In this document: one piece after another, positions 1 through 64,000 of the stretch
Position numbering within the stretch: position 1 is the stretch's first letter
Layout: every line of letters starts with the position of its first letter
Assembly (NCBI GenBank): GCA_027307165.1
Contig: DAHUXM010000034.1
Location: forward strand, 372,001-436,000
DNA from: Gemmatimonadota bacterium
Lineage (GTDB): Bacteria; Gemmatimonadota; Gemmatimonadetes; Gemmatimonadales; Gemmatimonadaceae
Length of the DNA: 64,000 nucleotides
Reading direction: 5' to 3'
Position numbers and translations under genes: made by a program
Notes under the pieces: model-generated
What the model was told of the DNA's origin: nothing
Databases searched by the model: none
The model's input: only the letters and a program-made list of their open reading frames with translations

Positions 1-1
1 G

Positions 2-109
2 CCCTTGCGCGAAGCATCCGTTCCGGCCTGGGGCGCATTGGAGCGGCTTCGCGACCGTAGTGGCGAGCCCCCATTGGTAACGCGATTCCGTGATATATTG
101 GACTCCTAA
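2..109 (+). CDS. C-terminal end of an unidentified upstream protein (partial)
   Basis: The frame starting at base 2 is open from the window edge and ends at TAA 107-109, whose last base is the first base of the gmd ATG (TAATG). The 35 visible residues ([10 protein letters not shown]...RDILDS) look protein-like, and the overlap matches how other genes in this cluster are joined. The protein is probably part of the same surface-glycan operon. The visible part is too short to assign a family. Confidence 0.55.
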
Positions 110-1200
110 TGAAAACGGCACTAATCACTGGCGTTACCGGGCAGGACGGCGCGTATCTCGCCAGACTCCTGCTTGCGAAGGGATACACCGTCCACGGCGT
201 CAAGCGGCGCTCGTCGCTGTTCAATACTCAACGAGTCGACGGTATTTACGCCGACCCCCACGACGTCCGCTCCAGGTTTCACCTTCACTATGGCGATCTT
301 ACCGACGCGACCAATCTGATTCGCATCGTTCAGGAGACACAGCCGGACGAGATCTACAACCTCGCCGCGCAGAGTCATGTGCAGGTATCATTCGACACGC
401 CCGAGTACACGGCGAATTCGGACGCAGTGGGTACGTTACGCCTGCTGGAAGCAATACGGATCTTGGGGATGGTGAATCGTGTTCGATTTTACCAAGCTTC
501 TACATCGGAACTGTATGGTAAGGTTCAAGCAATCCCGCAGGACGAAAATACCCCGTTCTATCCGCGTTCCCCCTACGGCGTGGCAAAACTCTACGCATAT
601 TGGATTACGGTGAACTACCGTGAGGCATACGGCATCCATGCGTCCAATGGGATTCTCTTCAACCACGAGTCGCCGGTTCGCGGCGAGACATTCGTTACGC
701 GCAAGATTACGATGGCTGCCGCTCGGATATACGAGGGGTTGCAGGACAGACTCTATCTAGGCAACCTCAGCGCGCAGCGCGACTGGGGTTTCGCCGGTGA
801 TTACGTCGAAGGCATGTGGCGCATCGTACAAAATGAGGCCGCCGACGATTATGTACTTGCTACGGGCGAAACTCATACGGTTCGGGAGTTCTGTGAATGT
901 GCGTTTCGGCGTTTGGGAATTTCCTTGGAATTTAGAGGATCGGGCGAAAACGAAGTGGGGGTGGACGCGTCGACCGGAAGAGAAATAATCGCGGTTGACC
1001 GACGCTATTTTCGCCCGACCGAAGTGGACCTGTTAATCGGGGACGCGACGAAGGCCGAGCGCAGGCTGGATTGGAAGCCGAAAGTCGGATTTCGTCAGCT
1101 CGTTGAAATGATGGTGGACGCTGATCACGCTGCGTTGAAGGCGGGCACGCCGTTCACACTGGATCCGTCTCTTGAAGTGCTAGCAAGCATTGTGGCGTAG
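109..1200 (+). CDS. gmd: GDP-mannose 4,6-dehydratase
   Basis: Extended short-chain dehydrogenase that converts GDP-D-mannose to GDP-4-keto-6-deoxy-D-mannose in the cytoplasm, the first step towards GDP-L-fucose and other 6-deoxy sugars. The 363 residues are of usual length. The NADP-binding GVTGQDG lies at residues 8-14, the RRSS loop near 33-36, and catalytic residues are visible as T132, E134 (STSELYG), Y156 and K160 (YGVAK). The signature NHESP is also present. The ATG overlaps the stop of the preceding partial gene, and fcl follows after 2 bases, so the two enzymes are probably translated from one message to supply GDP-L-fucose. Confidence 0.96.
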
Positions 1201-1202
1201 AA

Positions 1203-2144
1203 ATGCCTAGCCAGCGGATCTTCGTTGCTGGGCACAGGGGACTGGTCGGCTCGGCAATCGTTCGGGCATTGGGCAGAGCCGGTGCCGGTGACCTCATCTT
1301 ACGTCGACGAGATCAGCTGGATCTGCGTGATCAGCGCCGCGTTCACGAGTTTTTCGCAAGCGAGAAGCCCGACTGCGTTTTTTTGGCCGCCGCCAAGGTC
1401 GGCGGGATTCTCGCCAACGATACGTTCAGGTGGGACTTCCTTTACGAGAACCTCCTGATCGAGGCCAATGTCCTCGGCGCAGCGCTCGAGCATGGTGTCG
1501 AGCGCGTCGTGTTCCTCGGCAGTTCCTGCATCTACCCCAAGCTGGCAGCGCAGCCGATTCGTGAGTCGGAATTGCTGACTGGCTCTCTCGAGCCGACAAA
1601 CGAGCCCTACGCGATTGCGAAAATTGCCGGCGTGGAGCTCGTGGACGCCGCAAATCGTCAACATGGCCGACGATGGGTATCGCTGATGCCCACCAACCTG
1701 TACGGGCCAGGCGACAATTTCGACCTCCAGAGCAGCCACGTGTTGCCGGCCATGATTCGGAAGTTTCACGAGGCCAAGATGCTTGCGGCGGAGGGGAACA
1801 TTACCACGGTGAGGCTGTGGGGTAGCGGCAACGCCATGCGGGAGTTCCTGCACGTAGACGACCTGGCTTCGGCCGCGTTGCATATGTTGTCCAGCGATGC
1901 GACTGGCCTGTTCAACGTCGGGTCGGGGTCCGATCTGACGATTCGAAAGCTTGCTGAGTTGGTGGCGTCTGTGATTGGATACCATGGCCCCGTAAGCTGG
2001 GATGTCGACAAGCCTGACGGAACGCCTCGGAAACTGCTCGATTCCTCCAGGATCCGTGCCACCGGCTGGGCGCCGACGATTGATCTTCGATCGGGAATCG
2101 CAGACACCTACCAGTGGTATCTCGCGGCCGCTCAGCGTAGCTAG
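1203..2144 (+). CDS. fcl: GDP-L-fucose synthase (3,5-epimerase/4-reductase)
   Basis: This enzyme turns the Gmd product into GDP-L-fucose through epimerisation at C3 and C5 and NADPH-dependent reduction at C4. The 313-residue protein has the dinucleotide motif GHRGLVGS at residues 10-17. Active-site residues S107, C109, Y136 and K140 occupy the same numbering as in E. coli GMER (WcaG). It starts 2 bases after gmd. A small GC hairpin lies just past its stop, before the pseudaminic-acid genes, so the gmd-fcl pair may form its own unit or simply precede the next. Confidence 0.96.
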   Translation: MPSQRIFVAGHRGLVGSAIVRALGRAGAGDLILRRRDQLDLRDQRRVHEFFASEKPDCVFLAAAKVGGILANDTFRWDFLYENLLIEANVLGAALEHGVERVVFLGSSCIYPKLAAQPIRESELLTGSLEPTNEPYAIAKIAGVELVDAANRQHGRRWVSLMPTNLYGPGDNFDLQSSHVLPAMIRKFHEAKMLAAEGNITTVRLWGSGNAMREFLHVDDLASAALHMLSSDATGLFNVGSGSDLTIRKLAELVASVIGYHGPVSWDVDKPDGTPRKLLDSSRIRATGWAPTIDLRSGIADTYQWYLAAAQRS

Positions 2145-2160
2145 GCCGCCTTTCAGGGGA

Positions 2161-2177
2161 CGGCCCATGCAGGGCCG
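2161..2177 (+). other. Short GC hairpin between fcl and pseB
   Basis: CGGCCC-ATGCA-GGGCCG forms a perfect 6-bp stem with a 5-base loop, 16 bases after the fcl stop. It could be a weak terminator or processing hairpin in the 121-base gap before pseB. No U-run follows it, so a classical intrinsic terminator is not supported. I see no convincing promoter in the rest of this gap. Confidence 0.35.
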
Positions 2178-2265
2178 CCAAGTTGATAAGTTTAGCCAGG
2201 AAGATTGAGACCCAACCGGCCAGTTCACAACCCGGCCCGGGAAACACCGTAACGAATGGGTGGAA

Positions 2266-3267
2266 ATGCTGAATAACAAGGTGATTTTGATCACGGGCGG
2301 GACTGGCTCGTTCGGCCAGAGATTCGTCCAAACAGTGCTCGATCGATACAAGCCCACCCGGTTGATCGTGTTCAGCCGCGATGAGCTGAAACAGTTCCAG
2401 ATGCGCGAGCGTTTCTCGGAAGCGAAATACCCCTGTCTCCGGTATTTCATCGGGGATGTGAGAGATCGAGATCGCCTTTATCGAGCGTTCGATGGAGTCG
2501 ACGTAGTGGTACATGCGGCAGCACTCAAGCAGGTGCCGGCGTGTGAGTACAATCCAATCGAAGCGATTCGCACGAACGTCATGGGTGCCGCCAACGTCGT
2601 TGACGCCGCGATTGATCGGGGTGTGAGCAAAGTTGTGGCGCTCAGTACGGACAAGGCCGCAGGACCGGTAAACCTCTATGGGGCAACGAAGCTTTGTTCG
2701 GACAAGCTGTTTACGGCGGCAAATAGCTACGCGGGCGCGCATGCAACCCGGTTCTCTGTGGTTAGATACGGAAACGTTGTTGGAAGCCGCGGGAGCGTGA
2801 TTCCGTTCTTTCTCCGCGCTCGCGACACGGGCAAGCTTCAGATCACGGATCCAAGAATGACACGGTTCTGGATCACGCTGGAGCAAGGTGTTGAGTTCGT
2901 GCTCGCCAGTCTGAAGCGGATGCACGGCGGCGAGGTATTCGTTCCAAAGATTCCGAGCATGAACATCATGGACGTCGCCCGTGCTATCGCACCCGAATGC
3001 GAGACTAGTGTCATTGGTATCCGGCCCGGCGAGAAACTGCATGAATTGATGGTAGGCGAAGATGACAGCCGGAATACGGTCGAGTATGACGACTATTTCG
3101 CTATTCTCCCATCCTTCCATCAATGGACTGCAGACGATTGCGCTGCCAACGGCGGACGACTCTGTTCCGAAGGCTTTCGTTACAGCAGCGACCGAAATGA
3201 TCGTTGGCTCTCCGCGGAGGAGTTGAGGGCCATGGTGGGCTTGGCCGAACCGGCCGGGGTCGCGTAG
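2266..3267 (+). CDS. pseB: UDP-GlcNAc 4,6-dehydratase (inverting), pseudaminic acid pathway step 1
   Basis: PseB removes water from UDP-GlcNAc and inverts C5, giving UDP-2-acetamido-2,6-dideoxy-L-arabino-hexos-4-ulose. I start at ATG 2266 (MLNNKVILITGGTGSFG), which matches the typical PseB N-terminus; a GTG two codons upstream (2260) is possible. The nucleotide motif GGTGSFG is at residues 11-17. The unusual catalytic set of the family is visible as D129, K130, Y138 and K142 (STDK...YGATK). It is the first gene of a contiguous pse block, and pseC begins 2 bases after it. Confidence 0.95.
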   Translation: MLNNKVILITGGTGSFGQRFVQTVLDRYKPTRLIVFSRDELKQFQMRERFSEAKYPCLRYFIGDVRDRDRLYRAFDGVDVVVHAAALKQVPACEYNPIEAIRTNVMGAANVVDAAIDRGVSKVVALSTDKAAGPVNLYGATKLCSDKLFTAANSYAGAHATRFSVVRYGNVVGSRGSVIPFFLRARDTGKLQITDPRMTRFWITLEQGVEFVLASLKRMHGGEVFVPKIPSMNIMDVARAIAPECETSVIGIRPGEKLHELMVGEDDSRNTVEYDDYFAILPSFHQWTADDCAANGGRLCSEGFRYSSDRNDRWLSAEELRAMVGLAEPAGVA

Positions 3268-3268
3268 C

Positions 3269-4447
3269 GTGGCGACGCAGCCGCCTGGCAACGTACCAAT
3301 CCCCTACGGACACCAGTGCATTGGGGATGACGATATCGAAGCGGTGGTGAAAGTGCTGCGCGGCGACTGGCTGACGCAGGGGCCTTCAGTCACCGACTTC
3401 GAGGGAGCGCTCTCGCGCACACTTGGTGCTTCCCATGCGCTTGCAATGAACTCAGGAACGGCCGTGCTGCACGCTGGAATGGCAGCGCTTGGTATCACTG
3501 AAGGTGACGTTGTCGTGGTTCCTCCGATCACCTTTGTGGCGAGCGCGAATGCTGCACTCTACTGCGGTGCGGATGTGGCATTCGTCGATGTCGAGGCTGA
3601 CACCGGGCTCATTTCCGTAAAGGCCCTTGGGGAGTTTTTACGGTCCGATCCGCGTCGTGCGAAGGTTCGCGCAGTAGTCGCCGTGCACTATGCTGGAATG
3701 CCGTGCGATATCGGCGAGCTTGCGGCGCTTTGCGCGCAAAACGGGATCGCGTTGATCGAGGATGCGTGTCACGCTCCGGGCGCAACGTGGACCGACTCAA
3801 GCGGAACTCTTCACACGATCGGGGACGGCTCGCTCTCCGCGTTCACGGCCCTCAGCTTTCATCCCGTGAAGCACGTGACAACCGCTGAAGGTGGTGCACT
3901 TCTCACCAATGACGCAGCGCTTGCGGAGCGAGCGGCCATGTTCCGCTCGCACGGCGTTACTCGGCGCGACGACCTGCTCCAAGCGCACGACGGGCCTTGG
4001 TACTACGAGCAGCATACGCTTGGCTTCAACTATCGGATGCCGGACGTGTTAGCTGCTCTCGGCACGAGCCAGCTTGCAAAGCATCGTGGGTGGCTGGAGC
4101 GTCGTCGTGAGGTTGCCCGTGTTTATCGAGAGCAGCTTGCCGGCATCTCGACATTGGAATTGCAGGCCGAGCGCCCCGGGCGCAACCATGCGTACCATCT
4201 CTTTCCAGTGCTGGTTCAGAATCGTGCAGCGGTCTTCGATGAGCTGGTACGGCGCGGCATCCGACCCCAGGTGCACTATATCCCCGTCCATCGGCAGCCG
4301 TACTACAGATCTCGATATGGTGACATATCGATGCCGTCCGCGGAATCATGGTACGCCCGGGAACTGAGCATCCCGATGTTCCAGGGGATTACGGACGATC
4401 AGGTCGCGTACGTGTGCGATACCGTCAGGGCGGTGGTGTGTGGATGA
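3269..4447 (+). CDS. pseC: UDP-4-amino-4,6-dideoxy-L-AltNAc transaminase, pseudaminic acid pathway step 2
   Basis: PLP-dependent DegT/DnrJ/EryC1 aminotransferase that aminates C4 of the PseB product, using glutamate as donor in characterised homologues. The protein is 392 residues, near the usual length. It begins at GTG 3269, and its N-terminus (IPYGHQCIGDDDI) is typical. K201 in SFHPVKHVTTAEGG is the PLP lysine, and EDACHAPGA precedes it as the cofactor-contact segment. It lies between pseB and pseG, which supports the specific PseC assignment over other sugar transaminases. Confidence 0.94.
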   Translation: MATQPPGNVPIPYGHQCIGDDDIEAVVKVLRGDWLTQGPSVTDFEGALSRTLGASHALAMNSGTAVLHAGMAALGITEGDVVVVPPITFVASANAALYCGADVAFVDVEADTGLISVKALGEFLRSDPRRAKVRAVVAVHYAGMPCDIGELAALCAQNGIALIEDACHAPGATWTDSSGTLHTIGDGSLSAFTALSFHPVKHVTTAEGGALLTNDAALAERAAMFRSHGVTRRDDLLQAHDGPWYYEQHTLGFNYRMPDVLAALGTSQLAKHRGWLERRREVARVYREQLAGISTLELQAERPGRNHAYHLFPVLVQNRAAVFDELVRRGIRPQVHYIPVHRQPYYRSRYGDISMPSAESWYARELSIPMFQGITDDQVAYVCDTVRAVVCG

Positions 4448-4490
4448 GTCGCGGCGCGAGTCTGTTTTCGGCTGACGCCGCCGGTAAATC

Positions 4491-5531
4491 ATGCGAGTGC
4501 TGATGCGCGCGGATTCGTCGGCGGATATCGGCGCGGGCCATATCAGTCGTTGCGGTGCACTCGCAGAAGCGCTGTTTGCGCGCGGAGTTCGCGCCACGCT
4601 CCTGACACGGGACCTCCCCGGCTCCGTGGCGGAGTCAACCGACGCGATGGAGGTGCTTTCATTGCCGCCGAAGCTGGGCGGCGATCGGCTATGTGATCGC
4701 CGTGCCGCGGAGATCGCGCGCAGGTGGCTCGAAGTAGACTCGGAATCGTCCTGGCTCGTTGTTGACCATTACGACCTGGACGCAACGTGGGAACGTGCCG
4801 CTCGCGGCGACCGAACAAGAGTATTCGCGATTGACGACCTTGCGGACCGTCCGCACGCATGCGATTTGCTGCTTGATCAGAATCTCTCCGACGACGGCGC
4901 CCGGCGGTATGCCTCACGCGTGCGAGCCGACTGTCGTCTGCTCTTCGGTCCGCGATTCGCGCTGTTGCGTCCGGCGTTCGCCGAGGCTCACGCAACCGCG
5001 CGCGTACGCCAGCGGGTGAGACGAGTACTGTTTTTTTTCGGTGGTGGCGATGCCTTTGACCTGACAACCGAGGCGATCAAAGCGATCGGACTGCTTGGAC
5101 CGACGGATGCCCAGTTTGACGTTGTCGTCGGCGGTGGCAACTCGAGAGCCGGCGCCATCCGCACCCTTGTCTCTGGAATGCCTTCGGTAACATTTCACTT
5201 TCGGACAGACAGAATGGCTGAGCTGATGGCTGCCGCGGATATCAGCGTAGGCGCTGGAGGGACGGCGACCTGGGAGCGCTGCTGCGTAGGCTTGCCAGCC
5301 CTTGTGATCGTGACAGCGGAAAATCAGCGGCGGGTTGTAAAGGAAGCGTCCGAACATGGCGCATGTCGGGATCTTGGATACGCCAGAGATGTAACATCCT
5401 CCACGATTGCGGCGGCGCTTGGCGATGCATTGTCCGGGCGTTTTGACCTCAGCGGAATGTCGCGCGCAGCGTTGAGCATTGTCGATGGCAAGGGCGCGGC
5501 ACGTGTCGCCGAAATCATGCTCTCCGCATGA
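4491..5531 (+). CDS. pseG: UDP-2,4-diacetamido-2,4,6-trideoxy-L-altropyranose hydrolase
   Basis: PseG is a GT-B-fold hydrolase that removes UDP from the doubly acetylated sugar, freeing 6-deoxy-AltdiNAc for PseI. The 346 residues begin with MRVLMRADSS and the GAGH motif, whose H17 corresponds to the catalytic histidine of Campylobacter PseG. A nucleotide-binding stretch GAGGTATWERC lies towards the C-terminus. The gene follows pseC by 43 bases, and its last codon overlaps the pseH-like ATG by 4 bases (ATGA), so the two are probably translationally coupled. Confidence 0.94.
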   Translation: MRVLMRADSSADIGAGHISRCGALAEALFARGVRATLLTRDLPGSVAESTDAMEVLSLPPKLGGDRLCDRRAAEIARRWLEVDSESSWLVVDHYDLDATWERAARGDRTRVFAIDDLADRPHACDLLLDQNLSDDGARRYASRVRADCRLLFGPRFALLRPAFAEAHATARVRQRVRRVLFFFGGGDAFDLTTEAIKAIGLLGPTDAQFDVVVGGGNSRAGAIRTLVSGMPSVTFHFRTDRMAELMAAADISVGAGGTATWERCCVGLPALVIVTAENQRRVVKEASEHGACRDLGYARDVTSSTIAAALGDALSGRFDLSGMSRAALSIVDGKGAARVAEIMLSA

Positions 5532-6058
5532 CGGTAACACCAAGCGTCATCACGCCGTCGTTGAGGCTGGCGACAGCAGGAGACCTCCTCTTGTATTTTG
5601 AATGGGCGAACGACCCTGACGTGCGCAAGATGTCGTTCGATGGTAATTCAATCCCGATTGATGCGCACCGCATCTGGTTCGCGAGGAAATTGAAATCTCC
5701 AGACGTTCTCATGCTTGTTCTCGAGGCTCCCACTCCCGTCGGCCAGATTCGCTTCGACGTTGCGAACGACGTTGCTCTGATCGGGTTCTCGCTTGCACGG
5801 AGCGCGCGCGGGCGAGGGCTTGGTTCGTATCTTCTGCGTCAGGGATGTCTGCATCTTCACGCGCGATTCCCCGATGTGCGAACTGCTCGCGGTCTGGTAA
5901 AGGCGGCTAATATCGCATCGCGTCGTGCATTCGAAGCTGCAGGATTCTACGTCGCGGCGGAAACGCGAGAATCGAGTATCCCGGCGCTCACGTACGATAT
6001 CGATGTCGCCCGTCTTACCGCCTCTACCGCCTGTACCGCCTCTCCTGCGGCCAGCTGA
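5528..6058 (+). CDS. pseH: GNAT N-acetyltransferase, probable PseH
   Basis: Predicted to transfer acetyl from acetyl-CoA to the 4-amino group of the PseC product, the step between PseC and PseG. The 176-residue protein has a GNAT fold signature: the acetyl-CoA pyrophosphate-binding segment RSARGRGLGSYLL sits in the middle, and a closing RRAFEAAGF motif follows. The role comes mainly from position between pseG and pseI; sequence alone supports only GNAT. The C-terminal tail (LTASTACTASPAAS) is encoded by three tandem 9-base units (6016-6042) and looks dispensable. Confidence 0.85.
   Translation: MTVTPSVITPSLRLATAGDLLLYFEWANDPDVRKMSFDGNSIPIDAHRIWFARKLKSPDVLMLVLEAPTPVGQIRFDVANDVALIGFSLARSARGRGLGSYLLRQGCLHLHARFPDVRTARGLVKAANIASRRAFEAAGFYVAAETRESSIPALTYDIDVARLTASTACTASPAAS
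6016..6042 (+). repeat. Three 9-bp tandem repeats at the 3' end of pseH
   Basis: TACCGCCTC, TACCGCCTG and TACCGCCTC follow each other without gaps just before the pseH stop. The unit length is a multiple of three, so gain or loss of units changes only the length of the Thr/Ala/Ser-rich tail. Confidence 0.8.
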
Positions 6059-6067
6059 AATTCGATT

Positions 6068-7132
6068 ATGTCACTGCCATTCATAACAATTGGGGAGCGG
6101 CGCATAGGCGCTGACTTTCCTGCGTACATTGTTGCCGAGCTGTCCGGCAACCACAACGGCGACCTTGGGCGGGCGGTTGAAACTGTCCATGCCGCTGCCG
6201 ATGCAGGCGCTGATGCGTTGAAGCTCCAGACGTACACCGCGGACACAATTACAATCAAGTGCGACCGACCGGATTTCATCGTGGGGGGTACTGGACCATG
6301 GGCTGGCATGTCCCTCCACCAGCTATATGACGTCGCTCATACCCCTTGGGATTGGCATGAGCGACTCTTCGATGTCGCAGTGTCGCGTGGCTTGCAGATA
6401 TTTTCCACGCCGTTCGACGCAACGGCTGTCGACTTTCTCTCCCAGCTTGGCGCTCCGGCATTCAAGATCGCATCGTTCGAGATAGTTGACGACGCGCTGC
6501 TTGCGGCCGTGGCCGCAACCGGAAAGCCGATCATTTTATCTACGGGGATGGCGAGCCTTGAAGAGGTGGCACACGCGATCAGCGTGCTACGAACCGCGGG
6601 TGCCGTAGAGACGCTCGTGCTTCGTTGCACCAGCAGCTATCCTGCGCCGGACGACTCGATGCATCTCTCCACGCTTGCTCGCCTGGCGGAGATCACTGAA
6701 GGTCCGGTTGGCCTGTCCGACCATAGTCTCGGTTCGACGGCCGCAGTTGTCGCCGTGACATTGGGGGCATGTTTCATAGAAAAACACTTCACGCTCTCGC
6801 GCGCTGACGGCGGCGTGGACAGTCATTTTTCGCTCGAGCCAAGCGAATTCAGGAAGATGGTTGATGACGTCCGGAAAGCAGAGGCGATGATCGGGCGACC
6901 AACATTCGGGCCCGGCGTCGCGGAGGAGGGAAGCGCGGTATTCCGCAGGTCGCTGTACGTGGTAGAAGACATAGCAGCGGGCATGCCATTGACTCCGCTA
7001 AATGTGCGGTCAATTCGTCCTGGCTTCGGGATGTCGCCACGGTACCTCGATGCTGTACTGGGACGGCGTGTCGTGCGCGACGTCGTGCGTGGCACACCTC
7101 TGTCCTGGGACACCATTTCGGACGCGAGCTGA
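6068..7132 (+). CDS. pseI: Pseudaminic acid synthase
   Basis: NeuB-family enzyme that condenses 6-deoxy-AltdiNAc with phosphoenolpyruvate to make pseudaminic acid. The 354-residue protein has the NeuB TIM barrel over about residues 1-275 (AELSGNHNG, then ALKLQTYTADTIT, and metal-binding histidines in GLSDHSLGS and IEKHFTLSR). A C-terminal SAF/antifreeze-like domain covers about 290-354. QTYTADTIT and the surrounding pse genes favour PseI over NeuB or LegI. The aldo/keto reductase gene begins at the base after the stop. Confidence 0.94.
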   Translation: MSLPFITIGERRIGADFPAYIVAELSGNHNGDLGRAVETVHAAADAGADALKLQTYTADTITIKCDRPDFIVGGTGPWAGMSLHQLYDVAHTPWDWHERLFDVAVSRGLQIFSTPFDATAVDFLSQLGAPAFKIASFEIVDDALLAAVAATGKPIILSTGMASLEEVAHAISVLRTAGAVETLVLRCTSSYPAPDDSMHLSTLARLAEITEGPVGLSDHSLGSTAAVVAVTLGACFIEKHFTLSRADGGVDSHFSLEPSEFRKMVDDVRKAEAMIGRPTFGPGVAEEGSAVFRRSLYVVEDIAAGMPLTPLNVRSIRPGFGMSPRYLDAVLGRRVVRDVVRGTPLSWDTISDAS

Positions 7133-8011
7133 GTGGTGGCTCCTGAGTTAAAGCTTGATCGCATCGTACTCGGTACGGTGCAGATCGGACTTCCCTATGG
7201 CAAGAGGCGAGGTGCGGGCCTGATGTCGGAAGACGCTGCCGAGGAAATCCTCGACGCAGCGTGGGACCTGGGGATCAGGAATTTCGACACTGCGGAAGCC
7301 TACGGCGTATCGGCCGCTCGTTTGTCGCACTGGCTTGGCAAATCTGGTCGCCTGCAGTTTGCTCATGTAATCACGAAAATCGCGGCGACGTTACCCACTG
7401 AGAGGATCATCTCGGCGGCGTCGGATGCGATCGCGAGGTTCGACGGTGCACGGAAGATAACACTTCTGTCGCATGGTCCTATGAGCGCGCGCAACTGGAG
7501 TGCCATGCACGCGACGGCGCTTATGGAGCATGCTCTCGCAGGCCAGAGTGTGTACGAACGCCAGGAAGTGGTGGATGCCTGGTCACTGGATGGCGTCAGT
7601 GTGGTGCAGGCGCCAGCCAACGTTTTTGATTCTCGCGCTATGCTCGCACACTCGGACGACTCGCGGGAGATGCACTACCGTTCCGTTTTTTTACAGGGCT
7701 TGCTGCTCGACGCGCCATCTGTCGCGGACGCTCGCGTCGCGGGTAGCGGCAGACTGGCTGAAGCGGTGGGCCAAGCCGCCGCCGCGATCGGAACGCCTGC
7801 GGCTGTGCTGCTCGCAGCGGCAGTGCTCCGCGCTTCCCGGCCAGTCGACAAGATTATCCTGGGCGCCGACAAGCCAGAAGACTTGATGCCGATCCCAGCA
7901 GCTCTGGAAGCGCCGGAGGGTAGCATCGACGAATTTCTGGACCACATCGCACGTGTGCCGGCACCCGCTGAGACGGTGTTGGACCCTCGTACCTGGGATC
8001 CGAAGCAATGA
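7133..8011 (+). CDS. Aldo/keto reductase associated with nonulosonate synthesis
   Basis: Predicted NAD(P)H-dependent aldo/keto reductase of 292 residues. The family catalytic tetrad is visible as D52, Y57 (NFDTAEAYG), K82 (VITKI) and H114 (LLSHGP). GTG 7133 is chosen because it directly follows the pseI stop; GTG 7136 would also work. The gene shares a 4-base ATGA overlap with the cytidylyltransferase-aminotransferase fusion, so the two enzymes are likely made together and may act one after the other: oxidation or reduction of a carbon, then transamination. The substrate is unknown. It is not part of the classical PseBCHGIF pathway. Confidence 0.8.
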   Translation: MVAPELKLDRIVLGTVQIGLPYGKRRGAGLMSEDAAEEILDAAWDLGIRNFDTAEAYGVSAARLSHWLGKSGRLQFAHVITKIAATLPTERIISAASDAIARFDGARKITLLSHGPMSARNWSAMHATALMEHALAGQSVYERQEVVDAWSLDGVSVVQAPANVFDSRAMLAHSDDSREMHYRSVFLQGLLLDAPSVADARVAGSGRLAEAVGQAAAAIGTPAAVLLAAAVLRASRPVDKIILGADKPEDLMPIPAALEAPEGSIDEFLDHIARVPAPAETVLDPRTWDPKQ

Positions 8012-10068
8012 CGCGCGTCGTTGCCCTTATCCAGGCGCGCACAAGCTCATCCAGGCTGCCAGGCAAGGTGCTGCTGCCGATCGGTGATCGACCCATGATC
8101 GCGCGTGTGGTTGATCAGGTCTCCGCTGCACGAAGGGTGGATCGATGCGTCGTCGTAACGTCGGTGGACGTGTCGGATGATCCGCTCGCCGCGTGGCTGT
8201 CAGAGAACGGGATTGCGTTCTTCCGGGGAAGCCTCGACGACGTGCTCTCACGTTTCGTCGAAGCGGCCAGGGAAAACGACGCGGACGTCGTTGTAAGGCT
8301 GACAGGGGACTGTCCGCTCCACAGCGGCGACACGATCGACGAGGTTGTCGAGGCATTTCAGGCAGGTGACTTCGATTACGCCTGCAACGTCGACCCGTAT
8401 TCCCGTCCAGACGGGCAGGACGTAGAAGTGATGACGAGAGCGGTGCTCGAGACTGCGCTACAGCGCGGGACGTCAGGTCCCGATCGCGAGCACGTCACAC
8501 CGTACGTGCGGCGAGCGCCGGAAGTCAGGCGTTTATATTTCCAGCACCTGTCCGGTCCGCCAGGTGCACACTTGCGCTGGACGGTGGATAATCCCGCCGA
8601 CCTGGAATATGTTCGAACCATCTGGTCAGAGCTCGACCGACTCGGGCCAGGTCCACATACTTATGAGGCAATCATGGGCGTAGTCGCAGAGCTTGCGCCG
8701 ACAGCCGCTACCGCAATCGCTAACGAAGGGTATTACAAGTCTCTTTTTGACGCAGCGACGGGTGACAAGGCCAAACCTCGCCCTCTAGCGAAAAGCGAGG
8801 CCTGGCTCACACGTAGCTCGCGGGTTATACCTGGCGGTGCGCAGACTTACTCCAAGAGCTGGCGTCAGCACATTCGTGGTGTTTCGCCCGTTTTTCTTGA
8901 CCATGGGGCCGGTGCTCACGTATGGGACGTCGACGACAACGAATACATTGACCTCATTCAGGGCTTGCTGCCAAACATCCTCGGGTATGCCCACCCCGAC
9001 GTAGATCGCGCCGCCTATGAGCAGGCGTCCAAGGGGCATAGCTTTTCGCTCGCCCATCCGCTCGAGGTTGAACTCGCGGAGCGCCTTACGCGCATCATCC
9101 CGTGCGCCGAGATGGTGAAGTATGGCAAGAACGGGTCGGATGCCACGGCAGGAGCGGTGCGTGCTGCACGCGCATTTACCAAGCGCGAGCGAGTCGCCGT
9201 TTGCGGCTACCATGGCTGGCAGGACTGGTACATTGGAAGCACGTCCCGCACCGCGGGCGTTCCGGCAGCGGTTCGCGAGCTGACGCACACATTCCCGTAT
9301 AACAACCTTGACGCGCTGGATCAGCTTTTGTCCGCGCACAAAGGCGAGTTCGCCGCAGTCGTGATGGAGCCGTTCAACTTCTTCTGGCCGGCTGATGGTT
9401 ATCTCAAGGGCGTCCTCGATATAACGCATCGCCACGGTGCGTTACTGGTATTCGACGAGATCTGCACCGGCTTCCATCTTGGGCTCGGCGGTGCGCAGCA
9501 GATGTTCGGCGTAACGCCGGATCTCGCCACGTTCGGCAAGGCGATGGGTAACGGCTATCCTATCAGCTGCATTGTCGGCCGTGCTGATGTGATGCGCACG
9601 TTCGATGATGTATTCGTGAGCTTCACATTTGCAGGTGATACGTCAGCGATGGCAGCATCGATGACTGTGCTCGACATCCTTGAGAACACCGATGCGTATC
9701 TGCGTATGGAGGCCGCCGGAAAGCGACTCTCTGATGGCGCGCGATCACTTGCAGCGCAAGCCGGTCTTGGTGACAGGTTTCAGATGCTGGGGCATCACAA
9801 CTGGTCGCTGATGCGCTTCCTGAGCGCTGAAGGGACCGACGATCCGGTACTGAAGACGGCATGGACGCAGGAAGTAACACGCCGCGGAGTGTTGGTGTTG
9901 GCGACGCACAATATTTGCGCTGCGCTCGACAACGCGGCAGTCGAAGCTGTACTGGGTGCGTATGCCGAGGGATTCAAGCGCGTTGGGGCCTTGATCGCCA
10001 AGGGTGCCGATCTCACCGCGGAGCTGGACGGGCCGATTCCGACGCCGGCGTTCCGCGCTCGGGGCTGA
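8008..10068 (+). CDS. Fusion of SpsF-type cytidylyltransferase and class III aminotransferase (GSA-aminomutase-like)
   Basis: Residues 1 to about 240 form a SpsF/CMP-Kdo-synthetase-like nucleotidyltransferase (start VVALIQARTSSSRLPGKVL; later LTGDCPL and DREHVTPYVRR). Residues about 262-686 form a class III PLP aminotransferase resembling glutamate-1-semialdehyde aminomutase (RVIPGGAQTYSK, GKNGSDAT, VFDEICTGF, and PLP lysine K511 in TFGKAMGNGYP). One uninterrupted reading frame links them. No separate pseF is present, so the N-terminal half is the likely CMP-pseudaminate synthetase. The aminotransferase half implies an extra amino group or a modified nonulosonate. This role is inferred from context. 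Confidence 0.85.
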   Translation: MTRVVALIQARTSSSRLPGKVLLPIGDRPMIARVVDQVSAARRVDRCVVVTSVDVSDDPLAAWLSENGIAFFRGSLDDVLSRFVEAARENDADVVVRLTGDCPLHSGDTIDEVVEAFQAGDFDYACNVDPYSRPDGQDVEVMTRAVLETALQRGTSGPDREHVTPYVRRAPEVRRLYFQHLSGPPGAHLRWTVDNPADLEYVRTIWSELDRLGPGPHTYEAIMGVVAELAPTAATAIANEGYYKSLFDAATGDKAKPRPLAKSEAWLTRSSRVIPGGAQTYSKSWRQHIRGVSPVFLDHGAGAHVWDVDDNEYIDLIQGLLPNILGYAHPDVDRAAYEQASKGHSFSLAHPLEVELAERLTRIIPCAEMVKYGKNGSDATAGAVRAARAFTKRERVAVCGYHGWQDWYIGSTSRTAGVPAAVRELTHTFPYNNLDALDQLLSAHKGEFAAVVMEPFNFFWPADGYLKGVLDITHRHGALLVFDEICTGFHLGLGGAQQMFGVTPDLATFGKAMGNGYPISCIVGRADVMRTFDDVFVSFTFAGDTSAMAASMTVLDILENTDAYLRMEAAGKRLSDGARSLAAQAGLGDRFQMLGHHNWSLMRFLSAEGTDDPVLKTAWTQEVTRRGVLVLATHNICAALDNAAVEAVLGAYAEGFKRVGALIAKGADLTAELDGPIPTPAFRARG

Positions 10069-10099
10069 TTATCACGAGAATACCTCCGACGGCGACTCG

Positions 10100-10915
10100 A
10101 TGATCGGGCAGTTCATATTTCCGACCTGCGAGGTTGCGGGGTTGCGAGTCGCCGCGTATCTCCGCAACACACCGCGTGCTGCGGGAAGTCAATCCGGCGA
10201 TATCGGGGTCGAGCTGCAGGTGTTCCAGCGCGGCGAGTTGGTCGCGCACGAGCCCGAGTTCGGCACGATACCGTTCGGGGGGGTGTTGGAGGTGTCGGAG
10301 AGAACCTGCGCGGCGCTGGCTCCCGTTGGCGCTGATCGGCTCGTCGTCGCGCGTTGTCGTACAGCGGATGGATCGGATTCCTACTTTGCGCAGGAACACC
10401 ATCTCTCATATGAGAATCATCGTACGGGCGTGTTCGATTCACTGCTGTATGATCAGCTGCCGCTAGTCAAGCCGGGCCGCCGCGCGTCACCAATCATTTT
10501 GCTGGCTCCGAAGGCCTGGATCAGTGCGGATGTAAACTCGTTCGTTGCGTTCGCCAACGTTGGCGCATCCGCGGCAGCTGAACCGCAAGCAGTGCCATTG
10601 GTTGTTTCGGTCCTGTCTGCGGACGGCGAGGTCTTATCCACGGATACGTATGACGAGCCGCAGAATAGTGCGCTGCTCTTCGACGTTCGTGGCGCGCTGC
10701 GAGGGAAGCTCGGGAATTCTGACGCTCCCCAACTCGTCAACGTCGTGGCACGCGGCGGCGCTAGCATGTACGCAATTATGACGTTCGTCGTAAATCAAGT
10801 CACCGGAAATTTCGCGCTCGAGCATTCACTTTCTCCACACTACTACGTGACCGAAGGACTTGCCCGGGTTCGAACAGAAGCGCTTTCCACGCTGCATACT
10901 GCTGGAGCACGATAG
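10100..10915 (+). CDS. Unknown protein A, pseudaminate-cluster associated
   Basis: I do not recognise a family. I start at ATG 10100 (MIGQFIFPTCEV) because the longer frame upstream overlaps the preceding gene and reads as non-protein. The 271 residues carry no signal peptide or membrane helix. They alternate short hydrophobic strands with polar turns, suggesting a beta-sandwich. Two halves show a similar pattern, and the second ends in a block around NQVTGNFALEHS. The next gene begins on the last base of its stop and has a related ending (NFDNGAFSAAHS), so the two look like diverged duplicates. Context suggests a role in handling the glycan made by the preceding enzymes. Confidence 0.7.
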   Translation: MIGQFIFPTCEVAGLRVAAYLRNTPRAAGSQSGDIGVELQVFQRGELVAHEPEFGTIPFGGVLEVSERTCAALAPVGADRLVVARCRTADGSDSYFAQEHHLSYENHRTGVFDSLLYDQLPLVKPGRRASPIILLAPKAWISADVNSFVAFANVGASAAAEPQAVPLVVSVLSADGEVLSTDTYDEPQNSALLFDVRGALRGKLGNSDAPQLVNVVARGGASMYAIMTFVVNQVTGNFALEHSLSPHYYVTEGLARVRTEALSTLHTAGAR

Positions 10916-11715
10916 TGTCGCTTCCATCGTTGTCGACGGCACCCGGCACGTTTGTCCGTCGCGTAATGGGGTCCCGGAAAATTCTCCGCTGGCTGCCGCG
11001 GAACCTGAAGCTAGGCGATCCCGTTCTGCAATTCTTCCTCAACGGTTTCGGAAAGACGACACGGTACACTTTTGTGAATTTCCCGTCTTTGTATGCTCCG
11101 GGGACTGCGCACTCCTGCATTTATGACCTCGTCCTGCACGACGCTCTCGGATCGATCGCCGGACGCGCCACGATCGAGGTCCCCGTGGCGGGAACGGCGG
11201 ATGTGGTATTGAGTGACGTTATGCGTACTCCATTACCAGAGCTAGGAATTCTCTCGGCTCGAATCCGCTCCCCCAGACATTTTGATTACAGCGATCGGCA
11301 TCTGGGAACGGTACGATCCTTCTTTTACGCGGCGTATCATGATCAGGCAATGCGCTCGATTTCCGTAATCCATCCGCAAACAGCGAAATACAGCTCGCTT
11401 CCGGATCGACCCACTTGGCGGTCGAACATGCTCCTGTGGCCGTCACGCGTGAATTCTTTCGAACTGCTGCTGATGAATCCAACGACCGTGGACGCCGTCA
11501 CGGATCTACGGCTCGTTGCTGGGAACGGGGAAATAGTGGCGTCGAGCGCTGCGACGATTCCGCCTTTCGGTTCCCGTCGAGTGGTCTGGGAATCGGCGCC
11601 GCTACGACAGTATCCCTACGTCAGCGTGTCGGCCGATATGCTCGCCGCCCCCAACGCCAAGCCACTTGTCTTTCTCAACTTTGACAACGGTGCATTCAGC
11701 GCAGCCCATAGCTAG
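10915..11715 (+). CDS. Unknown protein B, probable paralogue of protein A
   Basis: The 266-residue product starts at GTG 10915, which shares one base with the preceding stop (TAGTG). No membrane helix or signal peptide is apparent. Like protein A, it reads as a string of beta strands with two similar halves: TRYTFVNFPS followed by IYDLVLHD, and SFELLLMNPT followed by DLRLVAGNGEIV. Its terminal NFDNGAFSAAHS echoes NQVTGNFALEHS of A. No catalytic motif is recognisable. It is followed 34 bases later by the MBOAT acyltransferase gene. Function unknown. Confidence 0.68.
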   Translation: MSLPSLSTAPGTFVRRVMGSRKILRWLPRNLKLGDPVLQFFLNGFGKTTRYTFVNFPSLYAPGTAHSCIYDLVLHDALGSIAGRATIEVPVAGTADVVLSDVMRTPLPELGILSARIRSPRHFDYSDRHLGTVRSFFYAAYHDQAMRSISVIHPQTAKYSSLPDRPTWRSNMLLWPSRVNSFELLLMNPTTVDAVTDLRLVAGNGEIVASSAATIPPFGSRRVVWESAPLRQYPYVSVSADMLAAPNAKPLVFLNFDNGAFSAAHS

Positions 11716-11749
11716 TATTGGCGGGTTAGTCCGCTGACGCTCTAGCGCC

Positions 11750-13150
11750 GTGCTGTTCAACTCATTCGAGTTCCTGCTTCTTTTCCTTCCGGTGGTGCTG
11801 GGCGTTGCCCTGCTACTCCGCGGGAATGTGTTGCTATTCTGGATTGCGCTGGCGAGCTGCGTGTTTTACGCGTTCGCCGGGCATTCATGGTTCCTAATAC
11901 CGATGGGAATCTCGACGACCCTCGATTTCTGGGTCGGCGGTCGTATCGGCGCGTCGTCCAATCCGCGCGTTCGCCGAGCCTATCTGATTCTGTCCCTTAC
12001 GGCGAATCTGGGGCTGCTCGCATACTTCAAGTATTCCGGGCTGATTGCGCGAACCATCGAATCGGCGCTCAATGTCGTTTCACCGCACGCTGGTAACGCT
12101 GCATGGGTGGACCTGTTCAGGGTCGTGCTTCCCGCAGGAATATCGTTCTACACGTTTCAGACGATATCGTACGTCATTGACATCTACCGAGGTGAGAGCC
12201 CGCCCGAAAGAAATTTCCTCAAATACCTGTCCTTCGTCGCCTTCTTCCCCCATCTCGTCGCGGGTCCGCTGACGCGTCACCACCAGTTGATTCCTCAATT
12301 GAGTCGTATCGCCGAGCGTGGAATTTCACCGCGTTGGCGAGCGGCGTTGATACTCTTTGCAGTGGGTCTGGCGAAAAAGGTGCTGATTGCTGATCGAGTC
12401 GGCAATGCAATCGATCCTGTAATCGCTACGATTGGAACGCAAGGGTTCGTCGCGTCATGGCTGGTCCTGCTGGGTTATTCGGTACAGATATACTTCGATT
12501 TTAGTGGCTACTCTGATATGGCGATTGGTCTGGGGCGGCTCTTCGCGATCGAACTCCCTCAAAACTTCAATAGCCCGTACCAGGCGACTAGCCCCAGCGA
12601 TTTCTGGGCGCGATGGCACATAACGTTGAGTCGGTGGCTGCGCGACTACCTCTACATCCCGTTAGGCGGTAATCGTAAAGGAGACATGAGAACGAAGGTA
12701 AATCTCATGATCACGATGGTGCTCGGCGGGCTATGGCACGGCGCCAACTGGACTTTTGCGATGTGGGGACTATTCCACGGCCTGTTGCTCTGGGGGTATC
12801 ACGCAACCTCCGAGACATGGGACGTGTGGCCGGAATGGTGGCGTCGCGTCGCCACTTATCTCTTAATGACACTTGCGTGGGTGTTTTTCAGAGCGCCGAC
12901 GCTGTCACTCGCTGGTCGATGGTTTGGAGGCCTCGCGGGATTGCGCGGGTTGGGTGCATTGGAGGCCGTATCGCCCCACATGGTGCTTCTGATCCTGGCC
13001 GCGGTTGTCGGCTCGATGACGATGCGGAACGTGTACCAGCGCGACATGTCGACACTCTCGCTGACGCAGGCAGGTTTCGTTGGCGCTGTTGCCGGCGTCG
13101 CGCTCGTGATGATGAACTATTCGTCGAAGTTCCTGTACTTCCAGTTCTGA
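11750..13150 (+). CDS. MBOAT-family membrane O-acyltransferase (AlgI/DltB-like)
   Basis: Polytopic inner-membrane protein of 466 residues that probably moves an acyl group, usually acetyl, across the membrane to modify an exported glycan. It starts at GTG 11750 (MLFNSFEFLLLFLPVVL), a common start in AlgI-type proteins. The conserved sequence SFYTFQTISYVIDIYRG, the segment FDFSGYSDMAIGLGRLF and the catalytic histidine H330 in GLWHGANWTF are all visible. Its stop overlaps the ATG of the SGNH-like partner by one base, the usual arrangement for MBOAT plus a periplasmic acyl carrier or transferase. It may O-acetylate the pseudaminic-acid-containing polymer. Confidence 0.93.
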   Translation: MLFNSFEFLLLFLPVVLGVALLLRGNVLLFWIALASCVFYAFAGHSWFLIPMGISTTLDFWVGGRIGASSNPRVRRAYLILSLTANLGLLAYFKYSGLIARTIESALNVVSPHAGNAAWVDLFRVVLPAGISFYTFQTISYVIDIYRGESPPERNFLKYLSFVAFFPHLVAGPLTRHHQLIPQLSRIAERGISPRWRAALILFAVGLAKKVLIADRVGNAIDPVIATIGTQGFVASWLVLLGYSVQIYFDFSGYSDMAIGLGRLFAIELPQNFNSPYQATSPSDFWARWHITLSRWLRDYLYIPLGGNRKGDMRTKVNLMITMVLGGLWHGANWTFAMWGLFHGLLLWGYHATSETWDVWPEWWRRVATYLLMTLAWVFFRAPTLSLAGRWFGGLAGLRGLGALEAVSPHMVLLILAAVVGSMTMRNVYQRDMSTLSLTQAGFVGAVAGVALVMMNYSSKFLYFQF

Positions 13151-14319
13151 TGGACGGATCGTCGGCAAGTGTTCCCGGATTGTCGAGGCGTTCATTCGCG
13201 TCGTTCGTAGCGGTCGTCTGCACCGTTTGCGTGATAACGTACACGATCAATGCGCATTACGATGTATCGGCTCTGGACCAGGGTGCATTGATAACGCGAC
13301 TGGCGAAGGCTCAGTCGGACTCCGATTTGCTGGTGTGGCAAGACGCCTTCGACCAACGCGCCTGGCTCAAGGAACGGTTACTCGATCCACGCGCAGACGA
13401 GCAGTTGCTGATCCTGAGCAGTAGCACATTGGGTGGCCTCAGCCAGGCGATGTTTCCACGACGCGCTGTACTGAATGGCTGGCTGTCCGCTCCGACGATA
13501 GAGGATTTCGAAGCCAGTACAGTGTTGCTGGACCATTCACCCCATAAGCCGCCAATCGTCGTGCTCGGAATCGATGCCTGGTTTCTTAATCCCGTGATTG
13601 ACGATCAACGATGGCGTAGTCTGACGGCGGAATACATTGCGTACCACCGTGCTGAGGGCGAAGGTGTCCAGGTCTACGCACAAAAACCTCTACGATGGTG
13701 GGCGACATTCAAGGAGCGGTTGACATTCGCGACACTGCGCGAGACGCTTCTGTTCGTTCGCCGAGCTCATCGTGCCTCGGAGCCGATCCGTCCTTGGCTT
13801 GTTAGAGCGACACCTGAGGCGTATTGTAGCCGGATTTCCGCCGAAGAGTACATCAGGACAGCCGTTGGTGACTACGTGAGCTGTCCGGCGCTTCGGAATC
13901 CTCAGGCGGTTGTCGATAGCGAGGCGACGACGTATCTATCCCTCAATACTCATTCGATGGCGGAGTGGCGCGTCGTCGATCGCTCGCGTGCAGCCCGCCT
14001 GGAGGCTGCTATCGAACACATCCGGAACGATGGAGAGTCGGTGGTTGTAGTGGCTCCTCCATATCACCCCATTACATACGCCGCGCTTCGCGCCAATCCC
14101 AACACTGCGCGCAACCTTGATGAAGTGGATAGAATCCTGGGTGACGTGGCTCACCGTACAGGTGCGGAGTATCTAAATCTCCGAGACCCATCCGATCTCG
14201 GCTGCGTCGCCGAGGATTTTTTGGATAGCCACCACACCAAGGCCAGCTGCGGGCGCAAGATCGCAGAGCGTATCGCCGCTGCGGCAGATGCGTCAGCGGG
14301 GAGCCGCCAACCCCGGTGA
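13150..14319 (+). CDS. Membrane-anchored SGNH/DltD-like partner of the MBOAT transferase
   Basis: I start at ATG 13150, which shares a base with the MBOAT stop; the longer frame upstream lies inside that gene. The 389-residue protein has one N-terminal membrane helix at about 17-33 and the rest outside the cytoplasm. The probable catalytic serine lies in LILSSSTLGG (about 88-96). A GIDAWFLN block at about 140-147 and a C-terminal D-x-x-H-like segment (EDFLDSHHTK) fit an SGNH hydrolase fold as in DltD/AlgJ-type proteins. It likely receives the acyl group from the MBOAT protein and transfers it to the glycan. Confidence 0.78.
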   Translation: MDGSSASVPGLSRRSFASFVAVVCTVCVITYTINAHYDVSALDQGALITRLAKAQSDSDLLVWQDAFDQRAWLKERLLDPRADEQLLILSSSTLGGLSQAMFPRRAVLNGWLSAPTIEDFEASTVLLDHSPHKPPIVVLGIDAWFLNPVIDDQRWRSLTAEYIAYHRAEGEGVQVYAQKPLRWWATFKERLTFATLRETLLFVRRAHRASEPIRPWLVRATPEAYCSRISAEEYIRTAVGDYVSCPALRNPQAVVDSEATTYLSLNTHSMAEWRVVDRSRAARLEAAIEHIRNDGESVVVVAPPYHPITYAALRANPNTARNLDEVDRILGDVAHRTGAEYLNLRDPSDLGCVAEDFLDSHHTKASCGRKIAERIAAAADASAGSRQPR

Positions 14320-14653
14320 GTTGCAGTGCCATCTATGGGCGCCGGATGAGCCGGCCCGCTTTCCCCAGGCGGTACATCGCGGATATATTTCGTGGTTGCA
14401 TGGCAAGCAGTGACGTAGATTCCGGTATGTGCACTGTTGACCGATCGCGGGGCGGACGCGCCCCAGACTTTCGCCGCAACTGGCGCCCGGGCGCTCGATT
14501 TTTGGTGCCTCCGCTCACCTGGCGAGTGCAGCGGGCTGCTTTGCCGAGCTATCAGCACATGCGCGGCGATTGCGACCGGGGTCGGGGAACGCGACCGGGG
14601 CTCTCACGCATGACGTCACGAAACGCCGATGTTGGAAGCGTGGTGATCACAGG
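14320..14653 (+). other. 334-base gap with a doubtful small ORF
   Basis: This is the only stretch of over 300 bases without a confident gene. A 113-codon frame (GTG 14316 to TGA 14655-14657) overlaps both neighbours by 4 bases (GTGA each time), as a real operon gene would. However, its product is Arg-rich, has no recognisable motif and its codon third positions do not look strongly coding. The gap also holds a 10-bp direct repeat GCGACCGGGG (14572-14581 and 14591-14600) and the palindrome TGACGTCA (14611-14618). A promoter for the following genes could lie here, but I cannot point to one. Confidence 0.3.
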
Positions 14654-16180
14654 GTGAAGGTATTGATCCTGGATCACCACTTCAAGCAGGATATCGACGC
14701 GCTTGTGCGGGTCGCTTCCGATAACGATATCGTAAGACTCGTTTCTGCAGAATTTTTTGCGTCGCGCGCACGGGAGATATTCCCCCGGGACGTATTCGAT
14801 GCTGATCTCTCACGATATCATGCACCGGAATTCGCCAACCACCGCGCAACGTATCGAAAGTTGGCCGCGCAGTTGACATCCGAGCTCTACCTGACGTTTC
14901 CTTTCGACGTACTAGTCCTGCCGTCGGATACGTTCTTCTATATCAGAGACGTCATCGACACGGTTCGCGAAATGGGGATAGCAATCGTTGTCGTTCAAAA
15001 GGAGTCGGGTGTGTCGGCCAAATCGCTGGAGCACCACGCGACGGAGATGCGGCGCTGGTTTCCATTCAGTGGCGATATAATGACCGTCTGCAGCGAAAAA
15101 TCGAAAGATTTCTGGGTTGCATGCGGTGCGCGACCGGACCAGGTGTTAGTCCTAGGGCAGCCTCGTTTCGATGTGTACAGTGCGCGGACAGACGCTGCCG
15201 ATCGCTCAGTGTTGGGTGTGGGTGCAAGCGCTGGCAGGCCTACCGTGTTGTTCCTATCCTACGATCTTGATGCGTACGCCGAGGAGCGCAGTCTGGGAGC
15301 GGCACACAGACCGTGGGAGCGACTGCATCAGGAGACGGAAAGCGTTCTGCTCGACCTCGCAGGGAAGGGGGTGTTCACGCTGATGATCAAGCCACATCCG
15401 CAGCAGAATGCGAGTCAACTGGCGCACCTTGTGAACCGCGTGAATCACGTGCCGAATACGTTTATTTTGCCGGCGGGCGTGGATACGAGATCACTTCTAC
15501 TGTCGGTCGATACCGTGGTCGGTTTCCAGACGACCGCGATCGCGGAAGCGATGATAGCAGGCAAGAGAGTCCTCTACACGTTCTGGACGGATAATGTCAA
15601 GCGAGTCCAGACATTGCTATTGCCATTCCATGAAATGGGCGATGCGATCGAGATTGCGACCTCTCCTCGCGACTTGGACGAACGATTACAATCTCCGGTG
15701 GCAGCACTGACTGAAGCCGTGAAACTGAAGCGGCAACAATACTGCGAGCCATATCTTGGAATTGTGGACGGCGCTGCGGCAGCTCGGGTCTGGAGCGTTG
15801 TGCGCGCGAACGCCGATCGACACATTAGCGCGAGTGCAACCGGAGGGCTGGACGACCGATCCGTTGCGTATTGCCGGGCGGAAGCAACACGGGCCGCTCG
15901 TAGTCGCATCGTGTGGGCTATTCTGGCCAAGGGCGCACCCTTTTTCCCGGGTGGGGGCAAATTCTCCGCTCGCGCGGAAGGGCGCCGACGGCGGGAGATT
16001 GAACGCGTCACGGAGTGCCGTGAGCGAATTTCGGGGGAATATCGAGGGACAGGATCATTGCGTGGGCCGCGTTCTGACGGTGTGTTCGGGGCTGCGCGAC
16101 GCTTCGTGGCGGGAATAATCCAGCCACGCTCCGATCTCGACAGCGTGACGGTGAGAACGCGCCGCGCGCGACCATGCTGA
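14654..16180 (+). CDS. Capsule/teichoic-type surface glycan transferase (GT-B-like)
   Basis: I start at GTG 14654 (MKVLILDHHFKQDIDALV); 28 codons upstream remain open but look non-coding. The 508-residue protein resembles the capsule polysaccharide / CDP-glycerol glycerophosphotransferase superfamily. The N-terminal half is Rossmann-like. In the C-terminal half KPHPQQN and later TVVGFQTTAIAEAMIAGKRV match the nucleotide-sugar or CDP-polyol binding segments of such GT-B enzymes. Residues after about 420 are Arg-rich and probably accessory. The stop lies inside the ABC transporter gene (7-base overlap). The precise donor and acceptor cannot be told. Confidence 0.7.
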   Translation: MKVLILDHHFKQDIDALVRVASDNDIVRLVSAEFFASRAREIFPRDVFDADLSRYHAPEFANHRATYRKLAAQLTSELYLTFPFDVLVLPSDTFFYIRDVIDTVREMGIAIVVVQKESGVSAKSLEHHATEMRRWFPFSGDIMTVCSEKSKDFWVACGARPDQVLVLGQPRFDVYSARTDAADRSVLGVGASAGRPTVLFLSYDLDAYAEERSLGAAHRPWERLHQETESVLLDLAGKGVFTLMIKPHPQQNASQLAHLVNRVNHVPNTFILPAGVDTRSLLLSVDTVVGFQTTAIAEAMIAGKRVLYTFWTDNVKRVQTLLLPFHEMGDAIEIATSPRDLDERLQSPVAALTEAVKLKRQQYCEPYLGIVDGAAAARVWSVVRANADRHISASATGGLDDRSVAYCRAEATRAARSRIVWAILAKGAPFFPGGGKFSARAEGRRRREIERVTECRERISGEYRGTGSLRGPRSDGVFGAARRFVAGIIQPRSDLDSVTVRTRRARPC

Positions 16181-17946
16181 CTCTTCTTCGCCAGCTAGGC
16201 GCCTTTTTTCCGGGCCGGGATCGGGTACGTCTGATCTTCGTCCTGGGGTTAAACGTGCTTGGCGCGCTCGGCGAGACCGTGGGCGTAGCGCTGATCCCCG
16301 CGTATGTCGCGCTGCTGAACGCTCCAGCATCGGCGCGAAAATTTCTTGCGGGTCATCACGGCCGGTGGTTCGTGCATGGAACAGACTCCGAGATGCTGGT
16401 ACGTGCCACCGTCACGCTGGCGCTCTTCTTCGTACTAAAGAATGGCTACCTGCTCGCGATGACGTATGTGCAGCGCCGGTTCATTGCAGGTCGCCAGGTA
16501 ACCTTATCAACGCGGCTGTTACGGACATATCTGTTCAGCCCATATACGTTCCACCTGACGCGAAACACAGCCGAGCTTTTGCGCAATATCAACTCGGAGG
16601 TGAATCAGGTCTTTAGCGGCGTGCTGCTGCCGCTCATCGCTCTGATGTCTGAACTGCTGATTCTGATCCTGGTTGGTGTTCTTCTGTTCTCGGTAGATCC
16701 GTTGTCCTCAGGTGTCGCGTTGGCGCTTATCGCTGGTGCAACGGCCGCATACTATGGCACCATCAGGCGCAAGATAAGCAGGCTCGGGCGACATCAACAG
16801 ACGAGCGGGGCAGAGCTCATCAAGTGGGTGAACCAGGGGCTTGGCGGGATCAAGGAAACCAAGGTTCTTGGACGTGAGGCGTTCTTTCTCGATGCCTATG
16901 GCCGCAACGTGACGGAGTGGGTGCGTGCCGGAACGATGTTGCAGATGCTCAATGAATTTCCCCGCTACCTGATCGAAACGATTGCGATGTGCGGGATGGC
17001 GGTAGCTGTAGTGGTCATGGTTGCCGCGGGCCGCGACATACAGAGCATCCTGCCCAGGATGTCGCTGTTCGCGGTTGCGGCGTTACGCTTGATGCCGTCG
17101 ATGAACCGAATGGTTGGCGCTGCAACGTACCTGCGGTACCATCGCCACGCCGTGGATGTTGTTTACCACGACGTCACCGATGCCCATGCCGATGAGCGGG
17201 CATCCGCCGGCGGCGATGTGGTTCTGAGGAGTGAAATCGCGCTACGCGACGTAACGTACCAGTATCCGGGCGCGGACGCTCCCAGCGTGCGGAATATTTC
17301 GCTGGTCATTCCGCGAGGTGCGTCGGTGGGATTCGTTGGCGCATCCGGTGCAGGGAAGACTACGATCATCGACGTCCTGCTTGGATTGCTAAAACCGACT
17401 GCTGGCGCCGTGTTAGTCGATGGAATCGATATCGAGACGGGCGTACGGGACTGGCAGCGAAGGATCGGTTACATTCCGCAAAGTATCTACCTCTCTGACG
17501 ATTCCTTGCGTCGTAACATCGCGTTCGGACTCGCGGATTCGGAGATCGATGATGCAGCGGTATGGCGAGCGATTGCGCAGGCCCAGCTTGACATGCTCGT
17601 CCGCTCGCTCCCGCTGGGCCTGGATACGTTCGTCGGAGAGCGCGGGGTTCGCATATCCGGCGGCCAGCGGCAACGTGTGGGAATCGCCCGCGCATTGTAT
17701 CACAATCCAGAAGTTCTCGTGATGGATGAGGCCACAGCGGCACTGGATCATCGAACCGAGAAGGAAATCACCGACGTCATTCACGAACTTCGGGGTAGTA
17801 AGACGATGATCATGATTGCGCATCGGCTTAGCACCGTACGGCGCTGTGACACGCTATTCGTGATGGCCGACGGTCGGCTCGTCGATCAGGGCGGGTACGA
17901 TGCGCTTGTCAAAGCGAGCCCAACTTTCCAGGGAATGGTTGGTTAG
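16174..17946 (+). CDS. ABC-type lipid-linked glycan flippase (MsbA/PglK-like half transporter)
   Basis: The 590-residue half transporter has membrane helices over about residues 20-330 and an ATPase domain from about 350. Walker A GASGAGKTT lies near 388-396, the signature SGGQRQRVG near 495 and Walker B VLVMDEATA near 515, with the H-loop in MIAHRLSTVRR. Half transporters of this type flip lipid-linked oligosaccharides (PglK) or lipid A (MsbA). Placement between two putative glycan transferases favours glycan export. A Wzx-type flippase occurs elsewhere in the window, so two flipping routes may coexist. The gene abuts the next one with no gap. Confidence 0.88.
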   Translation: MLTLLRQLGAFFPGRDRVRLIFVLGLNVLGALGETVGVALIPAYVALLNAPASARKFLAGHHGRWFVHGTDSEMLVRATVTLALFFVLKNGYLLAMTYVQRRFIAGRQVTLSTRLLRTYLFSPYTFHLTRNTAELLRNINSEVNQVFSGVLLPLIALMSELLILILVGVLLFSVDPLSSGVALALIAGATAAYYGTIRRKISRLGRHQQTSGAELIKWVNQGLGGIKETKVLGREAFFLDAYGRNVTEWVRAGTMLQMLNEFPRYLIETIAMCGMAVAVVVMVAAGRDIQSILPRMSLFAVAALRLMPSMNRMVGAATYLRYHRHAVDVVYHDVTDAHADERASAGGDVVLRSEIALRDVTYQYPGADAPSVRNISLVIPRGASVGFVGASGAGKTTIIDVLLGLLKPTAGAVLVDGIDIETGVRDWQRRIGYIPQSIYLSDDSLRRNIAFGLADSEIDDAAVWRAIAQAQLDMLVRSLPLGLDTFVGERGVRISGGQRQRVGIARALYHNPEVLVMDEATAALDHRTEKEITDVIHELRGSKTMIMIAHRLSTVRRCDTLFVMADGRLVDQGGYDALVKASPTFQGMVG

Positions 17947-19470
17947 ATGGCTCGGAAGCGTTTGTTGGTTTATTCGCCGTTGGCGATCTGGCAGCCGCCG
18001 ATCTATGAAACGCAGTTGGAGATCGTGCAGGACTATGTCGATGAAGGGTACGATGCGACTATACTAACGTGTCACGCGCATTTGCCTACGTGTGAAGCAA
18101 ACCCACGTCACTTGTGGTCAGTGTGCACACTATGCCGCTCGCGCGCCAAGTCCGGATTCGAGTGGCTTCGCGGCCAATTTAGTGTTGCAGATTTCTTCGA
18201 TGTGACACCGGGCCAGCAAAAGCGCATCGACACTATCGTGCGGACTCCTTTTCGGACGCTAGAGGAACTCCGGTCCCTCTCGGTAGACGGTTCGGATATT
18301 GGAATGGCCGTTCTAAGTAGCGTTGTCAGTGCGCTTAGGGATCCCAACCCGGACCTTGACGCGAATCGTGCGGGAATCGTAGAGGGAATTCGAGCGGCTG
18401 CCGTGGTCCATTTCTCAATCTTGAATCATATTGCCCGTCTCCGCCCGGACGTACTGCTTTTGTTTAACGGCCGCGTTGCGAGCCTGAGGCCAGCCATGCG
18501 GGCCGGACAGGCGTCTGGAGTAAGGACAGTTGTGTATGAGGTAGGGGGGTCGCCCGATCGTTACTTCACAACAACCAATACCTATCCCCACGACTTGGCG
18601 ACGCTGAAGCACGTCTTCAACGCCGCGTTCGACGAAGCAACGGAATCTCCGGAGGAGAAGGCGCAGATTGCAGATTCATGGTATAAGGCACGGATTGCCA
18701 GTCGGCCGGCCGATGGAATGTCGTTCACCGAAAAGCAGGAAGCTGGTCGCATTCCAGAGCGGCTTCAAAGCGATGGCCTGCGCGTCGGCATATTCATCTC
18801 GTCCGAGGACGAATTTGTTGCGATCGACGGATGGAAACCCCCGCTCTACGTCAATCAGGCCGACGGAATTCGTCAACTCCTCGCGGCCTTCGCCGATTGT
18901 ACCGGTGTGCAATTTGTGTTGCGTGTACATCCAAACTTGACAGGGCTAGACAATGCGCAGACGCGGGAGCTGGCCGTGATTGCGCAGGATTATCCGGATC
19001 TGTATGTAATCGAGGCTTCCTCACCGGTTCACACGTATTCGTTGATTGAGGCCGTGGATATTGTTGTAACCTTTGGCTCGACGGTCGCAATTGAAGCCGT
19101 CTACCTTGGGAAGCCATCAATAATGCTTGGGCGACATATCTTTGAAGACATGGGCGGTGTGATTCGCCCACCAACCCATGACGAATTGGTCGCAATAATC
19201 CGCGACGCTATTAGCGGCAAACCTGTGGATGTGCAAGCGGATGCTAAGCAGGCGGCTATCCGATTCGGCTTTGCGCAATCCCGAGTTGGCGTGCCATACA
19301 GGTACGTCGTCCGCGACGGCGCTGATCGGGCAGTATTGATCAGGGACGGCCATAGCCATCGATTGCGGTACAGCCTCACTGCCAGGCTTGTCACCGCGCC
19401 GGCTCGCGCCATTCGGAGGCTGACGAACTCGGTCGCGCCGAAGCACTTCACGCGGTCATCGAACATATGA
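17947..19470 (+). CDS. Putative capsule-type glycan transferase with an N-terminal cysteine cluster
   Basis: The 507-residue protein starts at the base after the ABC transporter stop. No membrane helix is evident. The C-terminal half has a capsule-synthesis/GT-B look: FVLRVHPNLTG, then VVTFGSTVAIEAVYLGKPSIML, a donor-binding-like block also seen in the transferase upstream of the ABC gene. The N-terminal region contains four cysteines, C42, C49, C60 and C63, spaced as C-x6-C-x10-C-x2-C, which could bind a metal or iron-sulfur centre. The exact reaction is unknown. It overlaps the acetyltransferase gene by 4 bases. Confidence 0.62.
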   Translation: MARKRLLVYSPLAIWQPPIYETQLEIVQDYVDEGYDATILTCHAHLPTCEANPRHLWSVCTLCRSRAKSGFEWLRGQFSVADFFDVTPGQQKRIDTIVRTPFRTLEELRSLSVDGSDIGMAVLSSVVSALRDPNPDLDANRAGIVEGIRAAAVVHFSILNHIARLRPDVLLLFNGRVASLRPAMRAGQASGVRTVVYEVGGSPDRYFTTTNTYPHDLATLKHVFNAAFDEATESPEEKAQIADSWYKARIASRPADGMSFTEKQEAGRIPERLQSDGLRVGIFISSEDEFVAIDGWKPPLYVNQADGIRQLLAAFADCTGVQFVLRVHPNLTGLDNAQTRELAVIAQDYPDLYVIEASSPVHTYSLIEAVDIVVTFGSTVAIEAVYLGKPSIMLGRHIFEDMGGVIRPPTHDELVAIIRDAISGKPVDVQADAKQAAIRFGFAQSRVGVPYRYVVRDGADRAVLIRDGHSHRLRYSLTARLVTAPARAIRRLTNSVAPKHFTRSSNI

Positions 19471-20093
19471 TGATGGACTCGCTTAGGCGTCTGCTGTACG
19501 ATCCACGAAGGGTCGCACGATCGGATCCTAGGATTACAATTGATTCTAAGTCGATATTGCTCAAATCGACGCGTTTCGATTTTCAAGCCGCCGGCGGCTC
19601 GGTTCACGTCGGCCCTGATTCGATTGTTGGTGGAATATTCACCTTCGAGTCCGACGCTGGGGAGATTCGTGTCGGAGCTAGGAGCTATATCGGCGGCGGG
19701 ACACAAGTCATTGCGCGCTCGAGAGTTACGATTGGCGATGACGTGATGATCGCATGGGGATGTTATCTATACGATCACAACGGACACTCGCTTGATTTCC
19801 GCCATCGGATCGCCGACATGGCCGCTCAAGTAAAGGCGCATCGTGCTGGGCTTCCGTTGATTGCCGGCAAAGACTGGACAACGGTGGACGCCTCCCCTAT
19901 CACCGTGTGCAATAAGGTCTGGATCGGGTTCGAAGCTACGGTATTGAAAGGAGTGACCGTTGGCGAGGGAGCAGTGATAGCCGCGCGATCAGTCGTTACC
20001 AAGGACGTTGCGCCATGGACGGTCGTTGCCGGTAACCCTGCAACAATTGTCAAGTCAATTGAGCCAGCGGACCGGCCGCGTACGACCGATTAA
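19467..20093 (+). CDS. Hexapeptide-repeat O-acetyltransferase
   Basis: Left-handed beta-helix acyltransferase of 208 residues, predicted to acetylate a sugar from acetyl-CoA. Hexapeptide repeats run from about residue 55 to 190, for example GARSYIGGG and VTIGDDVMIAWGCYLYDHNGHS, the latter carrying the His of the xenobiotic/WcaF acetyltransferases. It ends in KVWIGFEATVLKGVTVGEGAVIAARSVV... and the closing VVAGNPATIVK typical of WcaF/maltose acetyltransferase relatives. The start is one of two consecutive ATGs at 19467 and 19470, the first overlapping the upstream stop. The stop overlaps the next ATG (TAATG). Confidence 0.88.
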   Translation: MMMDSLRRLLYDPRRVARSDPRITIDSKSILLKSTRFDFQAAGGSVHVGPDSIVGGIFTFESDAGEIRVGARSYIGGGTQVIARSRVTIGDDVMIAWGCYLYDHNGHSLDFRHRIADMAAQVKAHRAGLPLIAGKDWTTVDASPITVCNKVWIGFEATVLKGVTVGEGAVIAARSVVTKDVAPWTVVAGNPATIVKSIEPADRPRTTD

Positions 20094-21190
20094 TGACGCA
20101 GCTCGTGTACGATCACCAGATTTTCTCACGTCAGCGTGTCGGTGGCGTGTCGCGCTACTTCGTGGAGCTGGCCGCGGGCGTAGCGGCAAACTCGGAGTTC
20201 GCAACATCAGTAGTCGCTCCGCTGCACATGAATGTTCTCCTGGCCGCGCGCCGAGACGTGCCCCTGGTGGGCACATACTTGCCACACATACGCGGTACCG
20301 GTGCCCTGCGATTTGCTGTGAATGCGCGGGTTAGCCACCACCATCTCCGACGCATGAGGCCGGATATTGTTCACGAAACGTATTTCTCCGACATGTCAGG
20401 AACACCATGCTCGCCGATGGTAATAACGGTGTTTGACATGATCCACGAGTTGTTTCCGCAGTTCTTTCGGCCTGACGATTCCACGGCGCGGCGTAAGCGC
20501 GCAGCGGTGCAAAGAGCGTCGCACGTGATTTGCATTTCGGAATCTACGCGACAAGATCTCCTAACCTGCATCGACGTCGACCCGGAGCGCGTTTCCGTTA
20601 TTCCTCTCGCGGCGAACGATAGTTTTGGGACCGCCAGTCTTGATCCACGATCGGTACCCATGCCATACGTTCTTTATGTCGGCGAGCGAGAAGGGTACAA
20701 GAACTTCAAGATGGCGTTGACGGCCTTTCTCAAGAGCGGGCTTCCCTCGAAGGGCGTGGCATTCGTGTGCTTCGGCGGAGGAGCTTGGTCCGCGAGCGAC
20801 GCACAGCGTGCTTCCGAGCTTGGGATGCCACCGTCGTTGCTGATCCACCGGCATGGTAACGATCGGGCGTTAGCGGAACTGTATCAGAACGCCGAGGCTT
20901 TTTTGTACCCCTCGCTGTACGAAGGATTTGGCATTCCACCGTTGGAAGCCATGAATTGCGGCTGTCCTGTTATATGCTCCCGTACGAGTTCTCTTCCGGA
21001 AGTCGTTGCAGACGCGGCAGAACTTTTCGATCCGGCCGATGTTGACGACATCGCGCGCGCGCTTCGGGCGGTAGTTGGAGACTCTGATCGTTCGCGGGAC
21101 CTCCGCTACCTGGGTGCGCGCCGTGCATCGGAATTTTCGTGGTTGCAATGCGCACTTCGCACGACGGAAATTTATCGGCGCATGCTGTGA
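20093..21190 (+). CDS. Glycosyltransferase family 4
   Basis: A retaining GT-B glycosyltransferase of 365 residues that would add one sugar to the growing lipid-linked unit at the cytoplasmic face of the membrane. An N-terminal segment [20 protein letters not shown] carries the glycine-rich acceptor loop. The GT4 donor site is seen as [11 protein letters not shown] and the E-x7-E motif [19 protein letters not shown]. It starts one base inside the preceding stop and its end overlaps the next GTG. Sugar specificity cannot be read from sequence. Confidence 0.92.
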
Positions 21191-22470
21191 GCATTACGCC
21201 TGACGCGCCTACGACAGGTAGCTGCGCGCCTTCGCGTGGCACGGGGCGGATAGCGTGTGCGTTTGTAGGAATCTTGGATGATGAAGGCCAAAACGAGGAG
21301 AACGCCGCATACAGTCCCGCCGGTGCGCAATTTCAGGAGTCTCTGCTGGAGGCCTTGGCGGCGACGTCACTGAATGTGACGCGTGTGTACGCACTGCGAC
21401 CCGTCCAGTCCTATCCGAGATGTCGGACGCTGCTATTCGGCGCAAGGGAGACGCTTTGCAAGACGATCCCGACGAGTCTGCTGCCGTTCATTAATTATGG
21501 CCCCTTAAAGACTCTCACGAGCGGATTTGCGTTATTCCCTAGACTTCTCGCGTGGGCGTGGAGAGAGAGACATCGGCCTCGCGTCGTGTTGCTTTACAAC
21601 CTGTATAGCCCCCCTGGGATCGTCAGTATTGTTGCTGGCCGACTGACACGAACGCCCGTGGTTGCAATCGTCGCCGATATTCAGGTCCCGGGGCAGGGAC
21701 TGCTACCCAGGACAATTCTGCGACTTCTGGACTTTCAACTTCAAATTCGTACGCTGCCGCTATTTGACGGGCTTGTGGTCCTCACGAAAGCAGTGGTGGA
21801 GGATTTTGCCGCGGCGGTTCCATTTATCGAACTGGACGGTGCCGTACCTGAATCCTTGATGGACCCGTTGCAGCTGATCGACCGCGAGACCGGTGCTGAT
21901 TCGCGCTGCATTATTATGTATGCGGGTGGCCTGTCGGAGTTAAAGGGCGTGCCATTGCTCCTGTCGGCGTTTGCCATGCTTGATGGCGAGGAGTTCGAGC
22001 TTTGGGTCACCGGCCGGGGCCCTTTGGAAGCGCTTGTTCGCCAGGCTGCCGATCACGACGCCAGGATCACATATTGGGGCTTCCCGGCGCAGGAGAAGCT
22101 CCACGAGCTATATGCGCGGGCCGATGTCCTGGTCAACCCGCATTCGGCATCGACCGAGTCTGCGCGCTATCTTTTTCCATCTAAGCTGATAGAGTATCTG
22201 GCAACCGGTGTTCCAGTGGTATCCACGTGCAGTACGCCTGCGGTGCGAGCGTGCTATGGCGAGGTCGCTGTTGTGTCGGGCGATGGCACCCCAGCGAGTT
22301 TGGCGGAGGGGTTGCGAAGGGTAGCGAGCATGTCGAGGGCCGAACGACGCGCCATTGGACGACGTGGCAGGTCGTTTGTACTGAGAGAGAAGAGCTGGCG
22401 CGGACAAGTCGATCGCGTGTCTGCTTTCGTCGGCGCACTAGTTGAGGACCGAGGGACATCAACGAAGTGA
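21187..22470 (+). CDS. Glycosyltransferase family 4
   Basis: I start at GTG 21187 because it makes the 4-base GTGA overlap used throughout this operon; the longer frame to 21139 lies inside the previous gene. The 427-residue protein has a GT4 C-terminal half: IIMYAGGLSELKGVPLLL, then LVNPHSASTESARYLFPSKLIEYLATGVPVV, in which the usual second glutamate of E-x7-E sits in KLIEYLATG. A hydrophobic stretch near the middle (RVVLLYNLYSPPGIVSIVAG) may associate with the membrane. It likely adds one sugar to the repeat unit. Confidence 0.87.
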   Translation: MSITPDAPTTGSCAPSRGTGRIACAFVGILDDEGQNEENAAYSPAGAQFQESLLEALAATSLNVTRVYALRPVQSYPRCRTLLFGARETLCKTIPTSLLPFINYGPLKTLTSGFALFPRLLAWAWRERHRPRVVLLYNLYSPPGIVSIVAGRLTRTPVVAIVADIQVPGQGLLPRTILRLLDFQLQIRTLPLFDGLVVLTKAVVEDFAAAVPFIELDGAVPESLMDPLQLIDRETGADSRCIIMYAGGLSELKGVPLLLSAFAMLDGEEFELWVTGRGPLEALVRQAADHDARITYWGFPAQEKLHELYARADVLVNPHSASTESARYLFPSKLIEYLATGVPVVSTCSTPAVRACYGEVAVVSGDGTPASLAEGLRRVASMSRAERRAIGRRGRSFVLREKSWRGQVDRVSAFVGALVEDRGTSTK

Positions 22471-23714
22471 CAATTGACATTCGGGCGCTCGCCAGAAAAC
22501 TGATAATCCTTGCGCTTGTGCTTACACCGTTCGTAAGCATTGGTGACGTGCTTGCTCTCTTCGGGGGCTCAATCCGTTCGCAGGTGATTGCTTCGACGCC
22601 CGTTTACCTGAAGCTCGTAAAGGACGTGCTGATGGTCGCGCTCGTCGCTTTGGGTATCGCGAGGTTGGCGCGGTCCGGCCGCACGAACGTTCTCGCGACT
22701 CCTTTCTTGATTCTGTTGCTGTATACGCTTATCGCCGCTTCACTCGCTTCCGATAGCCCGACCCTCGCATTGGCCGGGCTGCGATGGATTCTGCCTGTGT
22801 TCGTCGCATTCTTTCTCTACGAATTCGTAGACGATCTCCTTATGCAGCGGATTGCACGCACACTAGCAGCGCTCCTGTTCGTCCATTTTGGGTTGCAGGT
22901 TGTTGAACTGTTCTACATGAGTCACTGGTATGGCGCAAACGTTCTCGGTCTCGCCGCACGCGTACCAGGGTTCTTCCTTATCCCAAGTACCGCTGGTTTC
23001 TTTGCCGTTGTTACTCTTTATTTCGTGCACTTCTACGGCACAAGCTTACGTCAGCGCTGGGCCATCTACTGCGTGGCACCGGTTAGCGTTTTCCTCACCC
23101 AATCTGGCACCGGCCTGATCGCTACTGCGGCTGTCGCGGCCCTGATTGCGCTCGGCATTCGCCGAGTCTGGCTCATTATCCCGTTGGGAGGGCTCGCTGC
23201 GGGCGTGATCGTTCCGTTACTCCCGGTTATTACCGGACGGCAAGCAGACTACGTTACGGTTTCGGGCGGTACTCGTGTGCAGATATTTGCAGACCTGTTT
23301 CGCCATATCGAGCTAGTACCGACCGCGTTCGGATACGTCACGAATACCGCAGTATCGCTATTTGCCAACGGTGGAGCGAGCCTTCGTTCTGACGTAATAC
23401 CGACGATTGTCGATTCCACCTACGCAAGCATAGTAGGAAATCTGGGCATTGGGGGTACTGTCTTTTTCGCAATCTTTTGTGCAACCTGGGCTATAGTAGT
23501 GGTGTGTAGTCGTCGCCTGGACCTCTACGTTGCGACCGCGATATTCAGCTTGTATGGGTTCACGACAATAATCTTCGAGGCGTATCCGATGAACGTGCTT
23601 TTGTCCGTTTGCGCCGCATACTTCTTGAGGGCGACGTACGTGCCATTCTGGTCGGGAAGACAGAATGCTGCGTTATCCCTCCCATCTCGTATCAGCTCTC
23701 GCATACCCGTCTGA
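22467..23714 (+). CDS. O-antigen/exopolysaccharide polymerase (Wzy-like)
   Basis: Very hydrophobic 415-residue membrane protein with about ten predicted helices and a longer external loop after the middle, as in Wzy polymerases, which join lipid-linked repeat units on the outer face of the inner membrane. Starts at GTG 22467 by GTGA overlap. It sits between glycosyltransferases and a chain-length regulator, the usual setting for Wzy. Wzy proteins share little sequence, so the call relies on topology and context; a ligase of the WaaL type is the alternative. Confidence 0.78.
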   Translation: MTIDIRALARKLIILALVLTPFVSIGDVLALFGGSIRSQVIASTPVYLKLVKDVLMVALVALGIARLARSGRTNVLATPFLILLLYTLIAASLASDSPTLALAGLRWILPVFVAFFLYEFVDDLLMQRIARTLAALLFVHFGLQVVELFYMSHWYGANVLGLAARVPGFFLIPSTAGFFAVVTLYFVHFYGTSLRQRWAIYCVAPVSVFLTQSGTGLIATAAVAALIALGIRRVWLIIPLGGLAAGVIVPLLPVITGRQADYVTVSGGTRVQIFADLFRHIELVPTAFGYVTNTAVSLFANGGASLRSDVIPTIVDSTYASIVGNLGIGGTVFFAIFCATWAIVVVCSRRLDLYVATAIFSLYGFTTIIFEAYPMNVLLSVCAAYFLRATYVPFWSGRQNAALSLPSRISSRIPV

Positions 23715-24784
23715 TGAATCTCACTGAGCCACCGGTGTTCGTTGAAGGCCCTGATCAGATATCCGTGGCGGCGCTCGGCCAAGGCATTTGGCGCAGCCGA
23801 GCGTTAATCACGGTCACAATGCTGATTGTTGGTGCTGCCGGACTTACGCATGCGGTTTTTCGCCGGACCACCTACACGGCGACGGCGTGGTTCAGACCCC
23901 AGTCGCAGCCGTCTCAAACCCAGTCGATTGCGGGCCTCGCCTCGCAATTCGGACTGGTGCTGCCGCTGGGTGGCTCCGGAATGACTCCGCAGGCGTACGC
24001 CGACCTTGCGACGGCCAGGGAGGTGTTACGACCCGTGTCACTTTCTTCCTATACTTATCAGGACGGTGGAAGAACCGTGAGCGGTAGGCTGGTCGATCTT
24101 TACAGCTCTGGCCCTGCGCCTCTCGAACAGCGTGTCGACGGAACGGTCGGCCTGCTCACGAGGCAGGTAAACACGACGGTGTCCAAGACTGGAGCTATCG
24201 CGCTTCGGGTCACCACGGCACATCCGGAGCTCTCAAAGGAACTCGCAGCGAGCATAATTGATCAAATCGACAGCTTGAATCTCCGTACACAACAGGGTCG
24301 TGCGACACCTGAGCGTGTATTTATCGAGCAACGCCTCACGGTAGCTCAAGGCGAGCTACGCCAGGCTGAGGACCGTCTCACCGCCTTTCTCGAGGCAAAT
24401 CGTCAAATTGCAACGCCGCAGCTGCAGTTGGATCGGGATCGCCTCAGCCGAGATGTTGCAATGCGACAACAGCTTTACACTTCGCTCGTCGAGGCATATC
24501 AACGAGCTCGGATAGACGAAGTACGCGATATGCCGGCGATCACTGTTCTTGAGGACGCGGAACTTCCCTACGCGCCCGACTCGCGACGGATTGGATCGAC
24601 GACCGCGCTCGCACTTGCACTGGGTCTGGTACTGGGTCTCTTTCTGGCGTTCATCCGCGACACTTGGCGCCGTTTACGCAGAGTTGCGGACGCGGAGTCG
24701 GTAACGAACGAATCTGGCGCTGATAGTGTTTCACAGCAGCGTATTTCGCTTAGACCTGGTTCGAGACCTGCGGAGACGCTGTAG
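23714..24784 (+). CDS. Chain-length determinant (Wzz/PCP family), no kinase domain
   Basis: I start at ATG 23714 (MNLTEPPVFVEGP), which overlaps the polymerase stop as TGATG. The 356-residue polysaccharide co-polymerase has one helix at about 29-47 and a second at about 293-314, with a coiled-coil-rich periplasmic part between (around residues 180-260). The proline-containing PYAPDSRR just before the second helix fits the PCP pattern. There is no Walker A tyrosine-kinase domain after the second helix, only about 42 polar residues. It would set the polymer length for the adjacent polymerase. Confidence 0.88.
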   Translation: MNLTEPPVFVEGPDQISVAALGQGIWRSRALITVTMLIVGAAGLTHAVFRRTTYTATAWFRPQSQPSQTQSIAGLASQFGLVLPLGGSGMTPQAYADLATAREVLRPVSLSSYTYQDGGRTVSGRLVDLYSSGPAPLEQRVDGTVGLLTRQVNTTVSKTGAIALRVTTAHPELSKELAASIIDQIDSLNLRTQQGRATPERVFIEQRLTVAQGELRQAEDRLTAFLEANRQIATPQLQLDRDRLSRDVAMRQQLYTSLVEAYQRARIDEVRDMPAITVLEDAELPYAPDSRRIGSTTALALALGLVLGLFLAFIRDTWRRLRRVADAESVTNESGADSVSQQRISLRPGSRPAETL

Positions 24785-24789
24785 ACCGA

Positions 24790-25980
24790 GTGCCCCACAC
24801 ACGATTACATGTCGTTCACGTCTGTAGACGCTTCTCTGGATCGAGCGGCGGCACGACCACGTCGGTCCGTCAGTTCCAGTCGGCGTTGGGGGGCCAGATC
24901 GTGGCGTTTCAAGACGCGGCCGACGAGGTCGGCAACCCAAACGTGGTATCCGTCCGGTGCAATCCAGGCTGGCTAGGACGAACGTACGGGTGGGCGGATC
25001 ATCGCGCGTTGGCAAGCGCCCGGTGCGTGCTGGACGGAGCTGATCTTGTCGTCTGCCACATGCTACTTCAGTACCATGCACAGTGGGCAGCGACACATGC
25101 ACGGGAACTCGGAATACCGTATTGGATTGTCCCGCACGGCACTCTGGACCCATATGTGTTTTCGTATCGCGCCATGCGAAAGCGCTGGTGGATGAAGTTG
25201 GTTGGCGAACGGCTCGTGCACGAGTCAGCGCGAGTTCTCTTTGCCACGCGGCGTGAAAGTGCCAAGGCTGAATCGGTCGTGGGGCGCCTGCAGAATACAT
25301 CCACACTCCCGTGGCCCGTGGAAAGTATCCCCCTAGCCGACAAGGCTGAACGACGCGCAGCGATCCGCCGAACGCTGGGCATTCCAGAATCGGAACGTGT
25401 ACTGCTGTATGTCGGCAGATTGCAGCGCATGAAGCGATTGATCGAAACGGTCAACGCTGTTGGTAGTGCGCCGCATCACGGTGTATCCCTTATCGTGGTC
25501 GGCCCGGATGGCGATTTGAAGCGATCAGAGATGGAGGAGTTCTGCCAAGCTAGTGGTTGGTCAAATATCCATTTCACGGGTCCGATATACGGGAACGAGC
25601 TGTTCGACTTCTACAAAGCCGCAGATGGTTTTATATCGCTCTCCATGAAAGAGAATTTTGGTCACAGTGTGGCCGAAGCGCTTGCAGCGGGCCTACCAAT
25701 CATCCTCTCACCAAGTATAGATCTCGTTCCAGAGATTACGGATGTCAACTGCGGCTGGATGCTCCCATCAACGAGCGAAGAGACTGTTGCGGATGCGATA
25801 CACGACTTCTGGATCGCGTCAGCAGAGTTACTTGCGGAATTGGGCGCTCGCGGTCGACATTGGGTTCGCACGGTACTTTCTCCGGCGGCATTTGAAGAAC
25901 ACCTACGCCGGCTCGCGTGTAGCGACGTGAGTCGTTACAGAGGAGATACGGAACACGTCGAGGATGGCGAGCCGGTGTGA
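24790..25980 (+). CDS. Glycosyltransferase family 4
   Basis: GT-B glycosyltransferase of 396 residues starting at GTG 24790, five bases after the Wzz-like gene. The acceptor side shows VCRRFSGSSGGTTTSVRQF and PHGTLDPYVF, and the donor side shows LLYVGRLQRMKRLIE, GPDGDLK and the E-x7-E block KENFGHSVAEALAAGLPI. The last gene of the + strand run; the next gene converges on it with an 18-base gap in which I see no terminator hairpin. Sugar specificity unknown. Confidence 0.9.
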   Translation: MPHTRLHVVHVCRRFSGSSGGTTTSVRQFQSALGGQIVAFQDAADEVGNPNVVSVRCNPGWLGRTYGWADHRALASARCVLDGADLVVCHMLLQYHAQWAATHARELGIPYWIVPHGTLDPYVFSYRAMRKRWWMKLVGERLVHESARVLFATRRESAKAESVVGRLQNTSTLPWPVESIPLADKAERRAAIRRTLGIPESERVLLYVGRLQRMKRLIETVNAVGSAPHHGVSLIVVGPDGDLKRSEMEEFCQASGWSNIHFTGPIYGNELFDFYKAADGFISLSMKENFGHSVAEALAAGLPIILSPSIDLVPEITDVNCGWMLPSTSEETVADAIHDFWIASAELLAELGARGRHWVRTVLSPAAFEEHLRRLACSDVSRYRGDTEHVEDGEPV

Positions 25981-25998
25981 TGCTGCACGTATCCACAC

Positions 25999-26976
25999 TC
26001 ACACGGGCTGAGTACTGCGTTCCGCCTCGACCATCTGCCTTGCAATGTCTGCGAGGCGAAAGTGAGCACGCCAGCCTAACTCGCTGTGCGCCTTGGATGG
26101 ATCTCCCGCGCCGTAGCGAATATCTGTAGGCCTCAGCAACGAGCGGTCGGTTCGAACATGGTCGCGCCAGTTGAGACCAACATTTGAAAATACCTCAGCG
26201 ACAAAATCGCGAAGCGATCTTGTCTCTCCGGTGGCAATAACGAAGTCATCTGGATGGCCGCGTTGCAACATCATCCACATGGCCTCGACATATTCAGCTG
26301 CCCATCCCCAATCGCGTTGGATTTCGATGTTGCCGAGCACGAGGTCCTCACTGCTGCCAGCCGCTATTCGACAAGCAGCGGCAACGATCTTTCTGGTTAC
26401 GAAACGTTCAGGACGGAGCGGAGATTCGTGATTGAATAGTATCCCGGTGCACGCGTAGAGCCCGTATGCCTCCCGGTAGTTGGCTACCTGCCAGTACGCC
26501 GCCGCCTTTGCCACCGCGTAAGGACTGCGCGGCGCGAATCGTGTCGTTTCGTTCGCCGGCGCGCCATCGGTGTCTCCGAAGACTTCGCTCGATCCCGCGC
26601 TGTAAAAACGTATAGGCAGGTCACTGAAGCGAATCGCCTCCAGCAAGTTCAGCGTTGCTGTACCTATGCTTTCCAATGTTTCGACGGGTTGTTCAAATGA
26701 CAGGCCTACGGAACTCTGGCCTGCCAAGTTATAGACTTCGTCCGGTTTGACGCGTTGCAGGGTTTGAAGAACACTGCGGAAATCTGTCGGCGACATCGAT
26801 GCGACCGTGACCTGCTTCGCGATGCCGAGGCTGTGGAGATTCGCGAATGCGGAGGCTTGTGCATCACGCGACGTGCCTACCACGTTGTATCCCTTTTCGA
26901 TTAACAGTCGCGATAGATACGCGCCGTCCTGTCCCGACGCTCCGCAAATCAGTGCCGTCTTTGGCTTGGCAGTCAT
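25999..26976 (-). CDS. gmd: GDP-mannose 4,6-dehydratase family enzyme, second copy
   Basis: A 325-residue SDR enzyme with the cofactor motif GASGQDG at residues 12-18, S130-E131, and Y153/K157 in YAVAK. It also carries the Gmd-type NHESP and the RFVTRKI segment, so a dehydratase is favoured over the GDP-4-keto-6-deoxymannose reductase (Rmd). It is about 40 residues shorter than the first Gmd and lacks the RRSS loop. It points against the upstream operon and begins 39 bases before (reading its own way) the end of wzi-like gene 1, with which it may form a minus-strand unit. Confidence 0.85.
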   Translation of the reverse strand: MTAKPKTALICGASGQDGAYLSRLLIEKGYNVVGTSRDAQASAFANLHSLGIAKQVTVASMSPTDFRSVLQTLQRVKPDEVYNLAGQSSVGLSFEQPVETLESIGTATLNLLEAIRFSDLPIRFYSAGSSEVFGDTDGAPANETTRFAPRSPYAVAKAAAYWQVANYREAYGLYACTGILFNHESPLRPERFVTRKIVAAACRIAAGSSEDLVLGNIEIQRDWGWAAEYVEAMWMMLQRGHPDDFVIATGETRSLRDFVAEVFSNVGLNWRDHVRTDRSLLRPTDIRYGAGDPSKAHSELGWRAHFRLADIARQMVEAERSTQPV

Positions 26977-27015
26977 CTGGTCCCCACGGCCGAGAACTGT
27001 ACGAAATGTTGCAAG

Positions 27016-28734
27016 CTACCGCAGGTGTGCAACGATGCCGATCGTTGCGTTGATGTTGGTTTCGACCGGGAATGCAACGTCACGTTTGCCGCGTGTCATC
27101 GATACCCCATACGTCAGATCTGCGACGGGTCCGAAACGGTGTCGCTCATACCCTATTGTGGCAGACAGGTGTGACGCATTCGTCGACGTGAAGTCGAACG
27201 CTGTTAACGTGCGCTGATTGTTATCCACGATCCGCTGCACGTACCAGGTGCTTCGGCCACTCGGTGAATAACTCTCCCATGCAACCTGCGCACCTGCCGG
27301 CGAACCGACTCCGATATCCGCACCAAGCAGTTGTCCGTCCTCCGTATGTCCCTGCCGCAACGGGCTGTGCACATAGATGAGTCCTTCATCCCGATGCCTG
27401 TTCAGCGTCGGTGCCGTCCCGTCGATATACTCCGCTCTCAACGCGTGAAACGTCGTGTCACTCGTCACAAACGCCTTCCGGAATCCCACCATCGCTATAC
27501 GTGAATGATCCGGCTCCGATTGCAGATCCCGTATGTCCGCGTTGTGATCCTCGTGGCCGTACTCCGCATAGAACTCGAATCCGCTGTGCGGTAACACCCA
27601 CCGCCCGAACAACGACGCAAGCTGATTCTTCAACGCGTCCTTGTCATCTATCCCAGGCAACGCCACGCCGCGTGCGAGCGAGCTCTTGAGGATTCCCTCG
27701 AACGGCGACTTCAGCTCGGCAGATCCTATCCTCCCGAACCATGCCTGGTGAAAGAACCTCGCCGCACCCAGCTCCAGGCCGGGAATTGGCGCAGGCGAGA
27801 ACGTTACCACCAATCCAGACATGAACCGTTTGGTTCCCGCGTGATTCGCGTCGGTGAACGTGTCTGGCCCCACGACCGGCGAGAACGCGGACTGCCGCTC
27901 GAGCCCGTACACCACCCGCGCCTGGACCTTCCCGATTCCTATGTTCGTCGGCCGCTCCGTGCCTACGAACACGTGTGGAATTCCAGCTGCGTTGTTGCCG
28001 AGTATCACCGGAAAGACAGTCGCCGGCCCCCAGTACTGATTCGCAGTGCTGACCCCCGCCGACACGCCGAACCAGTCGATGCGCAACGTGCTCTGGCCCC
28101 AGTCGAAACGCGAATAAGCTCCGTCGCCGAATCGTTGCGGCAGATCGACTTCACTGGGAAAATCCCCATTCGCAAATCGTCCGTTACCGGTCTGCCCGTT
28201 TGGCTGGAGCTTGAACGATGAGTTCTGCGCGCTGAAGACTACCGGATCGAGTACCAGCGATATCGGTCCCCACGCTGCCGCAACTCCACCCTGCAACGAC
28301 GTAGTCACGCCACGTCCGGCCCAGACCGCTCCGTCGTTGCTGCCCCACGGAAACGCGCTGTTGAAGCCCACGTTCGCCGCGAGTGGGAGAACCGAGAAGT
28401 GATGTGCGCTGTCGGACTTGAACATCCATGTCCTTCGCCATGGATGCGCACCGCTAATCTTCGACAAAGAATCGACTTCGGGCGCGGAGAACGGTCGCAG
28501 CCCCCACGCGCCCAACGGTACTTTCCCGAGCGTCTGAAGGTAGCGCACGTAGTTGTCGAGCTCGAAGCCTGCGGGAATCCCGCCTCGCGCGCCGGCAACA
28601 CTGGATTCGCTCTGTGCGATGGCTGTCTGCGACATGACAAGCAGTCCAATGCCACCGGCCAGGGCGGCACGGATGGCCTTGCGGATGGTGGTGCGGATGG
28701 TGTTGCGAGGGACCCTGTTGGAGTAAATTGGCAT
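27016..28734 (-). CDS. Wzi-family capsule assembly outer-membrane protein 1
   Basis: Predicted secreted outer-membrane beta-barrel of 572 residues, related to capsule assembly protein Wzi. The N-terminus has a basic stretch and hydrophobic core ending in SQTAIAQ, a likely signal peptide cleaved near residue 41. The body shows alternating aromatic strands and the NQYWGPATVFPVILGNNAAG block, shared with the divergent neighbour (NMWWGPGIRN...SDNAAG). Wzi proteins help attach or organise capsule at the cell surface. Start at ATG 28734; only 32 bases separate it from the start of the second Wzi gene. Confidence 0.85.
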   Translation of the reverse strand: MPIYSNRVPRNTIRTTIRKAIRAALAGGIGLLVMSQTAIAQSESSVAGARGGIPAGFELDNYVRYLQTLGKVPLGAWGLRPFSAPEVDSLSKISGAHPWRRTWMFKSDSAHHFSVLPLAANVGFNSAFPWGSNDGAVWAGRGVTTSLQGGVAAAWGPISLVLDPVVFSAQNSSFKLQPNGQTGNGRFANGDFPSEVDLPQRFGDGAYSRFDWGQSTLRIDWFGVSAGVSTANQYWGPATVFPVILGNNAAGIPHVFVGTERPTNIGIGKVQARVVYGLERQSAFSPVVGPDTFTDANHAGTKRFMSGLVVTFSPAPIPGLELGAARFFHQAWFGRIGSAELKSPFEGILKSSLARGVALPGIDDKDALKNQLASLFGRWVLPHSGFEFYAEYGHEDHNADIRDLQSEPDHSRIAMVGFRKAFVTSDTTFHALRAEYIDGTAPTLNRHRDEGLIYVHSPLRQGHTEDGQLLGADIGVGSPAGAQVAWESYSPSGRSTWYVQRIVDNNQRTLTAFDFTSTNASHLSATIGYERHRFGPVADLTYGVSMTRGKRDVAFPVETNINATIGIVAHLR

Positions 28735-28766
28735 CGGTGACGCAAATGAAACTGACGGAGCCGCCC

Positions 28767-30494
28767 ATGCGACGTGTGTCGCATCGCTCGGCCCAATCTA
28801 CTCGCTACGAGCAGGGCGCGCAGCTAAGCACTCCGTGGATGGCGCTGATGCTGTCACTCACGTTCGGCGTCACGGCGTTGCCACTCTCGGCGCAGATTGC
28901 CAGGCCGCAACGTCAGATAGGTCCGATTACATATCCGACGTCGGATGCCAGCGATCGAATTCGATTGTCCCAGCTCACGGGCGATACGGCACACCTCGGT
29001 GCGTATCTCGTCCGGTCGCCATCGACGATTCTTTTCGGCGACAGCACTCTGGTTCCTGCGCGGCGGTCGCTCAAATGGCTGGCGCCTGACGTCCACATGA
29101 CCGTCAACAGCGCCATTCCGCTCTCCCTCAACGAAGGCGGCATGTGGGCCGGACGCGGTGTGTCCACACGTCTGACTGGTGGCGCTGAGCTTTCGACGGG
29201 CCGACTTCGCGTCGTCGTAGCACCTGAGTTCTGGACGGCCATCAACGCGCGCTTCGATCAGATATCGCGCAAGAACGGCTATTACTACTACCTCGCCTAC
29301 GCGCCGCAGTCACGTGATGGCGGTGGTTTCGCGAATCGCTGGTACGCACAGCCGTATTCGGCGGATCTCCCGTGGCGCTTCAGCAGCTCTCCCATGGGGC
29401 GACTGATCCCGGGCCAATCGGGAATCTGGTACGACAGCGGCCCGATCGAGTTCGGGGCGACGTCCGAGAACATGTGGTGGGGCCCCGGCATTCGCAACGC
29501 AATAATCATGAGCGATAACGCTGCCGGCATTCCCAGGCTGGAGATGCGTACAGCGCGACCATTCAAGACGCGGGCTGGGAGCTTCGAAGCGCACTGGTTC
29601 GTCGGTGCGCTGTCGGAATCGCAATTCTTCGATACAACGAAGGCGAATGACGTGCGCTCGATTGCCGCAGCAGCGGTCACCTGGCAGCCGGCCTTCCAAC
29701 CCACGCTCACGCTCGGTGTTACGCGCGCCGTTTACGCGACGTCAAGTGGATATGGGCCTGTCCCCTTTCGCTGGTTCGACGTCTTCGCCAATACGGGCAG
29801 CCCTGCGAATCACCTGCCGTCGGATTCGTCGCTTACGCCCGGCGGCCGCGATCAGCTATTCTCTCTCTTCGCCCGGTGGGTATTCCCGGACGATGGTTTC
29901 GAGGCATATACCGAATGGGCGCGCCAGGAGCTGCCTGCTTCGCTGCACGACTTCATCGTCGATCCGACGCATTCCCACGGCTACACGCTCGGTCTCCAGT
30001 ACCGACGGCCCGGCCCAATCGACAAGCCGACGTTTCGGATCCAGGGCGAAGTGACCACACTGGAGCAGAGCGGCGACTTCAAGAACCGTCCGGTCGGCGT
30101 CTTCTATACCAGCCGCCGGGTGATTCAGGGCTACACGCAGCTCGGCCTGCCCATCGGTGCGTCGTTCGGGCCTGGCGGCTCCAGTCAGTGGCTGGCCGTG
30201 GACCGGATCTGGTCTGGTGGGGCGATTGGTGTAACATTCAATCGCATCCGCTGGAACGAAGACGTGCGAAGCACCTTTACGTGGCCGGCCTACCTCGGGT
30301 ATTGCAATCACGACGTGTCCATCATGCCAGGCGTTCGCGCAGGCCACAATGTCGGCGGAGGGTATCTGTCAGGCACCGTGAGCTTCGGCGACAGGCTGAA
30401 TTACAACTTCCAGAACATCTCCGGTTGTAATGGCCCGGCTATGGTGGATGTGCACAATACGAGCGTCTCCATCTCGTATTCCCCCTTCAAGTGA
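28767..30494 (+). CDS. Wzi-family capsule assembly outer-membrane protein 2
   Basis: I choose ATG 28767 because GGAG (28757-28760) lies 6 bases before it; ATG 28746 and TTG 28728 are in frame upstream, the latter overlapping the divergent gene. The 575-residue product has a basic N-terminus, a hydrophobic core ending in LPLSAQ (signal peptide) and repeated amphipathic strands. The WWGPGIRNAIIMSDNAAG block matches the divergent Wzi paralogue. It likely forms an outer-membrane barrel working in capsule or exopolysaccharide surface assembly. An initiating phosphoglycosyltransferase gene follows after 99 bases in which I see no clear promoter. Confidence 0.84.
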   Translation: MRRVSHRSAQSTRYEQGAQLSTPWMALMLSLTFGVTALPLSAQIARPQRQIGPITYPTSDASDRIRLSQLTGDTAHLGAYLVRSPSTILFGDSTLVPARRSLKWLAPDVHMTVNSAIPLSLNEGGMWAGRGVSTRLTGGAELSTGRLRVVVAPEFWTAINARFDQISRKNGYYYYLAYAPQSRDGGGFANRWYAQPYSADLPWRFSSSPMGRLIPGQSGIWYDSGPIEFGATSENMWWGPGIRNAIIMSDNAAGIPRLEMRTARPFKTRAGSFEAHWFVGALSESQFFDTTKANDVRSIAAAAVTWQPAFQPTLTLGVTRAVYATSSGYGPVPFRWFDVFANTGSPANHLPSDSSLTPGGRDQLFSLFARWVFPDDGFEAYTEWARQELPASLHDFIVDPTHSHGYTLGLQYRRPGPIDKPTFRIQGEVTTLEQSGDFKNRPVGVFYTSRRVIQGYTQLGLPIGASFGPGGSSQWLAVDRIWSGGAIGVTFNRIRWNEDVRSTFTWPAYLGYCNHDVSIMPGVRAGHNVGGGYLSGTVSFGDRLNYNFQNISGCNGPAMVDVHNTSVSISYSPFK

Positions 30495-30593
30495 CGCAAC
30501 CGGTCGGGGGGAGGGTCATCTGGCCAGATACTTGCGCGGGTCGCCCGACGACGATGTCCAACCGCTCTGTTCGATCAATTTCGCCCGATCTGC

Positions 30594-32111
30594 ATGACGC
30601 CTGATTCGTCATCCGAGCCAGCGCAGCGATTAAGGCTCCATTCGTTACCCAAAACCGTTCCAGGCCGCCGAGCCCCCAGCGCAACAGCTGAATGGCCGGC
30701 GCGCGTACTGCGTCAGCGCCGCCCAGTCGCGGTCAGACGGCACGCAGTCCGCCTCATCAAGCGCCTCCTCGTCCTTGGCGTCGCCGATGTCTCGGCGGTG
30801 CTGCTCATCCAATCGATCGTGTGGGCGCTGGCCAATTCGCAAAGTGTTCCCCTGCTGGGTGGCATTCCGACGCCATTCGGTCCCGCTCCGGCCGTCGTCC
30901 TGCTCGCGAGTCTTCTCGTCACCGGTAACTATTTCCGGGGCGTGCATCTGTATCAGGCGGCTCGCCTCGCCGCAGCGTCGGGCGTAGCCGCCGCGGTCTT
31001 TCTGTGGCCTCTGGTGGCCATTCACGGGGCGCTGGTGACGCTTCAACTGTTCGTCGTGGTCGCGGCAGGGCTCTGGATCATTCTGGCCGCCGAGCGCCGG
31101 CTGACGCAGTGGTTCCTGCGCGAGATCTGGCCCGGCCCCAATGGCGCAACGCCGGCAATCGTGGTCGAGCGCGCCGACGCCGAACAGTGGAACTTCGACC
31201 AGATGACCACCGAGTTTGGCGGCGACTACCGGCCCATCGGGACCCTGACTCTGGGTCGCGACGGCAAGCAGCGCGAAGCCCTCACCCGGCTGGCGCATGC
31301 GATCAGCTCGGTCGGAGCCGAGGCGGTAATCGTGGCGTCGCACCTCGAAGAAGAGCAGGTTCGTGAGGTCTTAGACATCAGTTTATCGGCGGGGTGCGAG
31401 TTCCTGTATCCCGCAAGATCGGTACAGATCGCCGGCCGACGGCCGTTGCTCGTCTGGCACAAGGACGAGCCGTTTTTCGAGCTTGGCGCGCCGCTGCTCA
31501 AGGCCCAGGCGCTGGTCGTCAAGCGGGCAGTCGATGTGGTCGGGGCCGTGCTCGCCGTGGTGATACTCGCGCCGATCATGGCCGCCGTTGCGCTCGTTAT
31601 CCGGCTGGATTCACCAGGTCCGATCTTCTTCTGGCAGGACCGCGCCGGCCTGGGTGGAAAGCGCTTCCGGATGCTCAAGTTCCGGACGATGCGCGTCGGT
31701 GCAGATGACGAAAAGGAAGATTTCGCCCATCTCAACCTCACGGGCGATCCACGCCTGTTCAAGATTCCGAACGATCCACGCGTGACTCACTTCGGCGCCT
31801 GGCTCAGGCGCTGGAGCATAGACGAGCTGCCACAGTGCTGGAACGTGCTCATCGGCGACATGTCGCTGGTCGGCCCTCGCCCGTTCTTCGAGTCGGATCT
31901 GGAATCGTACGAGGACCACCACTTCCGGCGACTCGACGCCAAGCCCGGTATCACAGGTCTCTGGCAGGTGAACGGCCGCAGCGACGTCGTGGATTTCGAG
32001 GAAGTCGTTCGCTACGACCGGGAATACATCGAGCACTGGTCGCTGCCACTTGATTTCAAGATCATGCTGAAGACGATCCCGGTGCTTTTCAGCAGAAGCG
32101 GCGCGTACTGA
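30594..32111 (+). CDS. Polyprenyl-phosphate sugar-1-phosphate transferase (WbaP-type initiating enzyme)
   Basis: Transfers a sugar-1-phosphate from a UDP-sugar to undecaprenyl phosphate to begin the repeat unit. The 505 residues have about five N-terminal membrane helices (roughly 55-165), a cytoplasmic Rossmann-like middle region, and the bacterial sugar transferase domain from about 310. This domain shows KRAVDVVGAV, then SPGPIFFWQDRAGLGG, FRMLKFRTM, the D-E of SIDELPQCWNVL, MSLVGPRP and PGITGLWQVNGRS. It is the only initiating transferase in the window, so it may serve both glycan modules. Confidence 0.95.
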   Translation: MTPDSSSEPAQRLRLHSLPKTVPGRRAPSATAEWPARVLRQRRPVAVRRHAVRLIKRLLVLGVADVSAVLLIQSIVWALANSQSVPLLGGIPTPFGPAPAVVLLASLLVTGNYFRGVHLYQAARLAAASGVAAAVFLWPLVAIHGALVTLQLFVVVAAGLWIILAAERRLTQWFLREIWPGPNGATPAIVVERADAEQWNFDQMTTEFGGDYRPIGTLTLGRDGKQREALTRLAHAISSVGAEAVIVASHLEEEQVREVLDISLSAGCEFLYPARSVQIAGRRPLLVWHKDEPFFELGAPLLKAQALVVKRAVDVVGAVLAVVILAPIMAAVALVIRLDSPGPIFFWQDRAGLGGKRFRMLKFRTMRVGADDEKEDFAHLNLTGDPRLFKIPNDPRVTHFGAWLRRWSIDELPQCWNVLIGDMSLVGPRPFFESDLESYEDHHFRRLDAKPGITGLWQVNGRSDVVDFEEVVRYDREYIEHWSLPLDFKIMLKTIPVLFSRSGAY

Positions 32112-32160
32112 CGGCGTGAACGGCGCCGCATTCCCGCCCGCGTATCCCGCCACGTCTCGC

Positions 32161-32166
32161 TAAATT
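32161..32166 (+). promoter_or_regulatory. Candidate -10 element (TAAATT) for a leaderless epimerase mRNA
   Basis: TAAATT lies 6 bases before ATG 32173, in the 61-base gap after the WbaP-type gene. A start of transcription about 7 bases past the hexamer would fall on the ATG. I see no good -35 element. Confidence 0.35.
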
Positions 32167-32172
32167 CACCCC

Positions 32173-33174
32173 ATGCAAGTGTTCATCTCCGGCGCGGCCG
32201 GTTTTCTCGGTAGTCATCTCGCCGAGTCCTACGTGGGGCAGGGCGCCCACGTCGTGGGCTGCGACAATCTCATAGGCGGCGAGCTTTCCAATCTGCCCGA
32301 GGGCATTCAGTTCGAGCAGGCCGACTGTTGCGACGTCGGCGCGATGAAGCGCCTCATGGGCGGCTCGGATCTCGTCTATCACTGCGCGGCGATCGCTACG
32401 GAAGGCCTCAGCGTCTTTTCGCCCGCTCTGATCGCGCAGCACGTGTATCAGAACACAGCCGCGATGCTCGCTGCCGCCGCATCGAACGGGATCGGCCGGT
32501 TCATCAATTGCTCCAGCATGGCGCGCTACGGCGACGCGCAGGCTCCGTTCACGGAAGATACGAAGCCGCAGCCCGTCGATCCCTACGGCATCGCCAAGTA
32601 CGCGGCCGAGATGCTCGTGAAGAACGTCGCCGACACGCACGGATTCGAGTACGCGATTGCGGTGCCGCACAACATCATCGGTCCCAAGCAGAAGTACGAC
32701 GATCCCTATCGCAACGTCGCCAGCATCATGATCAACCGCATGCTCAAGGGCGAGCAGCCCATCATCTACGGCGATGGCGGTCAGAAGCGTTGCTTCTCGT
32801 TCGTTCAGGATTGCGTCGATCCGCTCATGAAGATGGGCACGCGCGACGGAATCGCCAGCGAGGTGATCAACATCGGCCCGGACGAGGAATACATCTCCAT
32901 CCTCGAGCTGGCGCACACGATCGCGGACCTGATGAACTTCACGCTGGATCCGATCTTCGTGCCGGAGCGGCCGCGCGAAGTGCGCTACGCGACCTGCTCC
33001 GCGGACAAGGCGCGACGCCTGCTCGATTACGAGACGAAGGTCTCGCTTCGCGACGGTCTCCGCAGCATCATTGAATGGATCCGCGCCAATGGCACTCGGC
33101 CCTTCCAGTACCATCTCCCCATCGAGATAGACTCGCCGCTGGTGCCGAACACGTGGAAGCAGCGGATGATGTAG
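32173..33174 (+). CDS. NAD-dependent sugar epimerase/dehydratase
   Basis: Extended SDR enzyme of 333 residues with the cofactor loop SGAAGFLGSHLAE near the N-terminus, S-S-M at NCSSMARYG and the catalytic YGIAK with Y and K. The C-terminal half has the GDGGQKRCFSFVQDC segment seen in UDP-glucose 4-epimerase and dTDP-glucose dehydratase relatives. It probably makes an activated sugar for the polymer; the substrate cannot be fixed. The flippase gene follows after 10 bases. Confidence 0.87.
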   Translation: MQVFISGAAGFLGSHLAESYVGQGAHVVGCDNLIGGELSNLPEGIQFEQADCCDVGAMKRLMGGSDLVYHCAAIATEGLSVFSPALIAQHVYQNTAAMLAAAASNGIGRFINCSSMARYGDAQAPFTEDTKPQPVDPYGIAKYAAEMLVKNVADTHGFEYAIAVPHNIIGPKQKYDDPYRNVASIMINRMLKGEQPIIYGDGGQKRCFSFVQDCVDPLMKMGTRDGIASEVINIGPDEEYISILELAHTIADLMNFTLDPIFVPERPREVRYATCSADKARRLLDYETKVSLRDGLRSIIEWIRANGTRPFQYHLPIEIDSPLVPNTWKQRMM

Positions 33175-33184
33175 TGCGTCTGCC

Positions 33185-34531
33185 TTGAGCAACGAAATAT
33201 TTCGTGCGCTGCGCTCGCGGGTCGGGCGCAATGCACTCCTCAATCTTGGTGGGCTCGCGGTGCCGCTCGTCGTCGCCGCGATCGTGTTGCCCACACTCAC
33301 GCACGCGCTCGGTCCGGCACGATTCGGATTGCTGGGCGTCAGCTGGGCCTTTCTCGAGTACCTGACGCTGTTCGACGTGGGGCTGGGCAAGGCCACTGTG
33401 CGCTACGTTGCCGACTCCATCGCGCGCGGCACCGAGGATGTCTCCCAGATCACTTCCGTGTCGCTCTCGGTGCAGCTCATCATCGGCTGCTGCGCCGCCG
33501 CGATACTCAGCTACTTCTCCGGTAGTCTTGCACAGCACGTATTTCGTGTCGATCCTGGGTTGATCGACGAGGCGTCGTTGTTGTTCGTGGTCGTCGCGGT
33601 GAACCTTCCGGTGGTACTCGCTCTCACGACGTTCCGCGGCGTGCTGGAAGGTGCACAGCACTTCACGCTGAGCAACGCGATCAAGATTCCGGCATCGGCC
33701 GGCTCGATAATCATTCCTGCGATTCTGGCGCGCATGGGACATTCGCTGCCGGACATGTTGATGTGGGTGCTGGCGTGGCGCGCGCTCGCGTCGCTCGTGA
33801 CGCTGTACGCGATCCGGCGCGTGATTCCCGGCTTTCGCGTCGAGCCGCCGCGCGACTGGAGAAGGCTGCGCAGCCTTATCAGTTTCGGTGGATGGGTCGC
33901 GGTGTCCGGTGTGGTGAGTCCGATGCTGGTTTATTTCGACCGGTTCGCGCTCGGAGCGCGATCGGGGCTTACCGCGGTCGGGTATTACACGGCTCCGTAT
34001 GAAGGAATAACACGGCTCCTCATGATTCCGAACAGTCTGATCAGCGCGCTCTTTCCGCTTCTCACGGGGCTCGGTGTGGTCGCGGCGGCAGGCCGCATCG
34101 ACCGGCTGTTCGCGTCGTCCATGCGCGCGCTGTTGATCATGATGAGCATTCCGGCGGCGATAGCACTGTTCTTCGCTCCGGTGATTCTGCAAGTCTGGAT
34201 GGGCCCTGATTACGCGGCGCACGGCGCCATGGCGCTGCGCATTCTTTCGGTCGGCGTACTGATCAATGCGATCGCGCACATCCCCTACACGTTTCTCGAA
34301 GCAGCTGGACGGCCGGACGTACCGGCAAAGTTTCACATGATCGAGCTCGTGATTCACGTTCCGTTTGCGTGGTATCTTGTGGGACGGTACGGTATAACTG
34401 GCGCTGCGGTTGCGTGGACCGCGCGCGTCACGCTCGATACGACGCTGCTGCTCCTCGCTGCCAACAGAATCGTTCCGGTTTCATTGCGCCGGGTGCTGTG
34501 GACGCGGCGAGTCGCGGAACTGGCGGCGTGA
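33185..34531 (+). CDS. Wzx-type oligosaccharide flippase (MATE/MOP superfamily)
   Basis: The 448-residue protein has about twelve hydrophobic helices and the polysaccharide-synthase family start (VGRNALLNLGGLAVPLVVAA, then GPARFGLLGVSWAFLEYLTL). It would flip lipid-linked repeat units from the inner to the outer face of the membrane for polymerisation. I use TTG 33185, since the frame upstream offers no ATG or GTG before the previous stop. Together with the ABC flippase near 16-18 kb it gives the locus two flipping systems. Confidence 0.9.
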   Translation: MSNEIFRALRSRVGRNALLNLGGLAVPLVVAAIVLPTLTHALGPARFGLLGVSWAFLEYLTLFDVGLGKATVRYVADSIARGTEDVSQITSVSLSVQLIIGCCAAAILSYFSGSLAQHVFRVDPGLIDEASLLFVVVAVNLPVVLALTTFRGVLEGAQHFTLSNAIKIPASAGSIIIPAILARMGHSLPDMLMWVLAWRALASLVTLYAIRRVIPGFRVEPPRDWRRLRSLISFGGWVAVSGVVSPMLVYFDRFALGARSGLTAVGYYTAPYEGITRLLMIPNSLISALFPLLTGLGVVAAAGRIDRLFASSMRALLIMMSIPAAIALFFAPVILQVWMGPDYAAHGAMALRILSVGVLINAIAHIPYTFLEAAGRPDVPAKFHMIELVIHVPFAWYLVGRYGITGAAVAWTARVTLDTTLLLLAANRIVPVSLRRVLWTRRVAELAA

Positions 34532-34562
34532 CGAGCACGGTCAGCAGAACAGTGGAGCGCGA

Positions 34563-35363
34563 GTGACGCACGTCGCTGCATCGATCGTTTCCACCGGAGA
34601 GGGCGACAAGATTCGCACCTGTCTGGAGTCGCTCGCCTCCCAGAGATTCGACGGACGGCTGACGGTCGTGGTGGTCGTAAACGGCGTGGACGACAGCACT
34701 TCGCTGGTGACGCGTGAGGTCATCCACGACGCAATGATTCTGAACCGCGCGATGCCGTTCGGGTTCGCCGAGAATCACAACGACGCGCTCGCGAGCACCG
34801 GCTTCGACTTTGGTCTCGTTCTCAATCCTGACGTTGTGCTGGAGCCGGATTGCATCGCGGAGATGGTGGCTGCAATGGGCCGGCACGAAGATGCGGGAGT
34901 CATCGCTCCGTTATTGAGCTTTCCATCCGGCGCACCGCAGCCGTCGGCGCGTCGCTTCCCGCGGCTGGGTGGGACGATACTGCGACGCACGCCTTTGCGA
35001 CGCCTGGTAGGTGAGGATCGGGTCATCCGCACCGCGCACTATCTTCCGCCACCGATCGAGGACCGGAAGATCGACTGGGCGCTCGGTGCATGTCTCTTCG
35101 TCCGTCGCGCAGCATGGACCGAGCTCGGCGGCTTCGATCCCGGCTATCGCCCGCTGTACATCGAGGACGTCGACCTCGCATGGCGGATGTGGAAGGCCGG
35201 CTGGGCGGTATGGCAGACACCGGACGCCCGCGCGATGCACGAGCATCAGGCAGCGACCGACAAGACGTTCTTCGACCGGCGCACGCTCTGGCACATGCAC
35301 GGCATGGCCAGGTTCGTGAGAAAACACCCGCGCATTCTCGTGTCGGGCCCGAATGTCAGATAA
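34563..35363 (+). CDS. Glycosyltransferase family 2
   Basis: I start at GTG 34563 (MTHVAASIVSTGEGDKIRTC); the upstream frame runs into the flippase gene and is non-coding. The 266-residue GT-A enzyme resembles rhamnosyl/N-acetylglucosaminyl transferases of the WbbL type. It has VVNGVDDS, the metal-binding D-x-D equivalent in LNPDVVLEPD, the ALGACLFVRRAAW segment and the catalytic-loop EDVDLAWRM. It adds one sugar to the repeat unit. Its end overlaps the next gene by 11 bases. Confidence 0.9.
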   Translation: MTHVAASIVSTGEGDKIRTCLESLASQRFDGRLTVVVVVNGVDDSTSLVTREVIHDAMILNRAMPFGFAENHNDALASTGFDFGLVLNPDVVLEPDCIAEMVAAMGRHEDAGVIAPLLSFPSGAPQPSARRFPRLGGTILRRTPLRRLVGEDRVIRTAHYLPPPIEDRKIDWALGACLFVRRAAWTELGGFDPGYRPLYIEDVDLAWRMWKAGWAVWQTPDARAMHEHQAATDKTFFDRRTLWHMHGMARFVRKHPRILVSGPNVR

Positions 35364-36567
35364 TCGCCGCACGATTCTTTTCGTGCACGGGGCCGACGAG
35401 TGGTATGGATCGGACTATGTGCTGTACGAGATCGTGCGCGCGCTGGAAGGAACGGAATTCGACGCGATGGTGCTGGTGCCGGACGACGTCAGCTCGGAGC
35501 TTGCGCCAGAGACGCGGCTTAGCGGACGGCTGCGCGCCCGCGGCGTTCCGGTACACTCGGTTCCGCTCACGGTGTTGCGCCGGCGTTACATGACGCCAAC
35601 CGGCTTCGCGCGGCTGCTGAGACAGGCGCCGGCCTCGCTCCGCGCAGCAATGGATGCAATTGGCGATCGGAATATCGTGATGGTTCACTCTCACACTGCG
35701 ACGGTCCTTACCGGATCCCGGGTTGCGGGAGCGCTGCGCGTTCCGCACCTGTGGCACGTATCCGAGATCGTCGAGCGACCGCGTGCGGTGAGAAAGTGGC
35801 TTTCCCGCAAGGTCGCGCGATCGGCTGACAGGGTAGTTGCAGTATCGAACGCGGTGAAGGATCACCTGCTCGATACGCAACCTGGCGCGGCCACGAAGCT
35901 ATCCGTGATATACAATTGTATAGATCCCGCGCGTTTTTCCGGCGCAAGCACGCCGAAGTCTGAGTCGAGCGCCGCCGCAAACTCCGATGCGCCCGTCGTT
36001 GTGGGGATGATCGGCCGCGTCGGAACGTGGAAGGGACAGGAGCTGCTGCTCCAGGCTGCCAGAACGGTGTGCGGTGTAATCCCCAACGCCCATTTCGTGT
36101 TTGCTGGCGGCGTACTGGAAGGGAATTTTGCAGCGTTGGACAGGCTGCGATCGGTCGCGCGCAGTTACGGAATTGCCGATCGGGTGACGATTCAGGAATA
36201 TTGTGCGGACACGCCGTCGTTGCTCAGCACTTTCGACGTCTTTGTACAGCCGTCACTTCGCCCCGATCCGCTCCCGACGACGATCCTCGAGGCCATGGCG
36301 AGCGCGCTGCCCGTCGTCGCGACCAGACATGGCGGTGCACCGGAGATGGTGACCGAGGGAGTGTCAGGGCTGCTGACCACGCCAGGCGACGCCGACGCGA
36401 TGGCTCGCGCAATCGTAAGTTTGTTGCACGATCCCGATGCACGCGTGCGGATGGGGAAGGCTGGTTCCGATCGCGTGCGACGCGATTTCTCCTTCGATTC
36501 GTTCAGCTCGGCGTACCTGCGATGCTATCGTGAGCTTGCTGCCGCGCGGCAGACACCAACGCGTTAG
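35353..36567 (+). CDS. Glycosyltransferase family 4
   Basis: A 404-residue GT-B glycosyltransferase starting at ATG 35353 inside the end of the GT2 gene. The donor site shows VGMIGRVGTWKGQELLLQ and the E-x7-E-like block PTTILEAMASALPVVATRHGG. It would act after the GT2 enzyme on the lipid-linked unit. Its 3' end runs 65 bases into the 3' end of the convergent GT9-like gene, so the two messages are complementary at their ends. Confidence 0.9.
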   Translation: MSDNRRTILFVHGADEWYGSDYVLYEIVRALEGTEFDAMVLVPDDVSSELAPETRLSGRLRARGVPVHSVPLTVLRRRYMTPTGFARLLRQAPASLRAAMDAIGDRNIVMVHSHTATVLTGSRVAGALRVPHLWHVSEIVERPRAVRKWLSRKVARSADRVVAVSNAVKDHLLDTQPGAATKLSVIYNCIDPARFSGASTPKSESSAAANSDAPVVVGMIGRVGTWKGQELLLQAARTVCGVIPNAHFVFAGGVLEGNFAALDRLRSVARSYGIADRVTIQEYCADTPSLLSTFDVFVQPSLRPDPLPTTILEAMASALPVVATRHGGAPEMVTEGVSGLLTTPGDADAMARAIVSLLHDPDARVRMGKAGSDRVRRDFSFDSFSSAYLRCYRELAAARQTPTR

Positions 36568-37669
36568 CGACAGCGTCACGATCGACGTTTTCGAGCGCAC
36601 GCCGCATCGCCTCGGGCGAGAGATACTCTCCGGGCGGCGCGATATCGAACTCTGTCGGGCAATATTTCCCGCTTCCGATTTCAGTAGCACCCATGTTCCG
36701 GACGAAGAATACGGGGATGCTCGCGGCGTTTGCGAGATGGCGCGGACCCGAATCCGCACCGACGAACGCGGCGCATCGCCCGAGCATCGCGCCGTAGGCG
36801 ACCAGCGGCAGAGTGCCAGCCGACACGCACGCGCGATCTCCCAATTCGCCGGCGATTGACTCCAGAACAGGCCGGTCGTTCGCGCCGCCGCTGAGCAGCA
36901 CGCGACAGGTGGGCGCCAGCACGAGCACCCGGTGAAGGATGTCGCTGAAGAATCCCGGACGAAAGTCGCCAATCGCCTGACGCGTCGTCACAGCGGACGC
37001 GATCACGAACTCCGCGTCATTCATTCCCAGTCGATGCCACTCGGAATCGGCCGCACGAAGATCGTTCTGTGACGGATAGATCCTCGGCCGCAGCGGCGAC
37101 GGATCGGGCAGTCCGGTTACGGCTTCGACCATGCGCCGGAACGCCGCGGGATGCGACGTCGGGCCGTCGGTAGCGACACCGAACGTCACCAGTCCGGACA
37201 ATCCCTTGCGCGTGAATCCGACGCGGTTGGGGATCCCAAGCTTGAGCGCGAGCATTACCGCGTGATGATGCGCAATGTTGTCACTGCACAACGCCACGTC
37301 GAACATTCTCTCTGCCAGTTCATCGCGCTTCGCCGGCTCGAGCGGCCGATCGTCTCTGTCGGACGTCCACGGCAGAACATGAGCGAGCGCCGGACTTCCG
37401 GCAAGCACGGCAGCACCACTCTCGGACGTGAGATATGACCAGCGGCACTTGGGCAAGCCGCTGTGCAGTGCTTCCAGTGAGCACGTGCGGTACAGCACGT
37501 CCCCTATGTGATCCCTGCCAATGATCACACCTGTACGCCAGCTTGCCGGAGGAGCTGGAGCCGATCTGGACGCCGCTCGTGCGACGAGTCGCAATCCGGG
37601 GGCGGCGATTTCACTCGCCACCGCCAGCGCATAGTGATACGAATCCCGGAACTGGCTGCGATCGACCAT
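36503..37669 (-). CDS. Glycosyltransferase family 9 (heptosyltransferase-like)
   Basis: I start at ATG 37669, which overlaps the stop of the upstream GT2 gene (ATGA); a longer frame to 38026 lies inside that gene. The 388 residues have the GT9 signatures IIGRDHIGDVLY in the N-terminal half and GADSGPRHLANAASIPV in the C-terminal half. GT9 enzymes use ADP-heptose or related donors for core oligosaccharide. The nearby heptose-7-phosphate kinase gene (47.6-48.6 kb) makes a heptose donor plausible, but that link is inference. Confidence 0.88.
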   Translation of the reverse strand: MVDRSQFRDSYHYALAVASEIAAPGLRLVARAASRSAPAPPASWRTGVIIGRDHIGDVLYRTCSLEALHSGLPKCRWSYLTSESGAAVLAGSPALAHVLPWTSDRDDRPLEPAKRDELAERMFDVALCSDNIAHHHAVMLALKLGIPNRVGFTRKGLSGLVTFGVATDGPTSHPAAFRRMVEAVTGLPDPSPLRPRIYPSQNDLRAADSEWHRLGMNDAEFVIASAVTTRQAIGDFRPGFFSDILHRVLVLAPTCRVLLSGGANDRPVLESIAGELGDRACVSAGTLPLVAYGAMLGRCAAFVGADSGPRHLANAASIPVFFVRNMGATEIGSGKYCPTEFDIAPPGEYLSPEAMRRALENVDRDAVANALVSAARQQAHDSIAGTPS

Positions 37670-38598
37670 CAGGCAGGATCGTCGGTCAGGCCGTGCAGGA
37701 AGCCGCGGAATATCGCGCTCCCCATGGCCGGGCGACCGCGCAGCAGCTCGACCAGCGAGCGAGCGGGTTTTGTGACGACGAGATAGGTGAGGGCCGCCGC
37801 GCGGTCGAATCCGCGGTAGTTGCGACGCACGTAATACCCCCTGTGGCGATTCTGCAAAAATGCGGCGCGCGGCGTGGCCTTCTCGCCCCCCATGCTCGCG
37901 CTCACTCTGTGGTACGCCCGCGCAGCCGGCACCAGCATCACGCGCCACCCACCATTCCGTGCGCGAAAGGAGTACTCGGTGTCTTCCCAGTAGATCGGCG
38001 TGTAGCACTCGGCGAGGCCGCCGCAAGCGTCGTACAGAGTGCGCGAGATCATCATCGCGCAGCCTGTCACGAACGGAGTCGGATGCGGAGCGTGTTCGGC
38101 TGGCACTTCGTATCGATGCAGCACGAGCGCACGGTAGGGAACTTCATACCCTCCGCCGAACCAGACCTTGTCGCGGTCGGGGTGGTAGTAGATGGTGCAG
38201 CCGAGCAACGCCGAGTCGGGATATTCGCGAATCGCGTCGCTCATGCGCGCGAAGTAGTCTGGCGCGATCGTCGCGTCGTTGTTGAGCAGCAGAAAGTGAG
38301 TTACGCTCGTGTCCGTCGCGAGGCCGTGGAGTCCGATGTTGTTGCCGATCGCAAAGCCGCGATTCTCTGCCTCCGCGATGATCGTCAGCCAGCGTCCGGC
38401 CGCATCTGAATCGCCGCGCGGTTCGTTATGGTCGCGCCACGCGTTCAGTCGTTGCACTGAATCGTCGTGCGAGCCGTTGTCCACTACAACTACATGGTCG
38501 GGCCGCGGGTCAGCTTCCAACAGCGAGTCGAGAGCCGCTTCCGTATCCACGTAGCCGTTCCAGTTGAGCAGTACGACGCCGAACGACGGATCATGCAT
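37669..38598 (-). CDS. Glycosyltransferase family 2
   Basis: A 309-residue GT-A enzyme starting MHDPSFGVVLLNWNGYVDTE. It has VVVVDNGSHDDS, the metal-binding-type LLNNDATIAPDYF, TGCAMMISRTLY and the catalytic-loop IYWEDTEYSFRAR. It resembles the WcaA/rhamnosyltransferase group. The first codon lies 8 bases inside the end of the ligase/polymerase gene, and its stop overlaps the GT9 start, which places it in one minus-strand operon running from the export gene at 43.7 kb. Confidence 0.92.
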   Translation of the reverse strand: MHDPSFGVVLLNWNGYVDTEAALDSLLEADPRPDHVVVVDNGSHDDSVQRLNAWRDHNEPRGDSDAAGRWLTIIAEAENRGFAIGNNIGLHGLATDTSVTHFLLLNNDATIAPDYFARMSDAIREYPDSALLGCTIYYHPDRDKVWFGGGYEVPYRALVLHRYEVPAEHAPHPTPFVTGCAMMISRTLYDACGGLAECYTPIYWEDTEYSFRARNGGWRVMLVPAARAYHRVSASMGGEKATPRAAFLQNRHRGYYVRRNYRGFDRAAALTYLVVTKPARSLVELLRGRPAMGSAIFRGFLHGLTDDPA

Positions 38599-39991
38599 AA
38601 CTGAGCGCGATTTTGGAGCTGAGTGGCGACGGCGCTCTCTGCGCGAGTGTAACCGCCGTGCCGCCGAGCCAGAATACCAGATAGCCGACCATTGGGTCGT
38701 TGAACATCGTGCTCGTCATGCCGTAGACAAGCACGCCAAGTATGATGAGCGCTACAGCGACACCCATGTCACGTGCAGGGGCGGCGATGCTGCGCGTCGC
38801 CGCCTGGAAACCCGCCATCCCGATGCAGGCAAGCGTGCCAACCAGAGCAACAAGCCCTGGCAGGCCGAGCTCGACCGCGTACTTGAGATACACGTTGTCC
38901 GCCGTGAGCGGTTCGAGACCCGCGCGCACCGCTGTCTGATCCGTCGTACCTAACCCGTAGCCCCAGGGTTGTTCGAGAAATGCGGTGATGCCGTTGGTCC
39001 AGTCCTTGAGGTGCGAGACGCTGCTGCCGCTCTGCCATGTCAGCGTCTCGAAGACGAAGGTCGCGAGCGATGGAAATACGAGCACGCCGGCCACCAGCGC
39101 GCCAACGGCGACGCTCGCCGCGAGCGCTGCGCCAGTCACTCGGCGACGAATTGCGAAAAGAATCAACGTCTGCAGACCTGCAACGACGATAGCGGTCCGG
39201 GTGAACGTCGCGATGAGCCCGATCCAGATTACGCCATACAGCACGCGATGGAACCAGCGCGTCCTGTCACCTTTCTGAAGCAGCCACAACGTCGCGAGTG
39301 GCAGCAGGACGATGAACACGACCGCGAAGCCCTGTCCGGACAGGAATACGGAGCCCGAGCGGCGCACCATGTGACCGCCCATCTCGCTCCAGTAATTGTC
39401 CGGCAGCCCGTACACGTTCCCCTGCGTGAACGCGACGCCGCCCAGAAAATTCTGCACGTATGAGGCGACGCCCAGCGCGACGAGCATCTGCGGCGTGACG
39501 AATATCTGCTCCGCTATCGCGACGATGGACGTGACCGCGAGCACCGTAAATGCGTGTTTCATGAATCGGTAGTCGTCACCCAACTCGGGCGTTGCGCGGC
39601 CCACAAAGTAGAACAGCATGAAGAAGGCTGCGTCACGCACGCCGAACACGGCAGCCTTCAACGGAATGAAATCGCGCAACACGACGTTTTCCGTGGCGAA
39701 GAAGACCAGGGCCAGGGCAATCCACAAGCCTGCGAACAGATCAGCGGCGGACACCGCGACGCGTGGTCCCCACCCGGTTGCTGCGCGCACGACGACCGCG
39801 GCGAACAGCAGCAGTCCCGCGATTTCCTTCCACGCAGCGATTACCTGAACGACCTTTATCGAAAGGTTGAAATAGCCGAACAGGACCGCGATGCCGAGGA
39901 TGTGGAACGTCAGCGCCCAGAGAACCCACGGAAGCGCTCTTGCAGGAAGCGAGCGCTCGGGGCGCGCGCGCTGCTCAGGCACGACGCGCAA
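38591..39991 (-). CDS. O-antigen ligase / polymerase (Wzy_C family)
   Basis: A 466-residue polytopic membrane protein with roughly ten to twelve helices. The Wzy_C hallmark is a periplasmic loop before the late helices, here around SGSSVSHLKDWTNGITAFLEQPWGYGLGTTDQTAV...DNVYLKYAVELGL, where G-x-G, DN and E are typical of WaaL/ExoQ-type proteins. It joins repeat units or links polymer to an acceptor. Its start overlaps the chain-length gene by 17 bases. This second polymerase-like protein pairs with the second PCP rather than with the one at 22-24 kb. Confidence 0.87.
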   Translation of the reverse strand: MRVVPEQRARPERSLPARALPWVLWALTFHILGIAVLFGYFNLSIKVVQVIAAWKEIAGLLLFAAVVVRAATGWGPRVAVSAADLFAGLWIALALVFFATENVVLRDFIPLKAAVFGVRDAAFFMLFYFVGRATPELGDDYRFMKHAFTVLAVTSIVAIAEQIFVTPQMLVALGVASYVQNFLGGVAFTQGNVYGLPDNYWSEMGGHMVRRSGSVFLSGQGFAVVFIVLLPLATLWLLQKGDRTRWFHRVLYGVIWIGLIATFTRTAIVVAGLQTLILFAIRRRVTGAALAASVAVGALVAGVLVFPSLATFVFETLTWQSGSSVSHLKDWTNGITAFLEQPWGYGLGTTDQTAVRAGLEPLTADNVYLKYAVELGLPGLVALVGTLACIGMAGFQAATRSIAAPARDMGVAVALIILGVLVYGMTSTMFNDPMVGYLVFWLGGTAVTLAQRAPSPLSSKIALSYA

Positions 39992-41069
39992 CCGGAGGCA
40001 CGTCGCTGCGTGCCTTCCGGCGCCTTATCGCCGATGCAAGCTTGCGGGCTGCCATCGGCTCGCGTCGGCTCCAGTCCGTGTAGACTGTTGCGACTCCGGC
40101 AATCGTGATTCCGATGAATATTCCGAGCAACATGGCGCCCGGAATCAGCAAGCTGAAGCGCGGCCAGTACGGCTTGATCGGTGTCACCGCGGAATCGACC
40201 ACGGTGATCAGCGCGGCATCGTTGAACTCGTCGAGCTTGGCGGATTCGACCTGCTTCTCGAGCGAGAGATACAGCTCCGATGCGACGTCCTCGTTGCGAC
40301 GCAGCGTCTCCTCGTCCGACGACAGGGTAGGCGAAAGCCGCCACTGCCGGTTGGACGACAGGAAGTCACGGTAACGTGCCTGTGCGGTACCGAGATCTGT
40401 CTTTGCCTGTGCGGTACGACCTTCGAGATAGATGCGCTTGGCGCGTGCGCGCGAAGTGCGCTGTTCGAGGTTGAACGAATTGACAAGAGCGAGCGCGGCG
40501 TTGGCCTCTCGCGATGCGACAGTCGGATAACGATTCTCGACGGTGACCTTTATCAGGTTGGTCCGCACGTTGGACTCGGTCGTCATGGATTTGCCGAGTT
40601 CCTTCACGCCGAGCTCGATGCGTCGCGCAGGGTCGGTGGACCGCAACTTCATGATATCCACCAGCCTCGCGCTGTCACCGCGCACGTCCTTGCGCGGGTC
40701 CGGCATCTTCGTGAGAAGCAGTCTCGTCAACAGCTCACGGCTCTGCATCAACTCGGCGTAGAACTCCGGCGACTCCGTCGGCTCCCCGCCGACCGATCCG
40801 AGCCCCATGCCGCCCGCGAGGCTGGACAATGCGCCCGAGCTAAGACTGCTGATCGCGCCGCCGAGTTTGGACGAGCTGCTGGGATTAGGTGCAAATGAAA
40901 CAGTGACCCGGTAGACCGGCGGCAGGATCACCGCCGATAGCAGCGCGAGCACGAGCACACAGATCGTGCTGACGATTACCGTGCGCCACCGGTTGAGCAC
41001 GCCGGCGGTCCACAACGCAAGCGTCAGTGGCTCGAGGCTTGGCTCCGCAATCGGCACGACGTCCGGCAT
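39975..41069 (-). CDS. Chain-length determinant (Wzz/PCP family), no kinase domain
   Basis: A 364-residue co-polymerase with helix 1 at about 28-50, a Ser/Gly-rich loop (GAISSLSSGALSSLAGG), a long helical periplasmic part and helix 2 near 306-330. The proline motif AVTPIKPYWPR sits just before helix 2, as in PCP proteins. After helix 2 comes a basic tail with no kinase motif. It lies directly downstream of the export protein gene (10-base gap) and upstream of a ligase/polymerase, matching the usual export-PCP-polymerase set. Confidence 0.9.
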   Translation of the reverse strand: MPDVVPIAEPSLEPLTLALWTAGVLNRWRTVIVSTICVLVLALLSAVILPPVYRVTVSFAPNPSSSSKLGGAISSLSSGALSSLAGGMGLGSVGGEPTESPEFYAELMQSRELLTRLLLTKMPDPRKDVRGDSARLVDIMKLRSTDPARRIELGVKELGKSMTTESNVRTNLIKVTVENRYPTVASREANAALALVNSFNLEQRTSRARAKRIYLEGRTAQAKTDLGTAQARYRDFLSSNRQWRLSPTLSSDEETLRRNEDVASELYLSLEKQVESAKLDEFNDAALITVVDSAVTPIKPYWPRFSLLIPGAMLLGIFIGITIAGVATVYTDWSRREPMAARKLASAIRRRKARSDVPPVARRA

Positions 41070-41079
41070 TCTGGGATGC

Positions 41080-43755
41080 CTAGTGTGTGCGAAGCAGCGC
41101 GATCACGGCGAGCAGGCTCGACGCGACCCCTGTCAACGACCCGAGCATCGTCAGTACGCTGGGGCCGCCGCTGCCGTCGTTCACTGGCACGTACACCACG
41201 CTCCCGGGTTTCGGCTTGGGGACGTAATCCGGAATCAGGAACCGTTGCGATTCTGCATCGACCTTGCCGTTCGGCTGCGTGACGTATGCGTGATCGACAT
41301 CGGCCTTGCGTGTCGCACCGCCTGCGGCACGAATGTAGTAGTTGAGATCCTTGCCGGGCGAGTATGTGACCGCCACCGGCGAGTTCACTTCGCCCTGCAC
41401 ACGCACCACCGCATTGAAGCGCGGTATGTACAGCGAGTCGCCATCCACCAGGAGCAGATTGTCCCGGCTCTTCGGATCCTTCAGCACGTCGGGAAGCTCG
41501 ATGCCGATGCGTCCGATCGAGTTGGAGTGACGGTAGAACGTCACACCGTTGGCGTAACCCTCGGGAGTGAGGCCGCCGGCGCGCTTGAGCACGTCGCTGA
41601 TGTGTTCGTTCTTGTTGAGCAGTGTGTATTTGCCCGGGAAACGCACCTCGCCCGCGACCGTCACCGTGCGCTGCAGCTCCCAGCCTGGCTGCCGCAGGAT
41701 CAGCACGTTGTCGTATGGCTTGAGCTGGACGTCGGGCGTCGGACCGGCAGACGCGGGAAGTCCCGGCGGGCCCGCGTATTGCCCGTTGGGCCCACGCTCG
41801 AACAGGTAGCTGGAGTCGAGCGGGACGGTGAATTCACGCGCGGTCACCGTACCCGATCTGTCATCGGGAAGGCGTGCGATGCGTGCTTCGTTGAGCAGTG
41901 CGCTCTGTTCCAGTCCGCCCGCTTCGAGCACGAGGTCGCGAATCGTCATCCCTTCGCGATATGGGAACTGTCCGCTTCTGCGGACCGCGCCGTTGATCGC
42001 GACGTAGCGCACCGGACGGAAGTCTGTTACCGAATAAACCGTGAGGTTATCGTCTTCGTGCAGTGGAAAATCGTTCACCACGGCACCGGATGAATCGCGC
42101 AACGTCGCGCGCAACTGCTGGCGCGTCGAATCGGGATTCAATCGCGTGATGAGAACTTCGCCGAGGTACGTATCCGGCTTGATTCCCCCGGCGAGTTTGA
42201 GTGCGCCGGCAACCGTCATTCCCGGCGTGAGACCGATGGTACCCGGCATGTTCACGTTGCCGCGAACGGTTACACGATTCCGCACGCGCGTCGCGACAGG
42301 GAACACGCGGATGACATCCCCCGGTTGGACCGGAACAGCGGGTCCGGTCCCGGTGAGGAACGCGTCCGAGACGATGTCTGTTGTGACGCGATCCCGGCCC
42401 GGCTTACGTTCGGCGGGCGGTACGATTCGCTCGACCTGAACGCGCTGGCGTGAGGCCGTTGCCTTGAACCCGCCAGAGAAGCGAAGAGCATCTGCCAGAG
42501 TTTCGGTCGGCTTGATCTCGTACGTCGCGGGCCGAACAACCTCTCCCACGATCCGCACGCGAGCGAGATGCACTGGAACGAAGACGATGTCGCCCGTCTC
42601 CAACCGGATGTCGTGTGACGCATCCCCATTGATGAGATAGTCGTAGAAATCCATGTTCGCGATCAGCTTGCCACCGCGACGCACCTGCAGGTCACGCAGG
42701 CTCCCGTTGTCGGTCGGACCGCCGGCCGCGTAAAGCGCTGACAGTAGCGTTCCGGACGCTGATACCTGATACGCGCCCGGCGCCATCACATCACCGACGA
42801 CGAACACCATGTTGCTGCGGAGCTTCGCCGGCGTAACGGAGAAGTGCGTGGTGGCGTCCGCACCGCGCCTCACACCGGAGTACACGCGGCCGAGTCGGTC
42901 GTACAGAACGTCGTTCAACTGACTGAGCGTAAGTCCGTTGACGGAGATCTGGCCAACCTGCGGCACGACGATGAAGCCCTGTCTGGTTACATCGAGCTGA
43001 TACGACGCTTCGACGTCGCCGGTGAGCACGAGCACGAGCTGGTCACCGGGGCCGAGGCGATAATTCGCGTCGACGGGCCCTGCGACGTTTGGATTGAACA
43101 GCGTGGTCGAACGGCGGAAGAAGTCGAGTCCGAATATCGTGAATCCGCTGTCGCGCTGCGCCTGTGCAATCACTTCCGGGCGGTGGAGCGAGTCAGCGCG
43201 AGCCTTGCATGCGCGCGCGAGCGCCTGACGCTGGCGGCTGTTTCGAACGCTGTCCGACATGTACGCATCCTGTCCCTGCACACCGCCGGAAAAGTTGGTC
43301 CCGCGCGGTCGGAGCGAGCTCAGCGAGCCGAGTGACCCGCTGGTCGTGTCCATCACTCCACCACGACCGCCATTGAAAAGCGTGTCGACGTACATCAACG
43401 AATCCGGATTCAGCCCGCATCGCAGGAGATCGACCTGCGTACTATCGACGATCCCGAGCTGCTGGACCGCGTTCAGCACATCTCCCTGGTTCGCAGTGGA
43501 GTCCGGCGAGCCGCCACCGTTCATATAGGCGTCGAGCAGATTCTCCGGGTAGCCAGCCTCTCTGAGCCGCGCCCGAACCTGATCCGGCGTCATCCCGCTG
43601 GTCATGATCCGCTGTCTCAGTTGCTGGAGCAGCGCAGGATTGCTCTGGAGCATCTGCTGCGCCTGCTGCGACGTTGGATTCTGCGCCACGGCTAATGCCG
43701 GCGCTCCGGATACGACAACGGCCACGAGGAGTGACCGGAGGTTCAAAGCACGCAT
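41080..43755 (-). CDS. Long SLBB-repeat polysaccharide export protein (Wza-like)
   Basis: Predicted outer-membrane/periplasmic exporter of 891 residues, over twice the length of E. coli Wza. Signal peptide at 1-24 (ends ALAVAQ). Residues 27-110 are helical and Gln-rich. The Poly_export domain spans about 230-313 (YRLGPGDQLVLVL). About six SLBB-type repeats follow, beginning near 318, 400, 496, 585, 698 and 784 (each with a V-x-G-x-V/A core and a GG later). A hydrophobic helix at about 868-888 closes the protein, as the helical crown of Wza does. There is no lipobox cysteine at the signal cleavage site, so lipid anchoring is not evident. Confidence 0.9.
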   Translation of the reverse strand: MRALNLRSLLVAVVVSGAPALAVAQNPTSQQAQQMLQSNPALLQQLRQRIMTSGMTPDQVRARLREAGYPENLLDAYMNGGGSPDSTANQGDVLNAVQQLGIVDSTQVDLLRCGLNPDSLMYVDTLFNGGRGGVMDTTSGSLGSLSSLRPRGTNFSGGVQGQDAYMSDSVRNSRQRQALARACKARADSLHRPEVIAQAQRDSGFTIFGLDFFRRSTTLFNPNVAGPVDANYRLGPGDQLVLVLTGDVEASYQLDVTRQGFIVVPQVGQISVNGLTLSQLNDVLYDRLGRVYSGVRRGADATTHFSVTPAKLRSNMVFVVGDVMAPGAYQVSASGTLLSALYAAGGPTDNGSLRDLQVRRGGKLIANMDFYDYLINGDASHDIRLETGDIVFVPVHLARVRIVGEVVRPATYEIKPTETLADALRFSGGFKATASRQRVQVERIVPPAERKPGRDRVTTDIVSDAFLTGTGPAVPVQPGDVIRVFPVATRVRNRVTVRGNVNMPGTIGLTPGMTVAGALKLAGGIKPDTYLGEVLITRLNPDSTRQQLRATLRDSSGAVVNDFPLHEDDNLTVYSVTDFRPVRYVAINGAVRRSGQFPYREGMTIRDLVLEAGGLEQSALLNEARIARLPDDRSGTVTAREFTVPLDSSYLFERGPNGQYAGPPGLPASAGPTPDVQLKPYDNVLILRQPGWELQRTVTVAGEVRFPGKYTLLNKNEHISDVLKRAGGLTPEGYANGVTFYRHSNSIGRIGIELPDVLKDPKSRDNLLLVDGDSLYIPRFNAVVRVQGEVNSPVAVTYSPGKDLNYYIRAAGGATRKADVDHAYVTQPNGKVDAESQRFLIPDYVPKPKPGSVVYVPVNDGSGGPSVLTMLGSLTGVASSLLAVIALLRTH

Positions 43756-43788
43756 GCTCTGGTTTGTGATGAGAGAAAGGTAGGCGAG

Positions 43789-43862
43789 TGGTCGCGCAGG
43801 GACTCGAACCCCGGACCTCTGCTGTGTGAAAGCAGCGCTCTAACCAGCTGAGCTACGCGACC
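43789..43862 (-). tRNA. tRNA-Val (anticodon CAC)
   Basis: The reverse complement folds as a full cloverleaf of 74 bases. The acceptor stem is GGTCGCG/CGCGACC (7 bp) with discriminator A, the D arm is AGCTCAGCTGGTTAGAGC, and the anticodon stem CTGCT/AGCAG carries loop TTCACAC (CAC reads GUG). The T loop is TTCGAGT. CCA is not encoded; the bases after the discriminator read CTCGC. A TATTTT hexamer (43888-43893, minus strand) 25 bases upstream could be its -10 element. The large export gene starts 33 bases downstream on the same strand. Confidence 0.95.
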
Positions 43863-43969
43863 GGCCGGTAGTGAACCGGAGCCTCGTAAAATACCGCCCG
43901 CCACGGTGACGGGGTAGGGCTGGAGCCACACGAGAGGAGGAGCCGGAACGGCGAATAACAGGCGGGCGA

Positions 43970-43975
43970 TAGATT
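43970..43975 (+). promoter_or_regulatory. Candidate -10 element (TAGATT) for a leaderless acyltransferase mRNA
   Basis: TAGATT ends 6 bases before ATG 43982 in the 119-base gap after the tRNA-Val gene. There is no clear ribosome binding site and no clear -35. The placement would put the first transcribed base at the start codon. Confidence 0.35.
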
Positions 43976-43981
43976 TGGCGC

Positions 43982-45088
43982 ATGCCACCGGATCGGGACA
44001 GGCCTCCGACGCCTCGCAATCAACGCCTGGAGCGACTGAACGCGCTTCGTGGTCCGGCTGCGCTCCTCGTTGTTCTCTACCACGTTCGTCAGATCGCGCT
44101 CCGTGACCTGGGATCGGCAGGCACTTTCGAGTTCTGGCGCTTCGGCCACGCTGGCGTCGACCTCTTTTTCGTCATTAGCGGCTTCGTCATCTACCTCGTC
44201 CATCGGCACGACATAGGCCAGCCGGCGGCCACTCGGCGCTTTCTGACGAGGCGGTTCATACGCGTTTATCCGCCGCTATGGATCGTCACGACTGGCGTTC
44301 TCATCGGCGCGCTTATTACCGCGCACGCCGTGCACGCGGAGAAGATGAACAGCTGGTTCATCCTCCGCTCGTACCTGCTTTGGCCCATCAATGGAGCTCT
44401 CCCGCTCGTGCCGCCCGCGTGGACTCTCTCGCACGAGTTGAAATTCTACATCCTTTTCGCGCTGGCAATTGCGCTGCCCAGTCGCGTATGGAAGCCTTTG
44501 CTCGCCACGGTGTTTGCCGCGAGCGTCGTCGCGTGCGTCGTCGAGACGGTGGCACCCACGGCGCTGCCCTTCGCGATCTCATTCCTTTTCAGCCCCTACA
44601 ACCTGGAATTCGTTGTCGGTTCGGCGATCGCTGCCTTTGTCCTCACGCGCGCAGTTGCTGTGCCTGCGACATGGGGTGCAATTGGACTCGTCATGTGGGC
44701 GATCGCGGCGGCGCACGATCAGTCGCTCGTCGCGCCGGATGTCGCCGAAGTGTTCAGCTACGGGCTGCCGTCTGCTCTGATAGTGTTGGCGGTTGCCGTG
44801 CAGGATCTTCGCCGGCCCTCGTTCCACGCGCCGCTGCTTCGGCTGCTCGGAGATGCCTCGTACGCGATCTACCTTGTACACCTGCCGGTCATCATCGTCT
44901 CGATAAGGCTTGGGAAGCAGATGCACATCGAGCCCGACACGGGGACTCTCCTGGTGATCGCGCTGATCGCGACCGCGGCGGGCGTTCTGTTCCACATCGT
45001 CCTGGAGCGACCGGTCACGCGCTACCTGACCGGACGCTTCGCCGCAAAGCCGCGCACTTCGGCCACACTGGTTGCGGTTGGAAAATAG
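43982..45088 (+). CDS. OafA/YrhL-type membrane acyltransferase (acyltransferase family 3)
   Basis: A 368-residue polytopic membrane protein that probably O-acetylates surface sugars. The start RLERLNALRGPAALLVVLYHVRQIAL carries the family-3 R-x10-H pattern, FRRxxR-type RFLTRRFIRVYPPLWI follows, and about ten helices are visible. No C-terminal SGNH domain is fused. The gene stands alone between two tRNA genes on the opposite strand; its TAG overlaps the last three bases of tRNA-Met. It is thus a second, independent glycan acylation enzyme beside the MBOAT/SGNH pair. Confidence 0.92.
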   Translation: MPPDRDRPPTPRNQRLERLNALRGPAALLVVLYHVRQIALRDLGSAGTFEFWRFGHAGVDLFFVISGFVIYLVHRHDIGQPAATRRFLTRRFIRVYPPLWIVTTGVLIGALITAHAVHAEKMNSWFILRSYLLWPINGALPLVPPAWTLSHELKFYILFALAIALPSRVWKPLLATVFAASVVACVVETVAPTALPFAISFLFSPYNLEFVVGSAIAAFVLTRAVAVPATWGAIGLVMWAIAAAHDQSLVAPDVAEVFSYGLPSALIVLAVAVQDLRRPSFHAPLLRLLGDASYAIYLVHLPVIIVSIRLGKQMHIEPDTGTLLVIALIATAAGVLFHIVLERPVTRYLTGRFAAKPRTSATLVAVGK

Positions 45089-45157
45089 GGCAGGTGGGAG
45101 TTGAACCCACTTCCTGACGGTTATGAGCCGACTGCTCGACCGTTGAGCTTCTGCCCC
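45086..45157 (-). tRNA. tRNA-Met (anticodon CAT), elongator-type, with odd pairings
   Basis: The reverse complement gives a 72-base cloverleaf. The acceptor GGGGCAG/CTGCCCT is paired apart from a G-U at 1-72, and the discriminator is A. The D stem is GCTC/GAGC. The anticodon arm GTCGG-CTCATAA-CCGTC has a U-U mismatch at 28-42, and the T arm GTGGG-TTCAACT-CCCAC is intact. The CGGCTCATAACCG core is typical of elongator tRNA-Met rather than initiator (GGG/CCC) or tRNA-Ile(CAU). CCA is not encoded. The 3' end overlaps the stop codon of the convergent acyltransferase gene. Confidence 0.88.
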
Positions 45158-45258
45158 GTCCTGCTGACATCGAAACTGGACTGCAGCCTTCTTCCGACCA
45201 AATTACTGGGAGTCTTGCGCGGGCGCCACTGGGCTCGGGTGCGGGAAACGCGCCGAGC

Positions 45259-45264
45259 TATACT
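45259..45264 (+). promoter_or_regulatory. Candidate -10 element (TATACT) for a leaderless methyltransferase mRNA
   Basis: TATACT ends 5 bases before ATG 45270. It differs from TATAAT at one position. No -35-like hexamer is found at 16-18 bases upstream. No ribosome binding site precedes the ATG, in keeping with a leaderless start. Confidence 0.42.
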
Positions 45265-45269
45265 TCGCC

Positions 45270-46007
45270 ATGTTTGAAAAACTTGTAAATCGACTCCGTC
45301 GTGAAGCTTTTATAACATCGCCGCTGGGCATCGTGATAAGTCCCGTTTATTTCATTCGCGACGGGCTCTACAGGAATATTTCAAGCCTCGCTCCGCGTCT
45401 GAGCGGTGACATTCTCGACTTTGGATGCGGCTCCAAGCCGTACGAGTCGCTGTTCGTCAACGCCTCCAGTTATGTCGGTGTCGACGTCCAGGTTTCCGGG
45501 CACGATCACAAGGACAGCAGGATCGACGTCTACTACGACGGACGGACGCTGCCATTTCCCGACAATCACTTCGACGCCGCTGTGTGCTTCGAAGTCTTCG
45601 AGCACGTGTTCAATATCGACGACCTGCTCACCGAGATCAGGCGCGTCATCAAGCCCGGCGGCTATCTGCTGCTGTCGATCCCGTTCGCGTGGGACGAACA
45701 CGAAATCCCCTACGACTTCGCCAGATACACCAGCTTCGGCATCAGGTCGGTCCTCGAGCGCAACGCTTTCGAAGTGCTGGAGATGCGAAAGACTACCACC
45801 TACATCCTGGCGCTGGCTCAGATCTTCATCGCCTATCTGAGCCGTTACGTCTTCCCGAAGAACAGGTTCCTGTCGAAGGTGGTATTCCAGCTGCTGTTCA
45901 TCTTTCCGCTCAATCTTCTGGCGCTGCTGTTCGACTTCCTGCTACCGACGCGCTACGAGTATTACTCCAACAACGTGGTGTTGTCGAGAACGAAAGTCAC
46001 CGTGTGA
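45270..46007 (+). CDS. SAM-dependent methyltransferase (class I) with a C-terminal hydrophobic region
   Basis: A 245-residue methyltransferase of the type-11 group. The SAM motif ILDFGCGSKPYESLF lies near residues 48-62, followed by YVGVDV, the acidic DAAVCFEVFEHV, and IKPGGYLLLSIPF. Residues about 180-230 are strongly hydrophobic (ALAQIFIAYLSRYVF; FQLLFIFPLNLLALLFDFLL) and may dock the enzyme on the membrane, fitting a lipid-linked or glycan substrate. The substrate is unknown. It is a single gene followed by a convergent Wzi-like gene. Confidence 0.87.
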   Translation: MFEKLVNRLRREAFITSPLGIVISPVYFIRDGLYRNISSLAPRLSGDILDFGCGSKPYESLFVNASSYVGVDVQVSGHDHKDSRIDVYYDGRTLPFPDNHFDAAVCFEVFEHVFNIDDLLTEIRRVIKPGGYLLLSIPFAWDEHEIPYDFARYTSFGIRSVLERNAFEVLEMRKTTTYILALAQIFIAYLSRYVFPKNRFLSKVVFQLLFIFPLNLLALLFDFLLPTRYEYYSNNVVLSRTKVTV

Positions 46008-46032
46008 GGCATGCGATGTTCGACGTGTCTTG

Positions 46033-47583
46033 CTAGAAATACAAGCCCTTCGGAGTCCACTGGAACCGCGCCCGCGCCGCGATCTCGTTTCGCGTCACGC
46101 CAATCAGGTGGTCCGCGTTCGTGCTGTGGTTCACACCGACGTCTCCCGTCAGTTCCACGCCCGGCGCGATCATGCCGCCGCCCTCCACTCCCACTCGCGC
46201 CGTGTGTTCCACCACGCCATCCAGAAATCCGGGCGTCGTGGAATACTGTGCCGGCGTGGGAAATGGAAGATGAAAGTCCCCCTGTCCCTGCCGCCTGAAT
46301 GCGCCGTACAACTTGACCGTGGTGTATGGCACCAGCGCGAGATCCACGCCCGCCTTTACTTCGTCGTAATCGCTGAACGGCTGCCCGAGGCCGACGCCGA
46401 GACTCGCGTATTGCGCAGCCGGTCCTTCCTTTCCTCGGTACGCGAGCGCCGACAGCCGCGAGTACGACGCGAACAGGCGCTGGTCGCCGAAAAACGGAAT
46501 CCCTTCCGCGGTCGCGGAGTATCCGTACGACGCAGGCTCCTGACACGCGAGTGTGGGACATGAATCGATCTGTCTGTTCCCGAGCAGCAGTTCCGCCGAG
46601 TAGTTGCCGAACCTGGTGGTGCGGAGTGCAACAGTCCCGCCGAGCGTGAGATTCCCCGCGACGTGCTCGTTGCGCCACGACAGCGCGTAGATGTTGAGCG
46701 GATTGAGCAGCGACGGATCGTACGATCTCCCGATTCCGTAAGCGAGATATCCCTCCGACGTGCCGACTTCCAGATCGCGCCATCTGACCGACAGGCGGTG
46801 CGTGTAGAAGTACCGCGCATACACTCCATCCGGCTGGAAATCATCGTCCAGTCGGGTCGCAAGCGCCGACATGTGAATGCGATCGGTGCCGATCTGCGTG
46901 TACAACTGATCGTACGTGTACGGCGCGCTCCCGAGCTGCAACCCCTGCAGCGACGACGGGCCCCAGTTCCGCGCCATTCTTCCGGCGAACAAGGTTCCGT
47001 ATTTCCACTGACCGCTGACGTAGGCGTCTTCAGTGCGGCCCGCGAGCACGCGGTCCTGCTTGCCCGCAAAATCAGGGTCGTGATTGAGCCTGTTGTCGAT
47101 GATCGGATGAATCATCGCCGCGACAGGACCCGCAACCATTGCAAGTCGGAATCCCGCGCCACCCGTAACGCTGTGATTCGTGTCGGCCAGCATGAGTTCG
47201 CGCTGTCCCGACGTCTGCGCGGTGCTGAATACGTCGGCGTTGGCGATGAAGGCCGGCTGATCTGCCGAAGTCGCTGCGCCGCCGGCATTGACGGCGTAAC
47301 GCTCGAGCGCGGTGCGCAGCGCGATCGCGTATGACCGGATCACCGGCGAGTGCGTGTGTGCGAGTGCGGTATCGGCGCCGGCAGACATCTGCGCGGCAGT
47401 GTAAGGACGCTCGAGCAGCGACACGCCGCGCAGCTCGCCGCGCGCGATGAGCGCATCTGCGAACCGATATGCAATGTCGTCCAGTGGAACGTACAGCGAC
47501 GCCTGTGCGTGTGCAGATCGCGGCAGCGCAAGCGACGCAACGGCAACGAGAACGATCGCAATCGCGCGTGTGAAACTTTTCAA
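46033..47583 (-). CDS. Wzi-family/beta-barrel capsule assembly outer-membrane protein 3
   Basis: A 516-residue secreted protein with a signal peptide (hydrophobic core, then ALPRSAHAQ, cleaved near residue 27). It has strand-rich barrel-like sequence and ends in an aromatic residue (KGLYF), as outer-membrane barrels often do. The motif AGRMARNWGPSSLQGLQLGS resembles the WGP block of the other two Wzi-type proteins here. The ATG overlaps the stop of the heptose kinase gene by 4 bases, so the two are probably co-translated. It likely takes part in capsule or LPS surface assembly. Confidence 0.78.
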   Translation of the reverse strand: MKSFTRAIAIVLVAVASLALPRSAHAQASLYVPLDDIAYRFADALIARGELRGVSLLERPYTAAQMSAGADTALAHTHSPVIRSYAIALRTALERYAVNAGGAATSADQPAFIANADVFSTAQTSGQRELMLADTNHSVTGGAGFRLAMVAGPVAAMIHPIIDNRLNHDPDFAGKQDRVLAGRTEDAYVSGQWKYGTLFAGRMARNWGPSSLQGLQLGSAPYTYDQLYTQIGTDRIHMSALATRLDDDFQPDGVYARYFYTHRLSVRWRDLEVGTSEGYLAYGIGRSYDPSLLNPLNIYALSWRNEHVAGNLTLGGTVALRTTRFGNYSAELLLGNRQIDSCPTLACQEPASYGYSATAEGIPFFGDQRLFASYSRLSALAYRGKEGPAAQYASLGVGLGQPFSDYDEVKAGVDLALVPYTTVKLYGAFRRQGQGDFHLPFPTPAQYSTTPGFLDGVVEHTARVGVEGGGMIAPGVELTGDVGVNHSTNADHLIGVTRNEIAARARFQWTPKGLYF

Positions 47584-48602
47584 TTGATGGTCTGTTGTGT
47601 GGTTGTGCTGTTGTACGCGTCGTACGCGTCGTATGCATCGAGCACTTCGTCGACGCCGACCGTGGCCGCGCCCAGTTTTCCGACTTCGACGCCAGCCGCG
47701 AAATTCGCGATGACCGACGCCTCCGACGCCGTGGCGCCCGCCGCCAGCATCGTCGCGAGATACGCGGTCACCGTGTCACCCGCTCCCACCACGTCGTAAA
47801 CTTCGCGCGCCGTCGTGGGGATGCGTCCGACCTCGCCGTCCGCCGATACCAGTACCATGCCATGCTCGCCGAGCGTGAGGAGCAGATGCTCGACCCCCAG
47901 GCGCGCGCAGGTGGCCGGAAGTGCCGCCGGTGAGCCGATGTCCAGCGTGGCCCCGACCGCCGACTCCAGCTCCCGCCGATTCGGCTTGAATATCGTCGCC
48001 CCGCGAAACTCGAAGAAATTCCGGAACTTGGGATCCACGACGACCGGAATTCCCTTCGCCAGGGCGGCGTCCATGGCAGCGCGGATCACCGCCGGTGCCA
48101 GAACTCCCTTGTTGTAATCCTCAAGAACCAGCGCATCGGCCTCTCGAACGGTTGTTCGAACGGCGGCGATCAACGCTTCGGTGTCGTCACCGTCGGCGTC
48201 CAGGTCGTCTTCCTCGTCGACCCTCACCAGCTGTTGGGCCCGCGCGACGATTCGGGTCTTGGTGGTCGTCGGCTTTGTGCTCGGGAGCACGCCGGTCACC
48301 GTCGCGCCCGCACTTCGGAGCATATGTGTGAGCTCTCTCCCCGCCGCGTCGCTGCCGACTGTACAGACCATGCTGCAGGATGCGCCGAGTGCCAGGACGT
48401 TCTGCGCGACGTTGGCGGCGCCGCCCAGGGCGTGGCGCCGCTCCCGTACGCGAACCACGGGGACCGGTGCTTCGGGCGAGATTCGCTCGACGTCGCCGAC
48501 CAGATACACGTCGAGCATGGCGTCGCCAGCCACTGCCACGTGGTATCTTTTCGCCGACTCGAGCAGTGCAACGAGCCTGTGGCGCTGAATTGTCTCGATC
48601 AT
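47580..48602 (-). CDS. rfaE1: D-glycero-beta-D-manno-heptose-7-phosphate kinase (RfaE domain I)
   Basis: PfkB-family sugar kinase of 340 residues that phosphorylates heptose-7-phosphate at C1 on the way to ADP-heptose for LPS core. Visible motifs are VAGDAMLDVYLVGDVERISPEAPVP (split here by function: sugar-binding start), GGAANVAQN, VLEDYNKG, KPNRRE and the catalytic DVVGAGDTV. Only the kinase half is present; the adenylyltransferase half of HldE is not fused. The C-terminus carries an in-frame DAY-DAY-DAY repeat from three 9-bp units. Confidence 0.92.
   Translation of the reverse strand: MIETIQRHRLVALLESAKRYHVAVAGDAMLDVYLVGDVERISPEAPVPVVRVRERRHALGGAANVAQNVLALGASCSMVCTVGSDAAGRELTHMLRSAGATVTGVLPSTKPTTTKTRIVARAQQLVRVDEEDDLDADGDDTEALIAAVRTTVREADALVLEDYNKGVLAPAVIRAAMDAALAKGIPVVVDPKFRNFFEFRGATIFKPNRRELESAVGATLDIGSPAALPATCARLGVEHLLLTLGEHGMVLVSADGEVGRIPTTAREVYDVVGAGDTVTAYLATMLAAGATASEASVIANFAAGVEVGKLGAATVGVDEVLDAYDAYDAYNSTTTQQTIN
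47613..47639 (-). repeat. Three 9-bp tandem repeats at the 3' end of the heptose kinase gene
   Basis: On the + strand GTACGCGTC, GTACGCGTC and GTATGCATC follow without gaps, encoding the DAY-DAY-DAY run near the kinase C-terminus. Unit length is in frame, so unit number can vary without a frameshift. Confidence 0.8.
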
Positions 48603-48610
48603 CGCCTACC

Positions 48611-48616
48611 AACCTA
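48611..48616 (-). promoter_or_regulatory. Candidate -10 element (TAGGTT) for the heptose kinase gene
   Basis: On the minus strand TAGGTT ends 8 bases before ATG 48602. It sits next to the inverted repeat at 48619-48641, which would overlap the spacer of such a promoter. Confidence 0.3.
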
Positions 48617-48618
48617 GC

Positions 48619-48641
48619 CCTTTGCCGGGGATCGGCAAAGG
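48619..48641. promoter_or_regulatory. Perfect 9-bp inverted repeat between divergent rfaE1 and mlaE
   Basis: CCTTTGCCG-GGGAT-CGGCAAAGG is a perfect 9-bp inverted repeat with a 5-base spacer, in the 106-base gap between the divergent heptose kinase and mlaE genes. Its symmetry and position suit a dimeric repressor operator controlling one or both genes. An RNA hairpin in the mlaE leader is the alternative. No known regulator motif is recognised. Confidence 0.45.
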
Positions 48642-48708
48642 ACGCCTCGATGACAGCCGAATCCGGGCGAGTTGCGGTCGGCATGTCCCTTGCCTTCTGA
48701 CGGAGCGG

Positions 48709-49518
48709 ATGGCCTTACTAGAACGAATCAACGCTGCAGCCCGCAAGAAAGTCTTCTCCCTGCAGGAGGCTTTCATTCTTGCCTGGAATGCCATCCGTTT
48801 CATCTTCGTCCCGCCATTCTATCGCGACGACGTGATCCAGCAGATGGATTCCATCGGAGTCCAGTCACTCGGCATCGTCGTTCTTACCGGATTTTTTACG
48901 GGAATGGTGCTGGCGCTGCAATCCGCGGTTCAGATGCAGCGCTTCGGCGCGACGACCTACGTCGGGAGTCTGGTTACGGCTTCCATGATCCGCGAGCTCG
49001 GTCCGGTTCTCGCCGGCCTCATGGTCGCCGGACGCGTCGGATCGGGCATCGCGGCGCAGATCGGGTCCATGCGCGTGACGGAACAGATCGACGCGCTCAA
49101 TGTGATGGGCACCGACCCGATCAAGAAGCTCGTCACGCCGCGTCTGATCGCGGCGCTCCTGATGCTGCCCGCACTCACGGTGATCAACGACGTGGCGGGC
49201 ATCTTCGGCGGAAACGTCATCGCCAAGTTCTATCTGCAACTTCCCACGTCGCTCTACTGGGCGACGGTCTGGGATCAGATATCGAACGGTGGCTTCGTCC
49301 TCCGCTTCATTCCCAACGACTTCGTGCACGGTCTCATCAAACCGTTCGTATTCGGCGGCATCATCTCGCTCACCGCATGTCACTTTGGACTTCGCACGAC
49401 CGGCGGCACCGAGGGAGTCGGCGTTTCGACGACGCGCACCGTCGTAACGGCCAGCATCCTCATTCTCGTCACCGATTACTTCATCACGCAGGCGCTGCTG
49501 GCGCTGTTGCCATCATGA
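48709..49518 (+). CDS. mlaE: MlaE-family ABC permease
   Basis: Membrane subunit of the MCE-type phospholipid transport system that keeps outer-membrane lipid asymmetry in Gram-negatives. I start at ATG 48709 (MALLERINAAARKKV), preceded by GGAG; a longer frame to 48622 crosses the inverted repeat and reads as non-coding. The 269 residues include the permease signature TGMVLALQSAVQMQRFG and the EQIDALNVMGTDPI coupling segment, with about five helices. It overlaps mlaF by 4 bases. Confidence 0.95.
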   Translation: MALLERINAAARKKVFSLQEAFILAWNAIRFIFVPPFYRDDVIQQMDSIGVQSLGIVVLTGFFTGMVLALQSAVQMQRFGATTYVGSLVTASMIRELGPVLAGLMVAGRVGSGIAAQIGSMRVTEQIDALNVMGTDPIKKLVTPRLIAALLMLPALTVINDVAGIFGGNVIAKFYLQLPTSLYWATVWDQISNGGFVLRFIPNDFVHGLIKPFVFGGIISLTACHFGLRTTGGTEGVGVSTTRTVVTASILILVTDYFITQALLALLPS

Positions 49519-50360
49519 CCGATCGCGACGACGATCAGGACGCGATACAGACGGAACGCGTGCGCGCGGCCATCCGCGACGAGATTCAGGCGGACGAGGA
49601 CCGGGATGACTCGCCGCCGCCGCGGGACATACCTGTCATCGAGCTGCGCGACGTATGGCTCGCATTCGATCGTCCGGTCCTCGAAGGCGTATCCTTCGCC
49701 GCGCGCAAGGGCGAAACGGTCACCGTTGTCGGCGAATCCGGCACCGGAAAATCGACGATCGTGAAGCTGATTCTCCGGTTGCTCGTCGCGGATCGCGGCG
49801 AGGTCTTCGTCCGCGGCAAGGACATAGAGAAGGTGACGTACGAAGAAGCGCTCAAGATTCGCCAGCGCATGGGGATGGTGTTCCAGAGCTCGGCGCTCTT
49901 CGATTCGCTAACGGTGTTCGAGAACGTCGCGTATCCGCTGCGCGAGCACACCAATCTCAGCGACGACGAGATCGGCGAGCGCGTGCGGGAGAAGCTGCGC
50001 TTCGTGGATCTCGACCCCGACGAGGTGACGCAGCTCGCCCCCTCCGAGCTGTCGGGCGGGATGCAGAAGCGCGTCGGCATCGCACGCGGACTCGCGGCGA
50101 ATCCGGGAATCATGCTGTACGACGAGCCAACGTCGGGCCTCGACCCTCTGACGACTGGCATCATCACGAATCTCATAATGAAATTGCAACGCGAGCTGCA
50201 CGTCACGAGTGTCGTCGTCACGCACGACATCAGATCCGCGTTCCGCATGTCGAGCAAGATCGCGCTCCTGCACGACCGGCACATCGTATTCTTCGGATCG
50301 CCCGAAGAAATGGCTGCGTCGGACGACAAGTACATCCAGACTTTCCTGGGCGGTTACTGA
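49515..50360 (+). CDS. mlaF: MlaF-family ABC ATPase
   Basis: ATPase of the same lipid transporter. Starts at ATG 49515 by ATGA overlap with mlaE, giving 281 residues. The first 40 residues are a strongly acidic extension (MTDRDDDQDAIQ...DRDDSPPP) not needed for the ATPase fold. Motifs: Walker A GESGTGKST (about residues 74-82), FQSSALFDSLTVFENVAYPL, signature LSGGMQKRVGIAR, Walker B IMLYDEPTSGLDP, and the H-loop VVTHD. mlaD starts at the next base. Confidence 0.95.
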   Translation: MTDRDDDQDAIQTERVRAAIRDEIQADEDRDDSPPPRDIPVIELRDVWLAFDRPVLEGVSFAARKGETVTVVGESGTGKSTIVKLILRLLVADRGEVFVRGKDIEKVTYEEALKIRQRMGMVFQSSALFDSLTVFENVAYPLREHTNLSDDEIGERVREKLRFVDLDPDEVTQLAPSELSGGMQKRVGIARGLAANPGIMLYDEPTSGLDPLTTGIITNLIMKLQRELHVTSVVVTHDIRSAFRMSSKIALLHDRHIVFFGSPEEMAASDDKYIQTFLGGY

Positions 50361-51338
50361 ATGAGACGCTCCGAGATCATCACCAAGGATGCGCTGCGTG
50401 TCGCCGCCCTCGCGATCGTTGCGCTCGCCATACTCACGTATGCGATCATTCGGCTCGGCGAAGCAGCGCGCCTGTTCACGCGCCGGTATTCGCTGTATGC
50501 CTTCGTCCCCAACGCAAGCGGACTGCGCGAGGGCGGACAGGTGACCGTCGCGGGTCAGCTCGCGGGCTCCATCAGCAAGATCGAATTTCTGCCCGTGGAC
50601 AACGACACCACGCGCAATCTCAAGATCACAGTGCAGATCGATGAGGATCTGCAGCAGCAGGTACGCATGGATTCGCGCGTCATGCTCCGCAACCAGGGCC
50701 TGCTCGGCGATCGGTTCTTCGACATCACGCCGGGAACGCCACGCTTTCGCCCGTTGCACGAAGGCGACACTCTGCAGCTCGGGCCGTCGATCGGATACGA
50801 CGTGATGATCCAGCGCGCGGCCGCGGTGCTCACGGATGTCGCCGGTCTCACGCACGACCTGCGTGGACTGACGCAATCCGTTGCGCGCGGCAACGGAACC
50901 GTTGGCAAGCTGCTCACGGACCGCGGGCTGTACGACAGGCTCAACGCAACGCTGGCATCGACGAGCGATCTCCTCAAGCGGCTTCAGAATCCGGACGGAA
51001 CCGTGGGCAGGTTGCTGGACGATCCGCAGCTGTATACCAACCTCACCGAGATGGTCGGCCAGGTCGATTCGCTCATGACAAAGCTCAACTCGGGCAAGGG
51101 AACAGCCGGAAAGCTGCTTCACGACGACTCGCTCTACACCAACCTCGTGACGGTCACGGCGCACGCCGATTCGCTGGTCGCATCGCTGAGCAAGGGGAAC
51201 GGAACCGCTTCAAGACTCCTGAGCGATACCACCCTCTACAATCAGATGGTCCAGGCGGTCCAGCACTTGAATGAGATTCTGGCGGACGTGAAGAAGAACC
51301 CGAAACGCTACACCAAGGGAGCGATCACGATATTTTAA
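50361..51338 (+). CDS. mlaD: MlaD-family MCE lipid-transport protein with C-terminal tandem repeats
   Basis: Substrate-binding subunit anchored by one helix (about 11-31) with a periplasmic MCE domain at about 42-140 (FVPNASGLREGGQVTVAGQLAG). After the domain, the helical tail carries four copies of a G-x-G-T-x-x-x-L-L-x-D-x-x-L-Y motif starting near residues 177, 211, 245 and 279, spaced 34 residues apart. Such a regular tail may extend a lipid-conducting tube across the periplasm. No MlaC- or MlaB-like gene adjoins. Confidence 0.93.
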   Translation: MRRSEIITKDALRVAALAIVALAILTYAIIRLGEAARLFTRRYSLYAFVPNASGLREGGQVTVAGQLAGSISKIEFLPVDNDTTRNLKITVQIDEDLQQQVRMDSRVMLRNQGLLGDRFFDITPGTPRFRPLHEGDTLQLGPSIGYDVMIQRAAAVLTDVAGLTHDLRGLTQSVARGNGTVGKLLTDRGLYDRLNATLASTSDLLKRLQNPDGTVGRLLDDPQLYTNLTEMVGQVDSLMTKLNSGKGTAGKLLHDDSLYTNLVTVTAHADSLVASLSKGNGTASRLLSDTTLYNQMVQAVQHLNEILADVKKNPKRYTKGAITIF

Positions 51339-51341
51339 GGG

Positions 51342-52340
51342 GTGAGTCCCGCCGCTTCTTATGATATCGACGTAGTCGTCACGCGCGGGAGCGCGGTGGA
51401 ATCGGTCCATCACGTTTCCGCTGCAATCGTCGCGGACGATGCCCTGATCGGCTATGCCCGGAATCCGGAGCTGGTGACGTACTGGCGCTCGTGCGCCAAG
51501 CCGTTCCAGCTCATTCCGTTCATGACCACGGGGCACGTGGATGAGCTGGGGTGGGGGGCAGACGAGATCGCGCTGGCCTGCGCATCGCACGGCGGTGAGC
51601 CGGAGCACGTCGCGATCGCCGAGCGGATGCTGAGCGACCTGGGGCTGGAAGAGGGTGATCTCGCATGCGGCGCCGCGGAACCCCTGTCACAGCGCGGTCA
51701 GCGTCTGTTGCGCGAATCGGGCGGCAGGACGACCCGGCTCCACAACAACTGCTCCGGCAAGCACGCTGCGATGCTCGCCTGCGCCCAGACCGCCGGCTGG
51801 CCAACCGCAGGGTATGATCATCTCGATCACCCCGTGCAGCAAGCCATAGTACGAACGATCGAGACGTGGAGCGGCACCAGTCGCTCGCAGATCATGATCG
51901 CACGCGACGGCTGCGGCGTCCCCGTTTTCGGGATCAGCCTCGAAGCCATGGCACGCGCATTTGCGCGTTTTGCGGCGGCGATGGCCAGGGGCGACGAAGT
52001 TCCCGCGCGTATCGGCAGCTCGATGATCTGCAACCCGTTCCTGGTTGGCGGTACCGACCGGTTCGACACGGTCGTGATGACCGAGGCCCCGGGTATCCTC
52101 TGCAAGATCGGCGCAGAGGGAGTGCATTCCGCGGCTATAATCAGCGACGGAATCGGGATCGCGCTCAAGGTCGAGGATGGAGCGTCTCGTGCGCAGTATC
52201 CCGCATTGCTCGCGCTGCTGCAGCACCTTGGTGCATTGCCTGATCCGTTGCCACAACGTCTTGCTGAAATTGCCCGCAAGCCCGTGCGCGATACTCGCCA
52301 CGAGGTCGTGGGCGAGATAGTCGTTCGCGCAATGATCTGA
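51342..52340 (+). CDS. L-asparaginase II family (Rhizobium etli ReAII-type)
   Basis: Probable cytoplasmic asparaginase of 332 residues that hydrolyses asparagine to aspartate and ammonia. It belongs to the AnsA/ReAII group rather than the bacterial type I/II fold. Motifs seen are VTYWRSCAKPFQLIP, ALACASHGGEPEH, HNNCSGKHAAMLA and RDGCGVPVFG, which hold the serine, lysine and cysteine positions typical of this family. It starts at GTG 51342, four bases after mlaD. A role linked to the lipid transporter is not suggested. Confidence 0.9.
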   Translation: MSPAASYDIDVVVTRGSAVESVHHVSAAIVADDALIGYARNPELVTYWRSCAKPFQLIPFMTTGHVDELGWGADEIALACASHGGEPEHVAIAERMLSDLGLEEGDLACGAAEPLSQRGQRLLRESGGRTTRLHNNCSGKHAAMLACAQTAGWPTAGYDHLDHPVQQAIVRTIETWSGTSRSQIMIARDGCGVPVFGISLEAMARAFARFAAAMARGDEVPARIGSSMICNPFLVGGTDRFDTVVMTEAPGILCKIGAEGVHSAAIISDGIGIALKVEDGASRAQYPALLALLQHLGALPDPLPQRLAEIARKPVRDTRHEVVGEIVVRAMI

Positions 52341-52384
52341 TTCGTCGCGCATGGATGCGCCGTGGCGCTGTGCGTGACTTGACG

Positions 52385-52390
52385 TATCGT
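52385..52390 (+). promoter_or_regulatory. Candidate -10 element (TATCGT) before the CMD-like gene
   Basis: TATCGT ends 7 bases before ATG 52398 in the 57-base gap after the asparaginase gene. A small inverted repeat GCGCAT-GG-ATGCGC (52347-52360) lies upstream and may end the preceding message. No -35 element is clear. Confidence 0.28.
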
Positions 52391-52397
52391 TGACATT

Positions 52398-53033
52398 ATG
52401 GAATCCAGCATTGAACACGAGGCGCTGTTCAGCGACTCGATGCGTGCGCTCGTTCGTATTTCCGCGGCCGTCGCGGGCGCACCACTGGCGTTCACTCGAC
52501 GCATGATGGTGGAAGCCGTCGGCGTCGCGTCACCGCAGGCGGTGGACGAGGTCTTGCTGCAATCGTACCTGTTCGCGGGTTTTCCGCGCGCGCTGAACTC
52601 GATGCGCATCTGGCGCGAAGTATCCGGCGAGCCGGCTCCGGTCGAGGACGCTGCGACAACGCCCCCGCTGCCCGACGTCTACCGGCTGCAGGGAGAGGAC
52701 GCGTGCCGAGCGGTGTACGGCAGCAAGTACGACGCGCTGCGGCAGAAGGTTGGACGGCTGCATCCGGCGCTGGACGCGTGGATGCTGATGGACGGATACG
52801 GGAAGGTTCTCTCGCGTCCTGGGATGACATTGGTACAACGGGAACTGTGCATCGTCGCCGCATGTGCTGCGTCGGAACAGATCCCGCAGCTCAAGTCGCA
52901 CCTGCGCGGGGCGCTCAACTGTGGTGCAACGCCGGATGATCTGGCACTGACGCTATCGGCATTGACCGACATCGTCTCCCGCGAGGCGCTCGCCGCGGCG
53001 CGTGAAGAATTGAATCGAATCAAGGAGAGCTGA
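52398..53033 (+). CDS. Carboxymuconolactone decarboxylase-fold (AhpD-like) protein
   Basis: A 211-residue helical protein that appears to contain two CMD-type units. The first (residues about 10-75) ends in VLLQSYLFAGFPRALNSMRIW, and the second (about 110-205) has RELCIVAACAASEQIPQLKSHLRGALNCGA. The AhpD CxxC redox pair is missing, so peroxidase-partner chemistry is unlikely and the reaction is unknown. The obg gene follows with a gap of 2 bases and an AAGGAG site inside the end of this gene. Confidence 0.75.
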   Translation: MESSIEHEALFSDSMRALVRISAAVAGAPLAFTRRMMVEAVGVASPQAVDEVLLQSYLFAGFPRALNSMRIWREVSGEPAPVEDAATTPPLPDVYRLQGEDACRAVYGSKYDALRQKVGRLHPALDAWMLMDGYGKVLSRPGMTLVQRELCIVAACAASEQIPQLKSHLRGALNCGATPDDLALTLSALTDIVSREALAAAREELNRIKES

Positions 53034-53035
53034 CG

Positions 53036-54058
53036 ATGTTCATAGACAAGGTGACGGTCCGCGCGATAGCAGGCACCGGTGGTTCCGGATGCCAGTCGTT
53101 CCGGCGCGAGAGTCTCGTACCGATGGGTGGGCCCGACGGCGGTGATGGCGGACGGGGCGGCGACGTGATCGTCCGTGGTGACTCCAATCTCGCCACGCTG
53201 CTCGACTACACGTATCGCGACGAGTGGGCCGCCGAGCGTGGCCAGCACGGCATGGGCTCCAACATGACGGGGAAGAGCGGCAAGGACATCTACATGCCCG
53301 TACCGCCCGGCACCATCGTACGCGACGCGGTAACCGGCGAGATTCTCGCCGACGTTCTGGCCGACGGCGAGGAATTCATCGTTGCAAAGGGCGGCCGCGG
53401 TGGAAAGGGCAACGCATTCTTCGTCACCGCTACTCACCAGTCGCCCCGCGAGTGGCAGCCAGGCGAGGAAGGTCAGGAGCGCACGCTCGAGCTTGAGCTC
53501 AAACTCATTGCCGACGTCGGACTCGTCGGACAGCCGAACGCGGGTAAATCCACGCTGCTGTCGGTGATCTCTGCTGCGCGGCCCAAGATCGCGGATTATC
53601 CCTTCACCACGCTTCAGCCGAATCTTGGCGTGGTGCAGCTTTCCGATCACCGCACATTCGTCGTCGCCGACATTCCCGGCATCATCGAAGGAGCGGCAGA
53701 GGGACGAGGACTTGGGCTTCAGTTTCTGCGTCACATCGAGCGTACGAGAATCCTTGCGATGATCATTCCGATCGATGCAATGGACTGGCAGGCGGAGTAC
53801 GATCAGCTGCGCGTAGAAGTGGCGAAATACAGTCCGGAGCTCGCACGCAAGCCGCATTGCGTCGTGTTCACCAAGCTGGATCTCTTCGGCGAACAGTACG
53901 TTCCGCCGATCGAGGCACCCGGTGCGTTCGCCGTTCTATCGATCAGCGCAGCCAATCGCGAAGGTCTGTCGCCGCTGCTAGCCGCGTGGTGGAGCGAGCT
54001 GCTCCGACTCAAGGTGGAAGAGGCGAAACCCAGCGAGGCGGTGGCACCGCTTCCGTGA
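53036..54058 (+). CDS. obg: GTPase Obg
   Basis: Conserved GTPase acting in 50S ribosome assembly and stress control. The 340 residues have the glycine-rich Obg domain at 1-158 (GGPDGGDGGRGGDVIVRG; RGGKGNAFF) and the G domain after it (G1 GQPNAGKST at 165-173; G3 DIPGIIEGA; G4 TKLD). There is no C-terminal OCT domain, as in many bacteria. AAGGAG lies 9 bases before the ATG. Its stop overlaps the dprA GTG by 4 bases. Confidence 0.97.
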   Translation: MFIDKVTVRAIAGTGGSGCQSFRRESLVPMGGPDGGDGGRGGDVIVRGDSNLATLLDYTYRDEWAAERGQHGMGSNMTGKSGKDIYMPVPPGTIVRDAVTGEILADVLADGEEFIVAKGGRGGKGNAFFVTATHQSPREWQPGEEGQERTLELELKLIADVGLVGQPNAGKSTLLSVISAARPKIADYPFTTLQPNLGVVQLSDHRTFVVADIPGIIEGAAEGRGLGLQFLRHIERTRILAMIIPIDAMDWQAEYDQLRVEVAKYSPELARKPHCVVFTKLDLFGEQYVPPIEAPGAFAVLSISAANREGLSPLLAAWWSELLRLKVEEAKPSEAVAPLP

Positions 54059-54921
54059 GTCTGCGACACACCTTCACCGTCGCGCGCCCGCATGATGACG
54101 AGTGGCCGGCGGAGCTCGCGACGATTCCCTCGCCTCCGAAGTCGCTGCACTACACCGGCGACATCGCCGTGCTCGCTCAGCCATGCGTCGCGATAGTCGG
54201 TAGCCGTCACCCGACTGCGTACGGCGAGCGTGTGGCGCGCGACCTGTCGCGCGCACTCGCGTCCGCCGGTGCCTGCATCGTGAGCGGCATGGCCTTCGGC
54301 GTCGATGCAATCGCCCACCGCGCGGCGCTCGAGTGTGGCGGAACGACCGCCGCCGTGCTCGGCGCGGGAATCGATACCGTATACCCGCGCTCGCACATCG
54401 CTCTGTACGACGAGATCGCACAACGCGGGGTCGTGCTGTCGGAATTCGGCGCCGGCGTGGGAACCTTCCAGGGATGTTTCCCGCGCCGCAATCGTGTCAT
54501 TGCAGGCCTCTGCCGTCTGACGATTGTCGTCGAAGCCGGAGCAAAGAGTGGATCGCTCATTACCGCGGGATACGCGGGAGACTTCAGCCGCAACGTCGCA
54601 GCCGTGCCGGGCCCGATCGACTCGCCACAGAGCGCAGGCACCAATCAGCTGCTGCGCGATGGCGCCCAGGTCATCGCCAGCATCGACGATGCGCTCGCGC
54701 TGGCGGCACTCACTGCACATGCCAACGCGCGCGTGCCTGTCTCACTCGGCGCCGACGAAGCGACAGTGTGGGACGCCGTCGCCCAACACGCGGCTGCCAG
54801 CGCCGACGAGATCATCACGCACACGGGCTGGCCCGCAAGCCGTTGCCTCGCCGCGCTCACGCAACTGGAAATTCACGGACTTCTGGAATGCTCGGCCGGC
54901 GGAGTGATCGCGCGAAGATGA
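54055..54921 (+). CDS. dprA: DNA processing protein DprA
   Basis: Loads RecA onto incoming single-stranded DNA during natural transformation. I start at GTG 54055 (GTGA overlap with obg); a longer frame starts inside obg. The 288-residue protein has the Rossmann domain motifs VAIVGSRHPTAYG, IVSGMAFGVDAIAH, VLGAGIDTVYP, FPRRNRVIAGL and EAGAKSGSLITA, with a C-terminal winged-helix-like part (about 220-288). The N-terminal SAM-like domain present in longer DprA proteins is short or missing. It overlaps hemW by 4 bases. Confidence 0.95.
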   Translation: MSLRHTFTVARPHDDEWPAELATIPSPPKSLHYTGDIAVLAQPCVAIVGSRHPTAYGERVARDLSRALASAGACIVSGMAFGVDAIAHRAALECGGTTAAVLGAGIDTVYPRSHIALYDEIAQRGVVLSEFGAGVGTFQGCFPRRNRVIAGLCRLTIVVEAGAKSGSLITAGYAGDFSRNVAAVPGPIDSPQSAGTNQLLRDGAQVIASIDDALALAALTAHANARVPVSLGADEATVWDAVAQHAAASADEIITHTGWPASRCLAALTQLEIHGLLECSAGGVIARR

Positions 54922-56033
54922 GCCTGGATCCGGTGCGCCACCTCTACATCCACGTTCCATTCTGCGCGCGCCGCTGCTCGTACTGTGACTTCTCCATAGC
55001 TGTGCGCAGCTCGGTGCCAGTCGCGACTTACGTGGAATCGATCGCGCGCGAGATCGCGCAACACGACACGCAACGCTGGGATCTCGACACCGTCTATCTG
55101 GGCGGCGGCACTCCGTCCCGGCTTGGCGCTGGCGTGGCTGCCGTTGTGAAGATCGTGCGCGAAAATGCATCGATCGCCGCCGGTGCGGAGCTGACGATCG
55201 AGGCGAACCCGGACGACGTCACGCCCGCGAACGCAGCTTCATGGGTCGATGCCGGAGTCAACCGCGTCTCGCTTGGCGCCCAGTCGTTCGACCCGTCGGT
55301 TCTCGAATGGATGCACCGCACGCATTCGGTTGAGCAGATCGCCACCGCGGTCGGGACTCTGCGCGCGGCCGGAATCACCAACGTCTCGCTCGATCTCATT
55401 TTTGCGCTCCCGGAATCGGTCCCGCGCGACTGGGGTGCGGATCTCGAGCGTGCACTTGAGCTCGAGCCCGACCACGTCTCGCTTTACGGCCTCACCATCG
55501 AGCCGCACACGCCACTCGGCCGTTGGCGGGCCCAGGGCCAGGTAGTCGAAGCGTCGGAAGAGCGCTACGAGGCCGATTTCATGATGGCGCACGAACGACT
55601 CCGCGCAGCAGGATTCGAGCACTATGAAGTCTCCAATTTCGGACGGCCCGGACGCCGTTCGAGACATAACTCGTCCTACTGGACCGGCGAACCGTACGCC
55701 GCGCTCGGACCATCCGCGCATTCGTTCGACGGAGATGCCCGTAGCTGGAACGTGGCGGCGTATGCAGATTGGGAGAGGCGCCTGCGCGCGGGTGAGAGCG
55801 TTGTTGCCGAGCGGGAATTGCTCACCCGGGAGAACCGGCTGTCCGAGCGGGTGTATCTAGGGCTACGTACGATTGACGGTCTTCTTGCGACGGATGCGGA
55901 AATCGACGTCGCTCGTCCTTGGGTCGAAGCCGGGTGGGTCGAGATCACTAACCGAACGATCGTTCTAACAGCGACTGGCTTTCTTCGCCTGGATGCTATC
56001 GCAGCGTCCTTGACACTCGCCGGAAGTCGTTGA
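54918..56033 (+). CDS. hemW: Heme chaperone HemW (radical SAM, coproporphyrinogen oxidase-like)
   Basis: I start at ATG 54918 by ATGA overlap with dprA; the upstream frame is antisense-like noise. The 371-residue protein has the radical SAM cluster C16-x3-C20-x2-C23 in FCARRCSYCDF, then YLGGGTPS and IEANPDD, and the HemW C-terminal domain (RLSERVYLGLRTIDGL). HemW binds heme and is distinct from HemN, having a shorter N-terminus. It sits directly before hrcA, as in Firmicutes. Confidence 0.95.
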   Translation: MSLDPVRHLYIHVPFCARRCSYCDFSIAVRSSVPVATYVESIAREIAQHDTQRWDLDTVYLGGGTPSRLGAGVAAVVKIVRENASIAAGAELTIEANPDDVTPANAASWVDAGVNRVSLGAQSFDPSVLEWMHRTHSVEQIATAVGTLRAAGITNVSLDLIFALPESVPRDWGADLERALELEPDHVSLYGLTIEPHTPLGRWRAQGQVVEASEERYEADFMMAHERLRAAGFEHYEVSNFGRPGRRSRHNSSYWTGEPYAALGPSAHSFDGDARSWNVAAYADWERRLRAGESVVAERELLTRENRLSERVYLGLRTIDGLLATDAEIDVARPWVEAGWVEITNRTIVLTATGFLRLDAIAASLTLAGSR

Positions 56034-56039
56034 TACTAT
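56010..56039 (+). promoter_or_regulatory. Candidate promoter of hrcA giving a leaderless mRNA
   Basis: TTGACA at 56010-56015, an 18-base spacer, and TACTAT at 56034-56039 form a sigma-70-like promoter inside the end of hemW. Transcription would begin at or within a base or two of ATG 56047. No CIRCE inverted repeat (TTAGCACTC-N9-GAGTGCTAA) is visible here, so autoregulation through CIRCE is not supported. Confidence 0.5.
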
Positions 56040-56046
56040 TGCACTT

Positions 56047-57081
56047 ATGGCACTTGCTGAACTGACCGACCGAGAGCGTATGGTGCTCGAGGCCGTAATC
56101 CAGACGTATGTAGCGACCGCCCAGCCCGCTGGGTCGCGTCAGCTTGCCCGTCGGTTCAACTTCGGTGTGTCGCCCGCCACGATCCGCAACACGATGAGCG
56201 ACCTGGAAGAGAAGGGCTACCTCTTCCACCCTCATACGTCGGCCGGCAGGGTTCCCACGGACGTCGCGTATCGCGTCTACGTGGACTCCATTCTTCCCGC
56301 GCACAAGTTCACTACGGCGGAGCGCGACAGTCTTGCGCTGCAGATATCGAGTGGCGGATCGGCAGTGGAGAACATCCTCCGTCGTGCCGCGCAGAGCCTC
56401 GGCATCATCACTCAGGAGCTTGGCGTCGCGCTGGGGCCGCGCTTCGATGCGAGCGTTCTCAACCGCATCGAGCTGGTGCGGCTCGCGTCCGACCGACTCC
56501 TCGTAGTGTTGTCTGTGCAGGGTGGCGGCGTTCGCACGATCTACGTCGACGCGCGAGGTCAGATTGCCGACGAGGCGATCACCGAAGTCTCGCGCGTTCT
56601 CAACGAGCGGCTTGGCGGACTCACGCTGCGTGAGGTACGCAACTCGCTGTCGCAGCGGCTTCGCGATACGACCGTCGGGGCGGCCGAGCTGATCAACGTA
56701 TTCCTGGAAGAAGGCGAGCACATATTCGACGAGGTATTCGATTCGGCGAACGATGTAATGCTCGGTGCGGCCTCCGTGCTCGCCGAACAGCCCGAATTCG
56801 CCAGCGCGGACAGCATGCGAAGGCTCGTCGCCCTGACTGAAACGAGGCACTATCTGGCCGAGGTGCTGCGCAAGCGGAGCGAATCTTCCGGCGTGAGCAT
56901 TACTATTGGCAACGAGCACGATGATCCCGCGCTGGAGAACTTCACGCTTGTCACGGCGCAGTATCACGTTGGTGCGTTGAACGGCGTCATCGGCGTGATT
57001 GGACCGACGCGGATGCCTTACGACAAGGTCATTTCGCTCGTGACTCACACATCGCAGCTGGTCACCGACCTGCTGGACTGA
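56047..57081 (+). CDS. hrcA: Heat-inducible transcription repressor HrcA
   Basis: Represses class I heat-shock genes through CIRCE and depends on GroEL. The 344 residues start with a winged helix (ELTDRERMVLEAVIQTYVATAQPAGSR), then NFGVSPATIRNTMSDLEEKGYLFHPHTSAGRVPTD, the classic HrcA DNA-binding signature, followed by GAF-like and dimerisation parts ending IGVIGPTRMPYDKVISLV. dnaJ follows 51 bases later without grpE or dnaK between. Confidence 0.97.
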   Translation: MALAELTDRERMVLEAVIQTYVATAQPAGSRQLARRFNFGVSPATIRNTMSDLEEKGYLFHPHTSAGRVPTDVAYRVYVDSILPAHKFTTAERDSLALQISSGGSAVENILRRAAQSLGIITQELGVALGPRFDASVLNRIELVRLASDRLLVVLSVQGGGVRTIYVDARGQIADEAITEVSRVLNERLGGLTLREVRNSLSQRLRDTTVGAAELINVFLEEGEHIFDEVFDSANDVMLGAASVLAEQPEFASADSMRRLVALTETRHYLAEVLRKRSESSGVSITIGNEHDDPALENFTLVTAQYHVGALNGVIGVIGPTRMPYDKVISLVTHTSQLVTDLLD

Positions 57082-57091
57082 CGCACTACTG

Positions 57092-57134
57092 AAAGCATTA
57101 CCGAACGCATTCTCAAACGCATCACCAAACGCAT
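57092..57134 (+). repeat. Four 12-bp imperfect tandem repeats leading into the dnaJ start
   Basis: The heptamer AA(A/C)GCAT recurs at exactly 12-base steps: 57092-57098, 57104-57110, 57116-57122 and 57128-57134. The linkers are TACCG, TCTCA and CACCA. The last copy includes the A and T of the dnaJ ATG. No ribosome binding site is present in this array. Confidence 0.8.
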
Positions 57135-58266
57135 GGCAGACTATTACGAAACGCTCGGAGTCCCGCGCGCGGCGTCGGACGACGACATCAAGAAGGCATA
57201 TCGCAAGCTGGCGATGCAGTTCCACCCGGACCGCAACAACGGCTCGTCGGAATCAGAGGAGAAGTTCAAGGAGATCACCGAAGCGTATGACGTGCTGCGC
57301 GATGGCAACAAGCGCGCAGCGTACGATCGGTATGGCGAGGCCGGCCTCAAGGGCGGTGGCTTCGGCGGCTTCCACCATGTGGATCTCTCGGAAGCGCTCA
57401 ACATCTTCATGCGCGACCTGGGCGGGATGGGCGGCTTCAACGATCTGTTCGGTCGTAGAAGCAGCGCCGCCGAGACGCGAACGGGCTCCGACATTCGCAT
57501 CAGCCTCGGACTCACGCTCCAGGAAGTAGCGACGGGAGTCGAGAAGCCCGTCACGATCAAGCTGTTGAATCCGTGCGACTACTGCAAAGGCACCGGCGCC
57601 GAGCCTGGCACGAGTGTGAGTACGTGTCCTACGTGCAAGGGTGCTGGCGAAGTGCGTCGGGCGCAGCAATCGTTCTTCGGACCCGTCGTGAGCGTGTCCG
57701 TGTGCCCCAACTGCGCTGGCGATGGCAAGGTAGTCGCGTCGCCGTGCAAGAAGTGTCGCGGTGAAGGGCGCCTCCGATCGGAAGAGCAGGTCAACATCAA
57801 GGTTCCGGCGGGAGTCGCGACGGGTCAGTACATGACTCTGCGTGGTGTCGGTAACGCCGGCCCGCGAGGCGGTCCGCGTGGCGACATTCTCGTCGTGTTC
57901 GAGGTCGATGAGGACGAGCGCTTCGAGCGCGACGGCGAGGATCTGCTCACCGAAGTGCTCGTCACGTATCCCCAACTCGCACTCGGCGCCGACATCGATG
58001 TTCCCACGGTTACGGCGTCGGTCACGTTGCGCATTCCCGCGGGTACTCAGAGCGGTCAGGTGATGCACCTGCGCGGACGCGGACTTCCGCGCATCAACGC
58101 ATCTGGCACCGGCGACCTGCACGTACGGCTGCAACTCTGGACTCCCGACGTGATGAGCGAGGAAGAGGCCACGCTGCTTCGCCGCCTTTACGAAATTCGC
58201 CCTCTGGCACCAGCAAGACGCGAGCGCGGATTCTGGGCCAAGGTCAAGGAATCACTCGGCGCGTGA
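57133..58266 (+). CDS. dnaJ: Chaperone DnaJ
   Basis: J-domain co-chaperone of DnaK, 377 residues. The J domain is at 1-70 ([27 protein letters not shown] motif in FHPDRN). The Gly/Phe-rich part follows, then four CxxCxGxG zinc-finger repeats at about 145-215 ([32 protein letters not shown]) and the C-terminal substrate-binding domains. Start at ATG 57133 lies in a 12-bp tandem repeat. The stop overlaps the prmA GTG by 4 bases. Confidence 0.97.
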
Positions 58267-59090
58267 GCACGGAATGGCGCGCGGTTCGTGTAGAGCAGTG
58301 CGCCGATCGCGATGCGGTGATGAGCGCGCTGTTCGCAGCCGGCTCGCAGGGCGTCCACGAAGACGGTGACGCCCTCGTCACGCATTTTCCGCCGGACTTC
58401 GACACCCAAGGCGTTGTCGCAGCCGTGCACGAGACCGACCCGTCCGCGGTCGTCACGACAACAGTCGTGCCAGCTGTGGACTGGAGCGAGTGGCGCGCAA
58501 GCGTCGACGCACATCACGTTGGAGGCCTTGTTGTAACGCCGCCGTGGCGTGCCGCAGAGTTCGATCCGGCGACTACCATCGTGATCGATCCTGCGATGGC
58601 GTTCGGGACCGGCGAACATCCAACCACGCGTGGAATGCTTCGTCTCATGCAGCGCACGATCCGCGCGGGGGATTCCGTAGCTGATCTCGGAGCCGGCAGC
58701 GCCGTGCTTTCGATTGCAGCCGCCAAGCTCGGCGCAACGCGCGTTGCAGCGATCGAAATCGACGATGGCGCCGAAGCGTCCGCGATCGAGAACATTCGCG
58801 TGAACGGCGTGGAAAGTGCGATTCGATATCTGGTTGGTGACGCGACGGTGTTGCTCGCGCTCGTCGCGCCGGTGCGTGTGATTCTCGCGAACATCGTCTC
58901 ATCCGTGCTGATGGAATTGCTTGCAGGCATGGCAGGGTCGCTCACGCCAGATGGAGTTGCATTGCTGAGCGGGATCCTGGTCGAGGAGCGCGATCTCATG
59001 ATCAGCGCGCTTGCACGTGCGGGCTTTCGCGTCGAAGCCGAAGACGTTGAAGGCGACTGGTTGAGCATCCTTGCCGGTCGTGTCTCATGA
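58263..59090 (+). CDS. prmA: Ribosomal protein L11 methyltransferase
   Basis: Trimethylates ribosomal protein L11. The 275-residue protein has a small N-terminal domain (1-95), then the class I SAM fold: [46 protein letters not shown] and the catalytic-region [14 protein letters not shown], all typical of PrmA. GTG 58263 overlaps the dnaJ stop (GTGA) and its own stop overlaps rsmE by 4 bases. Confidence 0.94.
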
Positions 59091-59824
59091 CGGATTCCGA
59101 TCGCGCAGCGTTCTATTCCGAAGATCCGTTCACGGTTGGGGCGCAGATCGCACTGTCGGAGAGCGACGCGTCGCACATTACGGTGCTCCGTCTTGGCGTC
59201 GGGGAACGGGTCGGCCTTCGCGACGGGGCGGGCCACATCGCGTCGGGGACACTTGTCCGGCTCGGCCGCAGGAATGCACTGGTCGAAGTCGACCGGATCG
59301 CCGAGGTGCCGCCGCCGCTACCGATTCACCTGCTGGTTCCAGTCGCGGATCGCGACCGGATGCTATGGCTCGCCGAGAAGGCCGCCGAGCTCAATGTCGC
59401 GAGCTGGCGTCCGGTATTGTGGCACCGGTCCCGGAGTGTGTCGCCGCGCGGCGATGGCCCAACCTTTCGGAACAAGGTACGTACGCGAATGACGTCTGCC
59501 TTGCTTCAGTCGCGGTCGGCTTGGCTGCCCGAGATATTTCCCGAAGCCACTCCAGAGCGCGCGATGGCCGCGTCCCCTGAGGGGTCGCGTGTGGTCCTCG
59601 AAGCGAGCGGCCGGGCGTTCGGCGCCATCGACGTCTCGGAACCGATGGTGGTGGCAGTGGGGCCGGAAGGGGGCTTCGACGCGGAAGAGCTGGATGGCCT
59701 TCAGGCAGCCGGGTTCAGGCTGGCATCGATCGGCCACTCGATCCTGCGGTTCGAGACGGCGGCCGTCGCCGGTGTCGCCGTGGCCCGCGCGTTGCTGGAA
59801 GCGAAACTCATCTCAGACCGGTAA
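59087..59824 (+). CDS. rsmE: 16S rRNA (uracil1498-N3)-methyltransferase
   Basis: SPOUT-family enzyme that methylates U1498 of 16S rRNA. The 245 residues have an N-terminal PUA-like part (SDASHITVLRLGVGERVGLRDGAG) and the knotted C-terminal SAM-binding domain with VVAVGPEGGFDAEEL and SIGHSILRFETAAVAGVAVA, both diagnostic. It is placed straight after prmA, as in many bacteria. The HIT gene starts 5 bases later. Confidence 0.96.
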   Translation: MTDSDRAAFYSEDPFTVGAQIALSESDASHITVLRLGVGERVGLRDGAGHIASGTLVRLGRRNALVEVDRIAEVPPPLPIHLLVPVADRDRMLWLAEKAAELNVASWRPVLWHRSRSVSPRGDGPTFRNKVRTRMTSALLQSRSAWLPEIFPEATPERAMAASPEGSRVVLEASGRAFGAIDVSEPMVVAVGPEGGFDAEELDGLQAAGFRLASIGHSILRFETAAVAGVAVARALLEAKLISDR

Positions 59825-59829
59825 TTCTC

Positions 59830-60177
59830 ATGGCGGACGAGTCCGCAAACTGTATTTTCTGCAAGATCGTCCGCGGGGAGATTCCGGCTACAATGGTCGC
59901 CGAGAACGAGGCGGCGATTGCCTTCCGGGACCTGGACGCGAAGGCGCCCGTGCACGTGCTCGTGGTCCCGCGGAAGCACATAGTCTCGCTCGCCCATTCG
60001 GCCGATCCGGCCACTCTGGGCGAGGTTCTGGCGCTGGCTGGGGACGTGGCGCGGCAGGAAGGGCTGGATGGCGGGTATCGGGTGGTCATCAATACCGGCC
60101 CGGACGCCGGTCAGACGGTCCATCACCTCCATGCCCACGTTCTGGGTGGCCGAAACATGGCGTGGCCGCCGGGCTGA
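59830..60177 (+). CDS. HIT-family nucleotide-binding protein (HinT-like)
   Basis: A 115-residue purine nucleoside phosphoramidase-type protein. It starts with CIFCKIVRGEIPATMVAE, and the His-triad lies near the C-terminus (TVHHLHAHVLGGRNMAWPPG). The length and the GGR...PPG end are like bacterial HinT. The physiological substrate is not established in most bacteria. rpsU follows after 53 bases with no strong promoter seen. Confidence 0.94.
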   Translation: MADESANCIFCKIVRGEIPATMVAENEAAIAFRDLDAKAPVHVLVVPRKHIVSLAHSADPATLGEVLALAGDVARQEGLDGGYRVVINTGPDAGQTVHHLHAHVLGGRNMAWPPG

Positions 60178-60230
60178 GATTATTATTAAAGGCTGCACAT
60201 CAACCGTTACAGGATCGGGGGCGATAGGGT

Positions 60231-60419
60231 TTGTCAGAAGTCATCATTCAGGAAGACGAGAATTTTGAGCGCGCGCTCAAACGCTTCAAGAAGAAGGTCG
60301 AGAAGGCGGGGATCCTCGCGGATCTGCGCAAGCATCGCCACTACGAGAAGCCGAGCGAACGTCGCAAGCGCAAGATGAACGCTGCGACGCGCAAGAATCG
60401 CCGTCATCGCGCGATGTAA
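60231..60419 (+). CDS. rpsU: 30S ribosomal protein S21
   Basis: Small basic ribosomal protein of 62 residues. SEVIIQEDENFERALKRFKKKVEKAG matches S21, followed by the Lys/Arg-rich tail RKHRHYEKPSERRKRKMNAATRKNRR. The start is TTG 60231; no ATG or GTG is available that keeps the conserved N-terminus. AGGG lies immediately upstream, closer than ideal for a ribosome binding site. Its TAA overlaps the yqeY ATG (TAATG). Confidence 0.95.
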   Translation: MSEVIIQEDENFERALKRFKKKVEKAGILADLRKHRHYEKPSERRKRKMNAATRKNRRHRAM

Positions 60420-60856
60420 TGTCGCTGCTCGGCGACAAACTGCAGGCCGACCTCAATGCTGCGCGCAAGGCGCAGGACAAGGCCGCGGTGCTGCTGCTGG
60501 GGACCATACTGTCGGACGTCAAGAACAAGCGCATAGAACTTCGCGCCGAGCCAACTGACGACGACGTACTCGACGTGCTGCGCAAGGGCATCAAGCGCAG
60601 GCGCGAATCGGTCGAGATGTACGACAAGGGGAACCGTCCCGATCTCGCCGAGAAGGAGCGCGCGGAGGTCGCTGCCCTGGAGAAGTATCTACCGGCGCAG
60701 GCCAGCGAAGACGAGATCCGCGCAGCGGTGCGCGCCGCGATTGCTGCCGGCGCCGCATCCATGGGACCGTTGATGGGTCGCGTGAATCCGCAATTCAAGG
60801 GAAAGGCCGACGGCAGCATCATCAGCCGCATCGCCAAGGAAGAATTGGCTAGGTAG
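60419..60856 (+). CDS. GatB/YqeY domain protein
   Basis: A 145-residue YqeY-family protein, the stand-alone form of the GatB C-terminal tRNA-binding domain. Recognisable segments: KLQADLNAARKAQDKAAVLLLGTILSDVKNKRIE, VLRKGIKRRRESVEMYDKGNR, EVAALEKYLPAQ and the ending MGRVNPQFKGKADGSIISRIAKEEL. The cellular role is poorly known. Following rpsU is the typical gene order. Confidence 0.94.
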   Translation: MSLLGDKLQADLNAARKAQDKAAVLLLGTILSDVKNKRIELRAEPTDDDVLDVLRKGIKRRRESVEMYDKGNRPDLAEKERAEVAALEKYLPAQASEDEIRAAVRAAIAAGAASMGPLMGRVNPQFKGKADGSIISRIAKEELAR

Positions 60857-60876
60857 GGCGCGGATTTATCCGCGCC
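60857..60876 (+). terminator. Perfect 9-bp hairpin after yqeY
   Basis: GGCGCGGAT-TT-ATCCGCGCC begins at the base after the yqeY stop and forms a perfect GC-rich palindrome. Position suggests a terminator for the long housekeeping operon, but there is no T-run after it, so a Rho-independent mechanism of the usual kind is unproven. Its right arm forms part of the first copy of the 39-bp repeat. Confidence 0.5.
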
Positions 60877-60955
60877 TGGCCCATTTACGTCCGATCGAAT
60901 CCGGATGATCGCGACGTATCCGCGCGTGGCCCATTTACGTGCGATCGAAGCCGGA
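60867..60955 (+). repeat. Two 39-bp direct repeats after yqeY
   Basis: Copies at 60867-60905 and 60917-60955 match at 36 of 39 positions by hand alignment (TATCCGCGC[C/G]TGG ... CCGGA), with an 11-base spacer TGATCGCGACG. They lie between yqeY and the convergent DUF486 gene. Only the first copy has the hairpin partner on its left. They may be members of a dispersed genome repeat or a local duplication. Confidence 0.85.
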
Positions 60956-60972
60956 GCAGCACGTCGTCGTGA

Positions 60973-61338
60973 TCAGTGCCCTCTGAACACGAAGAACACC
61001 GCCCCCACGATACAGAGCGCCGCCCACAGGTAGTCCATCTTGAGCGGCTGGTCCATGTAGAAATACGCGAACGGTACGAACACGCTCAGCGTTATCACTT
61101 CCTGCAGGATCTTGAGCTGGCCGAGAGTGAGTGTGGTGTATCCGATTCGATTCGCCGGCACCTGGAGCATGTACTCGAACAGCGCGATCCCCCAGCTGAC
61201 GAGAGCCGCGACGTACCACGGCTTGGCTTCGAGATTCTTCAGGTGGGCGTACCAGGCGAACGTCATGAATACGTTGGAACACACCAGCAATCCGGCAGTC
61301 CGGAAGATCACCGACCTGAAAATCGTGAGCATTGTCAT
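60973..61338 (-). CDS. DUF486 family small membrane protein
   Basis: A small multi-helix membrane protein of about 121 residues, resembling DUF486 (DMT-like) proteins; SNVFMTFAWYAHLKN and LQVPANRIGY are typical. I use ATG 61338; ATG 61332 or an upstream TTG (61374) are possible. About four helices are seen, ending AALCIVGAVFFVFRGH. It converges on yqeY across the direct repeats. Function unknown. Confidence 0.85.
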   Translation of the reverse strand: MTMLTIFRSVIFRTAGLLVCSNVFMTFAWYAHLKNLEAKPWYVAALVSWGIALFEYMLQVPANRIGYTTLTLGQLKILQEVITLSVFVPFAYFYMDQPLKMDYLWAALCIVGAVFFVFRGH

Positions 61339-61427
61339 GGGTCGCGGCAGGCGCGAAAAGTGAGCCAGCTCCAACCCACCGACTCTTCGGTGTATTTTCG
61401 CCGCACTCTGTATTATTCAGAAGCTCA

Positions 61428-63806
61428 ATGAATAACCACGCCCTCTCCGTCCTGGAATTCCACCGCGTCCTCGACGTGGTCGCCGAGCGCGCCACGTCGG
61501 CGGAGGGGGCGGAGCGCGTCCGCGCGCTCAGGCCAACCACCGACAGGGCCTGGATCGAGCGAGAGCAGTCCCGGGTATTCGCCGCACGGTCTCTCATAGC
61601 CAGCGAGGCCCGCTGGGCGCCGCACGCCATACCGGCGGCGCGACGCGCACTGGAACGGCTTCGCGTCGAGAATGCCACGCTTGCCGCCGCCGACTTCATT
61701 CTGATCCGGGCGCTCCTGCGAAGCTCTCGGCTCACGCTGGATTCGCTGGCCGATCCGCGGCTCCCCATTGCAGCGCGTGCAGTGCTCGAACCGGTCACCT
61801 CGCGTCTCGTGCGCGACACGCAGGCGGAAGCGGCAATCGATCGCGTTCTGAGCGACGAGGGAGACGTTCGCGATAGCGCCTCGCCGAAACTGCGTGGGAT
61901 ACGACGCGAGTTGCGGCACGCGGAGTCGGATCTCGTTGCACTGCTCGAACGCCTCATGACGCGACTCGATCCGAGTCAGCAGGTCCCCGACATGTCGGTG
62001 ACGGTTCGCAACGGGCGATATGTGATTCCCGTGCGTCGCGAAGGTCGCGCGACGGTTGGTGGAATCGTGCACGACGCTTCATCCACCGGCGGTACGTTGT
62101 TCATCGAACCCCCCGCGGCCGTCGAAGCGGGCAATCGCATGCGCGAGCTGGCGTCCGAGGAGACGATCGAGATCGAGCGCATACTCTTCGAGCTGGGTGA
62201 CACGCTTCGTCCGAGTCATCCGGGCCTGACGGAAGCGTTCGACGCACTCGCGGACCTGGATTCGCTGTACGCGCGCGGCCGAATGGCGCTGGAGTTCAAC
62301 GCGGCGCCGGTTACACTCCGCGATCCAACGGAAGGATTCGACATAATAGGCGGACGGCACCCATTGCTGCTCGCGCAGGGTGCACGCGTCGTTCCGTTCG
62401 ATCTGTCGCTGGGACAGTCGGAGCGCACCTTTCTGATTTCCGGTCCGAATACCGGAGGCAAGACGGTTCTGATCAAGGCGATCGCGCTGCTTTCGCTCTG
62501 TACACAGGCCGGGATCCCACCGACGGTCGGAGAGGGAAGCGGTATCGCGATCTACGACGAGATCTACGCGGACATCGGTGACGAGCAATCGATAGCTGCG
62601 AGTCTCTCGACTTTCTCGGCGCACGTCAGGAACCTGCGCGAAATTCTGGCCGGTGCGACCGATCGATCGCTCATCATCATAGACGAGCTTGGATCCGGAA
62701 CCGATCCTGTCGAGGGCGCAGCGCTCGGCGGCGCCGTCCTCGAATCGCTCACCGCTCGCAACGCTCGTACGGTAGCGACGACGCACTTGGGAGCGCTCAA
62801 GCAGCTGGCAGTCGAAAACGTCGGGGTTGTGAACGGATCGTTGCAGTTCGACGCGATCGAGCTGGCTCCAACGTACCGATTGATCAAGGGAATTCCGGGC
62901 CAGTCGTACGGTTTGAGTATCGCGCGCAGGTTAGGGGTTCCAGCAGAAGTGCTCGAGCGCGCCGAGGCGCGGCTCCCGGTGGGTGAGCGTGATGTCAACG
63001 TGTTGCTCGCGGACCTCGAGGCGCGTGACGCGGCACTGGCCGAGCGAGAGCGCGAAGCCGAGGTGATCGCGAACGACGCGCGGGAGCGTGCGCGCAGAGT
63101 TGCGGAGCGCGAGCACAATGCTGGTGTGCGTGAGCGTGAATCCGAGCGTCGTGCGCGTGAGGAGTCGCGCAGATATCTGCTCGCCGCGCGGCGGGAGATC
63201 GAAAATACGATTCGGTTGCTCAAGAAGTCGGACAGTCCCGAAGAAACGGCGCGCGATGCACGACGTCACGTCGAGGAGCTTGCCAAGGAGCAGACGCGCC
63301 AGCTCGATCGACTGGAGGAGCGCGAGCGGACGACGCGGCCAACTCGTGATGGACGCACTGCTGAGCCGCCATCGGTTGGCGATCACGTCGCGGTCGCAAG
63401 CCTCGGCGGACGAATAGGGCAGCTCATGGAGATGCGCGATGACAACGCGATCGTCGCTGTTGGGACGCTCAAGCTGAGCCTCCCGCTATCCGATCTGACG
63501 CGCGCCCAGCGACCCGCACCGGCGCTTGCCGTGAGCATTCGCGGCGACGTGCCCGAAGCGCACGTCGCAAGCGAGATCGACCTGCGCGGCATGCGCGTTG
63601 GCGAAGTCGAAGGGATAGTAATGCACGCAGTGGATAATGCCGTCCGTGCCGACGTGAAGGCGCTGCGCATCATTCACGGCAAGGGAACCGGTGCATTGCG
63701 CGAGCGGATCGCCGAGATGCTTCAGAAGGAGCCGCGCGTGGCGAATTTCCGGCTCGGCGCGTGGAACGAGGGCGGCGCCGGCGTGACGGTGGTGGAGTTG
63801 GCATGA
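61428..63806 (+). CDS. mutS2: MutS2 family endonuclease/ATPase
   Basis: MutS-like ATPase of 792 residues, linked in known cases to suppression of recombination or to ribosome-collision rescue. I start at ATG 61428 (MNNHALSVLEFHRVLDVVAERATS); the longer frame starts inside the divergent gene. Walker A GPNTGGKT is near 339-346, then the Walker B and D-loop IIIDELGSGTDPVEGAAL, a long Arg/Glu-rich coiled coil (about 520-645), and a C-terminal Smr nuclease domain (EIDLRGMRVGE; RIIHGKGTGALR). TATTAT at 61411-61416 may be its -10. It overlaps dnaG by 4 bases. Confidence 0.96.
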   Translation: MNNHALSVLEFHRVLDVVAERATSAEGAERVRALRPTTDRAWIEREQSRVFAARSLIASEARWAPHAIPAARRALERLRVENATLAAADFILIRALLRSSRLTLDSLADPRLPIAARAVLEPVTSRLVRDTQAEAAIDRVLSDEGDVRDSASPKLRGIRRELRHAESDLVALLERLMTRLDPSQQVPDMSVTVRNGRYVIPVRREGRATVGGIVHDASSTGGTLFIEPPAAVEAGNRMRELASEETIEIERILFELGDTLRPSHPGLTEAFDALADLDSLYARGRMALEFNAAPVTLRDPTEGFDIIGGRHPLLLAQGARVVPFDLSLGQSERTFLISGPNTGGKTVLIKAIALLSLCTQAGIPPTVGEGSGIAIYDEIYADIGDEQSIAASLSTFSAHVRNLREILAGATDRSLIIIDELGSGTDPVEGAALGGAVLESLTARNARTVATTHLGALKQLAVENVGVVNGSLQFDAIELAPTYRLIKGIPGQSYGLSIARRLGVPAEVLERAEARLPVGERDVNVLLADLEARDAALAEREREAEVIANDARERARRVAEREHNAGVRERESERRAREESRRYLLAARREIENTIRLLKKSDSPEETARDARRHVEELAKEQTRQLDRLEERERTTRPTRDGRTAEPPSVGDHVAVASLGGRIGQLMEMRDDNAIVAVGTLKLSLPLSDLTRAQRPAPALAVSIRGDVPEAHVASEIDLRGMRVGEVEGIVMHAVDNAVRADVKALRIIHGKGTGALRERIAEMLQKEPRVANFRLGAWNEGGAGVTVVELA

Positions 63807-64000
63807 GTTCCGATCCCATTGTCGAGCGCGTTCGCGAAGCGGCGGACATCGTGCAGATCATCGGCGAGCACGTCAAGCTCAAGCGCGCTGGCGGTGATTT
63901 TCGGGGACCATGTCCGTTTCACGGGGGCAAGAACCCGAATTTCAGCGTGTCGCCCAGGCGCGGGCAGTATCACTGCTTCAAGTGCGGTGAGTCTGGCGAC
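63803..64000 (+). CDS. dnaG: DNA primase, N-terminal part (cut by window end)
   Basis: The frame from ATG 63803 stays open to the window edge and encodes 66 residues beginning MSSDPIVERVREAADIVQII. The CHC2 zinc-binding domain is visible: C-P-F-H at about 37-40 and the H-C-F-K-C pattern at about 58-62. DnaG makes RNA primers for replication. The 4-base overlap with mutS2 (ATGA) implies shared translation. The catalytic TOPRIM domain lies beyond the window. Confidence 0.95.
   Translation, partial: MSSDPIVERVREAADIVQIIGEHVKLKRAGGDFRGPCPFHGGKNPNFSVSPRRGQYHCFKCGESGD

Follow-up and report, generated by a model that had tools for sequence, protein, structure and literature searches.

The window, that is, the whole stretch of 64,000 nucleotides that was analysed, carries a pseudaminic acid (Pse) biosynthesis block near its start, with the following features.

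2260 to 3267, + strand: PseB, inverting UDP-GlcNAc 4,6-dehydratase (TIGR03589, 533.9 bits, cut-off 407.75)
3269 to 4447, + strand: PseC aminotransferase (TIGR03588, 469.6 bits, cut-off 423.5)
4491 to 5531, + strand: PseG UDP-sugar hydrolase (TIGR03590, 243.7 bits, cut-off 153.55)
5528 to 6058, + strand: GNAT acetyltransferase in the PseH position, with an ATGA overlap with pseG (PF13302, 48.4 bits)
6068 to 7132, + strand: PseI pseudaminic acid synthase (TIGR03586, 447.7 bits, cut-off 340.25)
7133 to 8011, + strand: aldo/keto reductase (AKR), the proposed ketone-making partner (PF00248, 32.1 bits, cut-off 24)
8008 to 8712, + strand: SpsF-type cytidylyltransferase domain of a fusion protein, residues 1-235 (PF02348)
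8782 to 10068, + strand: class III aminotransferase domain of the same protein, residues 259-686, with the PLP lysine K511 (PF00202)

PseB, PseC, PseG and PseI all score above their NCBIfam equivalog cut-offs. The GNAT protein is divergent and weakly PseH-like, reaching 16.7 bits against the TIGR03585 cut-off of 93.1, and it is the only GNAT of the cluster. The AKR and the fusion close the pse block, 3' of pseI. The AKR, assigned by PF00248, possesses the D-Y-K-H tetrad, and its stop codon overlaps the start codon of the fusion gene in an ATGA, the coupling described in the original prediction.

Two adjoining ORFs directly after the fusion gene, at 10100-10915 and 10915-11715, have no Pfam or NCBIfam match. 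They are followed by an MBOAT acyltransferase (11750-13150) and a GDSL-like protein (13174-14319), a pair probably involved in O-acetylation of a surface polysaccharide. Further on, the products of 14657-16180 and 17947-19470 resemble the NCBIfam BFO_1060 family glycosyltransferase, at 52 and 38 bits against a cut-off of 200. BFO_1060 of Tannerella forsythia has been linked to Pse transfer, which makes both proteins candidate nonulosonate transferases.

The ORF at 8008-10068 (+) is a single uninterrupted frame of 686 amino acids, in which residues 5-179 match Pfam PF02348 (CTP_transf_3) with 89.7 bits (cut-off 22.6) and residues 294-635 match PF00202 (Aminotran_3) with 174.6 bits. An SpsF-like nucleotidyltransferase is thus joined to a PLP enzyme in one reading frame, as had been proposed, with K511 conserved. 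The AlphaFold2 model of the fusion, built with 31 fused homologues as input, is confident, with a pLDDT of 90.8 and a pTM of 0.90. In the SpsF domain, whose nearest solved relative is 6oew (E 3e-31), residues Q9, A10, R11, R16, K20, D101, D194 and D198 are invariant across 31 aligned fusions. In the aminotransferase domain, K511, D483 and K283 are invariant, and the full set of 66 homologues compared, whether fused or adjacent, shares K511.

The best fold matches of the aminotransferase domain include GSAM, PctV, FumI and GenB3/GenB4. Its top NCBIfam model is PRK06209 (NF004856; residues 260-683, 357 bits, below the cut-off of 486), which carries the name glutamate-1-semialdehyde 2,1-aminomutase by annotation and not as a demonstrated function for the fusion. 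The HemL equivalog cut-off (TIGR00713, 527.3) is not reached by the fusion, at 231.3 bits, whereas the genome's own HemL scores 563.3 bits. In glutamate-1-semialdehyde aminomutase, the arginine of the PGGVSSPVR segment binds the substrate. Alignment to 2cfb places K283 at this arginine in the fusion, while the genome's own HemL retains PVR. All 31 aligned fusions share the S-K pair at K283, the lysine being present in 66 of 66 fused or adjacent homologues, and the domain branches apart from the genome's own HemL in a quick tree. The family searches suggested with the original prediction place the two halves in PF02348 and PF00202, the first failing the PseF model (20.9 bits) and the second failing HemL.

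Classical PseF (TIGR03584, cut-off 205.7) was found neither in the window nor in the source genome, which is 98.2% complete. Its CTP_transf_3 (PF02348) proteins number two, the fusion and a KdsB (TIGR00466, 216.8 bits, cut-off 155.2), the latter scoring 43 bits with the PseF model. A pse block with B, C, G, an H-like gene and I lacking classical PseF, as originally described, is therefore confirmed, and the assembly holds no genuine pseF elsewhere that could speak against the proposed role of the fusion. One PseI and one PseC score above cut-off in the genome. Because PseC is retained, the second aminotransferase does not simply duplicate it, and with PseC and HemL separately encoded, the fused aminotransferase represents an extra function.

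The recurrence of the fusion was examined in a scan using one genome per species, from which the best 80 of 571 relatives were taken by similarity, many of them inter-related. Among these 80, the SpsF and aminotransferase pair occurs in about ten phyla, as a fusion or as adjacent genes. The fused form is present in Acidobacteriota, Verrucomicrobiota, Chloroflexota, Nitrospirota, Pseudomonadota, Bacteroidota and others, and split adjacent genes occur in Aeromonas, Colwellia, Janthinobacterium, Bacillus, Paenibacillus, Anoxybacillus and Lachnospiraceae. A 98%-identical copy of the fusion was found in one congener and a 39%-identical fusion in another (G003). With copies in two congeners and the pair in about ten phyla, the fusion is more than a chance joining.

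The second congener's locus (L181 in G003) has the order pseB-C-AKR-fusion-G-H-I, with its fusion drawn from another clade. The placement of the window and G003 fusions in two distant clades points to transfer of whole clusters. The fusion itself appears, from the sequences compared, to have arisen several times; a single origin is not supported, as parsimony on a quick tree counts 9 changes of state, of which well-supported branches make at least 4 unavoidable. In another member of the window's family (L183 in G017), an SpsF-type gene, a Gfo/Idh gene, a class III aminotransferase gene and NeuB follow one another in that order, giving the same three functions in a different arrangement.

Genes surrounding the pair were assessed in 44 loci, drawn from the best 80 of 571 relatives, in which the pair lies inside a pse cluster with enough flank, and an oxidoreductase was counted when located at most 3.7 kb upstream or 1.5 kb downstream. 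Such a gene accompanies the pair in 38 of the 44 clusters: 29 have an AKR and 9 a Gfo/Idh/MocA protein, two unrelated folds occupying the same place. In the other 6, no oxidoreductase was recognised over this range; one of them (L025) nevertheless carries an AKR elsewhere in its operon. An empty gap between pseC and spsF, first recorded where the AKR had been missed, proved mostly wrong, since a divergent AKR or Gfo/Idh gene lies there. In one Acidobacteria locus (L015:6960-10046), a single ORF of 1028 amino acids encodes Gfo/Idh/MocA, SpsF and aminotransferase domains in succession. A second GNAT is present in 11 of the 44 clusters, which fits what a further amine would need. The single GNAT of the window cluster implies that an 8-amine would stay free or receive its acyl group from another enzyme.

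The control consisted of 19 clusters with a true PseF, all from one class (Gammaproteobacteria) and mostly ordered pseB-C-F-G-H-I. No AKR or class III aminotransferase occurs in any of these 19 clusters, and one has a Gfo/Idh gene further off, giving a contrast of 38/44 against 1/19 for the oxidoreductase (Fisher p 9e-10, with many loci inter-related). The pair lies between pseC and pseG in most clusters, the window being an exception. As the control clusters carry pseF at this point without AKR or aminotransferase, the cassette takes the pseF position in most clusters. The two can also coexist: in the genome of L088, one cluster (L180) contains classical pseF, an AKR and an SpsF::aminotransferase, as though unmodified and modified Pse each had their own activation step. 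The SpsF domain is therefore not the sole activator in every cluster.

Use of SpsF-type enzymes in place of PseF or NeuA has been noted before. SpsF of Bacillus subtilis is the same type of cytidylyltransferase acting for a nonulosonate, but it is unfused and serves the legionaminic acid pathway (PMC7439481). The Pse cluster of Vibrio sp. B9-25K2 encodes, after pseC, an SpsF::AKR protein together with a dehydrogenase, and its SpsF-type domain was proposed as a stand-in for missing NeuA; the cluster shares the SpsF-type domain and AKR partner with the window but lacks a class III aminotransferase, and the authors' Pse-type sugar had a different fragmentation pattern (PMC7371886). PseF and the fusion are both CTP_transf_3 proteins, would perform the same step and hold the same operon place in other clusters, but the fusion is far below the PseF cut-off and classical pseF is without an aminotransferase or AKR partner in 19 of 19 clusters. 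The substitution of SpsF for PseF put forward in the original prediction is therefore seen here, but the swap itself has precedents in B. subtilis SpsF, the Vibrio SpsF::AKR and EpaA.

The closest demonstrated system comprises EpaA (SpsF-type::AKR) and EpaB (an SDR) of Acinetobacter baumannii prophages, which invert C8 to convert Pse into 8-epi-Pse (PMC12053666); a C8 ketone would be the obvious intermediate of this route. The window resembles it in an N-terminal CTP_transf_3 domain, an AKR and a predicted modification of Pse beside its activation, the C8 change being demonstrated for EpaAB (PMC12053666). In EpaA, however, one protein joins the SpsF-type domain to the AKR, with an SDR as partner, whereas the window has a free-standing AKR and a class III aminotransferase joined to the SpsF domain. 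The pse block (2260-10068) thus lacks the EpaA-type arrangement of CTP_transf_3 fused to an AKR plus an SDR, and none of its genes encodes an EpaB-like SDR dehydrogenase. A search of a phage collection for EpaA-like proteins returned 0 matches for the AKR and three uninformative matches for the SpsF domain.

A chemical parallel is provided by gentamicin biosynthesis, in which GenQ turns the methylated C6' alcohol of G418 into a ketone that GenB1 then aminates (PMC4039129). In that pathway a class III-fold transaminase completes the conversion of -CHOH-CH3 into -CHNH2-CH3 on a sugar, chemically the step proposed for the window, and GenB3/GenB4 have the fold of the window aminotransferase; the differences are that GenQ is a flavin enzyme, the substrate is an aminoglycoside and nucleotide activation is not involved. 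The expected type of product exists in nature, since the lipopolysaccharide of Flexibacter maritimus contains an 8-amino-3,5,7,8,9-pentadeoxy nonulosonate of manno configuration (PMC3210612). Among the Flavobacteriales samples, the MAR1 16S primer site and 16S similarity yielded no genome assignable to Tenacibaculum (Flexibacter) maritimum, the sole exact MAR1 match lying inside a coding gene.

The domains with their intact catalytic residues, the operon layout, the absence of PseF and the recurrence of the cassette are direct sequence observations, and the best explanation for them is that the AKR and the fusion act as a 'modify and activate' cassette in place of PseF. In the proposed pathway, PseB, PseC, the GNAT, PseG and PseI would produce Pse. 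The AKR, or a Gfo/Idh/MocA dehydrogenase in other lineages, would interconvert the C8 alcohol (-CHOH-CH3) and the 8-ketone of Pse, the class III aminotransferase domain would transaminate the ketone to 8-amino-8-deoxy-Pse, and the SpsF domain would move CMP from CTP onto this product for use in a surface polysaccharide, with amination presumed to precede CMP transfer. CMP activation by the SpsF domain is very likely. Amination of the sugar by the aminotransferase domain is likely, and the assignment of C8 as its site is held somewhat less firmly. That position, which the original prediction did not name, is suggested by EpaAB, GenQ/GenB and the natural 8-amino nonulosonate, which together favour C8 amination plus CMP activation as a reasonably probable role of the cassette; swapping one EpaAB redox partner for an aminotransferase would give the 8-amine. 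AKRs reduce more often than they oxidise, which counts against an AKR-made ketone. For the original suggestion that the protein both activates the sugar and adds an amino group, the comparative evidence (the pseF slot, the oxidoreductase, the continued presence of PseC and a second GNAT in some clusters) is favourable, but fusion itself is not essential to it, because the halves are often separate neighbouring genes.

Since the sequence does not fix the position, the cassette might instead act on the nonulosonate elsewhere or otherwise, aminating another carbon such as C4 or using the PLP enzyme and oxidoreductase to isomerise an existing centre, with SpsF still activating the product. EpaA/EpaB show that SpsF/AKR sets can epimerise (PMC12053666), and GenB2, of the same fold family, is an isomerase (PMC11420954). 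This alternative is nevertheless unlikely, as an 8-amino nonulosonate is on record (PMC3210612) and the two GNATs of 11 of the 44 clusters are more easily reconciled with an added amine than with isomerisation. We know of no C4-amino nonulosonate.

Class III enzymes often use amino acids and keto acids, and unusual acyl groups are possible on nonulosonates, so that the aminotransferase and oxidoreductase could produce a decoration for the sugar, either a small amino compound or an acyl group, or serve a neighbouring pathway, leaving only SpsF in Pse activation. The placement of the aminotransferase, fused or adjacent to SpsF inside the pse block in about ten phyla, with an oxidoreductase that can share the polypeptide, makes this quite improbable. 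A diverged HemL or second PseC lying by chance beside an SpsF gene, although HemL-type proteins are the nearest named family and pseC is absent at the locus in L024, L027 and L092, was rejected as very improbable in view of the low HemL score, the separate branch and the presence in the genome of an authentic HemL (563 bits) as well as a PseC (469 bits), with PseC above cut-off elsewhere in the L024 and L092 genomes.

Within open-licence papers, nothing was found that treats the SpsF-aminotransferase pair as a cassette, mentions its oxidoreductase partners or proposes a product for it, nor any description of the biosynthesis of an 8-amino nonulosonate. For the fusion, or a class III aminotransferase in Pse clusters, the same literature yielded only a gene table for the Legionella pneumophila serogroup 6 and 12 O-antigen locus, where the same three kinds of gene, for PseG, a class III aminotransferase and a cytidylyltransferase, lie side by side, but as separate genes and as a table entry without a proposed role (PMC3694923). 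As far as that literature goes, the cassette would be a new and widespread variant of nonulosonate biosynthesis. In its widest form, the proposal is a cassette for 8-amino-8-deoxy nonulosonates that combines a class III aminotransferase and an SpsF-type CMP-transferase with an AKR or Gfo/Idh oxidoreductase, in some clusters together with a second acetyltransferase, and that has been swapped as a block for pseF in Pse clusters of about ten phyla and repeatedly fused; its chances are about even.

Nonulosonates at the cell surface influence recognition by phages as well as immunity and flagella. Surveys based on PseF would miss clusters with the cassette or predict plain Pse throughout. The cassette might account for the bacterial synthesis of 8-amino forms of a Pse-like sugar and, if the proposal is true, would supply candidate genes for the 8-amino nonulosonate structure and a sequence marker for such sugars in Aeromonas, Bacillaceae, Lachnospiraceae, Acidobacteria and many others, in which an acidic sugar would become a zwitterion when the amine stays free.
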